A stretch of DNA of 49,624 nucleotides from Sphingobacterium sp. T2 (lineage in GTDB: Bacteria > Bacteroidota > Bacteroidia > Sphingobacteriales > Sphingobacteriaceae). Where the stretch lies: assembly GCF_000814685.1 (NCBI RefSeq), contig NZ_JXAC01000011.1, forward strand, positions 1 through 49,624. The letters are read 5' to 3'. A model generated the notes under the pieces. That model made no database searches. It was not told the origin of the DNA and saw nothing but the letters and a program-made list of their open reading frames with translations. The position numbers and the translations under genes were made by a program. This document shows positions 1 through 49,624 of the stretch, one piece after another (the stretch's first letter is position 1; every line of letters begins with the position of its first letter).

Positions 1-1188
1 GACAAACGGACATATTGCTGGATCTGCCGTTTGTCCTTGTCAGGATTACGGTAGGCCGATAGTATTTTTCCGTAAGACGGGATGCTACGATACCTATAAC
101 GCCCTTATGCCAGTCGGCCTTATAAAGCACCGTCGATTTGCGGGAAAGGTTCTGATGGGAGGATTCTATAATCTGCAAGGCCTCCTTCGTGATGGTAAGA
201 TCAAGATCTTTACGTTGGTTGTTCTGATCGTCTACGGCCGAAGAGTAGTTCTTTGCTTCTTCTTCTGATTTGGAAAGGAGAAGGTGTACTGCGTCTTTAG
301 CGTGCTCTATTCTTCCTGCGGCATTGATGCGTGGTCCTATCTGGAATACTATGTCATTGACGCTGAAGTTTTTTGATTTTTGGGAAGATAAATCAATCAA
401 CGCTTTAAGACCTATACAAGGATTATTGTTCAGTTTCTTTAATCCAAAGTACGTTAAGGTTCTGTTTTCTCCTGTGATAGGGACAATATCGGAAGCTATA
501 CTTACGGCTACCAAGTCCAGATATTGGTAAGCCACCTCCATATTCATATTGTTTTTCAGGATGAAGGCTTGAATAATTTTAAACCCTATACCACATCCGG
601 AGAGTTCTTTGTAAGGATAATTGCAGTCCGGTCTTTTAGGGTCAAGGACAGCCACGGCTTTAGGTATGGAGTCTCCGGGCAGGTGATGGTCTCCTATGAT
701 AAAGTCTATGCCCTTACTGTTGGCGTATTCTATTTTATCTATGGCTTTGATGCCACAGTCCAAGGCGATGACAAGTGTAAAAGCCTTTGGCAGCAGCATA
801 GTCAATACCTTGTGTAGAAATGCCATAACCTTCCGCGTAGCGGTCCGGAATATAAAATTCAATGCCGGAGTGGAAAGCACGAAAAAAACTATAAAACGAC
901 AGATACTGCTGTGGTGCCATCTACGTCATAATCTCCGTAGATGAGTATTTTTTCTTTGTTGCCGATAGCTTTTTCGATGCGGGATATGGCGATGTCCATA
1001 TCCTTCATGAGGAAAGGGTTGTGCAGATGCTCCAAAGAAGGTCTGAAAAATTGTTTTGCCTGATCAAAGGTTTCAATCTGGCGGCTCACCAAAAGATTTG
1101 CAACAATGTCATTTACACCTAATTCCGCCTTCAAACGCTCTACTTTGTCGCTATTATTTTTTGGTTTTAGGACCCACCTTTTTTGCAT
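1..1188 (-). CDS. recJ: Single-stranded-DNA-specific exonuclease RecJ, N-terminal two thirds, frameshifted
   Basis: RecJ degrades single-stranded DNA 5'->3' in recombination and repair. The start is the ATG at 1188, giving MQKRWVLKPK, a typical RecJ beginning. Reading leftwards, the DHH-family motif IYGDYDVDGTTAVS appears near 930, then YIPDRYAEGYGISTQGIDYA near 820 and a GDHH motif near 670. The gene runs off the left edge, so the C-terminus is missing. Two frameshifts break it: in the A4 run at 893-896 and in the A4 run near 778-781. Removing one base at each site restores SVVYSFFRAF and AAAKGFTLVIALDCGIKAID, both good RecJ sequence. These look like sequencing insertions rather than real mutations. 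Identification is secure; the frameshift interpretation is inference. Confidence 0.93.
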
Positions 1189-1304
1189 ATCTTTGCACAA
1201 TATTTGTATGTAAATATACATTTTATAGGTGTAGTAACCTAATACTCTCAATCGATAATTAGTTAGGTCTTTTCTAACTATCATATTTACAATTATTTAA
1301 AAGA

Positions 1305-2091
1305 ATGATTCAAGTCATACTCTTTATTTGAAGGTTCCTTTTCCGTTGATGCATCAAAAAAATTTGTTCCTTTTGATCCTAAGGTGGATGATCCGAAAAG
1401 CCGACCTGGGTCGCTCTTTGTTCATGTGCATCCATTTTTGATAGAGTCGAGTAACGGATTGATACTATGTGATGCAGGATTGGGTTTTCGTACGGAAAAC
1501 GACGAATTGTTAATACACCATAATATTCGTAAATTGGGATATGAGCCTGAGGATGTGAAATATGTGCTTATGTCGCATCTTCATAAAGATCATACGGGAG
1601 GACTGGTGGATTTCAAAAACGGAGTAGGGCGAATAGCGTTTCCAGAGGCTGAATATGTTATTCAGCGTGGTGAGTGGGAAAATGCCTATGCGTCAGATTC
1701 TCCGTCCTATAGGACGGAAGTTTTTGATGTCATTCAGCGTAGCGGCAATTTGAATTTGGTGGAAGGTGACGGCATGGTGAATTATGAGATCAGATATGAA
1801 CTTAACGGCGGACATACCGAATTTCATCAGGCCTTCCATATTGAGACGGGAGGAGAGCATTTCTTCTTCGGTGGAGATGTGTTGCCGGAGCCGGAGGAGC
1901 TGTTCAAAAATTTTATTGCTAAGTACGATTTTGATGGGCGTGCTTCTCGTGACAAACGTAAGGAGTATTGGAAGCAAGGGGCTCCGGAGGGCTGGATATA
2001 CCTATTCTACCATGGAAAGTCATTGGCTATGGGGAAGCCAAAATTGAAAGAAGATGGTTCTTACATGTTGGTGGACCCTAACGAAGAATAG
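1305..2091 (+). CDS. MBL-fold metallo-hydrolase (lactonase/glyoxalase II-like)
   Basis: This is a metallo-beta-lactamase-fold hydrolase of about 261 residues that should bind two metal ions. The signature SHLHKDHTGG (HxHxDH) lies at about 1573-1602, followed by the expected GGHTEFH, FFFGGDVLPEP and a late His (FYHGKS). An open frame begins only at the GTG at 1384, but the same frame extends upstream in coding sequence (LFEGSFSVDASKKF) to about 1315. Dropping one base near 1316-1317 joins it to the ATG at 1305 and gives MIQVYSLFEGSFSVD, so I place the start at 1305 with one inserted base. The substrate cannot be told; lactones or thioesters are typical. It is transcribed divergently from recJ. 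Confidence 0.85.
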
Positions 2092-2149
2092 TCGACTTTT
2101 ACTAAATTAGAGGTAATCAAAATTTAGATATAAACTAATATATATTGCT

Positions 2150-2629
2150 ATGTCAGTAGTTCGAGAAAGTGATCTTATTGGTATTGGCAAGAAGTTTCAG
2201 ATAGAAACGGATGCCGGAGACAATATGGTCGTGGTGATTCATGATGACGGTCGTCGTGAATTATACCGTCATGATGAAGAAGATAATGAAACGCGTTGTG
2301 TGATGACATTATCGGACGAAGAATCCCGTCAGCTGGCAGGGATAATAGGAGGCCTATCTTATAAGCCTAAGGCTTTGGAGACTATAGAGGTAGCCTTGGA
2401 CGACCTTCGAATAGAATGGTTTAAAGTAGGGCCTTCAAGTGACGGGGTAAACAAAAGTATAGGTGAGCTTAACGTGCGTCAAAAGACGGGAGCATCCATC
2501 ATTGCTGCGATCAAAGACAAAGAAACCAAAATAAATCCTGGACCGGATTATGTCATCGAACCGGGAGATACACTTGTCATTGCAGGAAAAGCCAAACATA
2601 TTAAGTTGCTGAAAGAGTTATTAGTTTAA
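2150..2629 (+). CDS. khtT: KhtT-like regulatory subunit of a K+(cation)/H+ antiporter, TrkA-C (RCK_C) domain
   Basis: The protein is 159 residues, cytosolic and soluble. Its C-terminal 80 residues form a TrkA-C (RCK_C) domain: ELNVRQKTGASIIAAI, then PGPDYVIEPGDTLVIAG, ending in a short helix. The N-terminal half resembles KhtT/YhaT of Bacillus, whose TrkA-C domain senses nucleotides and controls the KhtU antiporter. It lies 9 bp upstream of a CPA2 antiporter gene, the same arrangement as khtTU. Family membership is clear. The transported ion (K+ or Na+) and the ligand are inferred from Bacillus. Confidence 0.85.
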   Translation: MSVVRESDLIGIGKKFQIETDAGDNMVVVIHDDGRRELYRHDEEDNETRCVMTLSDEESRQLAGIIGGLSYKPKALETIEVALDDLRIEWFKVGPSSDGVNKSIGELNVRQKTGASIIAAIKDKETKINPGPDYVIEPGDTLVIAGKAKHIKLLKELLV

Positions 2630-2638
2630 TACGTATTT

Positions 2639-3949
2639 ATGTCGCATATCATAATTTTAGAAATAGGAATAGCTGTTTTCTTAGTTGCGTTGGTGGGGCT
2701 GTTGGCAAACAGACTTCGCTTTTCTGTTATTCCCTTTTTTATAATTATAGGTATGATATTGGGCAATAAGGAATACCCTTCTTTTGTTGCTGATTTTCTT
2801 GCATACGTCAATAATCCGGATATTACCTCGTGGGTGGATAAGGTGTGGGTTTTTTTTACTTTTTCAGAGAGCAAGCCTTTTATAGACTTTATGGGGCGGC
2901 TGGGGGTCCTGTTTCTTCTTTTTTATTTGGGGTTGGAGTTCTCTGTTAGCCGTCTACTTAAATCTGGGAAGTCTATAGTCACGGGAGGGACTTTATATGT
3001 CTTTCTTAATTTTGTTTCCGGCTTGTTGATAGGGTGGTTGATGAATCTTCCATTCAAAGAGATGATGGTGCTCTGCGGTTTGATGACAAGTTCATCTACA
3101 GCTATTGTGGCCAAGGTGCTGACAGACTTGAAGCGTACGGCGAATCCCGAGACGGAGGTCATCATGGGCATGATCATGTTCGACGATTTGTTTATTGCGA
3201 TGCATATTTCCTTCCTTTCCGGATTGATATTGACGGGGGGAACTTCCTTTTGGTCTGTGTTGGGCACCTCCCTCTTGGCTTTGGGTTTTATTCTTGCCTT
3301 TCTTATTTTCGGACGCAAGTTGGTTCCTTCCATAGATAAGATTCTTCACGACAAGTCTTCAGAACTTTTTATTCTTATTATCTTCAGTCTGTTGTTTGTG
3401 ATTGCCGGCTTTTCGGAGACCATACATGTGGCGGAAGCTATAGGGGCACTGATGGCAGGGCTTGTCTTTGCGGACTCCAAATATCTTAAGAAGATAGAAA
3501 GCATGGTATTGCCATATAAGGACTTCTTCGGAGCTATGTTTTTCTTCAGCTTTGGCCTTTCAATAGATATCTATTCGTTGGGAGGAGCTGTGGGATGGGG
3601 TGCTTTAGCGGCATTTGTCACCGTACTGGGTAATATTGCCTCCGGCTATTTTGCGACGTATTTTTCTAAACTTAAGCCGCGTAGCTCCTTTGATATAGGC
3701 TTTACCTTATCTGCTAGAGGAGAGTTTTCTATCATTATGGCCAATATCGGCAAGGCGGGAGGACTATTACCGGTGCTTCAATCCTTTGTGGTGGTATATG
3801 TTCTTCTTTTATCTGTTATTTCCCCATTATTGACCAAGGAGTCGCGAAATATATGGAACGCTCTTTTTGGGAAGGAGCAGAAAGCTTCCAAAGCTCGAAA
3901 GACTTTAGAGGAGCTGGAAGCTTCTGTGCAGGAAAAGGAACTAGAGTAG
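2639..3949 (+). CDS. khtU: KhtU-like cation:proton antiporter, CPA2 family
   Basis: This is a 436-residue integral membrane protein with about 12 hydrophobic segments and the Na+/H+ exchanger fold of the CPA2 family. It starts at ATG 2639, right after khtT. Visible family signatures are FLLFYLGLEFS, LMTSSSTAIVAKVL, DDLFIAMHISFLSG and ARGEFSIIMANIG. Unlike KefB/KefC it has no C-terminal RCK_N domain, which fits regulation by the separate KhtT subunit. The last about 35 residues are a charged cytosolic tail (EELEASVQEKELE). Its 3' end overlaps the convergent DUF59 gene by 9 bp. Likely role: K+/H+ or cation/H+ exchange for pH and ion homeostasis. Confidence 0.88.
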   Translation: MSHIIILEIGIAVFLVALVGLLANRLRFSVIPFFIIIGMILGNKEYPSFVADFLAYVNNPDITSWVDKVWVFFTFSESKPFIDFMGRLGVLFLLFYLGLEFSVSRLLKSGKSIVTGGTLYVFLNFVSGLLIGWLMNLPFKEMMVLCGLMTSSSTAIVAKVLTDLKRTANPETEVIMGMIMFDDLFIAMHISFLSGLILTGGTSFWSVLGTSLLALGFILAFLIFGRKLVPSIDKILHDKSSELFILIIFSLLFVIAGFSETIHVAEAIGALMAGLVFADSKYLKKIESMVLPYKDFFGAMFFFSFGLSIDIYSLGGAVGWGALAAFVTVLGNIASGYFATYFSKLKPRSSFDIGFTLSARGEFSIIMANIGKAGGLLPVLQSFVVVYVLLLSVISPLLTKESRNIWNALFGKEQKASKARKTLEELEASVQEKELE

Positions 3950-4273
3950 TCCTAGTTCCAGCTTAGCTTCTTCACTCATCATATCCTTAGTCCATGGTGG
4001 ATCGAATGTTAGTTCCACCAATGCTTCCGTTACGCCGGGGATAGCGGCTACCTTACGTTGTACTTCGTCGATGATGTCTCCGGCAACAGGGCATCCGGGA
4101 GCAGTTAAGGTCATCACCACTTTGGCAATTCCTCCTTCTTTGGTGATGATTTCGTATACCAATCCCAAATCTAGGATATTAGCAGGTCTAAGTTCCGGAT
4201 CGTAAACTGTCGCTAGTACTTCTTTGATTTGGGGAGCTAACCCCAATGGGTCCATTATTATGATGCTATTCAT
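3941..4273 (-). CDS. DUF59 / MIP18-family Fe-S cluster assembly protein (SufT/PaaD-like)
   Basis: This 110-residue protein is a single DUF59 (MIP18-like) domain. Family marks are VYDPELRPANILDLGLVYEI at the start and LTAPGCPVAGDIIDEV with the conserved Cys, then ELTFDPPWTKDMMSEEAKLELG. Such proteins take part in Fe-S cluster maturation and in Bacteroidota are often annotated as metal-sulfur cluster biosynthetic enzymes. The start may be ATG 4273 or the ATG at 4255 (MDPLG). It follows the GT4 gene by 11 bp on the same strand, so the two are probably cotranscribed. It overlaps khtU tail to tail by 9 bp. Confidence 0.85.
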   Translation of the reverse strand: MNSIIIMDPLGLAPQIKEVLATVYDPELRPANILDLGLVYEIITKEGGIAKVVMTLTAPGCPVAGDIIDEVQRKVAAIPGVTEALVELTFDPPWTKDMMSEEAKLELGLL

Positions 4274-4284
4274 AGTATTCGTTT

Positions 4285-5450
4285 TTATGCTGATGCTATA
4301 ATTTCTTTATAAACCTGGATAAGCTGTTGAACGTTTTTGTCCAGAGTGTACTTCTCCTCGTACTCCTTAAGACAATTATCGCTCATAAATTGTTTTTCTT
4401 CTTTGTCCAGAAGGGCGAACTGTTTCACTTTTTCACCTAGGTCTTTCGGGTTGTTGGCTTCAACATGCAAACCTGTTTTGCCGTTGATGACTATTTCGCT
4501 TAATACGCCTAGATTGCTGGCTAGAACCGGTGTTCCCAAGGCATAGGCTTCCAATAGTGTCATCGGCATACCTTCAAGACAGATGGAAGGAACGATGAGC
4601 GCTTGACATGATGCTAGGGCAGAGGCCAAAACCTCTTTGGGTTGAAAACCTTTATAGATGATGTTGTGGTGTTGTTTGGATGCTAGCTCTACCGCTGCTC
4701 GTAGCGGTCCATCGCCATAGATGACCAGCCGCTGTTGACTGTACGTCTTGAAAGCCTCCAGCAGAGATTCCACACCTTTTTCCTGCGACAACCTGCCTAT
4801 GTAGAGAAAAAAATCTTCCCGAGGGGTTAATGCAGCGGAAGAAGGTTTTTCTACCGCTATTCGTTTTTACAGTTATTCGCACTTCTTTGAATGTTTTTTG
4901 GAGATCTGAGAATCAGGCTTTTCATAAACTGTGAGAATACCAGATAGCGGTCTACCATCTTCCACGTATTTAGTTTATGGTGGATATAATAGGTCCACGC
5001 TGTCCAGAATGTTTTTAGCAGAGAGTTATCCAATGACTTTTGCCATACAGACTTCCACGGAAATACCCTCTCTATAGTATCCAAAAAGACTTTATTGCGC
5101 ACAAATAAGGTTGCGGAAGGGTCCAAAAGTCGATGGTTGTGTAAGGTCTGTATGGTTTTAAAACCAGCCTTATGCAGGTGACGTATAGCCAAGGGGCCTA
5201 TAGCATAATGTAGGTTATGAAAGTGTACGATATCAGCTCCACATTCTTTGGCTTTCCGAACAATCTTGCGTGCAGCAAAGGGGTTCCAAGGATATAATGC
5301 AAACTGAAGTAGCCCTGCAAAACCTTTCCTGTTTTGGAAGGTTAGGGTTTCTATCGGCATTATCTGTTGGAGGGCTTCCACTTCTTGACGAAAGACTACA
5401 TCTTCACCGCCTTTATGCTGATAGTAATTATGGACTACTAGTATTCGCAT
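4285..5450 (-). CDS. GT4 family glycosyltransferase, two frameshifts
   Basis: Rebuilt, this is a GT-B fold retaining glycosyltransferase of about 388 residues. The start at 5450 gives MRILVVHNYYQHKGGEDVVF, a common GT4 opening with the glycine-rich loop. The C-terminal half has YIGRLSQEKGVESLLEAF, the donor-binding PSICLEGMPMTLLEAYALGTPV (EX7E-type) and a final helix. Two frameshifts separate the parts, in the T6 run near 4891-4896 and in the T5 run near 4864-4868. Removing one base at each gives SPKTFKEVRITVKRIAVEKPSSA, joining the two halves. It is divergent from the polyprenyl synthase gene. Acceptor and donor are unknown; cell-surface polysaccharide or LPS assembly is likely. Confidence 0.82.
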
Positions 5451-5560
5451 GCATGGTAATTTGTACAAATATAATACTAATACTAGAGGCAATTTGCAAG
5501 GAAATGTAAAAGCGTTAAAAAATATATGTGTATCTTCGTATGGTTATTCTAATATCAGAT

Positions 5561-6538
5561 ATGTTTGGAAATCCGTATTATGCTGAGAAGATCAGCCATG
5601 CTTTAGCAAATCTCAATCTTCCTGAGTCACCGACAAACTTATACGAACCTATAGAGTACATCTTATCGCTTTCCGGAAAGAGAATACGTCCGCAGTTGGT
5701 GTTTATGGGGGCTAGCTTGTTTGGATATAAGGAGCTGGATGACGTACTTCCAGCCTCTATTGCGGTGGAATATTTCCACAACTTTTCGTTGATGCACGAT
5801 GATATCATGGATAAGGCTCCACTGCGTAGAGGTAAGCAGACTGTTCATCAAAAGTGGGATGACAATACGGCTATCCTATCGGGGGATGCCTTGCTGGTGA
5901 AGTCTTATGAGGAATTGTCCAAGTGCCCTTCGAAAAGTGTTCCGGCCCTGTTGAAGACCTTTAACCGTGTAGCACTGGAAGTGTGTGAGGGACAGCAGCA
6001 TGATATGGATTTTGAGCAGCGTAAGGATGTTTCGCAAGACGAGTATATAGAGATGATACGCCTGAAAACATCCGTATTGCTGGGGGGAGCTTTAGAGATG
6101 GGCGCGATTATCGCGGAAGCGGATGTGGATAACATTCAACGTCTGTATGATTTTGGTGAAAATCTAGGCATAGCTTTTCAACTGCAGGACGATATCTTGG
6201 ATACTTTCGGAGATCCTGAAACCTTCGGAAAACAAGTGGGAGGCGATATTATTGCTAATAAGAAAACCATTTTGCATATTCTCCTGAAGAGAGCGCTTAC
6301 GGAAGGGGATAAAACAGAATTTGACGCCATTCTACAGCTAAACGGTCAGGATAGTGTAGAAAAGGTAAGGCGTATGAAAAAATTATACGACAAGTATAAA
6401 ATATTTGAGCAGGCTAATACGTTAAAGGAAGAGTATTCAAGCAAAGCTTTGAAAAACCTAGACAGCATTTCGGTCCCTCGTGAAAATAAAGAGGATTTAT
6501 ACGTTTTAGCAGACAACTTATTGCACCGCACCAAATAA
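5561..6538 (+). CDS. Polyprenyl diphosphate synthase (trans-isoprenyl diphosphate synthase)
   Basis: This enzyme condenses isopentenyl diphosphate onto allylic diphosphates to make a polyprenyl chain for menaquinone or lipid carriers. Both Asp-rich motifs are present: DDIMD at about 5796-5810 and DDILD at about 6186-6200. Flanking conserved pieces are SGKRIRPQLV, APLRRGKQTVHQKW and the Lys in GKQVGGDIIANKKT. The frame is open from a GTG at 5528 with ATGs at 5540 and 5561. I prefer 5561 (MFGNPYYAEKI), because a TAnnTTTG-like box (TATCTTCG, 5529-5536) overlaps the earlier starts. The length, about 325 residues, is normal. Chain length cannot be read by eye. Confidence 0.9.
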   Translation: MFGNPYYAEKISHALANLNLPESPTNLYEPIEYILSLSGKRIRPQLVFMGASLFGYKELDDVLPASIAVEYFHNFSLMHDDIMDKAPLRRGKQTVHQKWDDNTAILSGDALLVKSYEELSKCPSKSVPALLKTFNRVALEVCEGQQHDMDFEQRKDVSQDEYIEMIRLKTSVLLGGALEMGAIIAEADVDNIQRLYDFGENLGIAFQLQDDILDTFGDPETFGKQVGGDIIANKKTILHILLKRALTEGDKTEFDAILQLNGQDSVEKVRRMKKLYDKYKIFEQANTLKEEYSSKALKNLDSISVPRENKEDLYVLADNLLHRTK

Positions 6539-6540
6539 TT

Positions 6541-6571
6541 TTGTGTGAATCATAAAAAAGTCTTATATTTT
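6541..6571 (+). promoter_or_regulatory. Candidate Bacteroidota promoter for the nitrilase gene
   Basis: TTG at 6541-6543 and TATATTTT at 6564-6571, separated by 20 bp, approach the Bacteroidota consensus TTG-N19-TAnnTTTG with one mismatch in the -7 box. Transcription would begin near 6578, about 37 bp before the ATG at 6615. Sequence match only. Confidence 0.45.
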
Positions 6572-6614
6572 TAAAGTATTTGTAATAAACATTTTGTATA
6601 AGGAAAGTTACTTG

Positions 6615-7391
6615 ATGGAGCCTATTAAAATAACAATATTTCAAGCTTACCTATTCTGGGAAAACGTAGAGAAGAATCTTCAAAATCTAAGTTTGAGATT
6701 ATCCGCTTTACGTGAGAAAACAGATTTAATCCTCCTTCCTGAAATGTTTAATACAGGATTTACGACCAATGTGGAGAAATGTGCTGAGGCTATGGACGGC
6801 ATGACTATGCGCTGGTTGTACAATACGGCTAAAACTTTTGACTGTGTTGTAGCAGGCTCCTTAATCATTAAAGAGAACGACCAATACTTTAACCGCTTTG
6901 TGTGGATGTCGGCCGATGGTAGCTATGTGTATTATGACAAGAGACATCTCTTTGCCTTGGCACAAGAGGACAAAGATTTTACCCCCGGCAATTCACGTAT
7001 CATTTTCGAGCTGAAAGGGTGGAAGATATGTCCAATGATATGCTATGATTTACGTTTTCCGGTATGGTCCCGCAATGTGGAGAATGGTTATGATCTCTTG
7101 GTATATATCGCTAGTTGGCCGGATAAGCGTTCAGCACATTGGAGAGCTTTGATTCCGGCAAGGGCAATAGAAAACCAAGCTTATGTGATAGGTGTAAACC
7201 GCGTAGGACACGACGGCAACGAAGTGTACTATTCGGGCGGTTCGATGTGTATTTCTCCTCTGGGAGATGTGGTATATTATAAGCCGGAAGATGAGGACCT
7301 TTATACCTTCACCTTAAATCCTAAGGATCTCACTAAAGCGAGAGAGCAGTTCCCTTTCCTTAAGGATGCTGATAAATTCTCATTACTGTAG
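6615..7391 (+). CDS. Carbon-nitrogen hydrolase, omega-amidase (YafV/Nit2-like)
   Basis: The protein is a 258-residue nitrilase-superfamily amidase with the complete Glu-Lys-Cys triad: E43 in LLPEMF, K109 in YDKRHLF and C143 in ICYDLRFPVW. The GFTTNVEKCAEAMDG and YDKRHLFALAQEDKDFTPG segments match the omega-amidase (YafV) branch. That branch hydrolyses alpha-ketoglutaramate or alpha-ketosuccinamate in methionine salvage and glutamine transamination. The start is ATG 6615; the frame extends to a TTG at 6594 but MEPIKITIFQ is the usual N-terminus. It is a cytosolic single gene, convergent with the small membrane protein gene downstream. Confidence 0.85.
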   Translation: MEPIKITIFQAYLFWENVEKNLQNLSLRLSALREKTDLILLPEMFNTGFTTNVEKCAEAMDGMTMRWLYNTAKTFDCVVAGSLIIKENDQYFNRFVWMSADGSYVYYDKRHLFALAQEDKDFTPGNSRIIFELKGWKICPMICYDLRFPVWSRNVENGYDLLVYIASWPDKRSAHWRALIPARAIENQAYVIGVNRVGHDGNEVYYSGGSMCISPLGDVVYYKPEDEDLYTFTLNPKDLTKAREQFPFLKDADKFSLL

Positions 7392-7398
7392 GAAAATC

Positions 7399-7804
7399 TT
7401 ACTGGTAAGGTCTTTCTAATATAGCAGACTGTATTATTGCTGTACGTAAGTCGAATATTTTCTCCTTTTCTACAGTTTCCTTTTGGGCTTGCTGCGCTTT
7501 ATGTAGCTTGATGGTCTTTTCTTTTTCCTTCAATTCTCTACTGCGCTTCAGTGCCAATACCTCTTCGGGCATAGACTCTTCGATCAGAGCGGTTTTCTCC
7601 AATTTGGTATAGACAGACTTTTCCACTATTTGGGGGAGCTGGTTTGAGCTCAGGCTGTGATTGTGGGAGTGGTGAAGACTTAGGGCGGACAGGCCTTTGT
7701 TGGGACATTCTCCTTTTGGCTTTTTCCTGTTCTTTCTGATAATTTCTAGAAACATTTATGACAAAAGCTATTACAAAAAAGATTATGACCCAATAGTTTT
7801 CCAT
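7399..7804 (-). CDS. Small membrane-anchored charged protein, unknown function, frameshifted
   Basis: I do not recognise this family. Two overlapping frames join into one protein of about 134 residues: MENYWVIIFFVIAFVINVSRNY provides a single N-terminal transmembrane helix, then comes a Lys/Arg/Pro/Gln-rich linker, then a highly charged helical tail (LALKRSRELKEKEKTIKLHK). The join lies between about 7590 and 7640, probably at the G5 run at 7632-7636. Topology suggests a short membrane anchor with a cytosolic coiled tail. It is convergent with the nitrilase gene (7 bp gap) and divergent from marR. That one helix plus charged tail is preserved across the frameshift supports a real gene. Confidence 0.55.
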
Positions 7805-7902
7805 AATTTAAATATACGCATTATATACAATTTTTATAAAAAATTTGTATTATTAAAATAATCTTGCTTAATTGCATAAACAACCTAAATTATAAGCTAA
7901 TC

Positions 7903-8343
7903 ATGAACGAAACACTAGTTTTATCGGAAGAATTTTATTCTTTCTTGACGGGGAAAGTTTCGACTGCAATCTCAAGGAGATTACAGCGTAATCTGAAAGC
8001 GGCTAAGTTGAACATTACTGCCGAGCAATGGACTATATTATATCATTTGTGGAGAGAGGAAGGCTTGACGCAGCAGGAACTTGCTAATCTGACCTATAGA
8101 GATAAACCTAGTATTACGCGATTGATTAACAATTTGGAGAAAATGTCTTTAGTAATCCGTGTCAACGATAAGAAAGATCGTCGTTCTAATCTTATATATC
8201 TTACTAAGGAGGGGCGTCGCTTGAAGGAGGAGGGCATGCGGCAGTCCGCCTTGACATTGAAAGAAGCTACGGAAGGTCTGGATTTGCAGGAGTTACAGGC
8301 CGCGCAACGTATCTTGGATAAAGTTTTTCATAATATAAAATAA
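7903..8343 (+). CDS. MarR-family transcriptional regulator
   Basis: This is a 146-residue winged-helix regulator. The helix-turn-helix core reads LTQQELANLTYRDKPSITRLINNLEKMSLVIRV, followed by the wing NDKKDRRSNLIYLTKEGRRLKEE, the DxRDRR-type signature of MarR proteins. The N-terminal and C-terminal helices that form the dimer interface are present. The frame opens at 7864, but ATG 7903 (MNETLVLSEEF) is the better start. It ends just before a strong hairpin terminator. The target is unknown: the gene downstream is on the opposite strand, and no clear palindromic operator was seen next to its promoter region. Confidence 0.85.
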   Translation: MNETLVLSEEFYSFLTGKVSTAISRRLQRNLKAAKLNITAEQWTILYHLWREEGLTQQELANLTYRDKPSITRLINNLEKMSLVIRVNDKKDRRSNLIYLTKEGRRLKEEGMRQSALTLKEATEGLDLQELQAAQRILDKVFHNIK

Positions 8344-8370
8344 AAAGGTCAACTTTCGTCGACCTTTTTT
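8342..8370. terminator. Bidirectional intrinsic terminator between marR and the GltB-like gene
   Basis: A perfect stem AAAAAGGTC (8342-8350) / GACCTTTTT (8361-8369) with a 10-nt loop sits between the convergent marR and FMN-protein genes. Both strands end in a T run, so it can serve both transcripts. Confidence 0.85.
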
Positions 8371-8381
8371 TGTTACCCTAA

Positions 8382-9944
8382 TCAATCATCTTTCAAGAAG
8401 TCTTCCTTTTCAAAGGTGTTTTCTTTTTTAATATACCTTCCTGTGTCTTTGAAGTAAATTTCGTGGAAGCTTAACGTGGTGATAGCATCTACTTTTCTGT
8501 AGAATTTGTCTGCCGTAATGTCGTCTACGGTCTTGAATCCACAGGCTTCCATGATTTCTACGGTAGCACGCAAGGTATTGCGGTGGAATTGTGCTACACG
8601 CACATGTTTATCCTGAACGTCTAGTCCTTTGTATAGGTGAGGTCGCTGTGTTGCTACACCTACCGGACAGACGTCTTCATTACATTTGAGTGCTTGGATA
8701 CATCCTAAGGCAAACATCATTCCGCGGGCGCTATAGCAAGCATCAGCTCCTAAGGCCAAGACTTTCAATAAGTCGAAGCCGGTGATGATTTTGCCGGAGG
8801 CAATGATTTTGATATGTTTCTTCAGCCCGTAGCTGATTAATGTTTTGGTAGCGAAGGCCAAGGCATCATACAGCGGCATACCTAGGTTGTCCGTAAATTC
8901 CAGAGGTGCAGCTCCTGTACCTCCTTCAGCACCGTCTATGGCGATGAAATCAGGGAATATCTGCGTGTCTTGCATAGCTTTACAGATATCCAAAAACTCC
9001 TGTCTGTCGCCGATACAGATTTTGAAACCTACAGGCTTATAGCCTGACAGTTCACGCAGCTTCTGTATGAAGTGCATCATCTCTACGGGGTTGGAAAATG
9101 CGCTGTGTGCCGGAGGAGAAAGCACGTCGGTACCCGGCACGACGTGACGGATTCTAGCCACTTCAGGTGTGTTTTTTGCCGCAGGTAAGATACCGCCGTG
9201 GCCTGGTTTTGCCCCTTGTGAGATTTTCAATTCGATCATCTTTACGTAGGGTCTGTTGGCCTTTTCCGTGAACAACTCGGCATTGAAGTATCCATTCTCG
9301 TCACGACATCCAAAATATCCGGTACCTATCTGCCAGATAAGGTCCCCGCCATTGATATGATAATCACTAATACCACCCTCTCCGGTGTTGTGAGCAAAAC
9401 CTTGCAATGCGGCACCTTTGTTTAAGGCTTCGATGGCGGTTTTACTCAAGGCACCATAACTCATCGCCGAAATGTTGAAGATACTCATGTTGTAAGGTTG
9501 CTTACAAGCTTTGTTTCCTACAAGGACGCGAAGGTCATGGTTTTCTATATGTGTAGGGAATATTGAATGCGCTACCCATTCGTTGCCTACCGCCTGAGGG
9601 TCTTGTTGCATACCGAAAGCTACCGTCTCTCGCTGGTTTTTCGCTCTTTGGTATACAATAGAACGTTGTCTACGGTTAAAAGGTCTTCCGTCTGTATCTG
9701 ACTCCCAGAAATATTGTCTCAGCTCGGGACGGAAAGATTCAAAGAAATAACGGAATGCACCTACCAAAGGATAGTTACGTAAGATTGCATGTTTCGTCTG
9801 TAAACTGTGGTAGATTGCTACAATCAATAAAGGAATAGGGATAAGCAATAACCAAAACCATCTCGGCGTGAATATTATACCAAAAGATATAATAACAAGG
9901 TTTATCGCCGTGATGATTATAAGAATCAGTTTTCTTACTGCCAT
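8382..9944 (-). CDS. Membrane-anchored FMN-binding glutamate-synthase-like protein
   Basis: The protein has 520 residues. Two hydrophobic helices at about residues 4-48 anchor it; a soluble part follows, matching the FMN/synthase domain of GltB: NISAMSYGALSKTAIEALNKGA, NTGEGGISDYH, SQGAKPGHGGILPA, IDGAEGGTGAAPLEF. Around residues 413-425 it keeps C-x5-C-x4-C followed by PVGVATQ, the same spacing as the 3Fe-4S ligands of GltB (see gltB). It lacks the N-terminal glutaminase domain with its catalytic Cys and the C-terminal beta-helix domain. It is therefore an FMN and Fe-S protein of the 'FMN-binding glutamate synthase family', with unknown substrate. True gltBD lies about 30 kb away, so this is not a replacement. 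Confidence 0.9.
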   Translation of the reverse strand: MAVRKLILIIITAINLVIISFGIIFTPRWFWLLLIPIPLLIVAIYHSLQTKHAILRNYPLVGAFRYFFESFRPELRQYFWESDTDGRPFNRRQRSIVYQRAKNQRETVAFGMQQDPQAVGNEWVAHSIFPTHIENHDLRVLVGNKACKQPYNMSIFNISAMSYGALSKTAIEALNKGAALQGFAHNTGEGGISDYHINGGDLIWQIGTGYFGCRDENGYFNAELFTEKANRPYVKMIELKISQGAKPGHGGILPAAKNTPEVARIRHVVPGTDVLSPPAHSAFSNPVEMMHFIQKLRELSGYKPVGFKICIGDRQEFLDICKAMQDTQIFPDFIAIDGAEGGTGAAPLEFTDNLGMPLYDALAFATKTLISYGLKKHIKIIASGKIITGFDLLKVLALGADACYSARGMMFALGCIQALKCNEDVCPVGVATQRPHLYKGLDVQDKHVRVAQFHRNTLRATVEIMEACGFKTVDDITADKFYRKVDAITTLSFHEIYFKDTGRYIKKENTFEKEDFLKDD

Positions 9945-9993
9945 GATATAGTTTATATATTAATATATACTTTAAATATCCGAATTTGTTTGA

Positions 9994-10001
9994 CAAAATT
10001 A
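9994..10001 (-). promoter_or_regulatory. Possible -7 promoter box for the GltB-like gene
   Basis: On the minus strand 10001-9994 reads TAATTTTG, an exact TAnnTTTG match 50 bp upstream of the start codon. No TTG is seen at the expected 19-bp distance, so this is only a half-match. Confidence 0.3.
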
Positions 10002-10065
10002 GAAAGTAATTTGAGGATTCGGATTAGGTTAGGTGTAATTTTTACTTTTTTTATTAATTAAAGGC

Positions 10066-10835
10066 TTATTTCTGGTATCTTTTAATAATAAAATCGGTCA
10101 ATAATTGATATATTTTGCGTTCCTCAGGCTGTTGGCTTAAGAATTCTAAATGCTTATCAATCACTTTATAATCACCTCTGCGGGCGGGACCTGTCTGGGT
10201 TTCGTAAGGTGGGTGGTACTGCACCTTATTGGCCGTTTCCAAAATTATAGGTTTGAGCAGCTCGAAGTCCAGCTGTTCGTGTTGCAGGATGTCGTATGCC
10301 ATCTGAAAGAGAGCATTGCTAAAGTTATTGGCTATCACTGCAGCGACATGTAAAGCCAACCGTTGCTGGCTGTTGCAGGCAAAGGTCTTGGGAGCTATAG
10401 ACTTCAACGTATTGAAGAGCAGCCGTAAGTTTTCTTCGGTATTGGCTTCTACACCAAAAGGAATCTTTGAAAAATCGGTATCAATATGTTTGTTAATACT
10501 TTGAGGAGGATAGATAACCCCAAAATGTTGGAATTCCTGTAAAATATCTAAGGAAGTAGCTCCTGAGGTATGTACTACAATACCTTTCAAAGTTTTGGGG
10601 AGCTGACGTATGACGGAAGGGATGGCATCATCTGCTACCGCGATGATGTATAGGTCGGCATCGGGAACAAGATGTTTTAAGCTATCCGTCGGTGCGGCAT
10701 TAACGTCCCTAGCCAATGTTTGGGCATGGGCTAGGGTACGGCTATATATCTGACGGATAATATTTCCATTAGCATGAAATGCTTTAGCAAGGTGTGATGC
10801 TATATTGCCGCTGACCAATTGAAAACGATTTCCAT
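10066..10835 (-). CDS. Rossmann-fold, DUF2520 domain protein (predicted NAD(P)-dependent oxidoreductase)
   Basis: The protein has about 255 residues: an N-terminal NAD(P)-binding Rossmann domain (SGNIASHLAKAFHANGN, then DADLYIIAVADDAIPSVI and GIVVHTSGATS) and a C-terminal helical DUF2520 domain (LALHVAAVIANNFSNALFQMA, GPARRGDYKVIDKHLE). Its beginning is read through from ccmF as one 804-residue frame. The ATG at 10835 gives MEIVF, and removing two bases between 10821 and 10811 gives the normal start MEIVFIGSGNIASHLA. The same correction creates a stop codon for ccmF. The corrected span (768 bp) is divisible by three. The enzymatic role is unknown. It overlaps the ccmF end. Confidence 0.85.
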
Positions 10836-13315
10836 TCCTTACATTTCTTATGTCGTTCGCTTTTGATTTATTCTCCTGAATACGGCGAATAATGGCCATA
10901 ATAAAACCTATGGTCATGATGACCGTTCCTGCCCAGAAGAAATTGATATATGGGAATTTTATAGCTTTGAATACTATCCATTTTTTCTCTGGAAGAGGCT
11001 TTTGGTAAAGCATGATTTCCAGCTTGTCTTTTTCCGGAAGAATATTGGTGAATCGGAATTTGAGTCCCTGCTCTTCCACATCTTTGTTGAAGTCGTAAGC
11101 ATGGCCATCTTTTAGTAGGAAAATAGGCTCCGCATGATATTCCTTTTGGTCTGCTGCGATAACTTTGATTTTCAATCCTAGGATGACGTCATTTTCCTTA
11201 AGCGGAATATTCTGCAGTTTTGCACTTTTGTTTACCCCTTCAATGACGAAGATACCATTTCGGTAGCGCAAGGTGTCTCCAATGTTTACCAAGAATGTTG
11301 CAGGCTCCTCATAATCTTCAAAGCCGGTCTGCTCATCGGCATTGACTTTGGATAGAGGGGCGTGTGAATCTGCTGCTGCAGCTGTGATCAGGGTGTATAT
11401 GTCGTGAGTGAGGTAATGACGTGTGTCAGGTGTTCCTATCAGTCCTCCCATTTCCGGGTTGTTCTGAGCAAAAGGACTAAGGACAAACGACTCCTTAACT
11501 TTGCCGGTTTCCTCATCTATCTTTTCGTACTTGATATGATAGAAAACATTCGGAGCAGCAACGCTATCTCCAATGTAGGTGATGCGATATTCACCCATTT
11601 GGATAGGTTCTCCTTCGGTTAGGAAGAGGTTTTCTCCCGGGTCAGTAAATTTGTCGCCCTCTTTACCGAAGTTTTTTACCCCTATATATCCACTTTGGTT
11701 GATAGAAATCACTTCGTTGGTCGCAGCGGCTACCAAAGCCCCCAATACCAAGAATCCAAAACCTATATGAGATACGGCAGAGCCGGTAAGCTTCCACTTT
11801 CCTTTGATGGCATCTCCAAGGATACGAACGTTGGCCACCACACAGAAAATTCCTGTAAACATCAACAGGATGTACATGACATTGGTGTACGTTTTCGTCA
11901 CGTATATTGCCCCTGCAGCCAAGAAGATGGAAACGATGAGGGAAGCAAGTGTCGAAGCCCAAAACTTGCTTGCATCCGTACGTTTATATTTTAGGAATTG
12001 TGTTACAGCAGTCAACAGTAATACTACTACGGCGAAAGCACCTTGCCACTTGTTATAATGTGCTATAGGGTCTATGGGAGGGGCTACTTTTGTGCCAAAC
12101 AGGGCGTTGAAGACAGGAATCGACGTCGTCGCAATCATCTGCACACAGGCTACGGTTAGCACAAGTGCTCCGATAAACAGCCAGAATTCTCGGGAATAGA
12201 TTTCTTCCTCTTTTGGTGTACGAGGCAGCTCTTTGCGGCGCCATACCAACAAGCCTATCATGATAAGTAGAAAAACAAGGTTGAAGGCAATAAGCTGACC
12301 CGACATACCCAAGCTGGTAAACGAGTGTACGGAAGTCTCTCCCAAGATACCGGAACGAGTAAGGTATGAGGCATAGATTACCAACACAAAACTTATCAAG
12401 GAAAGCAAAGTAGCCGTAAAATAACCATGTCCGGAATGATTGTATGCCAAGATGACGTGTACGGCTGCTATTAATGTCAACCATGGGATGATAGAAACGT
12501 TTTCGACAGGGTCCCATGCCCAAAAACCCCCAAAGTTGAGGCTTCATAGGCCCAGAATGAACCCATAATGATTCCGGCACCCAATATCATAACGCAAAGA
12601 GAGCCCATGGTAGACCGGGCTTCAGCCATTCTTTGTATTGTCTTTTCCATAGCCCTGCTGCCGCATAGGCAAAAGGTACTATCATGGATGCAAATCCTAA
12701 AAACAAGGTAGGAGGGTGAATCACCATCCAATAGTTTTGCAATAAAGCGTTAAGACCTTTACCATCAATCATGGAAAGATAGTTAGGATCTTTGAAAATA
12801 GGGGCATCCATAGCTTCACGCAACAAGATGAACGGAGAACTGCCGATACGGCTACCCAAAATTTCTACTCCCAACAGCATGCTGCCTAAAAAAGTCTGAC
12901 ACAACATGACAAAGGTCATCACCGGCGGCTCCCATGACTTGGCACGGAAAAGCAGTACAGTGCCGATAACAACTTGCCAGAACATCCATAGCCAGAAGCT
13001 ACCCTCTTGACCTTCCCAGAATGATGAAATAATATAATGTGTTGGAAGAGAAGTGTCAGAGTGTGACCACACATAGTAGTATTCGAACATGTGATTGTAA
13101 ATCATGTAGAATAGCAGAGTACCTATGGTCACCACCGACAGGGCATTAATCATAAAGCCTATGCGGCCCATGGTTTTCCAACCCTTCTCTTCCGGTGATT
13201 TTGTCGCAAAAAAGTAACTGATAAAAGAAAATAAGGCTGCCCCAAAAGATAGCACTACAAAAAACTGTCCTATCTTACCAGGCAAAAGGTTTTCACCTAC
13301 GTAGTTTATATCCAT
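10811..13315 (-). CDS. ccmF: Cytochrome c maturation protein CcmF/CcsA-type heme lyase subunit, frameshifted
   Basis: This polytopic membrane protein of about 834 residues attaches heme to apocytochrome c. The N-terminal part begins MDINYVGENLLPGKIGQFFV (13315) and has WEGQEGSFWLWMFW and NYWMVIHPPTLFLGFAS. The tryptophan-rich heme-handling motif GGFWAWDPVENVSIIPW lies at about 12485-12535, and a large periplasmic domain occupies about 10990-11690. Two frameshifts break the gene, near 12594 (missing base after LFA) and near 12542 (missing C, giving YEALNFGGFWAWD). The C-terminus normally stops inside the DUF2520 start. It lies 23 bp downstream of ccmE, forming a ccmE-ccmF-DUF2520 transcription unit. 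Confidence 0.88.
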
Positions 13316-13338
13316 CGAAAATATCTGTGTTTTTTATA

Positions 13339-13749
13339 TTACAAAGAAGCCTGAACAGCGGAAGCCTCTTTCACTTCCATTTCCGTTTTATTGTACTTTG
13401 AAGGACATTTCATCAATATTTTGGAAGCAAGAAAAACATCCCCTTCCATTTTTCCTGTCAACACAATCTGTTCCGAACGTTCTATATCTTGTGGTTTAGA
13501 ACCGTTGAATACTACCTTACACTCTGTACTGTCTTTGTCGTACATATAGAAAGAGAAGTGGTTCGGATCTTTTACCGGATCGTAAACCAAATCTTTTTCC
13601 TTATTCAACACCCCTACAACATAAAGCTCTGTCTTCTTTTCTTTCGCTTCGCTAAAGGTAGAATAAGTACTTGAATCCGTGTAAATCACCAAAATCATAG
13701 CAATTGCAATAGCTATGACTACAATCAGAATGATTGAACTTTTTTTCAT
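13339..13749 (-). CDS. ccmE: Cytochrome c maturation heme chaperone CcmE, Cys-type
   Basis: The protein has 136 residues: an N-terminal membrane anchor (residues 4-23), then a periplasmic OB-fold domain (ELYVVGVLNKEKDLVYDP, CKVVFNGSKPQDIERSEQIVLTGKMEGDVFLASKILMKCPSKY). CcmE carries heme to CcmF. The classical heme-binding HxxxY is replaced here by C115-P-S-K-Y119, the CxxxY variant known from some bacteria and archaea. A short tail follows the motif, as in the family. ATG 13749 is the only reasonable start. It is the first gene of the ccmE-ccmF unit; a TAnnTTTG match lies 26 bp upstream. Confidence 0.85.
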   Translation of the reverse strand: MKKSSIILIVVIAIAIAMILVIYTDSSTYSTFSEAKEKKTELYVVGVLNKEKDLVYDPVKDPNHFSFYMYDKDSTECKVVFNGSKPQDIERSEQIVLTGKMEGDVFLASKILMKCPSKYNKTEMEVKEASAVQASL

Positions 13750-13774
13750 GCCAATTTTTTAACTAAACCAACTG

Positions 13775-13782
13775 CAAAATTA
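13775..13782 (-). promoter_or_regulatory. Possible -7 promoter box for ccmEF
   Basis: The minus strand reads TAATTTTG at 13782-13775, an exact TAnnTTTG match 26 bp upstream of the ccmE start. No TTG stands at the canonical spacing, so the call is weak. Confidence 0.3.
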
Positions 13783-13924
13783 CGAAAAGCTAAGCGAAAG
13801 AGTGAATTTAGCAAGAATACCAGGGTATTTAGAATTATTCTAAATAGAGTTTAAATAACTGATAATCAGCAGTAAGTTTTCTTGTTGTAAAAAGAAATAG
13901 TTCTTTGTTTAAATTTTACAGTAT

Positions 13925-15167
13925 TCAGACAGCCTGCTCTTCCTCGGAAAGAATAAATTTTTCTTTGGAAAGTTTTGTAACGAGCATGGCGGCCACGGTG
14001 TCGCCAGTAGCATTTAGTACTGTGGCTAGAGGGTCTACCAATGCACCGATAATCATGATGGCAGGTACTGCTTCGTTGGGTATGCCGTAGATGGAAATCA
14101 TAAGCATTTCACCGATAAAGCCGCCGTTAGGGATTCCTCCGGCTACGATGCTTACCAAAAGACGTAATGCCTACCGCGAGGATGAGGGTAGAAGGCTCGA
14201 AGAAGTTCCACTCCAAAATGGCAAAAGCCACATAAATTTTCAAAATAGAAGATATGGAAGAACCATTTTTGTAGAGTGTGTTGCCTAAGGGGATAACGAC
14301 ACTGCTGATGTAGTTGGGTATACCCATTTTTCGTGCTGCAAGGAGGTTTGCCGGTAGGGTGGCTAGGCTGCTACATGTGCTCAGTGCGGTCAGTGATGGC
14401 GTGATGTTAGCTCTCCAATAGTCTTTCATGCCTTTTCTACCATTGGCTAACAAGGCATAGAAAGCTAAATAACCACAAAGAAAAAGACTAAATCCGAAAA
14501 TGTAATAGAAAGCCAGTGGTTTGGCGTAGAAGCCGAATAGCTCCGGTCCCAGAGATTGTACCTGATAGGCAAAATAGGCACCAAGGCCTATAGGACCCAG
14601 CTGCATAATGATAGTTAGGAGGTTTTTCATAACCTCATTTCCGGCGATAAGGAAGGAAAGAAAGGGTTTCCCTGCTTCTCCACTTTTTCTTACCGACAGT
14701 CCTACAAGGAAAGAAAAAATCACGAATGCTAGTATATTTTGACGTGAAAGAAGGTTGACAAATTCCCCGACGCTGAGAAAGCGGACGATTTTATCTCCCC
14801 AGGTGTCATTGGCATTCGTACTCAGCGTTTCTGCGACGTCAGCACTCTCCTTTACCGCGGTCACGGGAAAGACCCACAACCCTGCTATTGTGAGTATGGC
14901 GGCAATGGCTATGGTACTTATGAAAACGAAAGACATCACCCCCAGAATTTTCCCTAGCTTGTTGTTGCTTTCTATGTTGGCAATAGCGGAGGCAATCGCA
15001 AAAAAGAGCAATGGAATCACTGCTACAAACAATAGATTTAGGAAAATATCTCCAATAGGTTTGATATATGTCACCCAATCCGGAAACAATAATCCTATCA
15101 AACTTCCTACGGTAATACCTATCAATAAGAGGATGATGCTGTTATAATTTTTCAGAATAGCTTTCAT
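13925..15167 (-). CDS. Dicarboxylate/amino acid:cation symporter (DAACS, GltP/DctA family), frameshifted
   Basis: Rebuilt length is about 413 residues with eight membrane helices and two re-entrant loops. It starts at ATG 15167 (MKAILKNYNSIILLLIGITVGSL). Family marks are the serine-rich loop LSTCSSLATLPANLLAARKMGIP, then VIPLGNTLYKNGSSI, and the second hairpin GGIPNGGFIGEMLMISIYGIPNEAVPAIM with the cation/substrate-binding stretch DPLATVLNATGDTVAAML. One frameshift falls in the A4 run at 14157-14160; deleting one base gives GITSLVSIVAGGIP. Substrates of the family are glutamate, aspartate or C4-dicarboxylates. It is divergent from mnmD. Confidence 0.88.
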
Positions 15168-15205
15168 ACTGGAGATTCTCTACAGCTAAAATAGTTTTTT
15201 TGTTT

Positions 15206-15213
15206 TAGATTTG
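15206..15213 (+). promoter_or_regulatory. Possible -7 promoter box for mnmD
   Basis: TAGATTTG is an exact TAnnTTTG match. It overlaps the in-frame TTG at 15211, so if used it rules that codon out and supports the ATG at 15232. No TTG at the usual -33 distance. Confidence 0.35.
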
Positions 15214-15231
15214 ACAGAAAAAATAAGGATT

Positions 15232-15900
15232 ATGGATTTTGTGACGACAGGAGATGGGTCGAGGACCCTATATAATGCAGAAGTAGGAGAACATTATCAT
15301 TCCAAGCACGGCGCTTTACAGGAAAGTAAGCATGTGTTTTTAAAGTCGGGATTGCAGTTTTTTCTGGATCAAGAGCAGAGTAAAAGAGCGTCAGTGCTAG
15401 AAATAGGTTTCGGTACGGGACTTAATTTTATCCTTACGGCGGATTTCTGTCGTTCCAATGGTATTGACTTGTACTATTGCGGCATTGAAGCTTTTCCTTT
15501 GGGCAAGGAAGTCATTGCGCAAATCGGTTATGCCGATTATGTGGATGCTGCAATATGGGAGAGTTATATTGAAAATTATGAGGAGGCCTTGCGGCATTCC
15601 GTGGCCATGGATGCTAATATACTACTCGAAATCGCCCATACTAAGGTGATGGAATTCACTTCCGAGAAGATGTTTGATGTTGTATATTTCGATGCCTTTG
15701 CGGCAGTACATCAGCCTGAAATGTGGACAGAAGAGACGTTGGCACATGTGTCACAGTTTTTAAAGCCTGGAGGCGTATTTGTAACCTATGCTATAACGGG
15801 AAATCTGAAGCGCAGTATGAGAGCTTTAGGCTTCTCCATAGAAAAAGCACCTGGAGCTCCCGGAAAAAGAGAAATGCTGAGAGCGGTAAAAAATAGTTAG
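15232..15900 (+). CDS. mnmD: tRNA 5-methylaminomethyl-2-thiouridine methyltransferase, MnmD-type
   Basis: The protein is a stand-alone methyltransferase domain of about 222 residues, corresponding to the MnmC N-terminal half (DUF752). It uses SAM to methylate the nm5(s2)U34 wobble base of tRNAs. The SAM-binding motif is VLEIGFGTGLNFIL; FDVVYFDAFAAVHQPEMWTEE is the hallmark D-A-F segment, followed by FLKPGGVFVTYAITGNLKRSMRALGF. It carries no FAD-dependent oxidase domain. The frame opens at a TTG (15211); I prefer ATG 15232 (MDFVTTGDGSRTL). It ends at a strong terminator shared with slyD. Confidence 0.87.
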   Translation: MDFVTTGDGSRTLYNAEVGEHYHSKHGALQESKHVFLKSGLQFFLDQEQSKRASVLEIGFGTGLNFILTADFCRSNGIDLYYCGIEAFPLGKEVIAQIGYADYVDAAIWESYIENYEEALRHSVAMDANILLEIAHTKVMEFTSEKMFDVVYFDAFAAVHQPEMWTEETLAHVSQFLKPGGVFVTYAITGNLKRSMRALGFSIEKAPGAPGKREMLRAVKNS

Positions 15901-15922
15901 AAAGGGGAAAAAATTCCCCTTT
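15901..15922. terminator. Bidirectional terminator between mnmD and slyD
   Basis: AAAGGGGAA (15901-15909) pairs perfectly with TTCCCCTTT (15914-15922) around an A4 loop. It starts at the base after the mnmD stop and can also end slyD transcription from the other side. Confidence 0.85.
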
Positions 15923-15938
15923 TATCTTTTGTCAGCGA

Positions 15939-16439
15939 TTAGTGACCGTGAGTACCGTCAATGCCGTGTGCATGTCCATGTGCTAACTCTTCTTGAGTTG
16001 CTGGACGAACGTTTAAGATTTCGATGTCGAAACTTAAAGTTTTGCCTGCCATTGGGTGGTTTAAGTCAGCGATAACCGCTTCAGGAGTGACATCCACTAC
16101 TACAGCGCGGAATTGGTTACCTTGGTTGTCTTGAAGTGGCAATACATCGCCCAACGAAGGTAATCCTAAATCTTTAAACATATCTGCCGGCAATTGAGCG
16201 ATAGCTCTATCATCTCTTTCGCCGTAAGCATCAGCCGCCGCCAAGTCGAAAGAAATCTTATCGCCTTGTTGAAGACCGGCGATGTTTTCTTCGAATTTTG
16301 GCAACATCATTCCAACACCAAATAAGAATGTCAATGGATTTTCTGTTGTTGTCTGTTCAACAAACTGTTTTTCACCGTTTTCTTCGATTGTGTGAAGAAT
16401 GTAATTCAACGTTACTACGTTGTTGTTTTCTATAATCAT
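15939..16439 (-). CDS. slyD: FKBP-type peptidyl-prolyl isomerase SlyD
   Basis: A 166-residue cytosolic proline isomerase and chaperone. The FKBP domain is split by the insert-in-flap domain, as usual for SlyD: VVTLNYILHTIEENGEKQFVEQT, the core PLTFLFGVGMMLPKFEENIAGL, then the flap (GDKISFDLAAADAYGERDD) and the final strand TLSFDIEILNVRPAT. The C-terminal tail HGHAHGIDGTHGH is His-rich and probably binds Ni or other divalent metals, as in E. coli SlyD, though shorter. Start ATG 16439. It is followed by the terminator shared with mnmD. Confidence 0.9.
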   Translation of the reverse strand: MIIENNNVVTLNYILHTIEENGEKQFVEQTTTENPLTFLFGVGMMLPKFEENIAGLQQGDKISFDLAAADAYGERDDRAIAQLPADMFKDLGLPSLGDVLPLQDNQGNQFRAVVVDVTPEAVIADLNHPMAGKTLSFDIEILNVRPATQEELAHGHAHGIDGTHGH

Positions 16440-16472
16440 TGTTTAATGTTTGTGAGAGCTTCCTCTCGTTTA

Positions 16473-18473
16473 TTATTTAATTAATTCTAACAAATCTGTA
16501 ATCGACGACTGCGGTAGACTACATGTTTTATTTCGACAAAGGTATGCTTTTGATTTCAATAGTTCTCTATTTACTAACAACGGAAGTGTACTTTTTGTTC
16601 CTCCGAGATAAATTTTGTTGGGAATATACTTCTTGTTGTCAAGCTCTTTGCGCCATGCTTGGGCTGTGGGGCCTGTCAGGGCAATCTCGTGGACGCCATA
16701 ATGATGTTCCAACAGCTGTATAGCCCAGTTTGAATAGGCCGAACCATAGCTTTTTATGTATGGAAATACATTGGCGAAGATTTGGTCGGCAATAGCGGTA
16801 AAGTTTTCTTCATCAAACAACAGTCCTAAACGGTAGAGCTGTCTTACCATGGTAGACGAGGAGGAAGGAATGACGTTATCCATGATTTCGGACTTACGAG
16901 TGATGAGCTCCTCGGTGTTGTTGGCGGTATAGTAGAAAGTTTTACCTTCCTCATCATAGAAGAGAGTAATAGCTTTTTCCGCAAGAACTTTGGCTTTGAG
17001 TATCCATTCTTCGTCGAAGGTAGTTTCATAGAGTGCGACAAATGCTTCTATAGTGCAGGCGTAGTCGTCAAGGAAGCCGCTGATGCTGCGGTTGCTGTCC
17101 TGTGGCTGATGCAGTAGTTCATCACCGACAGAGCAATAATCCTCTATGAAGCGGGCCGTATTTTTTGCCAAAAGCAGATGTTCTTCTTCTCCGAAGGTAC
17201 GGTAAGCATCTGTGAGGCCTTTCAACATGAGGGCATTCCAAGAGGTAAGCTGCTTATGATCCAGTCCGGGGCGTGCCCTACGGCAGCGATAGTCCAGCAG
17301 CCTACTTTTTATGTCTTTGAGGTGGGCGTCCCATTCTTCCTCCGTAAAGCCGGCTTCATGGATGAGCCGGCGGTCTTCGCCCCGCACGAACAGTACATTT
17401 ACCTGTTCTTCTGACCAATTGCCGTCTTTGGTCACATTAAAATAATGTCTTGCCAGTTCGGCATCCTCTGCAAGGATGTCAAATTCGTCGTAGTCGAAGG
17501 TATAAAATTTACCTTCTACACCTTCGCTGTCGGCATCTAGGGCTGAATAGAAGCCTCCATTATCAGCTAGCATTTCTCTTTTTGCCCATTCTATGGTTTC
17601 AAAGACCACATTTTTGTAAAGTAAGTTAGGGCCTTGCTGGTAAGCCTCACTATAAAGGCTGATAAGCTGTCCGTTGTCGTACAGCATCTTTTCGAAGTGG
17701 GGGACGTGCCATCTCCCATCTACAGAATAGCGGGCAAAACCTCCTCCAATATGGTCGTAAATACCACCATTGGCAATCTTTTCTAGGGTGAAATGTACAT
17801 GCTGCAATGTTTCTTCATCTTTGGCTAACACAGCATATCTAAGGAGAAAGAGCCAGTTGTTGGGTAAGGGAAACTTTGGTGCTCGTCGATAGCCACCGTG
17901 TTGCGTGTCAAATTGAGCTTTCCACGGTTTAACAACAGCTTCTATATTAGCAAATGTATATTGTTCGGGAATAGGGGCTATAGGTAGCCTTTCTGCTTTG
18001 TGTATTCCTGCGGTAAGACGCTCCGCATAATCTATTGCTATTTCCGGGGTTTCTTCCCACATTTTGGCGATTTGCAAGAGCACATTTTGCCAGTCATGTG
18101 GCTTAAAATAGGTGCCTCCATAGATTGGCCTGCCGTCAGGAAGACAGATGACATTTAATGGCCATCCGCCGGAGTTGGTCATCAGCTGAACGGCAATCAT
18201 ATAGATTTGATCGATGTCGGGACGTTCTTCACGATCCACCTTCACGGATATAAAAAAACGGTTCATCGTCTCGGCGATGGCATGGTTTTCAAAACTTTCC
18301 CTTTCCATGACATGACACCAATGGCAAGCTGAATAACCAATACTTACGATGATGAGCTTATTTTCTTTTTGTGCCCTCTCTAAAGCCTCCTTGCCCCAGG
18401 GGAACCAGTCCACAGGATTATGGGCATGCTGCCTAAGATAAGGTGAATGTTCGTGTTGAAGTCTGTTTGCCAT
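16473..18473 (-). CDS. DUF255 thioredoxin-fold protein (YyaL/SSP411-like)
   Basis: A full-length 666-residue protein. The N-terminal 160 residues are the DUF255 thioredoxin-like domain with [17 protein letters not shown] (CxxC at C50 and C53) and [21 protein letters not shown] long (alpha/alpha)6-barrel follows, with [51 protein letters not shown] and [12 protein letters not shown]. The family is widespread and is related to N-acylglucosamine 2-epimerases, but its biochemical role is not established. No signal peptide is seen. Start at ATG 18473. It may be cotranscribed with sixA, which ends 22 bp upstream, and is followed by slyD. Confidence 0.92.
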
Positions 18474-18494
18474 AAGCTACGAAGGTACTGAAAT

Positions 18495-18985
18495 TTATTC
18501 TGTGATAATAGTTTCTAAGTCTGCAGTTCCTCCTGATAGTGTATCGAAGTCAAATCCTTCAGGTAAGATAATTTTTGCCGCATGTGCCGTTTTAAGCTCT
18601 ATGTAACTATTGCAGAGGTAGTTGGTTAGTTCGGACAATCCTGGATTGTGACCGAAAACCAAAAGGGTATCCACAGCGGCAGACACTCGGTTGATGACGT
18701 CTAAAATGTCGCGGTGATATGCTTCGTAAAGCGACTCTTCCAGCTGAATATTCCCTATCGGATAGCCTATATGATTGCAGAATATTTCTGCTGTTTGTTT
18801 GGCACGTGATGCAGTGGAGCTTATAACTCGGATAGAACCTTCCTTCAGATGGCCTTGGAGTTTGACAGCTACCGTGTTGGCACGCTGAACGCTTCATCTA
18901 CGAGGTTGCGATCAAAATCTTTCTTTAAAAAGGAATGCTCTTCAGCTTTGGCATGTCTGATAAGATATAATGTCTTTGTTCCCAT
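18495..18985 (-). CDS. sixA: Phosphohistidine phosphatase SixA-like (histidine phosphatase superfamily), frameshifted
   Basis: Rebuilt length is about 163 residues. The N-terminus from ATG 18985 reads MGTKTLYLIRHAKAEEH, with the RHx phosphohistidine motif, and continues to DFDRNLVDE. One base is missing near 18890; adding it gives GVQRANTVAVKLQG and then VISSTASRAKQTAEIF, with the rest in frame to LLVFGHNPGLSELTNYL (second catalytic His) and the stop at 18495. SixA dephosphorylates phosphohistidine on phosphotransfer proteins; in Bacteroidota the target is unknown. Identification relies on both catalytic His motifs at correct distance. Confidence 0.82.
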
Positions 18986-19026
18986 TATATAAAGATACTA
19001 TTTTTACAGTAAGTGTAAGTAAGTTC

Positions 19027-19056
19027 TTGCTTCTCTCGAGGAAATCATTATTTTTG
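19027..19056 (+). promoter_or_regulatory. Promoter of tRNA-Ser (TTG-N19-TATTTTTG)
   Basis: TTG (19027-19029), a 19-bp spacer and TATTTTTG (19049-19056) match the Bacteroidota sigma-A promoter exactly. Predicted transcription starts about 6 bp downstream, a few bases before the mature tRNA 5' end at 19071. Confidence 0.75.
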
Positions 19057-19070
19057 CGAACAAATATTAC

Positions 19071-19157
<87 letters not shown>

Positions 19158-19169
19158 CTTGATTAACCC

Positions 19170-19197
19170 AAAACCAACTGATTTTTCAGTTGGTTTT
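19170..19197 (+). terminator. Terminator after tRNA-Ser
   Basis: AAAACCAACTGA (19170-19181) and TCAGTTGGTTTT (19186-19197) form a perfect 12-bp stem with a TTTT loop, 12 nt after the tRNA end. Confidence 0.85.
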
Positions 19198-19356
19198 GTT
19201 GTTTTTATGCCCAGCCATAAAAAACAATTTCACTAAAAAGAAACATAAGTTTAAATTATTCTTTACTTTTAGTGGTTGAAATACAGTGTTTTACTTTTTA
19301 TTAAATGTAAATTGCTCCGAATCTTACCTGTACACTTATATTAGAATCTACCTCTT

Positions 19357-19560
19357 ATGGCAAGGAGTTATTTTTAATATACTGTTCTTAATTTATTGCT
19401 TTGATCAGTAACACCGTGGGTCAAAGTAATAAGAAAAGTATAAAGATTGGCTTGATTGCTGCCCCCTCAATATGCTGTTTTAGAACTGTCGGATGATCGA
19501 TTAATTATCACAGGTTTTGGTCGGATGATTTCGTGAGAGTTTATTTATGGACACAATTAA
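19357..19560 (+). pseudogene. Remnant of a secreted metallophosphoesterase: N- and C-terminal ends joined
   Basis: From ATG 19357, in shifting frames, the sequence gives a hydrophobic leader (NILFLIYCF), then ISNTVGQSNKKSIKIGLIA and a degenerate APQYA. This resembles the first strand of calcineurin-like phosphoesterases (KIGLIADPQYA). It then goes directly to VLELSDDRLIITGFGRMIS, a stop, and EFIYGHN followed by TAA. The VLEL...D-R-L...GFGR part resembles the C-terminal strand of the same kind of protein. The middle, with all other metal ligands, is absent. The stop is TGA where CGA (Arg) would fit. The interpretation comes from reading short peptides by eye and could be wrong; the segment cannot encode a functional enzyme as it stands. 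Confidence 0.4.
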
Positions 19561-19571
19561 ATCATGCTGCT

Positions 19572-20045
19572 ATGACCAAAAGTAATTTAATCGAGATGAA
19601 TAATATGGGCATTGTTGTAGCTTCATTGGACAAAGCCATCTCGTTTTTTGAAGAAATTGGACTTCAGTTGGAGAGAAGAACCATGGTAGAGGGAGAATGG
19701 GCTGGACGGGTAACAGGTCTTGGAGATCAGAAAGTTGAAGTAGCTATGATGGTGACTTCTGATGGACATAGTAGACTAGAACTTTCTCAATTTATATCGC
19801 CTCAAGTGGTTGCAGATTATAGAATGGCGCCGGTAAATTCACTTGGCTATCTGCGTCTTATGTTTCGTGTGGATAATCTTGAAGAGTTGCTGGACCGTTT
19901 ATTAAAGCAGGAGGCCGAAATGGTAGGAGAGGTCGTGAATTTTGAAAATGTTTATAAACTGTGTTATATACGTGGGGTAGAAGGATTGTTGATCGGATTG
20001 GCAGAGCAGCTTGGTGACTTGACGACGAATGATATAGTGGAATAA
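19572..20045 (+). CDS. VOC family (glyoxalase/bleomycin resistance-like) protein
   Basis: A 157-residue protein with paired beta-alpha-beta-beta-beta modules of the vicinal oxygen chelate fold. The first module starts NNMGIVVASLDKAISFFEEIGLQLERR and contains VEVAMMVTSDGHSRLELSQF. The second holds LGYLRLMFRVDNLEELLDRLLKQEAEMVGEVVNFENVYKLCYIRGVEGLLIGLAEQLG. Likely metal ligands are the Glu of RLELSQF and residues in the first strand. Substrate unknown; typical family roles are lyases, dioxygenases and antibiotic-binding proteins. The open frame begins at 19533, but ATG 19572 (MTKSNLIEMNN) fits the domain boundary. It stands alone between a gene remnant and the glycosyltransferase cluster. Confidence 0.82.
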   Translation: MTKSNLIEMNNMGIVVASLDKAISFFEEIGLQLERRTMVEGEWAGRVTGLGDQKVEVAMMVTSDGHSRLELSQFISPQVVADYRMAPVNSLGYLRLMFRVDNLEELLDRLLKQEAEMVGEVVNFENVYKLCYIRGVEGLLIGLAEQLGDLTTNDIVE

Positions 20046-20057
20046 ATGGTAAATTCG

Positions 20058-20994
20058 TTACCTTATTCTTTTTTGAAACTGTTTTAAAATAGCAGCCGAT
20101 AGCGATTTTAATTTCAGTAAGGAAGATAGATAAAATCCCCAACTCAATATCTTGTTTTTGAATATTTTCTTTGGGCGTTGTTGGTCCCAAACTTCAAAAG
20201 TAACATAGTCGTAATCGAGGGCTTTTAAGATATTTAAATCTATGGTTGTAGGATGAGCAGAAAATAATCGACTTCCATGTCTAAGTGTTTTTAAGGAATA
20301 TGAGTCCGACCTTAGGATAAAATCTTTTGTCTGCTGATGCACGACGTACGAACCATAGGTTTCGTATTCGGAAAAGCCAGAATGGGATAGATGTTGTTTT
20401 TCGATATGATCTAATACTGTGAAACACCATGATTGCTCTCTTATTTTTTTCTTGGATGGTGTGGATGAGGCTTTGCATGACAGCAGTATTGATTACCATA
20501 TGTTCGGTGATGAAAGACGGTGAAATTTGCTTTTTTATCCCCAGAAGTCTGTATAAAGTGTCAAAATAGGGAGGGTGATATTCTTTACTGTGATGAATTA
20601 AAACCTTTTCTTCTTCAAAAAAATGGATTGTCCGTAGCGGTACAGTGTCCGCATCCCAAATCAGATAGTGCGGTGTCTGACAATAATAGGCTGCCTGCAT
20701 CTTGAGGAATTGCTGATAATACCATCCGGCTCTTTTCCTCTGGGCATTATGACGGATAAAATATTGTTCTAAAGTCGAAAGAGAAATCTCAGGAATGAGG
20801 GTGTTCTCGTCTATAAAAATAATATTATCCTGCGTAAGCAGCTTTTCTCTAAGGACGTTTATAAGTGACGATGAAGAAATTATAAGAATTCTGTGGAACT
20901 CAAAGTGTTTGATAAGACAAGCAATTGTCTTCTCGGCAATCTTAAGATGATTGTCGCCAATGCATATTACAATATCTAATGGTGTTTCTTTCAT
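20058..20994 (-). CDS. DUF6492-like putative glycosyltransferase, frameshifted
   Basis: Rebuilt length is about 311 residues. It begins MKETPLDIVICIGDNHLKIAEKTIACL (20994) and carries the DxD-type motif HYLIWDADTVPLR near 20640, typical of nucleotide-sugar-binding GT-A enzymes; YYQQFLKMQAAYYCQTPHYLIWDADT and ITEHMVINTAVM are characteristic. One frameshift lies in the A/T run at about 20446-20452; removing one A gives EQSWCFTVLDHIEKQHLSHSGFSEYETYG and continues to the stop at 20058. I call it a glycosyltransferase of the DUF6492 type; donor and acceptor are unknown. The start overlaps the fucosyltransferase stop by 4 bp (ATGA), so the two are coupled. Confidence 0.7.
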
Positions 20995-21854
20995 AACAGG
21001 ATAAAGTGATCCAACAGTAGAGCTTTAGGATCTGCTTCCGGAAGGTTGATCCATTTTTTCGGAGCTATCACGATTTTATCGGGTCGGCTGTTGAGCCAAG
21101 CAGCCCACCAACTGAAGCTGCTATTCGCGATAATATGATGATGGCAGAGGCTCATCAGCTGCATGTCACGAAAACTGTCTTCTCCTCTGTTCCAGTCCAC
21201 ATATAAGGCTTCTTCTGAGTTGAAATTTTGCCGACACCATGCAATATCATTTGAAAAGAAGACAAACAGAGGATTAGGAATAATAAATTTGATGTAGTCT
21301 ATAGCTTTTCTATAATAGTTAAGGTCACATAGCCCCCCCAATGTCGGATGATTGAGATAGTCCCCTCTTCGTACATGAATGCTGGCGACGCTGTTGTGAT
21401 GCTGGATTTTCTTCAGTAGCTTCTCGTTTTGGGGATCGTTGATTTTAGGAAATTTCAAATTCTGACGAAGTTCCTCCTCTACGAGATCTACATAGCGGTG
21501 GTGTTGCCAGTAGCCATTTGTAGATATTTAGTTTTTGGGGAAAGAAGAAACTTCCTCGGAGAAACAGAATTCTGGCTGTTCTATCATGTAGCAAGCGTCC
21601 GTATTGAAGCATTTGCGTAAGACTCGATAGATAAAGCGTGGTCTTCTTGGGGCATACAGCTTTTTCTCGAAAGAGGTGATATGCGGTAAATTAATATTAA
21701 AAGCCCGTTGCAGTTCGTAGCCATGGTGTATGTTATATAATTCAAATTCGGAATAGTCTACTTTGACCTTATGCCCGTATTTTTTAAGCCCGAGAAATAG
21801 GGCATATTGGAAAATCTGATTACCTAATCCGGCGTGGATTTTAACAATTTTCAT
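20991..21854 (-). CDS. Alpha-1,2-fucosyltransferase (GT11), apparent in-frame stop
   Basis: A GT11 enzyme of about 287 residues. It starts MKIVKIHAGLGNQIFQYALFLGLKK, the GLGNQxFQY signature, and has the GDP-fucose-binding motif ASIHVRRGDYL and the late NSSFSWWAAWLNS segment. Both halves are in the same frame, separated by a TAA near 21529-21531. An extra A in the preceding A5 run plus a missing A near 21516-21518 explains it: the corrected reading is FPKTKYLQNGYWQHHRYVDLVEEEL. So it is probably intact. It adds fucose to galactose in surface glycans. It is followed by DUF6492 (4-bp overlap) and preceded by a GT2 gene (7-bp gap). Confidence 0.85.
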
Positions 21855-21861
21855 AGTGATA

Positions 21862-22871
21862 TCATGAAGTGGTATAAGGATTCTGCAGTGTGCGGTCGCT
21901 CATAAATCGATTTAATCTTTGCAGCAAGCGTGACCTTTCGCGGGACGATGAAAGAAGCTCTAAGATGATGCCGTGGCGTTGCTTTTTAGTAGGATCTGAC
22001 GTTACGAGATACCGGTACTTGGAGCTAGTTTCAGCCTTAAACGTCTTATTTTGCTTTTGTATTTGGGATTTTTCAGCTTCCATAAGGCGTTATAGTAGTC
22101 TATAATCTTATATGAGTTGCGTATATTGCTGTTGAGCTTTTCCCAATAGTCGTAGGAGAGCCGTTCCTGTGGTACATAATGCTTAAGTTTTAAGTCGGAA
22201 GAATAATACAGTTGATATCCCTTTAATATTAAGCGCAAGCAGTATTCTGTGTCTTCAGCGATATAAATATCTTCGATGCCGTTGTCGAATAGCAGGCTAG
22301 GGTGTTCCGCGTACATCTTTTCGTATAATTCCGTTTGGGAAACCATTCCTGCTCCCCATAGATGTTTTCTTTCCGTAACGTCGCCGTCTTTTCCCTGACT
22401 GCCTATGGCATAGCATCCTTGATTATTTTTGAACCATTTCGGTAGCTTCTCTGGGGTATGTTCAAAGACAGGCTCGCTATAACTTCCTATAGCACCGATA
22501 TAAGGTTTATTATGGATTAGTTCGAAAGCTTTTGCTACATAATTCGGATATAACCAGTTATCATCATCCACCACAATGAAGTATTGATAATTTGCGTGGC
22601 TAATTCCTCTATTTAAGGCGTGAAATTTTCCTTTTTTAGGCTCACTGTAAAAAGATAAAGGTATTTTTTTGCTTTCGAAGAGGGAAGAATAGTTTTTTAC
22701 GTTGGAAAGAGTGTTGTCTGAAGAGTTGTTGTCTATGAAAATCACTTCCCAAGAAAGAAAAGAGGGGATTTTTTGTTCTAAAATAGCTGATAATGTAGCT
22801 TTTATCTTTTTTTCTCCGTTATAAGAACAAATTATGACGGAAATTCCTTCCGTTCTGTTAGTGGTTTTCAT
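21862..22871 (-). CDS. GT2 family glycosyltransferase, frameshifted
   Basis: About 336 residues. The GT-A fold is clear: ISVIICSYNGEKKIKATLSAI at the start, EVIFIDNNSSDNT, the KGKFHALNRGISHANYQYFIVVDDDN segment with the DxD motif, and later HLWGAGMVSQTELYEKM and ED as catalytic region (NGIEDIYIAEDTEYCLRL). The C-terminal part is shifted near 22010-22025: the first frame ends after KLAPSTGIS, while the real tail (KYRYLVTSDPTKKQRHGI to LQNPYTTS) lies in the next frame. It leads the three-gene minus-strand group with GT11 and DUF6492. Donor sugar unknown. Confidence 0.82.
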
Positions 22872-23067
22872 CCTAAAAATTAATTTTTTTGCTTGTACGT
22901 ATTATTTTGGTTTGTTTTTTGAGCTTAGTTTAATTGTTGTTTTACTATAAAACGAAAAAAACAACGAAATGATACACGTTATAGTGACATTTTACATTTA
23001 TTAACATATAAAAATGTAGCTATCGTACGCTAATATCGTTTTAATTATAGTAGGTTTGTGATATAAT

Positions 23068-23876
23068 ATGAAAGTTGCATTAATTATTTCTACTTACAAC
23101 AGTCCAGAAAAGTTAAATCTATGTCTTAAAAGTGTTCAGCAGCAGGATCTTCTTCCGGATGAAATATTGATTGCTGATGATGGCTCGGATAGAAGGACGA
23201 AGCAGCTCATTGATTATCATAGATCATTAATGGAGGTACCTCTGATACATGTGTGGCATGAAGATAAAGGATTTAGAAAATCTTTAATACTTAACAAGAC
23301 TATAGCGAAGTGTACGGCAGACTATATTATTCAGGTTGATGGAGATGTGATTTTGCACCCCTCTTTTGTGAGGGACCATGTAGATTTTGCTAAGCCAGGC
23401 TCTTTGGTTAGGGCAAGTCGTATTTATCTGAACCGAGAGCTTACGGAGCTAAAGCTGTCTAAGGATGATATAAAGGTTAATTATTTTGAAAAAGGTATTT
23501 CGAATTTCTTCAGCCAGTTCAGGATGCCTTTTTTGCGTAAGTTTTTTAGAAAAAAACTAATAAGGTGAAGGGCGATGAGAAGTGGGAAATTCATGGTTGT
23601 AATATGGCTTTTTGGCGTGAAGATGCCATAAAAGTCAACGGGTATAATGAAGATTTTGTGGGGTGGGGCCCTGAGGATAAGGAATTTGTCGCCCGTCTGT
23701 TGAATTTAGGATTGGAGAAACGATTTCTGAAGTTTGGCGCTATAGTATATCACTTGTGGCATAAGCTCAACAGCAGAGAAAATCTTTCCCTGAATGAAGA
23801 GATTTTTAGACGAACCAAGGAAAGTAAAGTGTACTTTTGTGCTAACGGCATCAATAAGTATTTGTCCAACTGCTAA
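23068..23876 (+). CDS. GT2 glycosyltransferase with GT7-C-like C-terminal part (tandem copy 1), frameshifted
   Basis: About 269 residues. The N-terminal GT-A domain begins MKVALIISTYNSPEKLNLCLKSV and has DEILIADDGSDRRTKQLI, WHEDKGFRKSLILNKTI and the DxD motif VDGDVILHPSFVRDHV. The C-terminal part has EIHGCNMAFWREDAIKVNGYNEDFVGWGPEDKEFVARLLN, the galactosyltransferase (GT7-C) signature. A base is missing in the A7 run at about 23551-23557; adding one A gives FRKKTNKVKGDEKWEIHG. It is closely related to the next gene and starts a plus-strand trio (GT2, GT2, GT90). The likely function is hexosyl transfer in LPS or capsule assembly. Confidence 0.83.
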
Positions 23877-23884
23877 AGATTGTA

Positions 23885-24716
23885 ATGACTGCAGATTTAA
23901 TTATCACCACTTACAATAGGCCTGACGCCTTATCCTGTGTGTTACACTCGGTGAGACGTCAGACCGTTTTACCGCTTAACGTTATTGTCGCTGATGATGG
24001 TTCAACGCTGGAAACAAAAGTCCTGATCCAAGAGTTTCAGAAATCCTTTCCTACGACTTTGATTCATTCATGGCACGAGGATAGGGGATTTCGCGCTGCC
24101 GAAGCCCGCAATCTAGCGTTGTCTAGGGTGCAGTCGGACTACGTAATCCTCATTGATGGCGATATGATTCTTGATGAACATTTCGTGGAAGACCATCTGC
24201 GGTTTGCCCAAAGAGGTTATTTCCTTCAGGGCGGAAGGGTCATGATGACGCAGGAGAAGACAGAGCAGGTTGTTCAGAACCCAACCTCTCCTTTGAAAAC
24301 TAATATTTTCGACAAAGGGTTAGAAAGTCGTCTGGAGAAGAGGATTACCTCTTTCCGCTCTATGCTGTTGGGAAAGCTGACCCTCAAAGAGCTTAAGAAA
24401 CAAAAATAAGGTCCGCTCATGCAACATGTCCTTTTATTATGAGGATTTGGTGAAGGTGAATGGCTTCAATAATCTTATATTTGGATGGGGAAGGGAGGAT
24501 AGTGAGCTCGTAGAACGTCTGCTTAATGCCGGAGTTAAAGGAAGAATTATTAAGTTTGTGGCTATAGGATATCACCTTTACCACAAGGAAGAGTCGAGGC
24601 AGTCTTTGGAGCGTAATGACGCTATTCTTCGAAATACCATTACCCAAAAACTGACCTATTGTGAAGACGGCTTGTCGCGATTTCTTACGGAAGGTGCTTT
24701 TGTCGGCGGAAGATGA
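23885..24716 (+). CDS. GT2 glycosyltransferase with GT7-C-like C-terminal part (tandem copy 2), frameshifted
   Basis: A paralogue of the preceding gene, 8 bp downstream. It opens MTADLIITTYNRPDALSCVLHSVRRQ, then VIVADDGSTLETKVLIQEF, WHEDRGFRAAEARNLALSR and IDGDMILDEHFVEDHL. The C-terminal domain has CNMSFYYEDLVKVNGFNNLIFGWGREDSELVERLLN. A base is missing in the A5 run near 24399-24403; one added A restores KKQKNKVRSCNMSFYYED, which parallels KKTNKV in copy 1. Its last codons overlap the GT90 start by 4 bp (ATGA). Divergence from copy 1 is substantial, so the duplication is old and the two probably differ in specificity. Confidence 0.82.
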
Positions 24717-25667
24717 TCAATTTCAAGAAGGTATTTTTAAAAGACAGAAATAATAAACTGGCTTATTATGTAAAGGCTATACTCAAAAGTGTGTTGCCTT
24801 ATCCGTATTGCCGGTGGAGAAAAGACAGGCTCATCAGATACTATGACAAGCTGGACAAGGCTTATATCCAATCCAGGGTGGACTATTACAATAAGCTGGA
24901 TACCATTACTTCCTTAAGTGCAGATGCTATTGCTGTTAAAGACTACAAAATTCCCGATAAAATACAGAGTCTATTACTTCGATAGTATAGAATACCTGCG
25001 GTATTTCGATAGGCATTTCAAGTTTGAGATTATTCCCGGCGATGTCATTCATGTGCCTTCGTGCCCTGCCATTGTGAAAAGCAGACCTATTCATGGTGAC
25101 AATGTCAACTCAGTGCTGCTAAATCTGGATAAGGCACGACATTTTAACTTTATACGGGATGACATTCCTTTTGAGAAAAAGAAAAATCTTTTGGTAGGGC
25201 GTAGTGGTTTTTCACAACCTCATAGGGCCCGTTTTTTCGACATGTATGCTCAGCATCCATTATGTGACATAAAAAAGGCTGCCCGCAAATCTGATCCAGA
25301 CTTCTTATCTATCCCTCAGCATTTGAACTATAAGTTTATCTTAGCCTTAGAAGGTAACGACGTGGCAACAAACTTGAAGTGGATAATGTCGTCCAATTCC
25401 ATTGCGGTGATGCCCATGCCTACCTACGAAACCTGGTTTATGGAAGGTACATTAATACCGGATTATCATTTTATCTGTATCAAACATGATTATTCGGATC
25501 TGGAGGAGAAGTTGAATTACTACATAGAACATCCAGCAGAGGCATTGCACATCGTGGAAAATGCACACAGCTATGTAGACCAGTTTAAAGACAAGAAGCA
25601 GGAAGATATTATCTCTTTGCTGGTGTTGGAAAAATATTTCAAATTCACCGATCAGGACAAAGTGTGA
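24713..25667 (+). CDS. GT90 family glycosyltransferase, frameshifted
   Basis: About 318 residues. It resembles the CAP10/LpsA-like GT90 enzymes, which transfer glucose, xylose or related sugars in lipooligosaccharides and fungal capsules. The signature is FILALEGNDVATNLKWIMSSNSIAVMPMPTYETWFMEG, followed by FICIKHDYSDLEEKLNYYIEHP. The N-terminus (MINFKKVFLKDRNNKLAYYV) is basic and not a signal peptide. One inserted A in the A4 run at 24959-24962 breaks the frame; the corrected sequence reads KIPDKYRVYYFDSIEYLRYF. It is coupled to the GT2 gene and ends 16 bp into the convergent GT4 gene. Confidence 0.78.
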
Positions 25668-26747
25668 TAAAGTGCGTTCCATTGAGCAGCAATCTTGTCA
25701 TCATTGAATTGCTGCACATATTCTAATGCGTCGTGAATCATTTTTTGGCGTAGGCTGCTATCTTGCAATACCTTTTCTATGGCGTGTCGTAGCTCTTCGA
25801 TATTCTGAGGATCGACATAGAGGGATGAAGGACCTCCTGCTTCGGGAAACACACCGGAACGGGTGGTGATGACTGGCGTACCACTGTATAGTGCCTCAAT
25901 GATAGGTATGCCGAACCCTTCGTACATGGAAGGGTAGACAAAAGCCTCTGCCATAGCGTATATCGTAGAAAGCTCTTCCATGGTAAATCCCTGCAAAAGC
26001 TGTATCCTACCCTGAAGGCCTCGCTCTTCAATATATTTTTTGATACTGTCCGAATATTTGGTCTCCTTGCCGATGACAATCAAGGGGATGTCTAACGTTT
26101 CTATAGCTTTGACAATCTGAAAGGCATTCTTTCGAGGCTCAATAGATCCTACATTCAGGATGAAATTTTGTGGCAGGTTATATTGTCTGCGAAGCTGGTC
26201 CTTAGTCTCTTGGCTTTTGGGGATTTTGAACGCAGGGTGACAGCCCTGATATATGACTTCTATCCGGCCATCCTCTACGTTGTAGTATTCTACGATATCC
26301 TGTTTTGTTCTGCTGACTTATGGCAACCACCTTGTCGGCATGGTTTACTGCATATCTAAATTTCTTATTATAAATTGCCCGGTCAATAGGTTTGTAAAGA
26401 TGAGGCAACTTTAAGAAAATCAAATCGTGAATGGTCACCACAGACTTGATGTTCGTGTGGTCTAATCCTACTGGAATTTCTCCTGATAGTCCGTGGTAAA
26501 TGTCTATTTGGTCTTTGACCAAATCGCTCACTATCCATTTATTGCGCCACAGGCTAGGAAAAGTGCTGGCAAGTATTCCTGAAGGTGTTTTTACGGTGTC
26601 GTCACCCAAACCTATGAATTTAGGGGTGTATTTTATGTATTCGTTTTGAGGATAATAGGTTTCCAGTATACGAATAAGGTCGCGGCTGTAGTTGCCAAGA
26701 CCTGATTTATTCAGAAAATATCGTTTAGCATCAAATCCTATTCGCAT
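25652..26747 (-). CDS. GT4 family glycosyltransferase, frameshifted
   Basis: About 364 residues with the GT-B fold. It starts MRIGFDAKRYFLNKSGLGNYSRDLIR (26747), has HGLSGEIP and VVTIHDLIFLKLPHLY, and a C-terminal donor site with EAFVYPSMYEGFGIPIIEALYSGTPVITTRSGVFPEAGG (EX7E motif). One extra A near 26305-26310 breaks the frame: correction gives SQQTKQDIVEYYNVEDGRIEVIYQG and then FILNVGSIEPRKN. It overlaps the GT9 gene upstream by 10 bp and the GT90 gene tail to tail by 16 bp. It resembles mannosyl- or glucosyltransferases of surface polysaccharide assembly. Confidence 0.83.
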
Positions 26748-27756
26748 ACCTTTTTAATTTTTTCTATGACAGCTTCCGCCGAAATGAGGTCTATGGCTTC
26801 CACGCCATCGCAGTCACAGGGTTTGTTGCCATATACTGATGAAGGCCGATTTGGATGTTCTACCTGAATACAGTCTTCGTATTGCTGTCCGTATCCCAAG
26901 AATCCTGCATAAGGATGTGTTGCTCCCATATAGAGAGGCAGCGTGTGCCTACGAGCGAAGCCATATGCATTCCCGAGCTGTCCATGCTTATCATCAGATC
27001 TAGGTGTGAGATAATATCCAGCTCTTGAGATAGGTTGAAGCTGCCGATAGTGTTATATACATGTGGATACTTGCTGGACCAACCTTCGGCAACAGCTTTC
27101 TCCTTTTCCCCACCCCCAAAGATAAAGACTTCGTATATGTCCCTTGAGGCAAGATAGGCTATTATCTTTTCCATCTTTTCCAATGAGAGGACTTTGTAGC
27201 GGTGCTGTGCGAAAGGAGCTATACCTATTTTCTTCTGATTGGAGCTCAGTGGGCCTAAAAGTTTAGTCGGTATCAATCTATAATCTTTTTGCAGCTTGTG
27301 GCTTAAGATAAGGGGAAAGCCCAACTGTCGGAAGACTTCGGCATACCTTTCTGTGGTAGGGGTCAGTGGTGATTTTATCTTGTTTTTTGGACGCGTGAGG
27401 GCAGCCTTTTCCTGGCGGCCTTTGTCCAACACCTGTACTTTGAAGCCTGCAAGTTTAAAGAAAAAGCCTACAACTCTACTACGGAGGTTGTTGTGTAGGT
27501 CAGCAATGTAGTCCGGCTTATATTCTTTCAATTCCTTGAAGAGAAGGTAAAGTCCGGTAAGCCCCCTATGTTTGTAGTTGGGGTCCAAGATATGGAATCT
27601 GACACGTGGAATACGCTCGAAGAATGCTGAAAACAATTTGCGGGATACGATAATAATTTCGGTATCCTCATGTTGTTGTTGAAATTCTTTGAGAACAGAA
27701 GCGACCATAGCAACGTCGCCCATTGCCGAAAAACGTGTTACGATGATCCGCTTCAT
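26738..27756 (-). CDS. GT9 heptosyltransferase-like glycosyltransferase, frameshifted
   Basis: About 340 residues, GT9 family (ADP-heptose:LPS heptosyltransferase-like). Start ATG 27756: MKRIIVTRFSAMGDVAMVASVL, the usual GDxxxxxP/VL opening. Other marks: DYIADLHNNLRSRVVGFFFK, IGIAPFAQHRYKVLSLEKMEKII (donor site) and LDLMISMDSSGMHMASLVGTRCLSIWG. A G is missing at about 26929, after which the frame continues as GATHPYAGFLGYGQ to the stop at 26738. In Bacteroidota these enzymes act on LPS or LOS core. It follows the DUF4254 gene by 5 bp and is followed by the GT4 gene (10-bp overlap). Confidence 0.87.
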
Positions 27757-27761
27757 GATTT

Positions 27762-28367
27762 TTATTTTTTCGCCCCGTAAAGGACAGGGTTAAGGTTTGG
27801 GTCGTTATACATCTTCATCTGTTTATAGACTTTCATGTACTTACGTCCCGCAGCAATATCTTCCAAAAGTTCGTCTATGCTTTGTGATAGGTCTTTCTGC
27901 TGTTCCAATAAGACATCCAGTTTTTCCCGGCAGGCATCGATATGCGCTTGGTCCACGTCAGTGCGCAATGTCTCTAGGCGCATGTGATAGATTTTTAAGG
28001 CTAGTATGGATAATCTGTCTATGGCCCAAGCAGGACTTTCGGTATTGATTTTGGCGTCAGCAAGAGGTTTTACATCGGCAAACTTTTGCAGATAGTAGCT
28101 GTCAATATATTCTACCGTATCGGTGCGCACCTGATTTTGCTTGTCAATACGTCTTTTCCAATAGAGTCCTTCTTTAGGGTCAATCTCCGGATTACGTACT
28201 ACATCTTCCATGTGCCATTGTACGGTGTCAATCCAGCATTTCAGATACAATAGATGTTCTAAGCTGTCCGACGGGTAAGGATTGGAAATCGGATGATCAA
28301 TAGCGTCGTGAACGTGGTAATCTTCGATAGCACGTTGGAATATGGAATTTGCTGTAGTACTAATCAT
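27762..28367 (-). CDS. DUF4254 protein, unknown function
   Basis: A 201-residue, mostly helical, cytosolic protein matching DUF4254. Recognisable pieces are SIFQRAIEDYHVHDAIDHPISNPYP, LEHLLYLKCWIDTVQWHMEDVVRNPEID, YWKRRIDKQNQVRTDTVEYIDSYYL and SPAWAIDRLSILALKIYHM. The C-terminus is a coiled helix pair. Function is not known. Its position 5 bp upstream of a GT9 heptosyltransferase gene suggests a role tied to that step of envelope glycan synthesis, but that is context inference only. Start ATG 28367. It follows the nuo operon on the same strand after 36 bp. Confidence 0.85.
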   Translation of the reverse strand: MISTTANSIFQRAIEDYHVHDAIDHPISNPYPSDSLEHLLYLKCWIDTVQWHMEDVVRNPEIDPKEGLYWKRRIDKQNQVRTDTVEYIDSYYLQKFADVKPLADAKINTESPAWAIDRLSILALKIYHMRLETLRTDVDQAHIDACREKLDVLLEQQKDLSQSIDELLEDIAAGRKYMKVYKQMKMYNDPNLNPVLYGAKK

Positions 28368-28403
28368 AGTGCAAATATAAAAATTATGATGAGCCTATGG
28401 AGC

Positions 28404-29902
28404 TTATTTGAATAGTGATAATAATATTCCAGGGAAAATTCCTAGCATCAGAATAGCTATGCCCAATATAATTGAAAGGACATAAACTACTTTTGTGTCA
28501 GCAACTGAAGATGTTTCTTTCTCCTCACCTTTGCGCAAGAAAGCAAACAAAGGAATTTTAAAATAGTAGAATAAAGATATCACCGATGTCAACGCTCCTG
28601 TAATCAAAAGAATGAGATAATACGGATTGTTGTTAAACTGGAATAAGTCGAAAATGGAGGTGAAGACAAAAAGTTTACCTACGAATCCTGCCGTAGGAGG
28701 CAGTCCCACCAAAGATATACCCAATACGGTGAATGCCGAAAAGAGAAGAGGATAATTTTTCCCTAAACCTTTGTAATCTTCCAGCTGTACACTTCCTATT
28801 CGTCTTTCCAACACATCGATGAAACCGAAGACTCCGAGATTCATAAGCGTATAGACAGCAATATAGTAAAGAAGAACCTGAGGTTCGGACGCTAGGTTAC
28901 CTACTATGGCCATCAATAGAAATCCGGTATGCCCTATCGATGAGTAGGCCATCATACGCTTGATGTTGGTTTGACGTAAGGCGATCAGATTTCCTGCTAA
29001 CATTGTCACTATGGCAGCAACACTGATTAGGATAAGTACCAGTTCGGAGAAATAAAAAGAAGAGGAAGTCCATTCTTCGAAAAGGCGAGCTAACAGCACT
29101 AGCACTCCTACTTTAGGTACGGTGCTTAAAAATGCGGTAATAGGAGTGGGCGCTCCTTCGTACACATCTGGAGACCACACATGGAAAGGCACGAAACTCA
29201 GCTTGAACCCTATTCCGGCAAACATAAATAGCAGTGCAACGGTCAAAAGAATCTTTGGCGCTTCGATAAGTCCTTGTATATGTTCGAATGCCGTAAAATC
29301 AAGATTCCCCGTGAAACCATAGAGCAACGACAACCCGTAAAGCATGACGGCCGCAGAAACCGATCCGAAAAGAACATATTTCATGGCGGCCTCCGATTGC
29401 TTTTTGCTTTCGGAAAAAAATCCTACCAGAACGTAAGAACTTATCGAAACAGTCTCAATAGCGATGAAAGCCATGAGCCAGTTGGTAGTCATCGTCAGGA
29501 TGTTCAATCCTAAGCCCGCAGTAAGCAATATGCTATATGCATCACCTAATTTTTTTGTCCAGCTTTTTATGTTGGAAATGCTGTTGTACAAAAACTACCG
29601 AAAAAAGCAGTGCTACAAGCTGTATACCTCTTGCAAAGACGGAAAAGTTATCGACGGTGAGCATACCGAAGATACCTTGCTGAGACTGCCATGCAGTACT
29701 GAGAAGTAACACATAAAAAAGAAACTACAATACCTAAGACTGTGACTACGAAAGAACAATACTTCCAATGTTTATCCAAAAACAGGGTAGCCACAATACT
29801 TCCCAAGAAGGCAACAGCCAAAGCCAACTCTGCCTTCAGGAAAGGAAGAGAAGCGATGATCTGATCTAAAATATGAGGTAATTGTAAGTTGATATCTTGC
29901 AT
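28404..29902 (-). CDS. nuoN: NADH-quinone oxidoreductase subunit N, two frameshifts
   Basis: About 499 residues, an antiporter-like membrane subunit of complex I. ATG 29902 gives MQDINLQLPHILDQIIASLPF. Family marks: ETVSISSYVLVGF, KYVLFGSVSAAVMLYGLSLLYGFTG, FKLSFVPFHVWSPDVYEGAPTPITAFLSTVPK and QTNIKRMMAYSSIGHTGFLLMA. Two frameshifts interrupt it, near 29715-29725 and in the T run near 29550-29556; corrected text reads FLFYVLLLSTAWQSQQGIFGMLTVDNFSVF and TKKLGDAYSILLTAG. It overlaps nuoM by one base (TAATG). It is the last gene of the nuo unit. Confidence 0.92.
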
Positions 29903-31508
29903 TATAGATATTGTGAAACCAAAGTGACCAAATTAAGTACCGTAGCGTTCATTTTGTCAAATACTAGGGAAGGCATAATACCCAACACCAAAGCTAATGC
30001 TAAGGTAGGGAAAAGGATGATGCGCTCCCGGAGTGTAACGTCGGTCAATGCTATAGCCCATGCTTCACCACCTTTGAAGCGTGTCTGTCCGAAAAACATA
30101 CGCTGTAAGGTCCACAGAAAATAAAAGGCAACTGAGTAGGATACCTACAGAACCTGCTATAGCCATCCAACGTGGAATGCCTGTGCCTACCGACTCTGCA
30201 TTGAAAGTTCCGATGATGACAAATGCTTCTCCAATAAAGGCTGAAAAGCCGGGTAAGCCTAGCGATGCGAAGAATGCCACAGCAACAAATCCCGTATATG
30301 CCGGCATATGTGTTGCCAAACCTCGGAAATTGTATATATAGCGGTCGTGCACGCGATCATAAATGACTCCTACAAGGAAGAATAGGGCTGCCGAAAGAAA
30401 ACCATGTGACAGCATCTGGAACATGGCGCCGGAGATACCTTCTGCCGTCAGTGCCGCCACGCCTAGCAGCACGAATCCCATGTGTGAGACAGAAGAATAG
30501 GCTATCATTCGCTTTAAATCTTTTTGCGCTAGGGCGTTCAGCGCCCCATAAAGGATGGATATTATTCCTAAGAGGGCGAGCCACCAGTTGGCTTGTGCAG
30601 CAGCGTCAGGAAAGATGCTATAGCATACCCTGATGATGCCATATCCTCCCACCTTGAGCAGTACCCCTGCTAGAATAATAGAAACCGGTGTTGGAGCCTC
30701 TACGTGGGCATCCGGTAGCCAAGTGTGGAAAGGAACTACAGGCACCTTGATGGCGAAAGCAACGAACAAAACTATAAATCCTAACATCCGTGCAGGAATG
30801 CCTTGCACTTCATAGTAGTTGTTAAGATATGCGAAAAATGAACCGTCAACATAGTTTTCAGGGTTCATCATATGCAGCATGTTGAACGTATGCGCTCCCG
30901 TCGACGGATTGGTCACCGAGAAATAAAGACCAACGATAACCAATAGCATAAATACCGACCCGAACAAAGTGTAGATAAAGAATTTTATCGCTGCATATTC
31001 ACGGTTTGCTCCTCCCCATATCCCGATAAGGAAGTATAGTGGTAGCAGCATCACTTCGTAAAAAATGTAGAATAAGAAAAAGTCCAGTGCGCAGAAAATG
31101 CCCATTACAGCTGTGTTGAGCAACATCAGCAAGGCGAAATAACCTTTAGCATTTTTGGTGATATTCCACGATGCTCCTATGGCCATCAACATGACAAAAG
31201 CACTGAGGATAAGTAAAGGAAGGGATATGCCATCCACGCCAAGGAAATAATCTATCTCCAATTTACCTAAGCTTCCCAAATCCAAACGTATCCATGGAAG
31301 CTGCTCGATAAATTGAAATCCTTGGAGATGGTTTATGCCATTCAAGCTGCTATCAAACTGCCCATACAGCCATGCTGACAAAAAAAAGCTGTATAACCGT
31401 GAAGGCTAAGGCGATGAATTTGTAGCTTTGACGCCATATAGAAGGAAGCACCAAGATCAAAGCTGATGCTACCAAGGGTAAGAATATGAGTAGAGAGAGT
31501 AATCCCAT
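29902..31508 (-). CDS. nuoM: NADH-quinone oxidoreductase subunit M, two frameshifts
   Basis: About 535 residues. ATG 31508 gives MGLLSLLIFLPLVASALILVLP. Core marks are FFLFYIFYEVMLLPLYFLIGIWGG (with the functional Glu), FAIKVPVVPFHTWLPDAHVEAPTPVSIILAGVLLK and DLKRMIAYSSVSHMGFVLLG. The first frameshift is in an A8 run at about 31380-31387; one base changed restores QLFFLSAWLYGQFDSS. The second lies near 30105, after which QRMFFGQTRFKGGEAW continues to the stop at 29902. Start follows the nuoL stop by 1 bp. It conducts protons in the membrane arm. Confidence 0.92.
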
Positions 31509-31509
31509 T

Positions 31510-33527
31510 TTATCGTAATATCAAATAAATTATTCCAACCAAAATTACTGTCAAGGCAAGACCAAGATAGTTCTGTAGCCTTCCGTTCTGCACAAAACGA
31601 AAGATATTTCCTATAATATAGGCTAGAGCGGCAATACCGTTGACAATGCCATCTACAATATGTTTGTCTATCCATGCTATAGCCTGTCCCAACATACGGA
31701 CAAGTGGTGAGAAAGCATTGATAATACCGTCTATGATATACTTATCGAACCAGTAGCTTACTTTTCCTAGGCCAAGAGTAGGGTTAACCCATATCCGCAT
31801 AAGCCAATGATTTAAATTGAATTGATTTTGGGTGTAAAGAATCCATCGGCTCTTATCGTTTAGTGGATACCTGCCTTGAACATACCAGCTGTATCCCACC
31901 CACCAACTTATCAATGCGGTAAGTGTCAAGGTCAAAGGGACTATGCTGTGTAAGATGTGAACGGAAGGGAAGAGGCGTTGTACGGCCAACCCATTCATAA
32001 TCGGTGCATGAGCATACGAGAACGGATGTACAGAAAAGACTAAAAATAAAGCTCCCACTGTCAAAAAGGCCATAGGCAGAAGCATAGTGCTAGGCGCCTC
32101 ATGCATAGTATGGAGATCTGCTATTTCTGTTCGCAACTTACCAAAGAAAGCTTTAAAAATCAACCTTCCTATATAAAAGGCTGTAAGGATACTTACCACA
32201 CTTAACAGAATAGGAATTACCAGATAAACACCTCCTTTTTCGAGTGCCCACTCGAAGGATGAGATCACTATGGCATCTTTAGAAAGAAAGCCAGAAGTCA
32301 GTGGAAATCCAGCAAGAGCTAAAGACGCTATGCTCATCATGATAAATGTTTTCGGCATATATTGTTTGAGACCTCCCATATTTCGTAGGTCTTGCGGGTC
32401 AATATCTAAATTATGATGCTGTTTCAGATGTGTCATCTCATGGATGACAGCACCAGCACTGAGGAAGAGCAGACATTTGAAGAAAGCATGTGTGGTCAAA
32501 TGAAACATAGCTGCATCCCACGCGCCAATGCCAACACCTACCATCATGTAGCCTAGCTGTGAGATGGTAAGAAAATGCCAATATCTTTTTGATGTCGTAT
32601 TGTGCTAAAGCAAAAATGGCAGCAAAAGTAGCGGTAATAGTTCCTACCAGCGCGATGATGAGCAGTACTACATCATTAAATAGTGGAAAGATGGTGCTTA
32701 ACAAAAACACGCCGGCAGCCACCATAGTAGCCGCATGTATGAGCGATGAAACGGAAGTGGGGCCTTCCATAGCATCGGGCAGCCACAGATGTAGTGGAAA
32801 CTGAGCAGACTTGGCCATGGCACCTAGGAAAAAACAAATACCCGCAGCGGTAATCCATCCCATATTCTTGTCGACGATAGACTGATGCATAAGACCGCCA
32901 TCACCAAACAGATCTACAATAATCCAAAGTACCGAAGGTCGTAAACAGAATAGCAAGTCCTATTAAAAAGCCTAGGTCGCCGATGCGGTTCATCAGAAAT
33001 GCCTTCTTGTTGGCTTGTACGGCAGCGTCTTTTGTAAACCAAAAGCCTATTAGCAAGTAAGAGGCAAAACCTACCAGCTCCCAAAAAATGTACATCATCA
33101 GCAGGCTTTTGGAAATGGTAAGGCCCAACATGGCAAAACAGAATAGGCTAAGATACATCCAATAACGGTGGATGCCGGAATCGCCCTTCATGTAGGATTT
33201 GGAATAAATATGAACCGGTAAAGCTATCAGACAGACGATGAGCTGCATCAATACAGAGAGGTTGTTGAGAAGAATACCTACCGCAAACCTGTGTTCCCCT
33301 ATAGTAAACCACTCATAATTACTGTATTGGATCTCTTGGTTCCAGATTACGGGAAATACGAATACAGCAGAAATAAGGGTGCTTAATACTATTGAAATAA
33401 TGGAAAATATCCCCGATGTGGACCTTCGACCCGCTATCGCCTGAATAAGGAAGGCAATAAAAGGTAGCAGTACGACGAGCGTACTAGCAACTAAAGGTGA
33501 TATGTTCATAATAGGGGTGTTCATCAA
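31510..33527 (-). CDS. nuoL: NADH-quinone oxidoreductase subunit L, two frameshifts
   Basis: About 672 residues, the distal proton channel with the lateral helix. It begins [20 protein letters not shown] (33527). Marks: [89 protein letters not shown], and the C-terminal long helix and anchor ([21 protein letters not shown]). The frame breaks near 32925-32940 and near 32560-32575; all three parts together cover the whole family. The start overlaps nuoK by 4 bp. Confidence 0.92.
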
Positions 33528-33829
33528 TCTCTTAAATCCGTAATATGATCAGGGTTTATTGTCTTGTAATGTCTGTAAACATTGAGAATGATGGCCAATC
33601 CTACAGCTACAGCCGCCGCCGCGAGCACTATAGCGAAAAGTGCAAATACCTGTCCGCCGTAGTTGACTTTGTCATATTTTCCGAAAGCGACAAGGTTGAG
33701 AATAGCGGAATTGATCATCAGCTCTATACCCACCAAAATCATGATTGCATTGCGTTTGGCAATAACAGTATATAGCCCGATACAAAAGATACAGGCGCTG
33801 ACCACCAAAAAATGGGTTAACGTAATCAT
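33524..33829 (-). CDS. nuoK: NADH-quinone oxidoreductase subunit K
   Basis: 101 residues and three transmembrane helices. MITLTHFLVVSACIFCIGLYTVIAKRNAIMILVGIELMINSAILNLVAF contains the two functional Glu-bearing helices, followed by GQVFALFAIVLAAAAVAVGLAII. The frame runs upstream into nuoJ sequence, but the ATG at 33829 is preceded by a strong Shine-Dalgarno site and begins exactly where NuoK does. Intact. It overlaps nuoJ (ATGA) and nuoL (4 bp), which indicates tight translational coupling. Confidence 0.95.
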   Translation of the reverse strand: MITLTHFLVVSACIFCIGLYTVIAKRNAIMILVGIELMINSAILNLVAFGKYDKVNYGGQVFALFAIVLAAAAVAVGLAIILNVYRHYKTINPDHITDLRD

Positions 33830-34373
33830 GCTCTTTCCTCCTTTCTCGATAGGTGTGCCGCTCCTATAAGAGCCATGAGCAAGAAAATGGATATTACCTA
33901 CAAAAGGCAGTACGTATTGTGTCAATAAACTTAATACCCAGCTGTTGGATGTTATTGTCCGTAGGAGCAATGACGTCACCGGATTGTATGTTGTTAAGCA
34001 TCCATTGAGGTAGTTCCATACTATTCCATTCTCTGATCCCTAAAACCATCACTCCAAAAAAGGCTAAGGCCAACGTTAAGGACTGCCAGCTTGGAAAGCT
34101 GAAAAGAGAACCTGAAATCTGCTGCAGGTCCTTCAACAGCTCCTTATTGGATAACATGAAAGCAAAAATCATAAGTATGAGAACGCCTCCCACATAGACC
34201 ATTATCTGTGTGATGGCAACAAAATCAGCTAAGGCAAAGAGGAATAACCCCGCCATAGAGAAGAGAGTTATGAAAAAAAGAAATAATGCTCGTGCCGTAT
34301 TTTTTAGACTTACGACCAATAAAGCCGAAGATATTGCCAAAATCGCGAAGGCATAAAAAAGAAATACTTCCAT
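33826..34373 (-). CDS. nuoJ: NADH-quinone oxidoreductase subunit J, frameshifted near the C-terminus
   Basis: About 182 residues. MEVFLFYAFAILAISSALLVVSLKN starts at 34373; VAITQIMVYVGGVLILMIFAFML is the conserved core helix. Two indels between about 33880 and 33915 break the last transmembrane helix. Reading the segment 33826-33880 in the third frame gives ISIFLLMALIGAAHLSRKEERA and a TGA that overlaps the nuoK ATG, the normal NuoJ end. QYVLPF just before it, in another frame, is also NuoJ-like. The gene is therefore complete once corrected. It follows nuoI by 3 bp. Confidence 0.88.
33837..33844 (-). promoter_or_regulatory. Shine-Dalgarno site of nuoK
   Basis: The minus strand reads AAAGGAGG, 7 nt before the nuoK ATG. 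Such a strong SD is uncommon in Bacteroidota. It also encodes the RKEE of the NuoJ tail. It decides the nuoK start. Confidence 0.6.
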
Positions 34374-34376
34374 AAG

Positions 34377-34940
34377 CTATTTCTGTTTTGCTGCCTCCTT
34401 CTCAGCTTGAAAACGTGTCCATTCGGCTTTGCGTTGTGCTATTTCTTCTTCTGTCATCTCTGCAAAGCTATATATCAAGTCCGTCAGCTTGGTACTGCTT
34501 CGGTCATACTGATTGGTCATCGTAATGCATTCCGTAGGGCATACCACTGTACACAAACCGCAATACATACATTTGGCCATATCTATGTCAAACTGTGCAG
34601 CGTAAAGTCGTTTGACACTGCCGTCCGACGTTTTGCCGATAGGCACGGGCGACTTAATGGACTCTATAGTAATACAATCTACCGGACAAGCTTTGGCACA
34701 CAAATCACATACAATACAATCGTCAATTTCCACATGTAGCTGGTAACGTGCCACTTCAGGAATAGGCATTTTCTCTTTGGGAAACTGAACCGTAGTGACA
34801 CCTTCCTGCTTGTCGAAATAGTCTGCCTTACGTATATCGAACGACTGACGTGATTTTTTTGCGCCAAAAAGGTGCCTTACGGTCAAAAGTAATCCTTTTA
34901 CCGCTGTCACAAAGCCTTGTATGGTTGTCTTTAAAATCAC
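34377..34940 (-). CDS. nuoI: NADH-quinone oxidoreductase subunit I (2x 4Fe-4S)
   Basis: 187 residues, intact. Two ferredoxin-type cluster motifs are present: CIVCDLCAKACPVDCITIE and CMYCGLCTVVCPTECITMT, each CxxCxxCxxxCP. They carry clusters N6a and N6b that pass electrons towards quinone. The N-terminus (MILKTTIQGFVTAVKGLLLTV) is an amphipathic membrane-lying helix. Ends in a charged tail EEEIAQRKAEWTRFQAEKEAAKQK. It follows nuoH by 1 bp. It is the only hydrophilic-arm subunit in this cluster. Confidence 0.96.
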   Translation of the reverse strand: MILKTTIQGFVTAVKGLLLTVRHLFGAKKSRQSFDIRKADYFDKQEGVTTVQFPKEKMPIPEVARYQLHVEIDDCIVCDLCAKACPVDCITIESIKSPVPIGKTSDGSVKRLYAAQFDIDMAKCMYCGLCTVVCPTECITMTNQYDRSSTKLTDLIYSFAEMTEEEIAQRKAEWTRFQAEKEAAKQK

Positions 34941-34941
34941 G

Positions 34942-36015
34942 TTAATTCATTACTAATATTCTCCACAATCCCGATATCGCTAGACAAGCGAAAGCTATAG
35001 GAATCATGATTTTCCAACATAAACTCATTAACTGGTCGGCTCTAAAACGTGGCAAGGTCCAGCGTATCCACATCTGTATACCAACTAAGGTTAATGTCTT
35101 TGCTAATGTCCAGAAAATGCCCCATGCTATTCCTGTTGTCCAGTCAGCAAGTCTTAGCACTCCAATATTGGGTAGGGGGGTATTCCATCCTCCTATGAAG
35201 ATTACAGCACCCAGCATCGCTACCAGAAACATCATAGCATATTCTGCTAAGAAGATAAAAGCAAAACGGATACCACCATATTCGGTGTGAAAACCTCCGA
35301 TAAGTTCGGATTCCGCTTCCGGAATGTCGAAAGGAGCGCGGTTACATTCTGCCAAGGTGGCTACGAAAAATATGATATACACTACCAAAAGATGGGGGGC
35401 TTGAAAAATGTTCCATGCCAAAATTCCACCGATGTCGGTAACCTCCCAAACGCCTAAAAATTTAATAGGTGTAGCACTTAGTATTCCCTGCTGGAGGGCA
35501 ATCTCGTTGAGATTCAGGGTTTGGGTAATCATCACGGCAGCAATCAGCGACAGCCCTACCGGAATTTCGTAAGATACCATCTGCGCGATCGCGCGGATAG
35601 AACCTAACAAAGAATATTTGTTGTTGGAACCCCAGCCGGCCATGAGTATGCCTATGGCGTCGATAGATACTACAGCCATGATGAAATAAAGTCCTGTATA
35701 CGTGCTGGCAGGGATGAAATCTGGTCCCCACGGCAGTACGGTATAACCTAAAAATACGGCTCCGAAAATAATCACGGGAGCCACGATAAACAGAATTTTA
35801 TCTGTAGCCGAAGGATTTATGAGCTCTTTCTGTAGAAGTTTGAGGATATCGGCAATGGTCTGCAGCAATCCGTATTTACCGGTTTCCATAGGGCCGAGCC
35901 TGTCTTGAACAAAACCAGCAATCTTACGCTCTGCATATACCGCAAAAAGTGCAAACATTGCAATGAATCCAAACAGTACAACTGCTACAATAATATGGAG
36001 AATTATATCGCTCAA
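34942..36015 (-). CDS. nuoH: NADH-quinone oxidoreductase subunit H
   Basis: 357 residues, intact, about eight transmembrane helices. Signatures: YAERKIAGFVQDRLGPMETGKYGLLQTIADILKLLQKELI (near the quinone channel), GWGSNNKYSLLGSIRAIAQMVSYEIPVGLSLIA, and AECNRAPFDIPEAESELIGGFHTEYGGIRFAFIFLAEYAMMF (charged loop). It forms the quinone-binding site with NuoD and NuoB. ATG 36015 is the start. It is the first gene of this nuo unit here: upstream lies a terminator and a sulfatase rather than nuoG. Confidence 0.95.
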   Translation of the reverse strand: MSDIILHIIVAVVLFGFIAMFALFAVYAERKIAGFVQDRLGPMETGKYGLLQTIADILKLLQKELINPSATDKILFIVAPVIIFGAVFLGYTVLPWGPDFIPASTYTGLYFIMAVVSIDAIGILMAGWGSNNKYSLLGSIRAIAQMVSYEIPVGLSLIAAVMITQTLNLNEIALQQGILSATPIKFLGVWEVTDIGGILAWNIFQAPHLLVVYIIFFVATLAECNRAPFDIPEAESELIGGFHTEYGGIRFAFIFLAEYAMMFLVAMLGAVIFIGGWNTPLPNIGVLRLADWTTGIAWGIFWTLAKTLTLVGIQMWIRWTLPRFRADQLMSLCWKIMIPIAFACLAISGLWRILVMN

Positions 36016-36046
36016 GATGCCCTTTAGATTAATTCTTAACTCAGTA

Positions 36047-36054
36047 CAAACATA
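36047..36054 (-). promoter_or_regulatory. Possible -7 promoter box for nuoHIJKLMN
   Basis: The minus strand reads TATGTTTG at 36054-36047, an exact TAnnTTTG match, 32 bp upstream of nuoH. The nearest TTG (36080-36078) leaves a 23-bp spacer, 4 bp too long. It would allow this cluster to be transcribed without nuoA-G. Confidence 0.35.
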
Positions 36055-36164
36055 AGCAAAAGGTGGGAAATGGACGACAATTTTTCAAATTATACCTGTC
36101 CGCTAGAGTAAAATTTGTGCAATAATTTTCAACTATAAAAAGCTGATTTCTTTATGGAAAAGAA

Positions 36165-36193
36165 AACCTCCTTGCAGCAGAGGCAAGGAGGTT
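36165..36193 (-). terminator. Terminator downstream of the sulfatase gene
   Basis: AACCTCCTTGC (36165-36175) and GCAAGGAGGTT (36183-36193) form an 11-bp stem with a 7-nt loop, followed on the minus strand by a T-rich tail. It lies 34 bp after the sulfatase stop. Confidence 0.85.
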
Positions 36194-36226
36194 CCGGTTG
36201 AAAATATAGATGATGATTAGTGGTTA

Positions 36227-37748
36227 TTATTGCTTCAATATTTGCAAGGCCTCCTCATCTTCCAGTTCTGCCGCTTTTCTTTGGAGTAGCTTTTTCATCC
36301 TGTTGATCTGGGCCTTATATTTTTTGTCGTTGTAGATGTTGTTCATTTCCGAAGGGTCGTTTTTCAAATCATAAAATTCCCAGCTTTCCACCCTTTTGTA
36401 GAAGCGGATAAGCTTATAACGACCATCGAACACTCCGAAATGAGGGGATACGGCATGTTCTCCATTTTCGTAATAGTGATAATATGCTTCATCTTGAATG
36501 CTTTTCTTCTTTCCCGTCAGTAGCGGAAGAATAGATGTCCCTTGCATGTCTTTAAGGGTGGAGATGCCTGCAAGCTCCAAGAGGGTAGGAGCAATATCCA
36601 CGTTCATTACGATGCCGTCAATTTTGCTTCCCGGCTTGATTAGGCCGGGCATTTTGGCTACCATAGGCGTACGGAAAGACTCTTCGTACATCCAGCGTTT
36701 ATCGAACCATCCATGTTCACCCATATAAAATCCTTGGTCAGAAAGGTAAATGACCAGCGTATTGTCGTCCAGTTTATTTTGTTCCAAATAATCTAATACG
36801 CGACCAATATTACGGTCCAGTGATTCTGCCGTATTTAGATAGTCTATCATGTAACGGCGGAACTTCCATTCGGCGAGTGCTTTGCCACTAAGGTTCTGCT
36901 TTTTGAAGTCTTCGTAGATAGGACGATAATAGTTTACATAAGCTTGAAACTGTTCGTCCGTCATACGTTTGAAGCTCCAATGCTGGTTGCGCATATCTTC
37001 CAACGTTTCATACATCTTCAGGTCGTAAGGCAGCTGCATGTCTTTGTCTATGCTCATCTCTTGGAGGGCAGCGGCAGGGCGTCCTCGGTAGTCGTCATAG
37101 AAAGTAGAAGGAAGAGGAAATTCTTTATAGTCGTTTTTACCAAAATCCTGAGGATCGGCCATCCAAGTACGGTGTGTAGCTTTATGTCCAATCACGATAC
37201 AGAAAGGTTCTTCTTGGTTTTTTTGGATCCATTCCAAAGCTTTGTCGGTAATGACATCGGTGACATATCCAAAACTCTGCTTTTTTCCTTCTGGACTAAT
37301 GAAGTCAGAATTGAAATATTGCCCTTGTCCTACCAGAATATCGTAGTCGCTAAAGCCTTGCAGGTCGTGTCCAAGATGAATTTTGCCTATCCAAGCTGTC
37401 TTATATCCTCCGGCTGTTAGATGTTTGACAAAAGTGTTTTGGCTGTGGTCAAAGTTAGATGTTTCATTGTCTTTAAATCCATTTTTGTGGCTGTACTTCC
37501 CGGTAAGGAGGGCAGCACGACTGGGACCGCAGATGGAGTTAACTACATAGGAGCGATGAAAGATAGCCCCCTCATTCGCAATACGATCTATGTTGGGAGG
37601 TATGTCCGTAGGGAGACCCATAAGCGCCTATACTCTGATACGAATGATCATCTGAAATTATGATAACGATGTTGGGCTTTTTCTGAGAAAAAAGAGAATG
37701 AGAAAGGAATGTTAAAATAAAAAATAACGTAATCTTGATAAATCTCAT
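36227..37748 (-). CDS. Secreted sulfatase (alkaline phosphatase-like superfamily), frameshifted near the N-terminus
   Basis: Rebuilt length is about 507 residues. ATG 37748 starts a signal peptide (hydrophobic core LFFILTFLSHSLFSQ, residues 8-22), then KKPNIVIIISDDHSYQSIGAYG with the metal-binding Asp pair. The formylglycine motif is CGPSR in VNSICGPSRAALLTGKY (Cys type, needing a formylglycine-generating enzyme). Later: GHKATHRTW, TLVIYLSDQGFYMGEHGWFDKRWMYEESFRTPMVAKMPG, and a C-terminal DLKNDPSEMNNIYND domain. One frameshift near 37618-37622; the frame then gives LPTDIPPNIDRIANEG. Acts in the periplasm on sulfated glycans or other sulfate esters; substrate unknown. Confidence 0.88.
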
Positions 37749-37866
37749 AATTTAAATAGGTCGATGGTTTTGTAGTAGCAAACCTAGTGATTCTCTAAGA
37801 CAATTTCAGCTAAAGTTAATGTATTTTTTCTCAATTATAAAATTGTCATAGGCAGAAATAAAAAGA

Positions 37867-37894
37867 AAACCTTCTCAGACGTGCGAGAAGGTTT
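37867..37894 (-). terminator. Terminator downstream of gltD
   Basis: AAACCTTCTC (37867-37876) pairs with GAGAAGGTTT (37885-37894) around an 8-nt loop, with a T-rich minus-strand tail. It lies 33 bp past the gltD stop. Confidence 0.85.
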
Positions 37895-37900
37895 AGATTG

Positions 37901-37920
37901 AAATATAGATGATGATTAGT
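37901..37920. repeat. 20-bp direct repeat, copy 2 (copy 1 at 36202-36221)
   Basis: AAATATAGATGATGATTAGT occurs identically at 36202-36221 and 37901-37920. Each copy lies between a gene's stop codon (sulfatase, gltD) and its terminator hairpin. The preceding bases are also alike (GGTT...TTGA). The copies flank the sulfatase gene. Confidence 0.85.
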
Positions 37921-37926
37921 AGCTGC

Positions 37927-39394
37927 TTAAGCGTAATCGAATACGGCCTCTTTACTTTCGAGTGCGGTTTGTCCCATCAAGTATTCATCAACTTTACGGG
38001 CACATTCGCGGCCTTCGGAGATAGCCCATACTACCAGTGACTGTCCGCGGCGCATGTCGCCAGCAGTGAAGTACTTCTGAATGTTGGTTTGATAAGAACC
38101 TTCAGCTGCTTTGACGTTGCCTCTTTCGTCTAGGGCGATACCCAGCTGCTGCAGTAGGCCTTCGTGTTGAGGGTGCAGGAAGCCCATAGCCAGTGTTACC
38201 AGCTCGCATGGGATTTCACGCTGTGAGCCTTCTACTTCCTTGAATTTCACGGGACGGCCGTTGGCGTCGGTTTCCCATTCTAAGTCTACAACAAGAGCGG
38301 CGCGCACATGTCCTTTGTCATCTCCTAAGAATTCTTTTGTGCTTACACTCCAGAATCGTTGACAGCCTTCCTCATGCGATGTTGTAGTTTTCAGGAGCAT
38401 AGGGTAGGTTGGCCATGGCATAGCTGCTGTACGGGCTTTCGGTGGTTGAGGCATAAGCTCGAATTGCGTTACTGACTTGGCGCCTTGTCTGTTGGCTGTT
38501 CCTACACAGTCTGATCCGGTGTCGCCACCGCCGATGACCAATACATTTTTTCCTGTAGCCAGAATTTCTTCTACCTCTATTGGAGAGTTGCCTATACGCT
38601 TGTTCTGTTGTTTTAGGAATTCCATGGCAAAATGGACGCCTTTAAGCTCACGGCCCGGAATATTGAGGTTACGCGGAATAGTCGAGCCGCCGGCTAGCAC
38701 CACCGCATCGTATTGATCCAGCTCAGAGACGGGAACATTCTTTCCTACTTCGGCGTTGGTGCGAAACTCTATGCCGGATGCCTTCATGATTTCAATACGG
38801 CGGTCCACTACGGACTTGTCCAACTTGAAGTCAGGAATGCCATAGCGAAGAAGGCCCCCTACTTTATCGTCACGTTCGTAAACCACTACATCGTGTCCAG
38901 CCTTGTTGAGCTGGGCTGCGGCAGCCAAACCTGAGGGACCGCTGCCTACTACTGCCACTTTTTTGCCTGTCTTTAATACTGGCGTAGCGGGTTTAACATA
39001 GCCTTTTTTATAGGCAATTTCTATGATATGTTTTTCTATTTCCTCAATGGCTACAGGGTTTTTGTTTATGCCCAACACACATGCCGATTCGCATGGAGCA
39101 GGGCATATACGTCCTGTGAATTCAGGAAAGTTATTTGTCGAGCTCAAGATGTTGTAGGCGTCTTCCCATCTTCCATCGTAGACAGCGTCGTTGAATTCGG
39201 GGATGACATTGCCTAATGGACAACCCGAGTGACAAAACGGAATGCCACAGTTCATACAGCGGGCAGCTTGTGTGTTGAGTTGTTCGTCTGTGTAGGTGTG
39301 TACAAACTCTTTATAGTTGTTGTTTTCTATTTTCTACAGCCTCTTTTGGCGGAAGTACTCTGTCAAATTCTAAAAATCCAGTTGCTTTTCCCAT
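37927..39394 (-). CDS. gltD: Glutamate synthase small subunit, frameshifted near the N-terminus
   Basis: About 489 residues. GltD takes electrons from NADPH to the GltB subunit. ATG 39394 gives MGKATGFLEFDRVLPPKEAVENR; one frameshift in the T/A run near 39330-39337 restores KNNYKEFVHTYTDEQLNTQAARCMNCGIPFCHSGCPLGN, which carries the N-terminal 4Fe-4S cysteines. Next come CPAPCESACVLG, the FAD-binding GKKVAVVGSGPSGLAAAAQL and the NADPH-binding NVLVIGGGDTGSDCVGTANRQGAKSV, and the C-terminal FTAGDMRRGQSLVVWAISEGRECA. It follows gltB by 17 bp, as in gltBD operons, and ends in a hairpin terminator. Confidence 0.93.
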
Positions 39395-39411
39395 GATTTA
39401 ATTCCCTTTAA

Positions 39412-42400
39412 TTAAGCTACAACCATTTTTTTTCTTAACACCGCTTTGTATTCGCGAGGGAACACCTTAATGAATTTGTTCTTTTCTGTAGCCCAATTTT
39501 CTAAGATATATGTTGCCCTCTCACTTCCAGTGAGGTGGATATGACGTTTCAGTAAGGATATGATGGCTGTTTCATCTTCTGGTTCAAGTGGGTCTAGGTC
39601 CACCATTTCTTGGTTGCAGTTGATTCTGAAATTGCCTTTAATATCATATACCCAAGCTATACCGCCGCTCATCCCTGCTGCGAAGTTTCTTCCCGTCTCT
39701 CCTAAAATCAGGCACGTCCTCCTGTCATATACTCACAGCCGTGGTCTCCCACACCTTCTACTACTGCTGTAGCTCCTGAGTTACGTACGGCAAAACGCTC
39801 TCCCGCCATACCGTTGACGAAAAGGTGTCCGGAGGTGGCGCCGTACAAGGCTACGTTGCCGATGATGATGTTTTCGTGAGGGACAAGCTTGCTGTCCTTA
39901 GATGGGTAGATTGCGATCTGAGCTCCCGACAAACCTTTGGCGACGTAGTCGTTGGCTTCACCTTCCAATTCAAACGAAATACCTTTGGTGTTGAATGCTC
40001 CGAAAGACTGACCCGCCGACCCTTCGAACTTAAAGTTGATGGTGTTGTCTGGCAGACCTTCGGAACCGTAGCGTTTCGAAATTTCGTTTGACAGCATCGT
40101 TCCTATGGTACGGTCTGTATTTTTTACCTTGAAAGTTCCGAACACAGGGGTTTTGTTTTCCAAAGCTTCTTTTGCCTGCTTTATCAGCCCCCAATCCAAA
40201 ATCATGCTTAAGCCATGGTCTTGTTCTTCGGTATTATATAAGGTCTGTCCTATTTCATTGCGCGGCACGTACAGAATGCTGGAGAAGTCTACTTTGCTGG
40301 CTTTCCAGTGATTGATATCTTCACGTTTTTTCAAGAATTGAGCTCGACCTACCATCTCATTGATTGATCGGAAGCCTAATTCTGCCATGATTTCGCGCAT
40401 CTCTTCTGCCAAGAAGCGGAACAGGTTGATAATATCTTCTGGTTTTCCAGAGAATAGCTTACGTAATTCAGGATCTTGAGTGGCCACGCCTACAGGACAG
40501 GTGTTCAGATGACATTTGCGCATCATGATACATCCTCCGGCGATGAGGCAGCTGTAGCTACGCCCCATTCTTCTGCTCCTAAGAGGGTTGCTATGACAAG
40601 GTCACGGCCTGTCTTCATCTGTCCATCGGCTTGTAGCACTACACGGCTGCGCAGTTTGTTTTTCACCAAGGTTTGATGTGCTTCTGCGAGCCCTAGCTCC
40701 CATGGTAGTCCGGCATGTTTGATAGAGCTTATAGGAGAAGCTCCCGTACCTCCATCATATCCCGCGATGAGGATGACGTCGGCATGGGCTTTGGCAACAC
40801 CGGCGGCAATGGTTCCTACACCCGCCTTAGACACCAATTTCACGTTGATACGAGCCTCCCTGTTGGCATTTTTCAGGTCGAAAATCAGCTGTGCCAAATC
40901 TTCGATAGAATAGATGTCATGATGTGGTGGAGGAGAAATCAAGCCTACACCAGGTGTAGAGTGACGTACTTTAGCAATCCACTCATCCACTTTATGGCCA
41001 GGAAGCTGCCCGCCCTCTCCAGGTTTAGCCCCTTGTGCCATCTTGATCTGGATTTCGTCAGCCTGAGTGAGATAGTTTGATGTAACTCCGAAGCGTGCTG
41101 ATGCCACCTGCTTGATAGCCGATCGCATAGAGTCTCCATTAGGCAGTTTTTGATAGCGGATTTCGTCTTCCCCTCCTTCTCCCGTGTTGGATTTGGCACC
41201 GATACGGTTCATAGCAATAGCCAGTGTAGAGTGTGCCTCATGTGAGATAGAACCGAAAGACATAGCTCCTGTAGCAAAGCGCTTCATAATTTCTGTGGCA
41301 GGTTCTACCTCCTCCAGAGGGATAGGATTTCTATGTTTGGCAAAGTCCAATAAGCCGCGTAAGGTGAACATACGCTCTTTTTGGTTATTAATCAATGCCG
41401 AATATTTCTTATACGCTTGATAGTCGTTATTGCGGCAGGCTTGTTGTAGCAGGTGTACTGTCTGTGGATTCCAAAGATGTCCTTCTCCGCGACGTTTCCA
41501 TTGGTAGATACCGCCTTCCGGCAAGATAGGTTTTACGTTGCGGGTAGGGGCAAAGGCTCTCCAGTGTTTCTTCAGTGCTTCTTGAGCGATATCGTCAAGC
41601 GTCAGGCCTCCGATGCGAGAAACCGCTCCACAGAAGTATTTGTCAACAACAGATTTGTCTATACCCAACACTTCGAAGATTTGTGCTCCGTGATATGATT
41701 GAAGTGTGGAGATACCCATCTTCGAGAAGATTTTGAGTAAACCATTGCATACTGCCTTTACATAGTTTTTGCGTAGTTGAGGCCATTCAAGCTCAGTATC
41801 CAACAAACCTTGCTCTTTCAGCGTGCGTATGCTTGCTAAAGCAAGATAAGGATTTATGGCTGTAGCACCGAAGGCTAGCAGACAGGCGAAGTGGTGTACC
41901 TCCCATACGTCTCCGGCTTCTACCACAAGTCCTATAGCACCACGGTTGCCTGTTTTGATAAGGTGATGGTGAACGGCAGAAACCGCCAACAACGATGGTA
42001 TGGCGGCATGTTGTGAGTCTATGGCGCGGTCCGAAAGGATGATCACTTCAAATCCGTCACGTACGGCATCGTCTGCGTAACGGCATAGACGCTCCAGTCC
42101 GGCTTCTAATGAGCCTGGCTTGCCGTCCGCCTTGAAATAGCATTGTAAGGTTTTTGCTTGGAACACTCCCGTGTCGATAGAGCGTAGTTTTTCCAATTCG
42201 CTAGAAGTCAGAATGGGATGTTCCAAAGTTACACAATGACAAGACTTTTGATCTTCTACCAAGATATTACCGGAATTGCCGATGAATGTTGCCAAACTCA
42301 TCACCAGACGCTCACGTATAGGGTCTATCGGTGGGTTGGTCACCTGAGCAAAAAACTGTTTGAAATAGCTTGTCAGATGTTGAGGATGGTCGGACAATAC

Positions 42401-43909
42401 GGCAAGAGGCACATCCGTACCCATAGACCCCACCGGCTCATAGCCTGTAGTTGCCATAGGTGAAAGGATGGTTTCTATATCTTCACGTGAGTATCCGAAT
42501 GCCTGTTGATATTTGAACACAGAGTCTTTGGACAGATAAGTAAATGTCACACGAGGCTCTGCGAGTTCTTCTAACTTGATTTTGTATTTGTTTATCCAGT
42601 CGCCGTACGGCTGCTTGCTTACCAACTCGCCTTTGACCTCTTCATCGGTACGGATTTTACCTTGTTCCATATCCACGACAAAGATTTTTCCCGGCTGTTG
42701 GCGACCTTTTTTGATGATGGTAGATTCGTCTATAGGGAGTGCTCCTGCTTCCGATGCAACAATCACACGGTCGTCCGAAGTTACGGCGTAGCGTAATGGA
42801 CGAAGGCCGTTGCGGTCCAAGGTCGCACCAATTACTTTACCGTCGGTAAAACATAATGCCGCTGGGCCGTCCCATGGTTCCATCAAGGTAGCATGGTATT
42901 CGTAGAATGCTTTTTTCAAAGGATCCATCTGTGGGTTTCCGTCCCATGCCTCGGGAACTAACATCAGCATGACGTGAGGTAAGCTACGTCCACTATGAAG
43001 CAATAACTCTACAACATTATCCAAGCATGCTGAGTCCGATTGGCCTTTATCAACCACAGGGAGAAGGATTTCCATTTCTTCTTCTGTAAAATAAGGAGAA
43101 GAAAGAGAACGCACCCCTGCATAAAACCAGTTGAGGTTACCGGTAAGGGTATTAATCTCTCCGTTATGGGCCAAAAAACGGAAAGGCTGGGCCAACGACC
43201 ACGATGGGAAGGTGTTGGTAGAGAAACGCGAGTGTACCAAGCCAAAGGCCGATACTACACGAGGATCTCTAAGGTCTTTGAAATAAGTGCCAACCTGATA
43301 TGTTGTCAATTGCCCTTTATATACTATAGTTTTGCAAGAAAGCGATGCTATATATAATGGTAGCGGATATTCTTGGGTGGCTTTGATCTTTTGAATGATA
43401 AGTCTTCTAAGGACATATAATTTACGTTCAAAATCTTCCGTATTGGTCACCCCTACAGGACGTGAAACGAAAAACTGCACGATTTCTGGCTCGGCACTTA
43501 ACGCTGTTGGCCCTATACCTTCTTTGTTGACCGGAACAGTTCTGAAGCCTAAAAAGTCCATCTTACGGTCTTCCGTCGCCTCTTGAATTACCTGACGGCA
43601 GATCTGGTTTAATGTTTCGTCTTTCGGTAAAAATACCATACCTACCCCATAATAACCGGGTTCAGGTAATTGGATGTCTAAGTTGATACATTCTTCCCAA
43701 AAAAATTCATGCGGGATCTGTATCATGATTCCTGCTCCATCACCACTTTCAGGATCACATCCGCAGGCTCCGCGGTGCTCCATGTTTTCCAACATCACTA
43801 AGGCATCGCGAACATGGTCATGCGATTTTTTACCCTTAATGTGCGCTACAAAGCCTACACCACATGCATCGTGTTCAAATTCCGGGTTGTAAAGTCCTTC
43901 TTGCTGCAT
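39412..43909 (-). CDS. gltB: Glutamate synthase large subunit, two frameshifts
   Basis: About 1499 residues, the normal length. Domain order: N-terminal glutaminase (amidotransferase) with the catalytic Cys in [15 protein letters not shown] after a short propeptide; central domain; FMN-binding synthase domain ([50 protein letters not shown]); 3Fe-4S motif C-x5-C-x4-C with PVGVATQ at about 40501-40535; and C-terminal beta-helix ([36 protein letters not shown]). Frameshifts lie near 40545-40550 (a missing [13 protein letters not shown]) and near 39708. With GltD it makes two glutamates from glutamine and 2-oxoglutarate. Confidence 0.95.
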
Positions 43910-44120
43910 TCTATTCTACTAAATTATGATTTGACTAATTCGAGTTTGCTAATATAAAAAATAAAAACTTAAATCTTTGAAAAATTTTCAATAAAATTTA
44001 AGAATATTTAATGTTTTTGTAATTTGTTCCGACACGAAGAGCGAGGATTGTATTTATTTCACCAAAACATTGGTAAAATGAAATTTCATTCGTTTTTTTG
44101 TTAATCCCATATTAATAGAC
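43910..44120. other. AT-rich divergent intergenic region between gltB and the epimerase gene
   Basis: A 211-bp AT-rich spacer that should hold two divergent promoters. I see no exact TTG-N19-TAnnTTTG match on either strand and no riboswitch-like structure. A small inverted pair TTGGTAAAATGAAATTTCATT near 44070 contains the palindrome ATGAAATTTCAT. Confidence 0.4.
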
Positions 44121-45218
44121 ATGAAAATTCAAGAAATAGAAATCTATCGATTAAGTATTCCCATGGAACCCTTCGTTATAGCGACGGGCACTATGGATTA
44201 TGCGCAGAACACTTTTATTAAGATTATTACAGATACTGATTTATATGGTGTAGGCGAATGTTCAGCCTTTCCGATGATTGTGGGAGAGACGCAGAACACC
44301 TGTATTGCCGTGGCACAGGACTTTGCCAAAATCTGGAAAGGAAAAGATCCTTTGGCTATAGAAGATCGTCTGGCAGAACTACACCTTTATATTGCGGGCA
44401 ATGCGACCATCAAATCGGCGTTTGACATGGCTTTATATGATTTGAACGCTAAGGCTGCCGACTTGCCGCTATACAAATTTCTTAAGGGAGAACGCCGAGA
44501 GATTATCACCGATATTACGTTGGGTATTGCTACTGCGGAAGAGATGGCCGAAAAGGCGCTACGCCTGAAAGAGGGTGGAGCTTTTGCTCTTAAGGTAAAA
44601 TTAGGAAAGAAGCCGCAGGACGATATCGCACGCATCAAGGCTATCCGTCAGGCTGTAGGATTTGATATTCCTATCCGAGTGGATGCAAACCAGGGGTGGT
44701 CCTTTGAAGGAGCTGTAGAAGCTTTGCAAGGGCTTGAGCCGTATAAAATACAGTTTTGTGAGCAGCCTATGCGTACGTATAATGATCACCTGCTGCCGGA
44801 ACTGCGTACACGTACTATTGTCCCTATCATGGCTGATGAATCCGTATATAATCATCACGATGCTGAAAGATTATGTAAGGCGGATGCTTGCGACTATATC
44901 AATATCAAATTCTCGAAGTCGTCAGGAATATACGAAGCACTAAAGATTCAGTCTGTAGCTGCTGAATATAATATTCCTTGTATGATTGGTGGAATGTTAG
45001 AGTCTCGTTTGGCACTGGCAGCAAAGGTTCATTTTGTCTATGCTGCACCGAATGTTAAATTCTATGACTTGGATACCTGTATGGTGGGACATCTGGCAGA
45101 TCCTGTAATAGGAGGAATTCAATATGACGGATATAAGATTTCTATCAGCGATGATATCGGTATCGGAGCTGACATACAACAAGAATTTTTGGATAAATGC
45201 GAAAAATGGGTGATTTAG
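44121..45218 (+). CDS. Dipeptide epimerase (L-Ala-D/L-Glu epimerase-like), enolase superfamily
   Basis: 365 residues, intact. It carries the muconate-lactonizing subgroup active site: KVKLG (KxK) at about residues 155-160, RVDANQGW (metal Asp), FCEQP (metal Glu), ADES (metal Asp) and INIKFSKSSGI (second catalytic Lys). The N-terminal capping domain (MKIQEIEIYRLSIPMEPFVIATGTMDYAQNTFIKI) is typical of the L-Ala-D/L-Glu epimerases that recycle murein peptides. Related enzymes epimerise other dipeptides, so the exact substrate is open. Its stop codon lies in the loop of a terminator hairpin. It is divergent from gltB. Confidence 0.87.
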   Translation: MKIQEIEIYRLSIPMEPFVIATGTMDYAQNTFIKIITDTDLYGVGECSAFPMIVGETQNTCIAVAQDFAKIWKGKDPLAIEDRLAELHLYIAGNATIKSAFDMALYDLNAKAADLPLYKFLKGERREIITDITLGIATAEEMAEKALRLKEGGAFALKVKLGKKPQDDIARIKAIRQAVGFDIPIRVDANQGWSFEGAVEALQGLEPYKIQFCEQPMRTYNDHLLPELRTRTIVPIMADESVYNHHDAERLCKADACDYINIKFSKSSGIYEALKIQSVAAEYNIPCMIGGMLESRLALAAKVHFVYAAPNVKFYDLDTCMVGHLADPVIGGIQYDGYKISISDDIGIGADIQQEFLDKCEKWVI

Positions 45219-45230
45219 TCACCCATTTTT
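45202..45230 (+). terminator. Terminator overlapping the end of the epimerase gene
   Basis: AAAAATGGGTGA (45202-45213) and TCACCCATTTTT (45219-45230) form a 12-bp stem with a 5-nt loop. The TAG stop (45216-45218) is in the loop, so the last codons are part of the terminator. Confidence 0.85.
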
Positions 45231-45429
45231 GTTATGTAAAATAAAATCTTTTCATCCTAGCCCTCTTTCGAAAAATCCTATTTTCAACAAAAATTTCTTT
45301 TAAAGTAAAATTCAGATTGTTATATTTAAAACCGAAAACATTTAATATGGTTCTTCTTCTTTTAAGAGAAGTTCTGTTAACCAATATATAAACTAAATAC
45401 ACAATTACTAAACAAACACAATCTGAATT

Positions 45430-48400
45430 ATGCAAAAATCTACTGTACGTTGCAGGGTGATTTGCTATTTGTCTGCTTTTTTGATTTTTCTGCTTGGTGC
45501 AGGAGTTTCAAAAAGTTATGGTCAAGCAAATTCACTCACAGGAAAAGTGGTGGACCAAGATGGTCTTCCTGTTGCCGGTGCTACTGTAAGTCTTTTGACT
45601 ACCGGTGCTGCTACATCCACAAGTGAACAGGGCATATACGTTATCCATAATGTGCCTTTGGGATCTCAGACAGTTGTAGTAAAACTTATCGGGTATAGGG
45701 ATGCCCAGAAAACTATCCAAATTGTATCGGGTCAGAATCAGTTAGATTTTGATTTGGTGTTGGAGGCAGATCAACTGGAAGAGGTCGTGGTCATTGGATA
45801 TGGGGTTACCAAGCGTAAGCAAGTGACGGGATCTATTAGTAGTGTGACGCCGGAAGACTTTAACAAAGGTGTGGTAAGCTCTCCGGATCAGCTGCTGGCG
45901 GGAAAGGTCGCGGGATTGGTGGTGAATAGAGCTGGAGGGGATCCTACAGCAGGGGCTACTATGCAGCTAAGAGGTCCTTCTTCCTTGACGGCAAGCTCAG
46001 CACCTCTGTATGTTATCGACGGTATAGTTGGTGCCAATATAGAGTTGGTAGCGCCAGATGACATTGTTTCCATGGATGTGATGAAAGACGCTTCCTCCAC
46101 AGCTATTTATGGATCGAGAGCTGCAAATGGGGTGATCTTTGTAACCACACGACGAGGAAAAGCCGGCGCTCCAGTCATCAATTATAGCGGTTATGCAGCT
46201 ACGGAGATGATATCCAATAAAGTTAATGTGCTTAGTGCTGCCGAACATAAGGCCTTTGTCGAAGAGCACGGCCTTACCGTAGCTCCCAATGAAACGGGCT
46301 ATGAAACGGATTGGCAAAAAGCGATTACGCGTACCGGAATTTCACACAATCACAATGTGTCATTAGGAGGTGGCACGGAGCACACACGTTATAATGCCTC
46401 TCTTAATTATTTCAATAATCAGGGGATAGTGAAGCGTAACGGCATTGAAAAAATTGTAGCCCGTGTAGGGATTGATCAAAATGCTTTTGATGACAGGCTA
46501 AAGCTCTCCTTTAATATAGGTAATAGCATTATCACTTCCCAACATATTGATTATGGTATTTTTAATGGCGCTGCCCGTTATGTACCTACATCGCCGATCA
46601 TGTCGGATGATCCGGAATATGCACAATATGGCGGCTACTTTCAGGTGGTGGGACGTACAGGATACATGAATCCTGTGGCAATGCTCAACCAGCGGGATGA
46701 ATCTAGAAGCAACAATACCTTATTGGGAAATTTCAAAGGAGATTTGAAAATTGCGGATGGCTTAATATGGTCTAATATTCTTTCCTACCAACGCCGGCAT
46801 TGGGACAAGAAATATTATATGCACCGCACGGACTTTGATTCCTTCGCATTGGGAAGAGGATATGCCGAGCGAACTAGTCTAAAACATATAGATAAAATTT
46901 TGGAATCCTATCTCAACTATTCCCATACTTTTAGTAATGTACATAATCTGGAAGCCATGGCCGGATACTCCTATCAACGCACCAAAAATGATGATGGCAT
47001 CTGGGCCTCAGCAGTAGGATTCATGTCGGATGACTTGATAGACAACAACCTTAATTTGGGAACACTTCCTGATGGGTATAATCCTTTCAGCGGTTATCCA
47101 CAGATTAAAGAATCCTTGTTGATTTCCGTGTATGGACGAGTGGGCTACAATTATGATGATAAGTATTTGCTCTCTGCTTCTCTAAGAAGAGATGGATCTT
47201 CAAAATTCGGTAAAAATAACCGCTGGGCAACATTCCCTTCCGTTTCTGCTGCCTGGCGTCTGTCCAGAGAAGGGTTCATGCAGGACCAGCAACTTTTTTC
47301 GGAGTTGAAACTGCGCGTAGGATACGGAGTTTCGGGCAACCAGAATATTGATCCATATCGAAGCATAATCATGTTTGGCCCCCGTGACGGACAATTTTTC
47401 TATAACGGTCGTTGGATAAACGCTTATGGGGTCAATCAGAATGAAAACCCTAATCTTAAATGGGAAAGTACGGCAATGTTTAACGTCGGATTGGACTTTG
47501 AGTTGTGGCGCGGAAGATTGGGAGGTAGCATAGAATATTATGACAAAGAGACGAAAGATTTGCTATACGAATATAATGTTCCTTCACCTCCTTATCAGTT
47601 TGATCGCTTACTGGCTAATGGTGCTTCTATGAATAATAAAGGCGTGGAAATCGTATTGAATGCCCATATCATTAACAAAGGGAATTTTCGTTATAGCACC
47701 ACGCTGAACTTTGCTCGTAATGTGAACAAGGTAGGGTCTTTGTCTTCCAACATAGAAAACATTGGAGTAACCGAAAGATATGAGGGAGGAATAGGACTGG
47801 AGGGATGGACAGGACAGACGGCATCCATCGTGTTGCCGGGACAACCTATAGGAACATTCTATGTGGCTAAATATATAGGTTATGATGAGGATGCCAAGCG
47901 AACGATTTATCAGAAGCCGTCGGGAGAGTTGGTCACCCAAGATCAGATTTCTGCCCCTGACGACTATCAGATTATGGGATATGCGTTGCCAAAATTCACC
48001 TATGCTTGGAACAATACCTTAAAATACAAAAATTGGGATTTGAATGTGTTCTTACGAGGAATGTATGGTAACCAGATTTTCAATGCTACAAGGGCCGACT
48101 TGTCGCGCCTTCAGCAGGCCAATGTAACTAATATCGTAAAGGAAGCCGTAGAAGAAGGAATATTTGAAACCCCATTGATAGCATCAAGCAGATTCTTGGA
48201 AGACGGTTCATTCTTGCGGTTGGATAATGCCACGTTAGGATACAAATTCCCGATGACACAGTCTCGTTATATAAAACAGGCTCGCATCTATCTCACAACT
48301 CAAAACTTGTTTACGATTACCAAATATACTGGCGTGGATCCCGAACTAAACTTAGGAGGACTTTCTCCGGGAATAGATAACAGGAGCTATTATCCAAAGA

Positions 48401-48438
48401 CACGCTCGTTCATCTTAGGCTGTAATCTTACTTTTTAA
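45430..48438 (+). CDS. SusC/RagA-family TonB-linked outer membrane protein
   Basis: 1002 residues, intact. Signal peptide 1-32 (AFLIFLLGAGVSKSYGQ). Residues about 36-115 are a carboxypeptidase-D regulatory-like domain (LTGKVVDQDGLPVAGATVSLLTTG). Next come a TonB-box-like segment (EEVVVIGYG), the plug (RKQVTGSISSVTPEDFNKG, DIVSMDVMKDASSTAIYGSRAANGVIFVTTRRG) and a 22-strand barrel ending in SFILGCNLTF. There is no N-terminal STN signalling domain, so it is not wired to an anti-sigma factor through that route. It imports a large nutrient together with the SusD-like lipoprotein 11 bp downstream. The ligand is not predictable. Confidence 0.94.
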   Translation: MQKSTVRCRVICYLSAFLIFLLGAGVSKSYGQANSLTGKVVDQDGLPVAGATVSLLTTGAATSTSEQGIYVIHNVPLGSQTVVVKLIGYRDAQKTIQIVSGQNQLDFDLVLEADQLEEVVVIGYGVTKRKQVTGSISSVTPEDFNKGVVSSPDQLLAGKVAGLVVNRAGGDPTAGATMQLRGPSSLTASSAPLYVIDGIVGANIELVAPDDIVSMDVMKDASSTAIYGSRAANGVIFVTTRRGKAGAPVINYSGYAATEMISNKVNVLSAAEHKAFVEEHGLTVAPNETGYETDWQKAITRTGISHNHNVSLGGGTEHTRYNASLNYFNNQGIVKRNGIEKIVARVGIDQNAFDDRLKLSFNIGNSIITSQHIDYGIFNGAARYVPTSPIMSDDPEYAQYGGYFQVVGRTGYMNPVAMLNQRDESRSNNTLLGNFKGDLKIADGLIWSNILSYQRRHWDKKYYMHRTDFDSFALGRGYAERTSLKHIDKILESYLNYSHTFSNVHNLEAMAGYSYQRTKNDDGIWASAVGFMSDDLIDNNLNLGTLPDGYNPFSGYPQIKESLLISVYGRVGYNYDDKYLLSASLRRDGSSKFGKNNRWATFPSVSAAWRLSREGFMQDQQLFSELKLRVGYGVSGNQNIDPYRSIIMFGPRDGQFFYNGRWINAYGVNQNENPNLKWESTAMFNVGLDFELWRGRLGGSIEYYDKETKDLLYEYNVPSPPYQFDRLLANGASMNNKGVEIVLNAHIINKGNFRYSTTLNFARNVNKVGSLSSNIENIGVTERYEGGIGLEGWTGQTASIVLPGQPIGTFYVAKYIGYDEDAKRTIYQKPSGELVTQDQISAPDDYQIMGYALPKFTYAWNNTLKYKNWDLNVFLRGMYGNQIFNATRADLSRLQQANVTNIVKEAVEEGIFETPLIASSRFLEDGSFLRLDNATLGYKFPMTQSRYIKQARIYLTTQNLFTITKYTGVDPELNLGGLSPGIDNRSYYPKTRSFILGCNLTF

Positions 48439-48449
48439 ATGATTTTGCT

Positions 48450-49624
48450 ATGAAACTGACAAAAAATAAACTCTATATAGCCCTTTTGTCCGGACTTACA
48501 CTGTTAAGTACAGGTTGTTTCAAATTTGACGATGAAGTGTATTCGGCCTATACCGAAGAAACTTTTCCCAAGACTCCTGAACAGTTTTGTCGCAGTAACA
48601 GGACCTGTTTATACTTCGGCAAGAGGATATTTTGCGGATTACTTTGATCTGCAAACTGCAGGAGCGGATGAGGTAGTCATCCCTACAAGAGGAGGAGACT
48701 GGTTCGATGGAGGAAAATGGCGCGACATGCATTTCCATACATGGTCTCCGTCGCACGAGGTGGTACGTAATGCTTGGAACTGGGGATTTAGCGCTATAGG
48801 AACCTGCAACAGGGTGCTTAGTGTTATCGAGAAATCAGAGGACTCAGAACAGAAAGATCAGACTATCGCTGAGATAAAGACCATGCGTGCTTGGTACTAT
48901 TATCTGATGATGGATGCTTACGGCAACCTGCCTTTAGTGACGACCTTTGACACGGGGACCGAACTGCCTACCACCACACCACGCGCGCAGATATTTGATT
49001 TTATCGTTTCGGAACTGGAGGAAAACCTACCACTGCTGAGTGAAGACAAGTCTCTGCAAACATATGGAAGACCTACAAAATGGTTTGCCCATGCATTGTT
49101 AGCTAAAGCATATCTCAATGCGCAGGTTTATACAAGCACCCCGAATTGGAATAAGGTGGTGGAACATGCCAACAAAATTATAGAGTCACAAAAATTTGCC
49201 TTGGAAACAGATTATCTTGCGCAGTTTAAACCTGACAATGGAGCGGACAGTCCAGAACCTATATTTTCTATTCCTTTTGATGCGTCACGAGCTACAGGAA
49301 ATGCTTTGTTTTTTAAAGTATTGCATTATGCTCACCGTCAGACCTTCGATCTGAATGGTAACCCGTGGAACGGCTGGAGTGCGCAGCCTGCTTATTTCCA
49401 TCTGTTTGAAGACGAAGATATACGCAAGCAACAATGGCTCTATGGACAGCAGTACACCTCTTCCGGGCAGCCTTTGGTATATAACGGAGTTAATATTGTT
49501 TTGAATCCTGTATGGTTTTGTGCTGCTGCCTGGGTTCTGATTTGATATTGGAGGGGCGGACGATGGAGGACGTCTTGCAGGAGCCGCTGTGTCAAATACT
49601 ATCCGGACAAAATCATGTTGGTAG
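48450..49624 (+). CDS. SusD/RagB-family outer membrane lipoprotein, partial, frameshifted
   Basis: This surface lipoprotein binds the nutrient that the SusC partner transports. ATG 48450 gives a type II signal peptide with lipobox LSTGC (C23), then FKFDDEVYSAYTEETFPKTPEQF. A T inserted in the T4 run at 48584-48587 shifts the frame; the correct reading continues VAVTGPVYTSARGYFADYFDLQ and shows NAWNWGFSAIGTCNRVL, RAWYYYLMMDAYGNLPLVT and GRPTKWFAHALLAKAYLNAQVY, the TPR-like helices. Further shifts occur at about 49500-49530 and near 49590 (then RCVKYYPDKIMLV). The window ends inside it. Confidence 0.9.

Follow-up and report, generated by a model that had tools for sequence, protein, structure and literature searches.

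Which reaction would be catalysed by a protein that keeps the flavin and iron-sulfur domain of glutamate synthase, carries a predicted membrane anchor and has no glutaminase domain? This question is raised by a gene in the stretch of DNA analysed here (the window), 49,624 nucleotides of contig NZ_JXAC01000011.1 of Sphingobacterium sp. T2. The gene and the parts of its product are as follows.

8382-9944, minus strand: GltB2-type coding sequence of 520 aa with an ATG start, for a membrane-anchored protein with the GltS FMN/synthase domain (ORF and domain search)
9870-9938, minus strand: predicted membrane helix 1, residues 3-25 (hydropathy, 6-24; model, 3-25)
9801-9860, minus strand: predicted membrane helix 2, residues 29-48 (hydropathy, 30-48; model, 27-34 and 36-48)
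8535-9488, minus strand: PF01645 Glu_synthase domain (FMN barrel and Fe-S loop), residues 153-470 (Pfam, 291.7 bits)
8667-8702, minus strand: C415-x5-C421-x4-C426, putative [3Fe-4S] ligands (invariant in 151/151 sequences)
9147-9218, minus strand: residues 243-266 with the invariant Q243, K246, K257 and R266 (alignment, 151/151)

An earlier note on this DNA had described a protein that shares its FMN domain and a C-x5-C-x4-C PVGVATQ motif with the GltB of the same window, has two N-terminal membrane helices and lacks the amidotransferase domain, and this description holds. The Fe-S motif of 8382-9944 is followed by PVGVATQ and matches that of the window's GltB in both spacing and tail. Pfam finds no GATase_2 (PF00310), Glu_syn_central (PF04898) or GXGXG (PF01493) domain in 8382-9944, whereas the PF00310 glutaminase domain of the window's gltB scores 586.1 bits. 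On NF008730, the NCBIfam equivalog model of GltB, the protein reaches 136.4 bits, below the cut-off of 1047.

Hydropathy analysis detects two hydrophobic segments at the N-terminus (residues 6-24 and 30-48), and a model by AlphaFold (mean pLDDT 81.7, pTM 0.80, from 32 sequences) places helices at residues 3-25, 27-34 and 36-48, followed by more helix and the barrel; the FMN-facing loops 243-251 and 342-353 have a pLDDT below 50. The basic residues that flank the pair of helices, before the first and after the second, suggest a cytoplasmic location of both ends. The anchor is general in the family: at least one hydrophobic 19-mer lies upstream of the marker motif in 154 of the 156 homologues scored, the other 23 of 179 having no marker motif and being left unscored, and the two exceptions have short upstream stretches.

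In a fold search (VIA), seven GltS entries come first (Z 28.8-31.7), and the best other entry scores 23.6. The fold is thus nearest to the FMN domains of GltB. Compared with GltB (7mfm, 1ea0, 6s6s and 1ofd), the window protein has in common the FMN/synthase barrel, the C-x5-C-x4-C motif and the equivalents of K246 and R266; it differs in the presence of a membrane anchor and in the absence of the glutaminase, central and GXGXG domains. Domain content, invariant cysteines, model and fold search together support the idea of a predicted membrane flavo-Fe-S protein distinct from GltB.

An alignment of 151 sequences (150 loci and the window protein) shows which parts of the active site are retained. 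Residues C415, C421, C426, Q243, K246, K257, R266, K308, D337 and R407 are invariant in all 151, and Q243, K246 and R266 are aligned to Q969, K972 and R992 of Synechocystis Fd-GOGAT, which we take to be its 2-oxoglutarate ligands. Since the three cysteines, Q243, K246, K257 and R266 are invariant, the substrate pocket seems in part to resemble that of GltB. However, the position of I252, which is aligned to GltB Q978, has Ile, Val, Leu or Met throughout the 151 sequences and never Gln, and position 172 is variable, so the pocket differs from that of GltB. In addition, the window protein has H249 where GltB has Glu, and the positions of D337 and R407, invariant in GltB2-type sequences, are occupied in aligned GltB by Ser and by Thr or Ser, respectively.

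The genuine glutamate synthase genes of the window lie at some distance from this gene.

39708-43909, minus strand: true gltB, split between two frames (ORFs 40523-43909 and 39708-40568), with GATase_2, central, FMN and GXGXG domains
37927-39255, minus strand: gltD (TIGR01317, 635.6 bits; cut-off 447.7)

The earlier note had called this gltBD complete and had taken glutamate synthesis to be covered by it. While gltD is present, the gltB coding sequence is interrupted near position 40,550, where two ORFs overlap in different frames; the glutaminase domain, the central domain and most of the FMN domain are in 40523-43909 and the remainder is in 39708-40568. Because gltB is split in the assembly, the argument fails as it was stated. 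Other genes of the assembly are split too. Among 14 ORFs of S. alimentarium (L057) that were compared, 13 matched the window, and three of these 13 are split across frames in it. The genes split relative to S. alimentarium, besides gltB, are a transporter-like gene, ccmF and a glycosyltransferase-like gene (about 14163, 12590 and 4887), and an ilvB-like gene on another contig of the same genome is also split and contains stops. For this reason the break in gltB is read, from the sequence, as probably an indel of the draft assembly and not as biology. On the same ground we do not assume that gltB has been lost biologically, although a relative (G003) whose gltB is in two frames with the break elsewhere in the gene speaks for loss.

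The genome also has a gene of the glutamate dehydrogenase type (PF00208), on contig C46. Such a gene is likewise found in 8/8 genomes that have a GltB2-type gene and no GltB match (these eight having been picked for a GltB2-type gene without a second match), so that these genomes need not depend on the GltB2-type gene for glutamate.

The GltB2-type gene is widespread. It occurs in 17/17 other genomes of the genus that were searched, at 78-88% identity, one copy being cut by a contig end, and a match at E <1e-60 was found in 31/147 other genomes drawn from the phylum (a draw of 148 genomes, including that of strain T2). A scan of named genomes yielded at least 585 relatives, of which the best 80 were used. 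The taxa named in the records of these 80 include Bacteroidota, Proteobacteria, Planctomycetota, Acidobacteria, Omnitrophota and Myxococcota, and the closest among the 80 is that of S. alimentarium, whose 87% identity puts the window within or close to Sphingobacterium. On plasmids, 465 records match 8382-9944, and in 109 of them at least 80% of the query is covered in one place. The 60 plasmid matches listed show 41-56% identity over 81-94% of the length; every row among these 60 with an annotated feature bears the usual annotation name of the family, and the glutamate-biosynthesis GO term is attached in 9/10 plasmid regions examined. The GltB2 proteins include S. aureus SAOUHSC_02760. Like the plasmid-borne members with which it was compared, the window protein combines one FMN domain, the Fe-S motif and an N-terminal anchor; this comparison found no distinguishing feature, and the window copy has no operon partner. 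The protein is thus an ordinary member of a known but apparently uncharacterised family. In genome G096, one of two homologues has two in-frame stops, and stops also occur in the homologues of G081 and G170.

Published accounts of the family are sparse. In the available text of PMC9410917, S. aureus GltB2 is presented, without enzymology, as an ammonium-using glutamate synthase; the protein is also described as a target of the iron-sparing RNA IsrR (PMC9410917 and PMC11257911). A review of Fe-S flavoenzymes treats GltS and, in the part available, states that ORFs with a single GltS domain exist in Archaea (PMC8097209). Searches of the open-access literature (YerD, GltB2, PF01645, GltS active site, cassette) found neither enzymology of the GltB2 family nor a description of the operon link reported below.

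The immediate surroundings of the gene contain the following features.

7864-8343, plus strand: MarR-family regulator, convergent, with the conserved start likely at 7903 (domain search, locus comparison)
8342-8369, strand unassigned (reported on the minus strand): 12-pair stem-loop, terminator-like for the GltB2-type gene (hairpin search)

As had been noted, marR is convergent with 8382-9944 and the stem lies between them; T-rich flanks on either side of it make it a possible terminator for marR as well. The convergent marR recurs in the three named Sphingobacterium loci with sequence past the gene (L057-L059). Elsewhere, clustering of the 179 loci described below finds only distant, non-adjacent marR relatives, in L083 and L127, and tblastn adds one further match in L127 (26% identity). 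The neighbour clusters contain ccmF in Sphingobacterium loci only, for which reason we rejected a function shared with this adjacent gene, and a reading as a defence, toxin or mobile-element gene was set aside because the domain content gives no pointer to any of these. A promoter scan found 11 candidates against a shuffle mean of 5.8; its consensus is not suited to Bacteroidota, so the result was left unused.

The gene had been called an orphan. This is correct for the window locus, where it has no operon partner, but some relatives adjoin genes for thiamine-diphosphate (TPP) enzymes or aldehyde dehydrogenases. The neighbours were collected from 179 loci: 80 from named genomes, ten from plasmids (hand-picked from the 60 listed matches among 465 records), 60 from gammaproteobacteria (60 of the first 62 rows, the other two being L081 and L109, already included) and 29 from alphaproteobacteria (29 of the first 32 rows, L217 among them, without L121's own row and two broken matches). 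Both class draws consist of top rows only, weaker rows being left out, and the flanks extend up to 6-7 kb per locus, less at contig ends.

A TPP-enzyme gene on the same strand (>150 bits) lies within 2 kb in 16/179 loci, namely in 6/80 named, 3/10 plasmid, 7/60 gammaproteobacterial and 0/29 alphaproteobacterial loci; at this score no locus of the 179 has one farther away or on the opposite strand. The six TPP seeds were taken from L075, L092, L118, L138, L144 and L146, so that ten of the 16 matches are independent. The chance of all 16 lying within 2 kb is 3.4e-8 on the assumption of an even spread, with the seed loci included and kinship ignored. Below the threshold, L217 has matches nearby (79 and 66 bits) and L175 has one far away (131 bits, 5.9 kb). 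Similarly, an aldehyde dehydrogenase gene (>300 bits; the seed comes from L092, itself one of the positive loci) is found on the same strand within 2 kb in 11/179 loci and nowhere else at that score. An operon walk identified 140 loci that have at least one operon neighbour; the two families met most often among them were TPP enzymes (15 loci) and aldehyde dehydrogenases (12 loci).

In 163/179 loci, including that of the window, no neighbouring TPP gene reached the threshold. The four named Sphingobacterium loci have none, one of them having almost no downstream sequence, and among those of the best 80 loci that are named as Bacteroidota only L092 has one. In six further plasmid regions outside the 179 loci, an annotated TPP gene stands in the same-strand array in two, one of which (H59) was chosen since it had been shown by a Leisingera match. 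In a FastTree phylogeny of the 151 sequences, those with a cassette are scattered among those without one and make up 14 clades, of which 13 include a TPP gene; note that the tree omits the 29 alphaproteobacterial loci and that the window's clade is connected to all others by a node of support 0.0, so these 14 clades are not a count of events. The cassette-bearing relative nearest to the window protein on this tree is L092 (55% identical).

The 16 TPP neighbours belong to four subfamilies: 2-oxoglutarate-decarboxylase-like, DNGxYK, Xsc and PoxB-like. Eight (L118, L121, L151, L181, L186, L198, L201 and L202) contain DVGAHK and D-x2-Y-x-L. In the available text on the Microcystis 2-oxoglutarate decarboxylase, V382, A384, H385, K386, D462, Y465, L467 and K471 are among the residues docked with substrate or cofactor, and several of these were mutated (PMC10418658). 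By motif, without alignment to the Microcystis sequence, the eight TPP neighbours correspond to most of these residues, the position of K471 being Lys in L186, L198 and L202 and His in the other five; they thus appear to resemble 2-oxoglutarate decarboxylase. An aldehyde dehydrogenase gene lies between the TPP and GltB2 genes in six of the eight loci and beyond the TPP gene in one, and one locus has none. The arrangement recalls the cyanobacterial route of 2-oxoglutarate decarboxylase and succinic semialdehyde dehydrogenase, with the differences that the activity of the cassette partners is predicted from a motif and that the cassettes include GltB2, of which we know no instance in the described cyanobacterial route. 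In six cassette aldehyde dehydrogenases that were scanned, no NCBIfam equivalog exceeded its cut-off. The 2-oxoglutarate dehydrogenase E1 is absent in 3/8 decarboxylase-cassette genomes as against 2/14 cassette-free ones; this comparison derives from 28 genomes searched, with six left out (acetolactate-synthase, Xsc and aldehyde-dehydrogenase-only types and the T2 genome), one of which (G181) also lacks E1.

The DNGxYK type is represented by L092, L109 and L146. All scanned members of this and of the decarboxylase-like type (L092, L109, L118, L146, L201 and, outside the 179 loci, L246) score above the cut-off of the NCBIfam model NF006187, "acetolactate synthase large subunit", so the model does not separate them. 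Xsc is found in L075 (1017.6 bits on TIGR03457) and L081 (94% identical to L075), and PoxB-like enzymes in L138, L144 (both seeds) and L168 (33% identical to L138). The below-threshold matches of L217 are two tandem TPP enzymes, with Pfam TPP domains in the one scanned, and from their sequences they look perhaps pyruvate-decarboxylase-like.

Several loci have additional neighbours. In L075 and L081 the homologue follows Xsc and a MocR-type regulator (scanned in L075; a relative by clustering in L081), and a CobS-like gene lies downstream (scanned in L075, where it scores just under its cut-off). In L241, a plasmid of Qipengyuania citrea, positions 3911-9143 form one same-strand array of the homologue, a mechanosensitive channel, a class II glutamine amidotransferase, possibly a separate glutaminase, and a TPP enzyme whose best NCBIfam model is PoxB-type, below cut-off. 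In eight loci with distant homologues of about 40% identity (L172, L178, L181, L185, L192, L194, L198 and L205), the neighbours cluster with DUF2063 and in part also with MbnB/TglH/ChrH (PF05114) and DoxX, the domains having been scanned in L181 and L178; these arrays presumably resemble bufferin-type peptide operons. RidA, a member of an imine-hydrolase family, is encoded in the same array as the GltB2-type gene in two Leisingera plasmids. Arginine catabolism, considered for the Leisingera cassette because of an agmatinase nearby, was rejected: on the model for 5-guanidino-2-oxopentanoate decarboxylase, with a cut-off of 500, the TPP enzyme of this cassette reaches only 252.2 bits.

For a membrane flavo-Fe-S protein with some of the substrate-end residues of GltB, adjoined in relatives by enzymes of keto acids and aldehydes, the simplest reading is an alpha-amino-acid dehydrogenase. 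We tentatively propose that the window protein is a membrane-anchored, probably quinone-linked, imine-forming amino-acid dehydrogenase of the glutamate type; it may well prove to be something else. The RidA genes in the Leisingera arrays also speak for this proposal. An alpha-amino acid, glutamate or similar, would bind over the FMN, which would take up a hydride to leave an imino acid, and this would be hydrolysed to the alpha-keto acid. The electrons would leave singly by way of the [3Fe-4S] cluster for an acceptor in the membrane, in the simplest case quinone, as the earlier note had suggested. Where a lineage has the operon, the TPP enzyme would act on the keto acid and the aldehyde dehydrogenase on the resulting aldehyde; with a partner of the 2-oxoglutarate-decarboxylase type, the route would run from glutamate through 2-oxoglutarate and succinic semialdehyde to succinate. 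In Sphingobacterium, partner enzymes, if any, would be encoded elsewhere. We infer the substrate from the neighbours, the quinone from the anchor, and the function of the Sphingobacterium protein from relatives that bear a cassette. Several observations count against the proposal: most loci, among them all 29 of the alphaproteobacterial draw, lack a TPP neighbour at the threshold, the pocket departs from that of GltB, the FMN-facing loops are modelled with low confidence, and Xsc, found next to the gene in two loci, acts on sulfoacetaldehyde, which is not an alpha-keto acid.

The published description of S. aureus GltB2 as ammonium-using (PMC9410917) favours another function, namely a glutamate synthase that depends on ammonia or is fed by a separate glutaminase. 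Such an enzyme would convert 2-oxoglutarate and ammonia into 2-iminoglutarate, which FMN would then reduce, ferredoxin or quinol supplying the electrons. The shared FMN/Fe-S domain, the conservation of Q243, K246 and R266 and the amidotransferase gene two genes downstream in Qipengyuania citrea are in keeping with it. We nevertheless consider it unlikely, and favour amino-acid dehydrogenation over ammonia-dependent synthesis for the window protein: synthesis needs no membrane anchor, quinol is a poor donor, the commonest operon neighbours are TPP enzymes and aldehyde dehydrogenases, and a PF00208 gene is present in all eight GltB-less genomes with a GltB2-type gene.

Somewhat less probable still is an alpha-hydroxy-acid dehydrogenase of the lactate or glycolate type with an Fe-S relay, in which the keto acid for the TPP enzyme would come from lactate or 2-hydroxyglutarate. 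FMN hydroxy-acid oxidases share the barrel fold and are the next family after GltS in the fold search (Z up to 23.6), and a malic enzyme gene occurs in the same-strand array with the homologue and TPP enzymes in L217 (2779-11112) and L151 (6998-12923). PF01070 (FMN_dh) also matches the window protein weakly, in 42 residues only (374-415; 26 bits, cut-off 24.9) and not over the whole domain. However, GltS is clearly nearer. Identity to PF01070 enzymes is 12-16% among the structures compared. FMN hydroxy-acid oxidases have a catalytic His and no [3Fe-4S] cysteines, whereas position 340, aligned by eye to that His, is Glu or Asp in 147/151 sequences. That the partner TPP enzymes come from four subfamilies would suit a protein that acts as an electron sink and oxidises the TPP-bound intermediate directly, forming with its TPP partner a minimal 2-oxoacid:quinone oxidoreductase. 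This we regard as very improbable, because in operons that include an aldehyde dehydrogenase the intermediate is presumably released as free aldehyde, and because Xsc works without an oxidant and enzymes of the PoxB type reduce quinone by themselves.

The proposal of an amino-acid dehydrogenase can be extended to the family. GltB2 proteins would then be respiratory amino-acid dehydrogenases that form imines, a class so far unrecognised, in which the GltS FMN/[3Fe-4S] core runs in reverse on the membrane and has been combined in evolution with several TPP subfamilies (2-oxoglutarate-decarboxylase-, acetolactate-synthase- and PoxB-like enzymes, Xsc and perhaps pyruvate-decarboxylase-like enzymes) into amino-acid oxidation modules. 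We hold this extension to be possible, with more doubt than the assignment of the window protein itself. The family is common in the phylum, yet it is annotated as glutamate biosynthesis; if its members work oxidatively on the membrane, this annotation would mislead, and a route by which amino acids feed respiration would have been overlooked. The operon partners point to concrete candidate substrates, with which the function of GltB2 becomes directly testable.
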